Below, piece by piece: positions 1 to 12,911 of a DNA stretch of 12,911 bases. The stretch is from contig JAUWNZ010000011.1 of NCBI GenBank assembly GCA_030612385.1, positions 1 through 12,911 on the forward strand. The letters run 5' to 3'. This stretch comes from Pseudomonadota bacterium. GTDB taxonomy: Bacteria > Desulfobacterota > Syntrophia > Syntrophales > JADFWA01. How positions within the stretch are numbered: the first letter of the stretch is position 1; each line of letters starts with the position of its first letter. A model generated the notes under the pieces. It was not told where the DNA came from and ran no database searches. It saw nothing but the letters and a program-made list of their open reading frames with translations. The position numbers and the translations under genes were made by a program.

Positions 1-269
1 GAACGTATTTCACTTCCCTTTTCGCTTAAGTTATGCATGTCATGGGTGTCTAAATCGGAGAGGACATCTTTCATTTTGTCGACAATGCCTGCAGATTCTA
101 AAAGATATCTATAAGCATGGGCAGTTACGGCAAATCCATCAGGTATATTAACTCCTTTCCCTTGAAGAGCCCTTCTCATTTCGCCGAGGGAAGCGTTTTT
201 CCCTCCTACCTGTGGGATGTCATTTAATTCTATCTCATCAAACCATAGTACCAGCTCATCATTTTTCAT
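1..269 (-). CDS. ppsA: Phosphoenolpyruvate synthase, N-terminal part (runs off the left edge)
   Basis: Read on the complementary strand, this frame opens with an ATG at 269 and stays open to the window edge, giving the first 89 residues. The translation begins MKNDELVLWFDEI and contains VGGKNASLGEM at about residues 22-32, followed by VNIPDGFAVTAHAYRYLL. This is the hallmark N-terminus of the PEP synthase/pyruvate phosphate dikinase ATP-grasp (PPDK_N) domain. The conserved K and N of the GGKNASLGEM motif are present. PEP synthase makes phosphoenolpyruvate from pyruvate and ATP in the cytoplasm, for gluconeogenesis. A GGAGG ribosome site lies just upstream (276-280 on the + strand). The gene is divergent from radC and is probably chromosomal backbone flanking the accessory locus. 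A PPDK assignment is less likely, because PPDK usually starts differently, but the central and C-terminal domains are outside the window. Confidence 0.88.
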   Translation of the reverse strand, partial: MKNDELVLWFDEIELNDIPQVGGKNASLGEMRRALQGKGVNIPDGFAVTAHAYRYLLESAGIVDKMKDVLSDLDTHDMHNLSEKGSEIR

Positions 270-275
270 TCAAGA

Positions 276-280
276 CCTCC
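276..280 (-). promoter_or_regulatory. Ribosome binding site of ppsA
   Basis: On the complementary strand GGAGG sits six bases ahead of the ATG at 269. The match is strong and the spacing good, which fixes the start of the PEP synthase gene. Confidence 0.7.
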
Positions 281-337
281 AGGAGATTGTATTTCTGTAA
301 AATTTTCAACCTTATCTGTGATCCATGACAGCAGGAT

Positions 338-366
338 TTTTTATCATTTTTGTGTCTTGAAGTCAA
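338..366 (-). promoter_or_regulatory. Candidate sigma-70 type promoter for ppsA
   Basis: On the complementary strand TTGACT (361-366) is followed, after exactly 17 bases, by TAAAAA (338-343). These match the -35 consensus at five of six positions and the -10 consensus at four of six. Transcription from here would leave a leader of about 60 bases before the ppsA ATG at 269. The call rests on consensus matching only. No operator or riboswitch was recognised in the leader. Confidence 0.4.
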
Positions 367-480
367 TCAGAAAATCTTTGTTGGCACCCCACCTCTTTCC
401 TGAAATCATTCCTCCTAAAAACGCCTCAAGGACATTTTCTGTATTTCACTTTGAATCTTGCTCCTTCGTATTGATATTCC

Positions 481-509
481 TTGCATTATTCGTTTTTCAG
501 GTTTACAAA
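481..509 (+). promoter_or_regulatory. Weak candidate promoter for radC and the R-M operon
   Basis: TTGCAT (481-486) and TACAAA (504-509) are separated by 17 bases. They lie about 45 bases ahead of the radC start. The -35 element is poor, at three of six consensus positions, while the -10 element is acceptable. It is offered because an operon of this length needs a promoter in this gap and no better pair was seen on the + strand. Confidence 0.22.
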
Positions 510-552
510 TAGCATCGGAAATGCGAATGGGCGCTCAACTCGGAACGGCTTA

Positions 553-1278
553 ATGGAGAAAAAAGACGATAATAAATTGCACATAAAGAACTGGCCTGAA
601 GGCGATCGGCCACGGGAGATGCTGTTGAAAAAAGGCCCGGAGGCCTTGAGTGATGCGGCGCTGCTCGCTATCCTTTTGAGAACAGGCATGAAGGGGAAGA
701 ATGCCATAGCCCTTGCCAGAGAAATGATAGGCAGGTTTGGCGGGCTCAATGGGTTGATGATGGCAACACAGGATGATCTGTTGAGTGTCAAGGGAATAGG
801 AAAGGCGAAAGTAGCACAGATACTTGCCGCCATGGAAATTGTAAAGCGGCAACTGCGCCAGCCCCTTGAAAAGATTAACATTATAAAAAATCCCCTCCAC
901 CTGTTTGAATATCTGAAGGTATCAATGGCCAATCTCTCCCGCGAGGAATTCCGGCTCCTCCATCTCAACAGATCAAAACACCTGATTGCGGAAGAGGTGC
1001 TGTTCCGTGGAACAGTAGATGAATCAGCGGTTTATACCCGTGAAGTTGTTGAATCCGCCTTGAGGAAAAAGGCATCCGCTTTGATCCTGGCCCATAACCA
1101 TCCTACCGGCTTGCCTGAGGCAAGTGAAGAAGATATCAAATTGACTGAGTCTTTGGTAAAGGCATGTTGGACCGTTGATATCCCTATAATCGACCACATT
1201 ATCATTGGCAGGGGTGGCTTTTTGAGCATGAAGCGTGATTACCCCGAGATTTTTGAAGGAGACAATGAAGTCGCATGA
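553..1278 (+). CDS. radC: RadC family protein (JAB/MPN domain, UPF0758)
   Basis: This gene encodes 241 residues, close to the usual RadC length of about 220-240. The ATG at 553 was chosen because the family starts near the [18 protein letters not shown] block (residues 11-28). An in-frame upstream extension to 481 adds 24 unlike residues, and no start here has a strong ribosome site. A helix-hairpin-helix segment ([14 protein letters not shown]) lies at about 78-91. The JAMM-type metal site is visible as HNHPTG at 181-186 followed by D194, the HxHx(10)D pattern. The true function of RadC is unsettled: it was once assigned to DNA repair, and the fold resembles zinc-dependent MPN+ proteases or deubiquitinases. 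RadC genes are often found on mobile and defence islands. Its TGA overlaps the hsdM ATG as ATGA, implying translational coupling with the R-M genes. Confidence 0.93.
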
Positions 1279-3623
1279 AGAAGCTCACACTCCCCCAGCT
1301 TGAACACCACCTGTTTGCCGCGGCGGATATCCTGCGCGGAAAGATGGATGCCTCGGAGTTCAAGGAATACATCTTCGGCATGCTCTTTTTGAAACGGTGC
1401 TCGGATGTCTTTGATGAAGAATATGAAGGAATCATAAAGGCCAACCTTGCCAGGGGTCGGACAAAAGAGGAGGCAATCAAGCGGGCCGAGGATCCGGACA
1501 GATATGCAAAATCCTTCTTTGTCCCAGAGGCGGCAAGGTGGGGAAAGCTTAAACACACGCATCGCAATATAGGAGATGAGCTGAACATAGCATTATCAGC
1601 GCTTGAGCGTGACAACCGGAGCCTTGAGGGCGTCTTAGGGCATATTGATTTCAACAGAAAGGCCGGGAAGACAAAAATACCTGACCGGAAACTTCGCGAT
1701 CTCGTCAATCATTTCAACAAATATCGCCTCAGGAATACCGACTTTGAATTTCCTGATCTTATCGGCGCAGCCTACGAGTACCTTATAGGGGAGTTTGCGG
1801 ATTCTGCAGGCAAAAAAGGCGGTGAGTTTTATACCCCAAGAGACGTTGTTCGTTTGATGGTGCGCATACTCAAACCGCAGGAAGGCATGCGCGTATATGA
1901 TCCCTGTGTCGGCTCAGGAGGCATGTTGATCCACTCCAAACAGTATGTGGAAGAACATGGAGGCAACTACTTTAACCTGAGCCTTTACGGCCAGGATAAC
2001 AACGGCGGCGTCTGGTCCATGTGCAAGATGAACATGATCCTTCACGGCATTGCGGGCGCGGATATCCAGAACGATGACGTCCTGACCTCGCCCCTTCATC
2101 TGGACGGCGGCGAGCTGATGCGGTTTGACCGGGTAATCACCAATCCTCCCTTCAGCCAGAACTATTCAAAAGACGGCATGAAATTTACCGAAAGGTTCAG
2201 GTACGGTTTCTGCCCTGAGTCCGGCAAAAAGGGCGATCTCATGTTCCTGCAGCACATGCTGGCAGTCCTGAGGACCAACGGCATGATGGCAACGGTAATG
2301 CCCCATGGGGTACTGTTCCGAGGCGGCGCTGAAAAAGAGATTCGCAAGGGCATTATCGAAGATGACTTGCTGGAGGCGGTGATCGGATTTCCGCCCAATC
2401 TCTTTTACGGCACCGGCATCCCCGCATGTGTGCTGGTGTGTCGGGCAAAAGGCGCCAAGCCTGACAAGCGCAAAGATAAAATCCTTTTTATTAATGGAGA
2501 TGCGGAATTTTATGCAGGCCGGGCACAGAACTATTTGAGGCCCGAACATATCGAAAAGATCGCATCCGCCTTTGACGCCTTTGAAGATATCCCAGGATAT
2601 GCGGCCGTTGTTACGAGAGAAGAACTCAAGTCAAACGACTGGAACCTGAACATCCGGCGTTATGCCGATAATGCCCCTCCGCCCGAATCCCAGGATGTCC
2701 GCGCTCACCTGCTCGGCGGAATTCCCAAGGTTGAAGTCGAAGCAAAAAAGGATCTCCTCGATGCTCACGGCCTTAAGGTCTCTACCATATTCGTGGAACG
2801 TGACGCGGACTACTATGATTTTGATTCTACGCTGGCCGAACGGGGTGACATCAAGAAGAGGGTCGAGGCCGGAGATGGCATACGGAAGCAGGAGGCAGGA
2901 ATAAAAACCACCTTTGATCAATGGTGGGAAAAGCACAAACAATCGTTAATCGACCTGCCCGATACCAAAAACCTTATGGAAGTTCGCACCGATCTTTTGG
3001 AAGCCTTTGTGTCGGATATCACGCCGGTGGGATTGCTTGACCGCTTTAAAGTCGCGGGCGTTATTGCCACATGGTGGAATGAAAATAAATTTGATTTCAA
3101 AACCCTAATTGCCCAAGGTTTTGGGGGACTGGTGGACGGCTGGGTGGATACCAGAGAAGCCGCAATGGAAGAGGCTAAGGGCAATCACTTTGACCTGGCC
3201 GATGATCCGCTGGTAACCAGACTGATCCCCGATTATCTGGAAGAACTGGAACAGGCCCGGCAGGATATTGTACGCTTGGAACAGGAAAAAGAACTCAATT
3301 CTTATGTGAAAATAACCAACCAGTTAAAAGAAGCCAGAAAGCAGTTCAAGGAACTTCAGAAAAAATTCATCAAACGCCTGCACGAAGCCCGCGACGCCCT
3401 TTCCGATGATGATTGCAGTGACCTGGTTCTCGATATCCTCAATGAAAAACTCGCCGGACATCTAAAAAGCTATGTGACCGCCCACAGGCAGGAAGTCATT
3501 GCCGTGGTGGAGAACTGGTGGGATAAGTATCGTGTGACGTTGAGGGATATTGAGGGGGAGCGGAAAACAGCGGCCATGAAGTTGGCGACATTTATAGGTG
3601 AAATTGGATATAATAATGCATGA
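1275..3623 (+). CDS. hsdM: Type I R-M system DNA methyltransferase subunit (HsdM), long form
   Basis: This gene encodes 782 residues. It would be the modification subunit, transferring methyl from S-adenosylmethionine to adenine N6 within an M2S complex. An HsdM N-terminal helical domain occupies roughly residues 5-150. GEFYTP is at 183-188, the SAM-binding motif I DPCVGSGG at 209-216, and the catalytic motif IV NPPF at 290-293. These residues are intact, so the enzyme looks active. Compared with the roughly 500-residue classical HsdM (EcoKI type), there is a C-terminal extension of about 280 residues. It includes a long charged helical, probably coiled-coil stretch around 655-705 (rich in E, K, Q and L), as seen in the 'long' HsdM class. 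The start at 1275 overlaps the radC stop by 4 bp, and the 3' end overlaps hsdS by 8 bp. Confidence 0.96.
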
Positions 3624-4887
3624 ATTCAAAAAGTCCACGCTCGAAGAAGTCCTTTCTGTACTAGAATCTGGTAGTCGACCTTCAGGTGGGGTCGATACAG
3701 AATCGGGTACAATCCCGAGCCTTGGCGGAGAGAACATAAGTCAAGATGGACGCATGTATTACGGCGTTATAAAAAAAGTTCATGACGGTTTTTATCGAAA
3801 TATGCCGCGGGGTCATCTTTTTCCATATGATGTCTTAATCAACAAAGATGGTGCTCAAACAGGGAAAGTCGCAATATACAAAGGCGACTTTCCCTATGCG
3901 GCAATTAATGAACATCTCTTTTTAATGCGAGGGAAAGCTAATGTAATAGAACAAAGATTCCTTTTTTATTATCTTTTTTTCGAAGCTACTCAGCAACAGA
4001 TAATCAAAATGATTACAGGTTCAGCACAACCCGGAATCAACTCAAGTTTCATTAAACATATAATGATCAATGTACCTCCAACTGAATTACAACGCCGCAT
4101 CGCCGAAATCCTTAATACCATAGACGAGGCCATTCAAAAAACCGAAGCGCTTATTTCAAAACTCAAAGCCATGAAGCAGGGCCTGCTCCACGACCTGCTC
4201 ACCTGCGGGCTGGATAAAAACGGCAAGCTCCGCGACCTCAAAGCCCATCCGGAGCAGTTTAAGAATTCGGCGTTGGGGAGGATACCGAAAGGGTGGCGAA
4301 TTACTAATCTTGCCAAATTAGTAATTCGCGCTGAATACGGTATTTCAGTCTCTTTAGAAGACGACAATGGGATACCTGTCCTAAGGATGAATAATTTGTT
4401 TGCAGGCGAAGTTGACTTGTCGGAGCTGAAGTATTCAAAAAGCAGAGAAGCCAGCAATCTGCTTCTAAACCCAAGAGATGTTCTTTTCAATAGGACAAAC
4501 AGTATGGACCATGTGGGAAGAACTGCTATTTGGAGAGGACAATGGAAAAAAGTATCTTTTGCCTCGTATCTCGTTCGTATAGTTCCAGATTATTCTAAAT
4601 TGATTCCCGAATATCTGAATTTATGGCTTAATTCTCAATCAACACAGATCCTAATTCGAAAATATGCGACTCCAAGTGTACATCAAGTTAATATCAACCC
4701 CACGAATCTTCAAAAGGCAGATATTACTTTACCTCAAAGCGTTGAGGAACAGTACACTATGGTAGATGCTGCGGATTCCCACGACGCCCGCATCCACACC
4801 GAAGAACAATACCGCGACAAACTCAAACTCCAGAAAAAGGGCCTCATGCATGACCTTTTAACCGGCAAAGTCAGGGTTAGGGTATAG
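3616..4887 (+). CDS. hsdS: Type I R-M specificity subunit (HsdS), two target-recognition domains
   Basis: This gene encodes 423 residues from the ATG at 3616. That start overlaps hsdM by 8 bp and has GGAT five bases ahead; a GTG at 3598 would add six residues. The layout is TRD1 (about 1-155), a central helical spacer with [20 protein letters not shown] (about 160-180) leading into [16 protein letters not shown]2 starting after GRIPKGW (about 222), and a second distal helix ending in [14 protein letters not shown]. The paired LLHDLL and LMHDLL repeats are typical of HsdS. Each TRD reads one half of a bipartite target, and the helices set the spacing and dock two HsdM subunits. The two TRDs look more A/T-rich than the conserved helices, which fits domain swapping. 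The recognition sequence cannot be predicted from the protein by eye. Confidence 0.95.
4296..4329 (+). repeat. Perfect 13-bp inverted repeat inside hsdS
   Basis: The left arm GCGAATTACTAAT (4296-4308) and right arm ATTAGTAATTCGC (4317-4329) are exact reverse complements around an 8-base spacer. They sit at the start of TRD2 and encode [11 protein letters not shown]. Because of the symmetry, the opposite strand read through the same bases also encodes nearly the same peptide ([11 protein letters not shown]). The structure could form a hairpin in DNA or mRNA. Its role, if any, is unknown. Confidence 0.85.
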
Positions 4888-4999
4888 GTGAAAAGCCTTA
4901 TGACAAGAATTTAGAATGAAATTTGCAAAAAAAGGGAGGCCTCTTAATTTTAAAGATTCAGACAAGGAATGCCACCGGTGAAAAACGTTAAAAAAAGAG

Positions 5000-5028
5000 G
5001 TGCAATTAGTCGCGGGAATGTTTATAAT
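5000..5028 (+). promoter_or_regulatory. Candidate promoter of the three-gene cassette
   Basis: A perfect TATAAT lies at 5023-5028, with transcription expected to begin near 5035, shortly before the ribosome site of the first cassette gene. The -35 region 17 bases upstream (5000-5005, GTGCAA) is a poor match, so activity may be weak or need an activator. Its place in the only sizeable gap between hsdS and the cassette suggests that the cassette carries its own promoter. Confidence 0.33.
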
Positions 5029-5048
5029 TCACTATGATTTATTATGTC

Positions 5049-5053
5049 AGGAG
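5049..5053 (+). promoter_or_regulatory. Ribosome binding site deciding the start of the first cassette gene
   Basis: AGGAG lies eight bases before the ATG at 5062. An in-frame ATG at 5044 overlaps this site and has no ribosome site of its own, so 5062 is taken as the start. Confidence 0.65.
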
Positions 5054-5061
5054 TATTCAAC

Positions 5062-5880
5062 ATGGAAAAAGTTTCAAAGGACTTGCCAGATTATGAAAGC
5101 CCACCTGTTATTGAGGTGGTCTGCGGAATTCTTTTTAAATCTATCGACACACTGCTTGCGCCGCACCTTGGCTTGCTGTGGGAGAAATACAAATCAGAAT
5201 ATCCTGCCTGTCGAGAGGTCGCCCCTTTAGCTCCCGTGATTGAGCGTTTTGATGAAACTCCTCAAGTTAACCTTCAACTTGCTGATGTGCCCCCGTTGCC
5301 ACGAATATGGTTTATCCACAAGAATGATAACGGAATCATTCAGGTGCAGCGTGATCGATTCTTGCACAACTGGAAAAAAGTTCGACCAGATGACGAATAT
5401 CCACGGTATCCGCAAGTGATCGAACTGTTTAAAAACCGTTTATCTCGGTTTGAATCATTCCTGAGTGAAAATGACCTTGGGGTTATTGAACCCCAGCAGT
5501 ATGAAATGACCTACATAAACCATATCCCGCAAGGGGATGGTTGGACGACCCTGAATGAAATAGGCAAAGTGTTTCCCGATTTCTCGCTCCGAGCTACTGG
5601 ACGCCGATTTTTGCCGGAGCCTGAAGGGATTAATTGGCGAACGAGTTTTGTTCTGCCTGATGATACAGGTAGATTGCACATGACAATCCGACACGGAAAA
5701 CTTCCCGGTTCAGGCCATCCCGTCCTATTACTGGATATGACCGTCCGTGGCATTGGAAAAGATAAGTCATTTGAGGGAATGACGGCGTGGTTTGATATTG
5801 CCCGTGAATGGATCGTGCGTGGATTCGCTGACCTGACAGGGAAGGAGGTGCAAAAGGACATATGGAGGAGAAAGAAATAG
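5062..5880 (+). CDS. TIGR04255-like family protein, first gene of accessory cassette
   Basis: This gene encodes 272 residues. It starts MEKVSKDLPDYESPPVIEVV, and the proline-rich PPVIEVVCGILF opening followed by about 250 residues matches what I know of the sporadically distributed TIGR04255 family, which has no established biochemical function. I recognise it from the N-terminal pattern and length, not from catalytic residues. There is no signal peptide or membrane segment, so it is probably cytoplasmic. Other visible blocks are RIWFIHKNDNGIIQVQRDRFLHNW (around residues 88-111) and a C-terminal AWFDIAREWIVRGFADLT segment. The last 19 bases overlap the next gene, so the two are probably co-translated. 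Its position between hsdS and hsdR suggests a defence-linked or other accessory role, which is inference. Confidence 0.68.
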   Translation: MEKVSKDLPDYESPPVIEVVCGILFKSIDTLLAPHLGLLWEKYKSEYPACREVAPLAPVIERFDETPQVNLQLADVPPLPRIWFIHKNDNGIIQVQRDRFLHNWKKVRPDDEYPRYPQVIELFKNRLSRFESFLSENDLGVIEPQQYEMTYINHIPQGDGWTTLNEIGKVFPDFSLRATGRRFLPEPEGINWRTSFVLPDDTGRLHMTIRHGKLPGSGHPVLLLDMTVRGIGKDKSFEGMTAWFDIAREWIVRGFADLTGKEVQKDIWRRKK

Positions 5881-6404
5881 TAAAGTCTATTGGCAGGACC
5901 TTACAGTATCCGTTTTTTCAAATATGCCAGAATGCTGCTAACACAACTGCTACAACAATGGAAACAGGTATAGTCGAAACAGAGGATATTGCAGAAGAAA
6001 TGCCATTGCAAAAAAGGCAGCCTGTAGACGTCACTGTCTTTGTAGGTCAAGCATCCGTGAGTGACAAGCCTAATATGACCTATCTAAGTGAAGATAAAAA
6101 GGACTTCTGGCGCCCGGTCATTTCTCAGGGATTGATGTATGCTTCAGGGAGACAGCATTATATTTATGAAGTGCTTGAAGAATATCTCGGCTTCCCAGGC
6201 GAAGCTGTGGGGAGTGTGTCTCCATGGCCAGGGCTTTGGCGACAAAGCAATCCTCAGCCAACAGACTTAAGAGGTGTGTTTCCCACTAATTATCCACGAA
6301 AGGTTCTATTCACAAAGCCGCTGACTTTTAAAACCTCCGAGTTGCCGCGATGGAAACCTAAAAGTATAATTGGCTTGCGAACGTTTGAGGAAGAAGATGC
6401 CTGA
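5862..6404 (+). CDS. Unknown protein, second gene of accessory cassette
   Basis: This gene encodes 180 residues that I do not recognise. The ATG at 5862 lies inside the 3' end of the preceding gene and is preceded by a strong AAGGAGGTG at about 5841-5849, supporting real translation despite the 19-bp overlap. The first 50 residues are Thr/Glu-rich and probably flexible (NAANTTATTMETG). The rest is richer in aromatic residues and proline, with blocks such as FWRPVISQGLMYASGRQHYIY (about 87-107) and PWPGLWRQSNPQPTDLRGVF. No signal peptide, membrane helix, nucleotide-binding or metal-binding motif is visible. The stop overlaps the start of the next gene by 8 bp. Such tight packing usually means that the three products act together, possibly in a complex. 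Confidence 0.75.
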   Translation: MEEKEIVKSIGRTLQYPFFQICQNAANTTATTMETGIVETEDIAEEMPLQKRQPVDVTVFVGQASVSDKPNMTYLSEDKKDFWRPVISQGLMYASGRQHYIYEVLEEYLGFPGEAVGSVSPWPGLWRQSNPQPTDLRGVFPTNYPRKVLFTKPLTFKTSELPRWKPKSIIGLRTFEEEDA

Positions 6405-6984
6405 GACATGGTACGAGATCATAAGCTCCGGAACACCTCTCACGCAAGGCGATCTGATCTTTGACTGTCCACTACTTGCCTGGCAGAATAATACTTTGAG
6501 ACTGGAAGGTGCAGATGAATCAGAAGTTCTAATGGGTGCGACGAGCGTCATTAAAGCTGACGTTGTAGTCATGACTCAGGCCTGCGACCTCGAACATGAA
6601 AAAGTTGGAAACGTGATTCTCTGTCAACATGTTTCTCTTGATGACCATCGTGAAATTTGGGGAGACAACATGCGGAGAGCTGGTCAAAACCTTAGTAAAA
6701 AAGCTTGGAATAGTCATTGCGATGACATTTGTCATGGGTATATGTGGAACCTTACGATGCTAAATGATTGCCGGATTGACGGATCAAGCCTGGGTATCCG
6801 CATTGTCTTTTTTAATGAGGTTTACACTGTGCCACGTTCTTTCCTTGAATCTCTGTTAAGGCAGCGGCGAGATTCCAGATTTCGTCTCCTCCCACCTTAT
6901 AGGGAGCACCTGTCACAATCGTTTGCTCGGTTTTTTATGCGCGTCGGCCTTCCTGTCCCTATCGAAAAAAAATGGCAAATTTAA
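6397..6984 (+). CDS. Unknown protein with conserved-looking TQACDLE motif, third gene of accessory cassette
   Basis: This gene encodes 195 residues. The ATG at 6397 was chosen because it has GAGG six bases upstream; an in-frame TTG at 6370 adds nine residues but lacks a site. The opening SGTPLTQGDLIFDCPLLAW is followed by VVVMTQACDLEHEK (about 57-70). This is a buried strand ending in a Cys-Asp-Leu-Glu turn that I associate with an uncharacterised family ('sQsCDle'). Other cysteines and histidines follow in NSHCDDICHGY. The C-terminus, LLPPYREHLSQSFARFFMRVGLP, looks like a conserved helix-rich signature. A metal-binding role for the Cys/His cluster is possible but unproven. No transmembrane segment is seen. 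The gene ends the cassette; after it the sequence changes to decayed coding DNA. Confidence 0.75.
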   Translation: MPETWYEIISSGTPLTQGDLIFDCPLLAWQNNTLRLEGADESEVLMGATSVIKADVVVMTQACDLEHEKVGNVILCQHVSLDDHREIWGDNMRRAGQNLSKKAWNSHCDDICHGYMWNLTMLNDCRIDGSSLGIRIVFFNEVYTVPRSFLESLLRQRRDSRFRLLPPYREHLSQSFARFFMRVGLPVPIEKKWQI

Positions 6985-7013
6985 CACTTTGGTCAGGCGC
7001 CTGTTGCGAGTAA

Positions 7014-7262
7014 GCTTACCTTATCGTTTCGAAAACGACCGCACAAGTTACCGCACAAGTCTTGAATTTTTGCCAGGAGCCGCGCAAGTCCTCAGAAATT
7101 ATGGAATTGATTGGTCTTAAACACTGGAAAACCTTCCAGACAAACTATCTAAACCCTCTTCTCCAACAAGGGTTACTTGCTATGACCATTCCTGAAAAAC
7201 CAACGAGCAGTAAACAGCGGTATATAACGACCGAAGCAGGGAAAGAGGCCCTAAAAACATGA
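7014..7262 (+). pseudogene. Remnant of C-terminal winged-helix domain (AAA_4/AlbA_2 or Fic-type protein)
   Basis: The frame from 7014 to the TGA at 7260-7262 reads TTAQVTAQV, then a winged-helix-like stretch: EIMELIGLKHWKTFQTNYLNP, then LLQQGLLAMTIPEKPTSSKQRYITTEAGKEAL. The T-x-Q-V repeat followed by LGLKxRxxFxxxYLxPLLxxGLxxMTxPdKPxSxxQkY is typical of the extreme C-terminus of AlbA_2/AAA_4 ATP-binding proteins and of some Fic proteins. Both kinds often sit between the genes of type I R-M loci. Everything upstream of this domain is missing: an in-frame TAA stands at 7011-7013, and the preceding DNA belongs to the cassette. A short protein could still be made from TTG 7062 or an internal ATG at 7101, but no good ribosome site supports it, so a truncated relic is favoured. 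Confidence 0.68.
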
Positions 7263-7311
7263 ACAAATTTTTAAAGGCTTTTCTCTAATGGCACAGGAAA
7301 GAAGGAACCTT

Positions 7312-9408
7312 ATGGCACAATCACCTGATGAAAAAACCTATGTGGAGATTCCCTTTATTGAGCAGTTAAAGGCGATGAGCTGGGGACATATCGAGGGTGA
7401 TATTGATGTGCCGTATCTTACCGAACGGGAGAGCTTCCGCGATGTCTTGCTGGCTGATAGATTGCGTAAAGTGGTTAAGAGAATCAATATCGATGACAAC
7501 GGGAATCCCTGGCTGGATGATGATCGTGTCAGTCAGGTGGTCAGCGCATTAGAGAGAATCAGCGCGCCAAAATTGATGGAGGCAAATAAGAAAGCCTTTG
7601 ATCTCATCGTGCATGGCGTCGAGGTGGAAGGCGATCCTGCCCTGCATGGCGGCAAAGAAAAGACCGTTGCCATAATTGACTTTGATCATCCTGAGAAGAA
7701 TGATTTTCTTGTAATCAATCAGTTCAGGGTGGATGTTCCGGGCGGGAAGACCTTCATTTCTCCGGACATTGTGCTCTTTGTCAACGGAATTCCCCTTGTA
7801 GTTGTCGAATGTAAAAGCCCCAAAATATCCAATCCCATGGAAGAAGGTATAAACCAGCTCCTGAGATATTCCAACCAGCGACCAGAGGTGGAAGAGGACG
7901 AGGGATGTGAACGGCTCTTTTATTACAATCAATTCCTGGTCAGCACCTTCCGGCAGGAAGCACGGGCTGCCACGGTAGGAGCCGGCTATGAACATTACAT
8001 GGAATGGAAGGATACAAGCCCCGTTCCCATGAGTGAGTTTGCAAAGAGTCTTGGAAAAGAGAAGTTAAACAGCCAGGAAATTCTGATTGCAGGCATGCTG
8101 CGAAAGGAACATCTCCTTGATATTATAAGAAACTTTACCCTTTTCGATCAGATTCAGGGGCGGCAGGTAAAGCTTATGGGCAGGTATCAGCAGTTTCGGG
8201 CTGTGTACAAGGCCATTTACCGCCTCAGAACGGGCAAGACAAGAAAAGAGCATGGCGATGCTGATCAGCGCGGCGGCATTATATGGCATACACAAGGGTC
8301 CGGCAAAAGCCTTACCATGGTTTTCATGGTCCGCAAGATGCGGACCCTCACGGACTTAAAGAGCTTCAAAGTCGTAGTTGTGACCGACAGGATAAACCTT
8401 GAAGGGCAGTTGAAAGGCACCGCCGGGTTGACTGGTGAAACCGTTTATCGGGCTAACAATAAGAACGATCTTGCCAGGCTTATGCAGGAGGCCAGTTCCA
8501 ATATTGTTTTTACAATGGTTCAGAAATACCTGGATCAGGAACTCGTTACGGAGGATTATGAAATTCCGGGGCGCCGGATGCTGAAAGCGGCGGCCCCTTC
8601 CGGCGAAAAGAAAATGGGTCACAAACTCCCCGCAAAACCGATCCTGTTCCCCATCTGGAATCATTCTGACAGGATATTGGTTCTGGTGGATGAAGCCCAC
8701 CGGTCTCACACCAATATGATGCACGCAAATATCATGCGGTCTCTGCCAAATTGCGCCATGATCGGATTTACCGGAACACCCATTATCGTTGCGGGGCGCG
8801 CCAGAAGGACTCATGAGATTTTTGGCGATTATATTGACCAGTACACCATTGAGCAGTCACAAAAAGATGGTTCCACCGTCAAAATACTCTATGAGGGCCG
8901 CAAGGCGGAAGCCAGGGTCGAAGGCGGAAGGAGCCTGGATCAGTTCTTCGATGATATGTTCAGATCACGCAGCGAAGAAGAAAGAGAGGCCATACGGCGC
9001 AAGTATGGAACCGTGGCCAATATTTTAGAGGCAAAGGACCTCATAGCCGCAAAGGCAGAGGATATGCTGCTTCACTATGCCGCAAATATCCTGCCCAATG
9101 GATTTAAGGCCCAGGTTGTAGCGGTGAGCCGGCGGGCCGCCATACGGTATTATGAAGCCTTTGGAAAAGCAAAAACCAAACTCTTGAGACGCACTGAACT
9201 GCTTGATCCGAATCTCTTTGATCTGCCGGAAGACGAACAGGAAAATCTGAATGAAGAGACACGGTTTCTGATTATTGCCGCAAAAAATAGAGATATCATA
9301 AAGGAGCTTGAGTTTGCGGCCATTATTTCAGGAGATCACAATGACCCGCCTTCCTATAAGGAACATATAAGGAACATACGGATAAGGCGAAACAGGAAAT
9401 CCTTATAG
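7312..9408 (+). CDS. hsdR: Type I restriction endonuclease subunit HsdR, 5' fragment (frameshifted)
   Basis: HsdR translocates DNA with ATP and cleaves it when the HsdM/HsdS complex finds an unmethylated site. This frame gives about 698 residues from the ATG at 7312, which has AAGGA five bases upstream; an in-frame ATG at 7288 is an alternative start. The PD-(D/E)xK nuclease is visible as PDIVLFVNGIPLVVVECKS, with ECK at about 166-168. The helicase motor shows Walker A TQGSGKS (about 327-333), Walker B DEAH (about 460-463), motif III GFTGTP (about 485-490), and the motif IV region AQVVAVSRRAAIRYY. The protein ends at a TAG (9406-9408) after an unrelated tail (RNIRIRRNRKSL), caused by the 11-bp duplication at 9355-9376. 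It lacks motor motifs V and VI and the C-terminal domain, so restriction should be inactive. Confidence 0.93.
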   Translation: MAQSPDEKTYVEIPFIEQLKAMSWGHIEGDIDVPYLTERESFRDVLLADRLRKVVKRINIDDNGNPWLDDDRVSQVVSALERISAPKLMEANKKAFDLIVHGVEVEGDPALHGGKEKTVAIIDFDHPEKNDFLVINQFRVDVPGGKTFISPDIVLFVNGIPLVVVECKSPKISNPMEEGINQLLRYSNQRPEVEEDEGCERLFYYNQFLVSTFRQEARAATVGAGYEHYMEWKDTSPVPMSEFAKSLGKEKLNSQEILIAGMLRKEHLLDIIRNFTLFDQIQGRQVKLMGRYQQFRAVYKAIYRLRTGKTRKEHGDADQRGGIIWHTQGSGKSLTMVFMVRKMRTLTDLKSFKVVVVTDRINLEGQLKGTAGLTGETVYRANNKNDLARLMQEASSNIVFTMVQKYLDQELVTEDYEIPGRRMLKAAAPSGEKKMGHKLPAKPILFPIWNHSDRILVLVDEAHRSHTNMMHANIMRSLPNCAMIGFTGTPIIVAGRARRTHEIFGDYIDQYTIEQSQKDGSTVKILYEGRKAEARVEGGRSLDQFFDDMFRSRSEEEREAIRRKYGTVANILEAKDLIAAKAEDMLLHYAANILPNGFKAQVVAVSRRAAIRYYEAFGKAKTKLLRRTELLDPNLFDLPEDEQENLNEETRFLIIAAKNRDIIKELEFAAIISGDHNDPPSYKEHIRNIRIRRNRKSL
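9355..9376 (+). repeat. Exact 11-bp tandem duplication that frameshifts hsdR
   Basis: TATAAGGAACA occurs at 9355-9365 and again directly at 9366-9376. Eleven extra bases shift the reading frame. Removing one copy gives PPSYKEHTDKAKQEI and joins the 5' fragment to the downstream frame, which continues FKKLLDKDKLAVIIVKSMLLVGFDAP as expected for HsdR. The length from 7288 to 10607 minus 11 is divisible by three, giving 1,102 residues (1,094 from the ATG at 7312). This is a direct observation; whether it is fixed, variable or an assembly artefact is unknown. Confidence 0.95.
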
Positions 9409-10607
9409 GGAAGGATGGAAGATTTAAAAAGCTGCTGGACAAGGATAAACTTGCCGTCATTATCGTGAAAAGCATGCTGTTAGTTGGATTTGATGCGCCG
9501 GTGGAACAGGTCATGTATCTTGACCGCTTTATGCAGGGGCATGAGCTGCTGCAGGCCATTGCCAGGGTCAACAGGCGTTACACGGGAAAAACCCGCGGGC
9601 TGGTTGTGGACTATTTTGGCGTTGGTGATCGTCTGACTGAGGCGCTTGCCATGTATTCACAGGATGATATCAAGGGCGCTCTGATCAATATCAAGGATGA
9701 ACTGCCCAAATTGGACGACCGGCATAGACGGGTTATGAACCTGTTTAGCGAAAGGGAGATTGCCGATATCTCGGATGTCGATGCATGTGTTGATGTGTTA
9801 AGAGACGTCGAGCTGAGGGCGGAATTCATCAACAAGTTTGCGGAATTTGCCGAGAGCATGGATATCATATTGCCGCGCCCTGAGGCTCTGCCGTATATCT
9901 ATGATTTAAAGCTCTTTGGATTTATCAACAAAGCCACGGCGAACCGGTATCGGGACTCACAGCTCAATATCACAGGGGTGGGCAGCAAAGTAAAGCAGTT
10001 GATTGATGAGCACATTATTGCACAGGGAGTTGATCCAAAGGTCCCTCCCATATCTATTCTGGATAAAAACTTTGAGAAGGAAGTGGGCGCGATCAAATCT
10101 AAGAAGACACAGGCCCTGGAAATGGAGCATGCCGCCAGGTTTCATATTGAAAAACATTACAACGAAGACCCCGCTTTTTACAAAAAGCTCAGTGAAAGGT
10201 TGAAAGATATTCTCGATGCCTTTCGTGATAACTGGGAAGCCCTGGCAAAAGAACTTGAGAAATTCACTCAGGAGACAAAAAAGGGCCGGAAAGAAGATCA
10301 GACAGGTCTGGATCCAAAGATACAGGCGCCGTTTCTGGGAATCCTGATTGATGAATTCGGGAGAAAACCGGAAGAACGGAAAATGAAAGATTTCTGTGAA
10401 GCCGTTGTTGATATTGTGGACCATATCCGGCAGGAGATCAAGGTGGTCGACTTCTGGCGAAACAGGCATGCGCAAAACATATTGAGAACATGGATTATCA
10501 ACGAAGTAGATGACCGCAATCTTGTTCCTTTCGATAAACAGGGGAAGCTTGCGGATCGTTTTGTGGAACTGGCTAAAGCCCTGCATTTGAGGCTGATCAG
10601 ATCATGA
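9360..10607 (+). CDS. hsdR: Type I restriction endonuclease subunit HsdR, 3' fragment (frameshifted)
   Basis: This is the continuation of HsdR in another frame, open from 9360 just after an in-frame TAA. It carries motif V (LLVGFDAPVEQVMYLDRF) and motif VI (LLQAIARVNRRYTGK) of the superfamily 2 helicase motor, then the helical region and C-terminal domain that dock HsdR to HsdM. The end reads DFWRNRHAQNILRTWIINEV and then LVPFDKQGKLADRFVELAKAL, typical of HsdR C-termini. As an independent gene it would have to start at GTG 9465 or ATG 9474, inside the motor domain and with no convincing ribosome site, so it is unlikely to make a functional protein alone. Its TGA overlaps the metallopeptidase start as ATGA, so loss of translation here may also reduce the next gene's expression. 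Confidence 0.92.
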   Translation, partial: GTYKEHTDKAKQEILIGKDGRFKKLLDKDKLAVIIVKSMLLVGFDAPVEQVMYLDRFMQGHELLQAIARVNRRYTGKTRGLVVDYFGVGDRLTEALAMYSQDDIKGALINIKDELPKLDDRHRRVMNLFSEREIADISDVDACVDVLRDVELRAEFINKFAEFAESMDIILPRPEALPYIYDLKLFGFINKATANRYRDSQLNITGVGSKVKQLIDEHIIAQGVDPKVPPISILDKNFEKEVGAIKSKKTQALEMEHAARFHIEKHYNEDPAFYKKLSERLKDILDAFRDNWEALAKELEKFTQETKKGRKEDQTGLDPKIQAPFLGILIDEFGRKPEERKMKDFCEAVVDIVDHIRQEIKVVDFWRNRHAQNILRTWIINEVDDRNLVPFDKQGKLADRFVELAKALHLRLIRS

Positions 10608-11323
10608 TGACAACGGGGGAAATGGACGGTCTTGAATATAGGCTGAAGAGATCTGACCGGAAATCTATGGGGATTTCCATCGAGAGAAATGGGGCCGTTA
10701 TGGTGAAAATCCCCCACCAGGCGGGACTGAATGACATTGAGAAGTTTATTTCTGAAAAGAAGGTATGGATTTATCAAAAACTGGCTAAAAAGAAAGCCCT
10801 GAACAGGGAAAGACCAAAAAGAGAATTCGTTAATGGTCAGGGATTCTTATATCTCGGCAAAAGCTACCGCCTGAGATTTATAGATGATGCCGGAACTGGA
10901 TCGGGAAAGCCGCCGAAAGCAGCGCCGCTACGTTTATGGCATGGCTATTTTGAGCTTGCGGAAAGCGAAAAGGCCAATGCGCGTGAGCGCTTCATAGCCT
11001 GGTACAAAAAGCAGATCAAAAGGCGGCTTAAAGAACGCATACCGCGTTATGATAAACGGATCGGGGTTACGGTAAAAGACATCAGGATATTGGACCTCGG
11101 CCATCGCTGGGCATCGTGTGGCCGAAACGGAGTTATCAATTTCAACTGGCGTTCGGTCATGGCTCCCATCTGGGTCTTTGATTATATTCTGGTTCATGAA
11201 ATGGTTCACCTTATTGAGCGGGCTCATTCGGACAGATTTAGGAACCTGGTATCCCGCATTATGCCGGATTACGAAGAGCATGAGCTCTGGCTTAGTGAAA
11301 ACGGGGCAGAGTTAGATTTATAG
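10604..11323 (+). CDS. YgjP/DUF45-type zinc metallopeptidase, coupled to hsdR
   Basis: This gene encodes 239 residues. The zinc site is visible as HEMVH at 198-202 with a further His at 208 (RAHSDRF), the HExxHx(5)H arrangement of the YgjP-like (DUF45, WLM/SprT-related) metallopeptidases. The catalytic Glu199 is present. The block GHRWASCGRNGVINFNW (about 166-182) corresponds to the RWGSC...INLNW signature of this family. An N-terminal half with KKVWIYQKLAKKKAL fits the family's helix, and the length is normal. It has no signal peptide, so it acts in the cytoplasm. The substrate is unknown. The ATG overlaps the hsdR stop by 4 bp, and homologues are commonly found directly after hsdR. Control of HsdR or of other complex members by proteolysis is an attractive but unproven idea. 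Confidence 0.88.
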   Translation: MMTTGEMDGLEYRLKRSDRKSMGISIERNGAVMVKIPHQAGLNDIEKFISEKKVWIYQKLAKKKALNRERPKREFVNGQGFLYLGKSYRLRFIDDAGTGSGKPPKAAPLRLWHGYFELAESEKANARERFIAWYKKQIKRRLKERIPRYDKRIGVTVKDIRILDLGHRWASCGRNGVINFNWRSVMAPIWVFDYILVHEMVHLIERAHSDRFRNLVSRIMPDYEEHELWLSENGAELDL

Positions 11324-11357
11324 AGGTAACGAGCGTCACATCCTCAGTTAAAAGGGT

Positions 11358-11383
11358 AAAAAAAGAGGGAAGGGGAGGGGGGA
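11358..11383 (+). repeat. Uninterrupted purine tract with G runs
   Basis: Twenty-six consecutive purines on the + strand include G runs of three, four and six, and purine richness extends on either side (about 11350-11392). Such tracts can adopt triplex or G-quadruplex forms. No function is evident. It lies 35 bases downstream of the metallopeptidase stop. Confidence 0.8.
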
Positions 11384-11445
11384 TAGGAGAGGTTGAGAGG
11401 ATGCTCAAAGCGCTTATTAAAGCGTTAGAAAGAAAGCACTCGACA

Positions 11446-11469
11446 CCTTGAATCCTTGAATCCTCGAAC
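11446..11469 (+). repeat. Three tandem 8-bp units (CCTTGAAT type)
   Basis: CCTTGAAT at 11446-11453 and 11454-11461 is followed by the variant CCTCGAAC at 11462-11469. Related sequence continues into CCTTTGCA, and a possible degenerate copy (ACTCGACA) precedes. This is a short intergenic tandem array ahead of the integrase-like gene. Similar octamers occur, to my knowledge, in intergenic DNA of environmental deltaproteobacterial genomes. Confidence 0.75.
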
Positions 11470-11531
11470 CCTTTGCATCAACTAATAATCGGGAGAAGAA
11501 CCTTATATAATAACCGGTGAAAGGTGAAATC

Positions 11532-11981
11532 ATGGAATCATATGAACAATACGAAAAAGAGTGCAAGAAAACAAGGAAAGAAAACGAATCCTTGCTGTCT
11601 GCTTTTGAAACATGGCTTTCAAGTAAAAAGCTTACCGGGAAAACTGTTGATCGCCACCTGTCTAATGTAGATTTTTATATCAATGATTTTTTGTTGTATG
11701 AAGATTCCATTAAAGCAGCCGACGGAATGGATGAAATCGGAATGTTCCTCGGGTATTGGTTCATAAGGAAAGCGATGTGGTCGAATAAAGCCGCAATCAA
11801 AGAAAATGCCGCCAGTCTGAAAAAATTCTACCAGTATTTGTATGAGGATGGAAAGATAACCAAAGATTCGCTGCAAGATATGAAAGAAAGAATAAAAGAA
11901 GATATGTCTGAATGGCTTGCAACCATGGAGCGATATGACGATCCGAACGTTGAAAGCATGGAAGAAGTATGGGATATTTGA
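11532..11981 (+). CDS. Integrase core-binding (SAM-like) domain protein without catalytic domain
   Basis: This gene encodes 149 residues from the ATG at 11532, which has AGGTG about five bases upstream; a GTG at 11517 would add five residues. The all-helical sequence LLSAFETWLSSKKLTGKTVDRHLSNVDFYINDFLLYE (about 22-58), then LKKFYQYLYEDGKI near 97-110, resembles the N-terminal SAM-like core-binding domain of tyrosine recombinases (the 'ltgkTvdrhlsnv..' pattern). The catalytic Arg-His-Arg-Tyr domain is absent, and the gene ends cleanly, so this is a small stand-alone family and not an obvious truncation. It probably binds DNA or another protein, which is inference. It is separated from the R-M operon by 208 bp and may have its own promoter. 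Confidence 0.68.
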   Translation: MESYEQYEKECKKTRKENESLLSAFETWLSSKKLTGKTVDRHLSNVDFYINDFLLYEDSIKAADGMDEIGMFLGYWFIRKAMWSNKAAIKENAASLKKFYQYLYEDGKITKDSLQDMKERIKEDMSEWLATMERYDDPNVESMEEVWDI

Positions 11982-12029
11982 CATAACCCCGCCCAAAACC
12001 GAGGGGATCACGGGACAGCAGATATATTA

Positions 12030-12060
12030 TTGCCTTTTTTCTTTGGAGAATAGGTATACT
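12030..12060 (+). promoter_or_regulatory. Weak candidate promoter for the acidic-protein gene
   Basis: TATACT (12055-12060) is a good -10 element. TTGCCT (12030-12035) is a possible -35 element, but the spacer is 19 bases, longer than optimal. It falls in the 116-bp gap after the integrase-like gene. Co-transcription from upstream is equally possible. Confidence 0.25.
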
Positions 12061-12097
12061 GTTTTTGGAATTCGATACACAGGAAAGCATACAAATA

Positions 12098-12760
12098 ATG
12101 AGCAAAAAAAAGAAGGATCCGGTTATTGAGGATTACGAAAAATTAAGGGATGAAATTGTCATCGACAAGGTGAATGAAATCTTTCGCACTCAGCCGGATA
12201 ATTATATCGCGGCATTGGAGGAAATAGGCTTCGAATATCATGAGGAAGATGACTATGAAGAAATAGAAGAAAGAAATGCCAGGCCTGAAAATCAGAACCA
12301 AAAAGATTTAGTCGCGTTTTTTGAGGGTAAAGATGAATTATCCGACGAAATACTGCATCTTTATTTTGAAGAGTACGACTCGGAATCCCCCAATCTCCCC
12401 CTGATCAGACCTTTCTTTAAAAAAGCAAATCAAAATTTAAAATCTCTTATAGTGTATGGTCTTGACCGTTATCCGGGAAGGATTGATCTATTGTCAGACT
12501 TAGCCTTTTTCCATGAGTTTGAAAATATTCTCAGACTCCTCATTACCTATTACACTCGTGCCTGTGTAACTCAGTGTAATCTGGAAACATTTACCATGCT
12601 GGCCAAGGATTTTTATTATTCCACAATTCCGGATGGGTACGAAGCCTTATACGCCCTGAGAGAATTATTCGACCCTGATATAGAAAAAAGAAAAATCATC
12701 GATTTTTTGATTGCCGAAATGGAGGAAGGTGAGGAAGCTGATTCACCTGTAAAGATATAA
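12098..12760 (+). CDS. Acidic protein of unknown function
   Basis: This gene encodes 220 residues, probably from the ATG at 12098. AGGAAAG lies about a dozen bases upstream, and an in-frame TTG at 12065 is less likely. A lysine-rich start (MSKKKKDP) leads into a strongly acidic region (YHEEDDYEEIEE, about 48-59). After this come helical repeats such as LKSLIVYGLDRYPGRIDLLSDLAFFHEFENILRLLITYY and a second pair near the end. The helix-turn-helix pairing suggests an alpha-solenoid scaffold, but no named family is recognised. The segment RACVTQCNLETF holds the only cysteines. There is no signal peptide or membrane helix. It follows the integrase-like gene on the same strand after 116 bp. Their pairing may be functional, but nothing here shows it. 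Confidence 0.65.
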   Translation: MSKKKKDPVIEDYEKLRDEIVIDKVNEIFRTQPDNYIAALEEIGFEYHEEDDYEEIEERNARPENQNQKDLVAFFEGKDELSDEILHLYFEEYDSESPNLPLIRPFFKKANQNLKSLIVYGLDRYPGRIDLLSDLAFFHEFENILRLLITYYTRACVTQCNLETFTMLAKDFYYSTIPDGYEALYALRELFDPDIEKRKIIDFLIAEMEEGEEADSPVKI

Positions 12761-12845
12761 GGAATGTATCGTATCAGCTCAATAAATTGGGGATTACATT
12801 TTTAAAGTGTTGGTCTCGATCCACGGTAAGCGTTTACTGAATATT

Positions 12846-12873
12846 GAAATTAGAAAATAGAAATTGGAAACTC
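12846..12873 (+). repeat. Two imperfect 14-bp tandem units (GAAATTrGAAA type)
   Basis: The units at 12846-12859 and 12860-12873 agree at 11 of 14 positions, each starting GAAATT followed by a purine and GAAA. They lie in the 151-bp gene-free right end, just before a short palindrome TGAGCTCA (12901-12908) that is cut close to the window edge. I see no gene in this end region. Confidence 0.6.
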
Positions 12874-12911
12874 GGCCTTCATGCTTTTGTAGGACTCGAC
12901 TGAGCTCACGC

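Follow-up and report, generated by a model that had tools for sequence, protein, structure and literature searches.

The window, that is the entire stretch of 12,911 nucleotides that was analysed, carries a type I restriction-modification locus in which hsdM, hsdS and hsdR were found together by Pfam and PADLOC (Table 1). The open reading frames of the first two genes are whole, which upholds the original prediction that the methylation and specificity subunits are intact. In length HsdM agrees with the six relatives nearest to it, which measure 780-782 aa (a form of about 877 aa is common too among more distant ones), its expected domains are present and its NCBIfam score of 232.2 lies just below the cut-off of 242.75. 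HsdS is a protein of 429 aa with two Methylase_S stretches and matches specificity subunits over its full length. The restriction gene hsdR gives an NCBIfam match above the cut-off and is divided between two reading frames.

Table 1. Features of the type I restriction-modification locus and its surroundings in the window.
Feature	Coordinates	Strand	Remarks
radC-like gene	481..1278	+	directly 5' of hsdM; order same in related locus L016
hsdM, intact ORF	1275..3623	+	782 aa; N6_Mtase and HsdM_N domains
hsdS, intact ORF	3616..4887	+	listed from GTG 3598; ATG 3616 overlaps the end of hsdM
intervening genes, hsdS to hsdR	5044..6984	+	TIGR04255 family protein 5044-5880; unknown ORFs 5862-6404 and 6370-6984
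hsdR 5' piece	7312..9408	+	HSDR_N nuclease domain and motor motifs up to IV
exact frameshifting tandem duplication	9355..9378	+	11-bp unit TATAAGGAACA, 2.2 copies; from repeat analysis and the single copy of relatives
hsdR 3' piece, other frame	9363..10607	+	motifs V and VI, C-terminal domain
YgjP-like metallopeptidase gene	10604..11323	+	directly 3' of hsdR

The surroundings of hsdR were compared with those in 17 related loci, which were obtained from one scan of genome contigs, in which records nearly identical to the window's own genome may have been omitted. A ygjP gene lies 3' of hsdR in 16 of these 17 loci and the remaining one ends within hsdR, while the full order radC, hsdM, hsdS, hsdR and ygjP was found in a single related locus, L016. 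L004, L005 and L014 each include approximately 5.8 kb of DNA 5' of hsdR in which no relative of hsdM or hsdS was found, and these three loci argue against a gene order that is fixed across relatives. Upstream of hsdR, L004 contains a STAND NTPase gene together with one of the Schlafen/AlbA type (210-5849), L005 a kinase/ORC-CDC6-like gene and a nucleotidyltransferase (358-5844) and L014 a large NOV_C/sacsin-like gene (101-4309). The space ahead of hsdR, which differs by locus (positions 5044-6984 in the window), resembles a cargo slot whose contents are perhaps defence genes. Positions 7026-7262 of the window hold what is left of the 3' portion of a Schlafen-AlbA/HATPase/Fic-like-C gene, which is present as a whole (513 aa) just 5' of hsdR at L004:4308-5849 and L007:933-2474. 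Tandem repeats with units of 11 and 12 bp, in which CAAGTC or CAAGTT forms the anchor, occur at L004:5574-5648, L007:2232-2272, L014:10428-10465 and window positions 7038-7060; they vary in copy number between loci and lie within the Schlafen-type gene in L004 and L007. On the other side of hsdR, CCTTGAAT is repeated 3.5 times (85%) at 11446-11473, between the ygjP-like gene and the next open reading frame, and a 154-aa frame at 11517-11981 shows a weak tyrosine recombinase match (TIGR02225, far under its cut-off).

The two pieces of hsdR appear collinear with the full-length HsdR of relatives, which measures about 1094 aa and is up to 92% identical among the listed proteins. The upstream frame, listed from position 7288 with the start of relatives mapping to 7312, aligns to residues 1-685 of the HsdR protein P0001 (92% identity) and is free of stops until the TAG at 9406-9408. 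The other frame extends from about position 9363 as far as 10607 and aligns, likewise free of stops, to residues 681-1094 (95% identity). The nuclease domain and the motifs GSGKS, DEAH, TGTP and VAVSRR are contained in the 5' piece and VGFDAP and QAIARVNR in the 3' piece. The original prediction had placed the split between motor motifs IV and V; the break indeed sits between VAVSRR and VGFDAP, which we take to be these two motifs. In an alignment of P0001 to the solved type I HsdR chain 4beb, the site falls within the second aligned segment, ahead of VGFDAP. HsdR is accordingly not encoded as one uninterrupted protein in the window, the split lying at 9355-9378. That the gene works nevertheless, either as two polypeptides or through programmed frameshifting, can hardly be credited. 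Possible starts for the 3' frame exist at GTG 9465, the first one listed, and at ATG 9474, and the reading frame of hsdR also breaks about 18 codons downstream in L009 and L017. However, inspection by eye revealed neither a ribosome site before these two starts nor a clear slippery heptamer, the break cuts through the second motor domain, and L017 is interrupted by many other stops, while a large deletion affects L009. Programmed frameshifting at the break was rejected as a candidate for want of a convincing signal by eye.

The frame is broken by a short repeat. Positions 9355-9378 read TATAAGGAACATATAAGGAACATA, a tandem array with a period of 11, 2.2 copies and 100% match, so that the span of 9355-9376 originally given for an exact direct tandem copy was correct and the array itself ends at 9378. 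The match run measures 13, which allows the phase of the unit to slide by two bases, and the 13-mer TATAAGGAACATA has two forward matches and no reverse match in the genome, both of them at the hsdR repeat. Among 120 first-order Markov resamplings of the window, examined for units of 7-30, two yielded a perfect tandem repeat whose unit reached 10 or more and none a match run of at least 13. No other frameshifting tandem unit of at least 7 was found in the hsdR stretches of the 17 related loci, where the sole other perfect tandem repeat of this kind is an in-frame 9-bp unit in L011. Because of this rarity in the relatives' hsdR stretches and the outcome of the resampling, the repeat is a mutation and did not arise by chance from base composition. 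Mutations of this type are not exotic, as tandem repeats of such size are not very rare in comparable DNA: repeats with a unit of at least 10 numbered two per 68,825 bases sampled from this assembly (both within one 111-aa open reading frame), 11 per 166,180 bases of the 17 related loci and two per 65,901 bases of the loci L020-L038. The one-copy form has a 2-bp TA match flanking the unit, of which slippage could make use. Folding offers no structural reason for a hotspot, since arms at approximately 9350-9413 around the repeat do not fold more strongly than shuffled sequences (z -0.94; 38 of 200 shuffles equal it), and a hairpin-driven hotspot was rejected on this ground.

Single copies prevail among the relatives. 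All 13 of the 17 related loci that cover the stretch contain one copy; L015 and L018 are deleted at the site and L011 and L013 start downstream of it. Approximately 11 of the 13 are independent, because L008 does not differ from L010 over 7,066 bases and the identity between L002 and L003 is 99.88%. The portion of hsdR that is present shows no break in 10 of the 13, and the breaks in L009, L012 and L017 lie in other parts of the gene. At the protein level, the site is spanned by 114 of 120 listed proteins; no insertion is seen in the 46 with more than 69% identity, and three with 56-61% identity have unlike insertions of 4-8 residues. Judged from this distribution, the single copy is the ancestral state. 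Relatives that all share two copies together with downstream decay, the pattern that the original prediction had named as evidence against itself, were not seen: the copy is single throughout the 13 covering loci and the window's hsdR shows no downstream decay.

Selection on the two pieces was assessed from changes restricted to the window, defined as codons at which it differs while L002, L004 and L005 agree, an unrooted count that is blind to a short recent phase. The upstream piece contains N 10 and S 39 such changes over 670 codons (N/S 0.26) and the downstream piece N 9 and S 45 over 408 codons (N/S 0.20). Applied to L002, L004 and L005, this count gave 0.58, 0.40 and 0.46 upstream and 0.22, 0.25 and 0.44 downstream. 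Relaxed selection was not seen in either piece, as N/S does not exceed that of the intact relatives, and neither downstream decay nor a second lesion was seen in the window's hsdR. Because its N/S is not above that of relatives, hsdR has been under selection for most of the window's branch and the break, given the blindness of the count to a short recent phase, is recent, an artefact or reversible. To judge from these substitutions, it looks recent.

Two rival explanations bear on this result. The first holds that the gene is a fixed pseudogene, with restriction permanently lost and a solitary type I methyltransferase left behind. Loss is common in this HsdR family, given that hsdR is broken in other ways in five of the 17 loci (L009, L012, L015, L017 and L018), yet neither piece has a second lesion or signs of relaxed selection, so that a permanent loss, if it occurred, is young; this explanation is considered quite improbable. 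The second, which is more doubtful still, is that the duplication is an artefact of assembly or consensus and that the organism really has one copy and an intact hsdR. The assembly is of draft quality, with 1.61 Mb in 324 contigs and a completeness of 68.65%, both pieces are otherwise under purifying selection and the relatives have a single copy. On the other hand, an exact invented copy of 11 bp is an unusual assembly error, and the two repeats with a unit of at least 10 in the sampled bases of the assembly do not amount to a flood of false duplications.

A putative second event at the same place came from a search with the 3' piece. P0241 is a C-terminal HsdR fragment of 427 aa from one metagenome contig of 5,249 bp, with five member sequences. 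Its residues 16-427 (412 residues) are 99.0% identical to L002 and 98.8% identical to L003, both of which contain one copy with the frame open across the site. The first 14 residues, MTLLHIRNIRTRRN, correspond to an off-frame reading of L002 at the site (L002:2001) and, after one further residue, KEHTDKAK follows in frame. Outside L002 and L003, the best score of this 15-residue head was 9 of 15 among 166,068 forward-strand start points in the 17 loci. The simplest reading, for which the protein is the sole source, would be an independent frame-breaking tandem duplication of about 28 bp that starts at ATAAGG, where the unit of the window can start as well. No N-terminal partner of P0241 is found among the 120 listed HsdR proteins, and a search of viral contigs with P0241 gave no match. 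If this reading is right, the site has two copies in the window, one in the 13 loci and a different duplication with the same start in P0241, and two lineages broke hsdR by different duplications, one of them with 99%-identical intact sisters. The support that a slip-prone site thereby gains is due to the implied second duplication in another lineage, and the place looks like a recurrent slippage site.

Other breaks were observed in the same part of the protein. L009:1600-1690 and L017:630-760 both seem one base short at the same hsdR codon (approximately P0001 residue 703), about 18 codons 3' of the window's repeat. Internal deletions that end at approximately residues 701-707 are present in P0253, L015:2078-3831, P0340, P0344 and P0345, and P0245, P0248 and P0249 are C-terminal fragments that start at residues 718 and 777 and may stem from broken genes or from cut contigs. 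Six of 25 breakpoints fall within residues 676-706, a number reached by 191 of 20,000 uniform placements, and this clustering is treated as weak since the breakpoint list was made by hand after inspection and rows were left out of it. The list omits L017 with its many stops, P0069, P0091 and P0105 (short odd tails), P0335, P0340, P0344 and P0345 as well as fragments that possibly end at a contig edge or a start set by the gene caller, for example P0244, P0245, P0248, P0249 and P0251.

The distribution of hsdR is patchy. Across 155 genomes of the window's class, the top matches that P0001 has outside the window's own genome are 47% and 41% identical, and hsdR genes with 78-88% identity occur in other groups of the phylum and with up to 91% in loci of unstated kinship. 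Orthologues at E <= 1e-100 were obtained from 9 of the 155 class genomes and 21 of 395 genomes in a phylum sample (own genome counted in both), from two of 17 genomes in the order of G514 (E <= 1e-120) and from 16 of 85 and 7 of 46 genomes in two further orders (E <= 1e-60). The match rows of these added orthologues, judged without realignment of the new loci, contained no second tandem duplication. A plasmid search returned 17 records that cover at most 8% of the query. The patchiness suggests that hsdR was horizontally transferred; a knock-out after arrival fits this pattern without being proven by it.

The account that we consider probable is that slippage at a slip-prone place caused a recent loss of restriction, with methylation kept and reversion possible. 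Replication-type slippage would have generated the exact 11-bp copy in hsdR and the resulting frameshift would prevent active HsdR from being made, while HsdM and HsdS, predicted from their intact reading frames to be active, would still methylate. The cell then likely methylates and does not restrict. Loss of one copy could follow at a low rate, so that restriction would be off yet potentially revertible, and the independent hit in the lineage of L002 and P0241, as read from the protein, would mark the place as a mutational hotspot or as a site where the off state is tolerated. The genes upstream of hsdR in three relatives make conservation of the locus weaker, which slightly lowers confidence in this account.

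A true phase switch would go beyond this account: one copy would mean on and two copies off, with the slip-prone stretch kept by selection and populations mixed. In its favour are the frame-breaking duplications that share a start and seem to have arisen independently in two lineages, one of which has 99%-identical single-copy sisters, the measurable reversion of two-copy repeats in penA (9.3e-7 and 3.6e-5; PMC4169377) and the on/off variation of hsdR that was proposed in Mycoplasma agalactiae (PMC9465063). Against it, there are just two copies, the relatives are without a repeat tract, all 13 covering loci being single-copy, and ordinary mutation together with weak selection on hsdR accounts for the data equally well. 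With 2.2 copies, the repeat is not the multi-copy tract of a repeat-tract phase-variable gene and is far from the classical switch of that kind. A strict on/off switch is possible and, as an explanation of this locus, unlikely. The same low standing is given to the wider proposal that a slippage hotspot lies around the SYKEHTDK codons in the HsdR motor domain of this family and that lineages of the phylum use frame-breaking duplications there as a reversible restriction switch, with all cells methylating and only part of the population cutting. If a true hotspot exists, restriction in these bacteria may be bet-hedged by a two-copy repeat, the simplest possible means, which scans for long repeat tracts would miss, and draft genomes in an R-minus M-plus state may often be in a temporary one. 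A single stretch of about 60 bp in read sets offers a concrete check.

Returning to the probable account, the locus clearly belongs to a known class, in which a short, potentially reversible duplication inactivates a gene, as an exact intragenic tandem duplication breaks the frame of hsdR. Reports of a tandem duplication that switches hsdR were not recognised in the literature searched. Repeat tracts in type I systems are cited for 7.9% of hsdS, 2% of hsdM and 4.3% of hsdR genes (in PMC9577141). Slippage in a type I gene is the mechanism common to them and the window, which differs by its 2.2 copies and by relatives without a tract. In Mycoplasma agalactiae, the account in PMC9465063 describes an hsdR shortened by 2 nt inserted into a poly(A) tract, with methylation retained and on/off variation proposed. 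Here too hsdR alone is broken, and methylation, retained there, is predicted in the window; however, that case concerns a homopolymer tract in another phylum and not the single duplication of an 11-bp unit. In penA of Burkholderia thailandensis, two-copy duplications appear de novo whose units measure 9-60 bp, and two that were tested reverted at the values given above, the higher one with a 60-bp unit (PMC4169377). They share the de novo two-copy duplication with the window, whereas the change in penA is in frame and alters the substrate range and that in hsdR shifts the frame. Reversible inactivation by spontaneous intragenic tandem duplication is described for the pneumococcal genes cap3A, cap8E and tts (Waite 2001 and 2003, cited in PMC4243769 and PMC2995930). 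Those duplications resemble the one in the window in lying in tandem inside an open reading frame, in having a single-copy ancestor and in the potential loss of a copy; phase variation is reported for the pneumococcal capsule genes, whereas the window concerns a restriction subunit known from its sequence alone.
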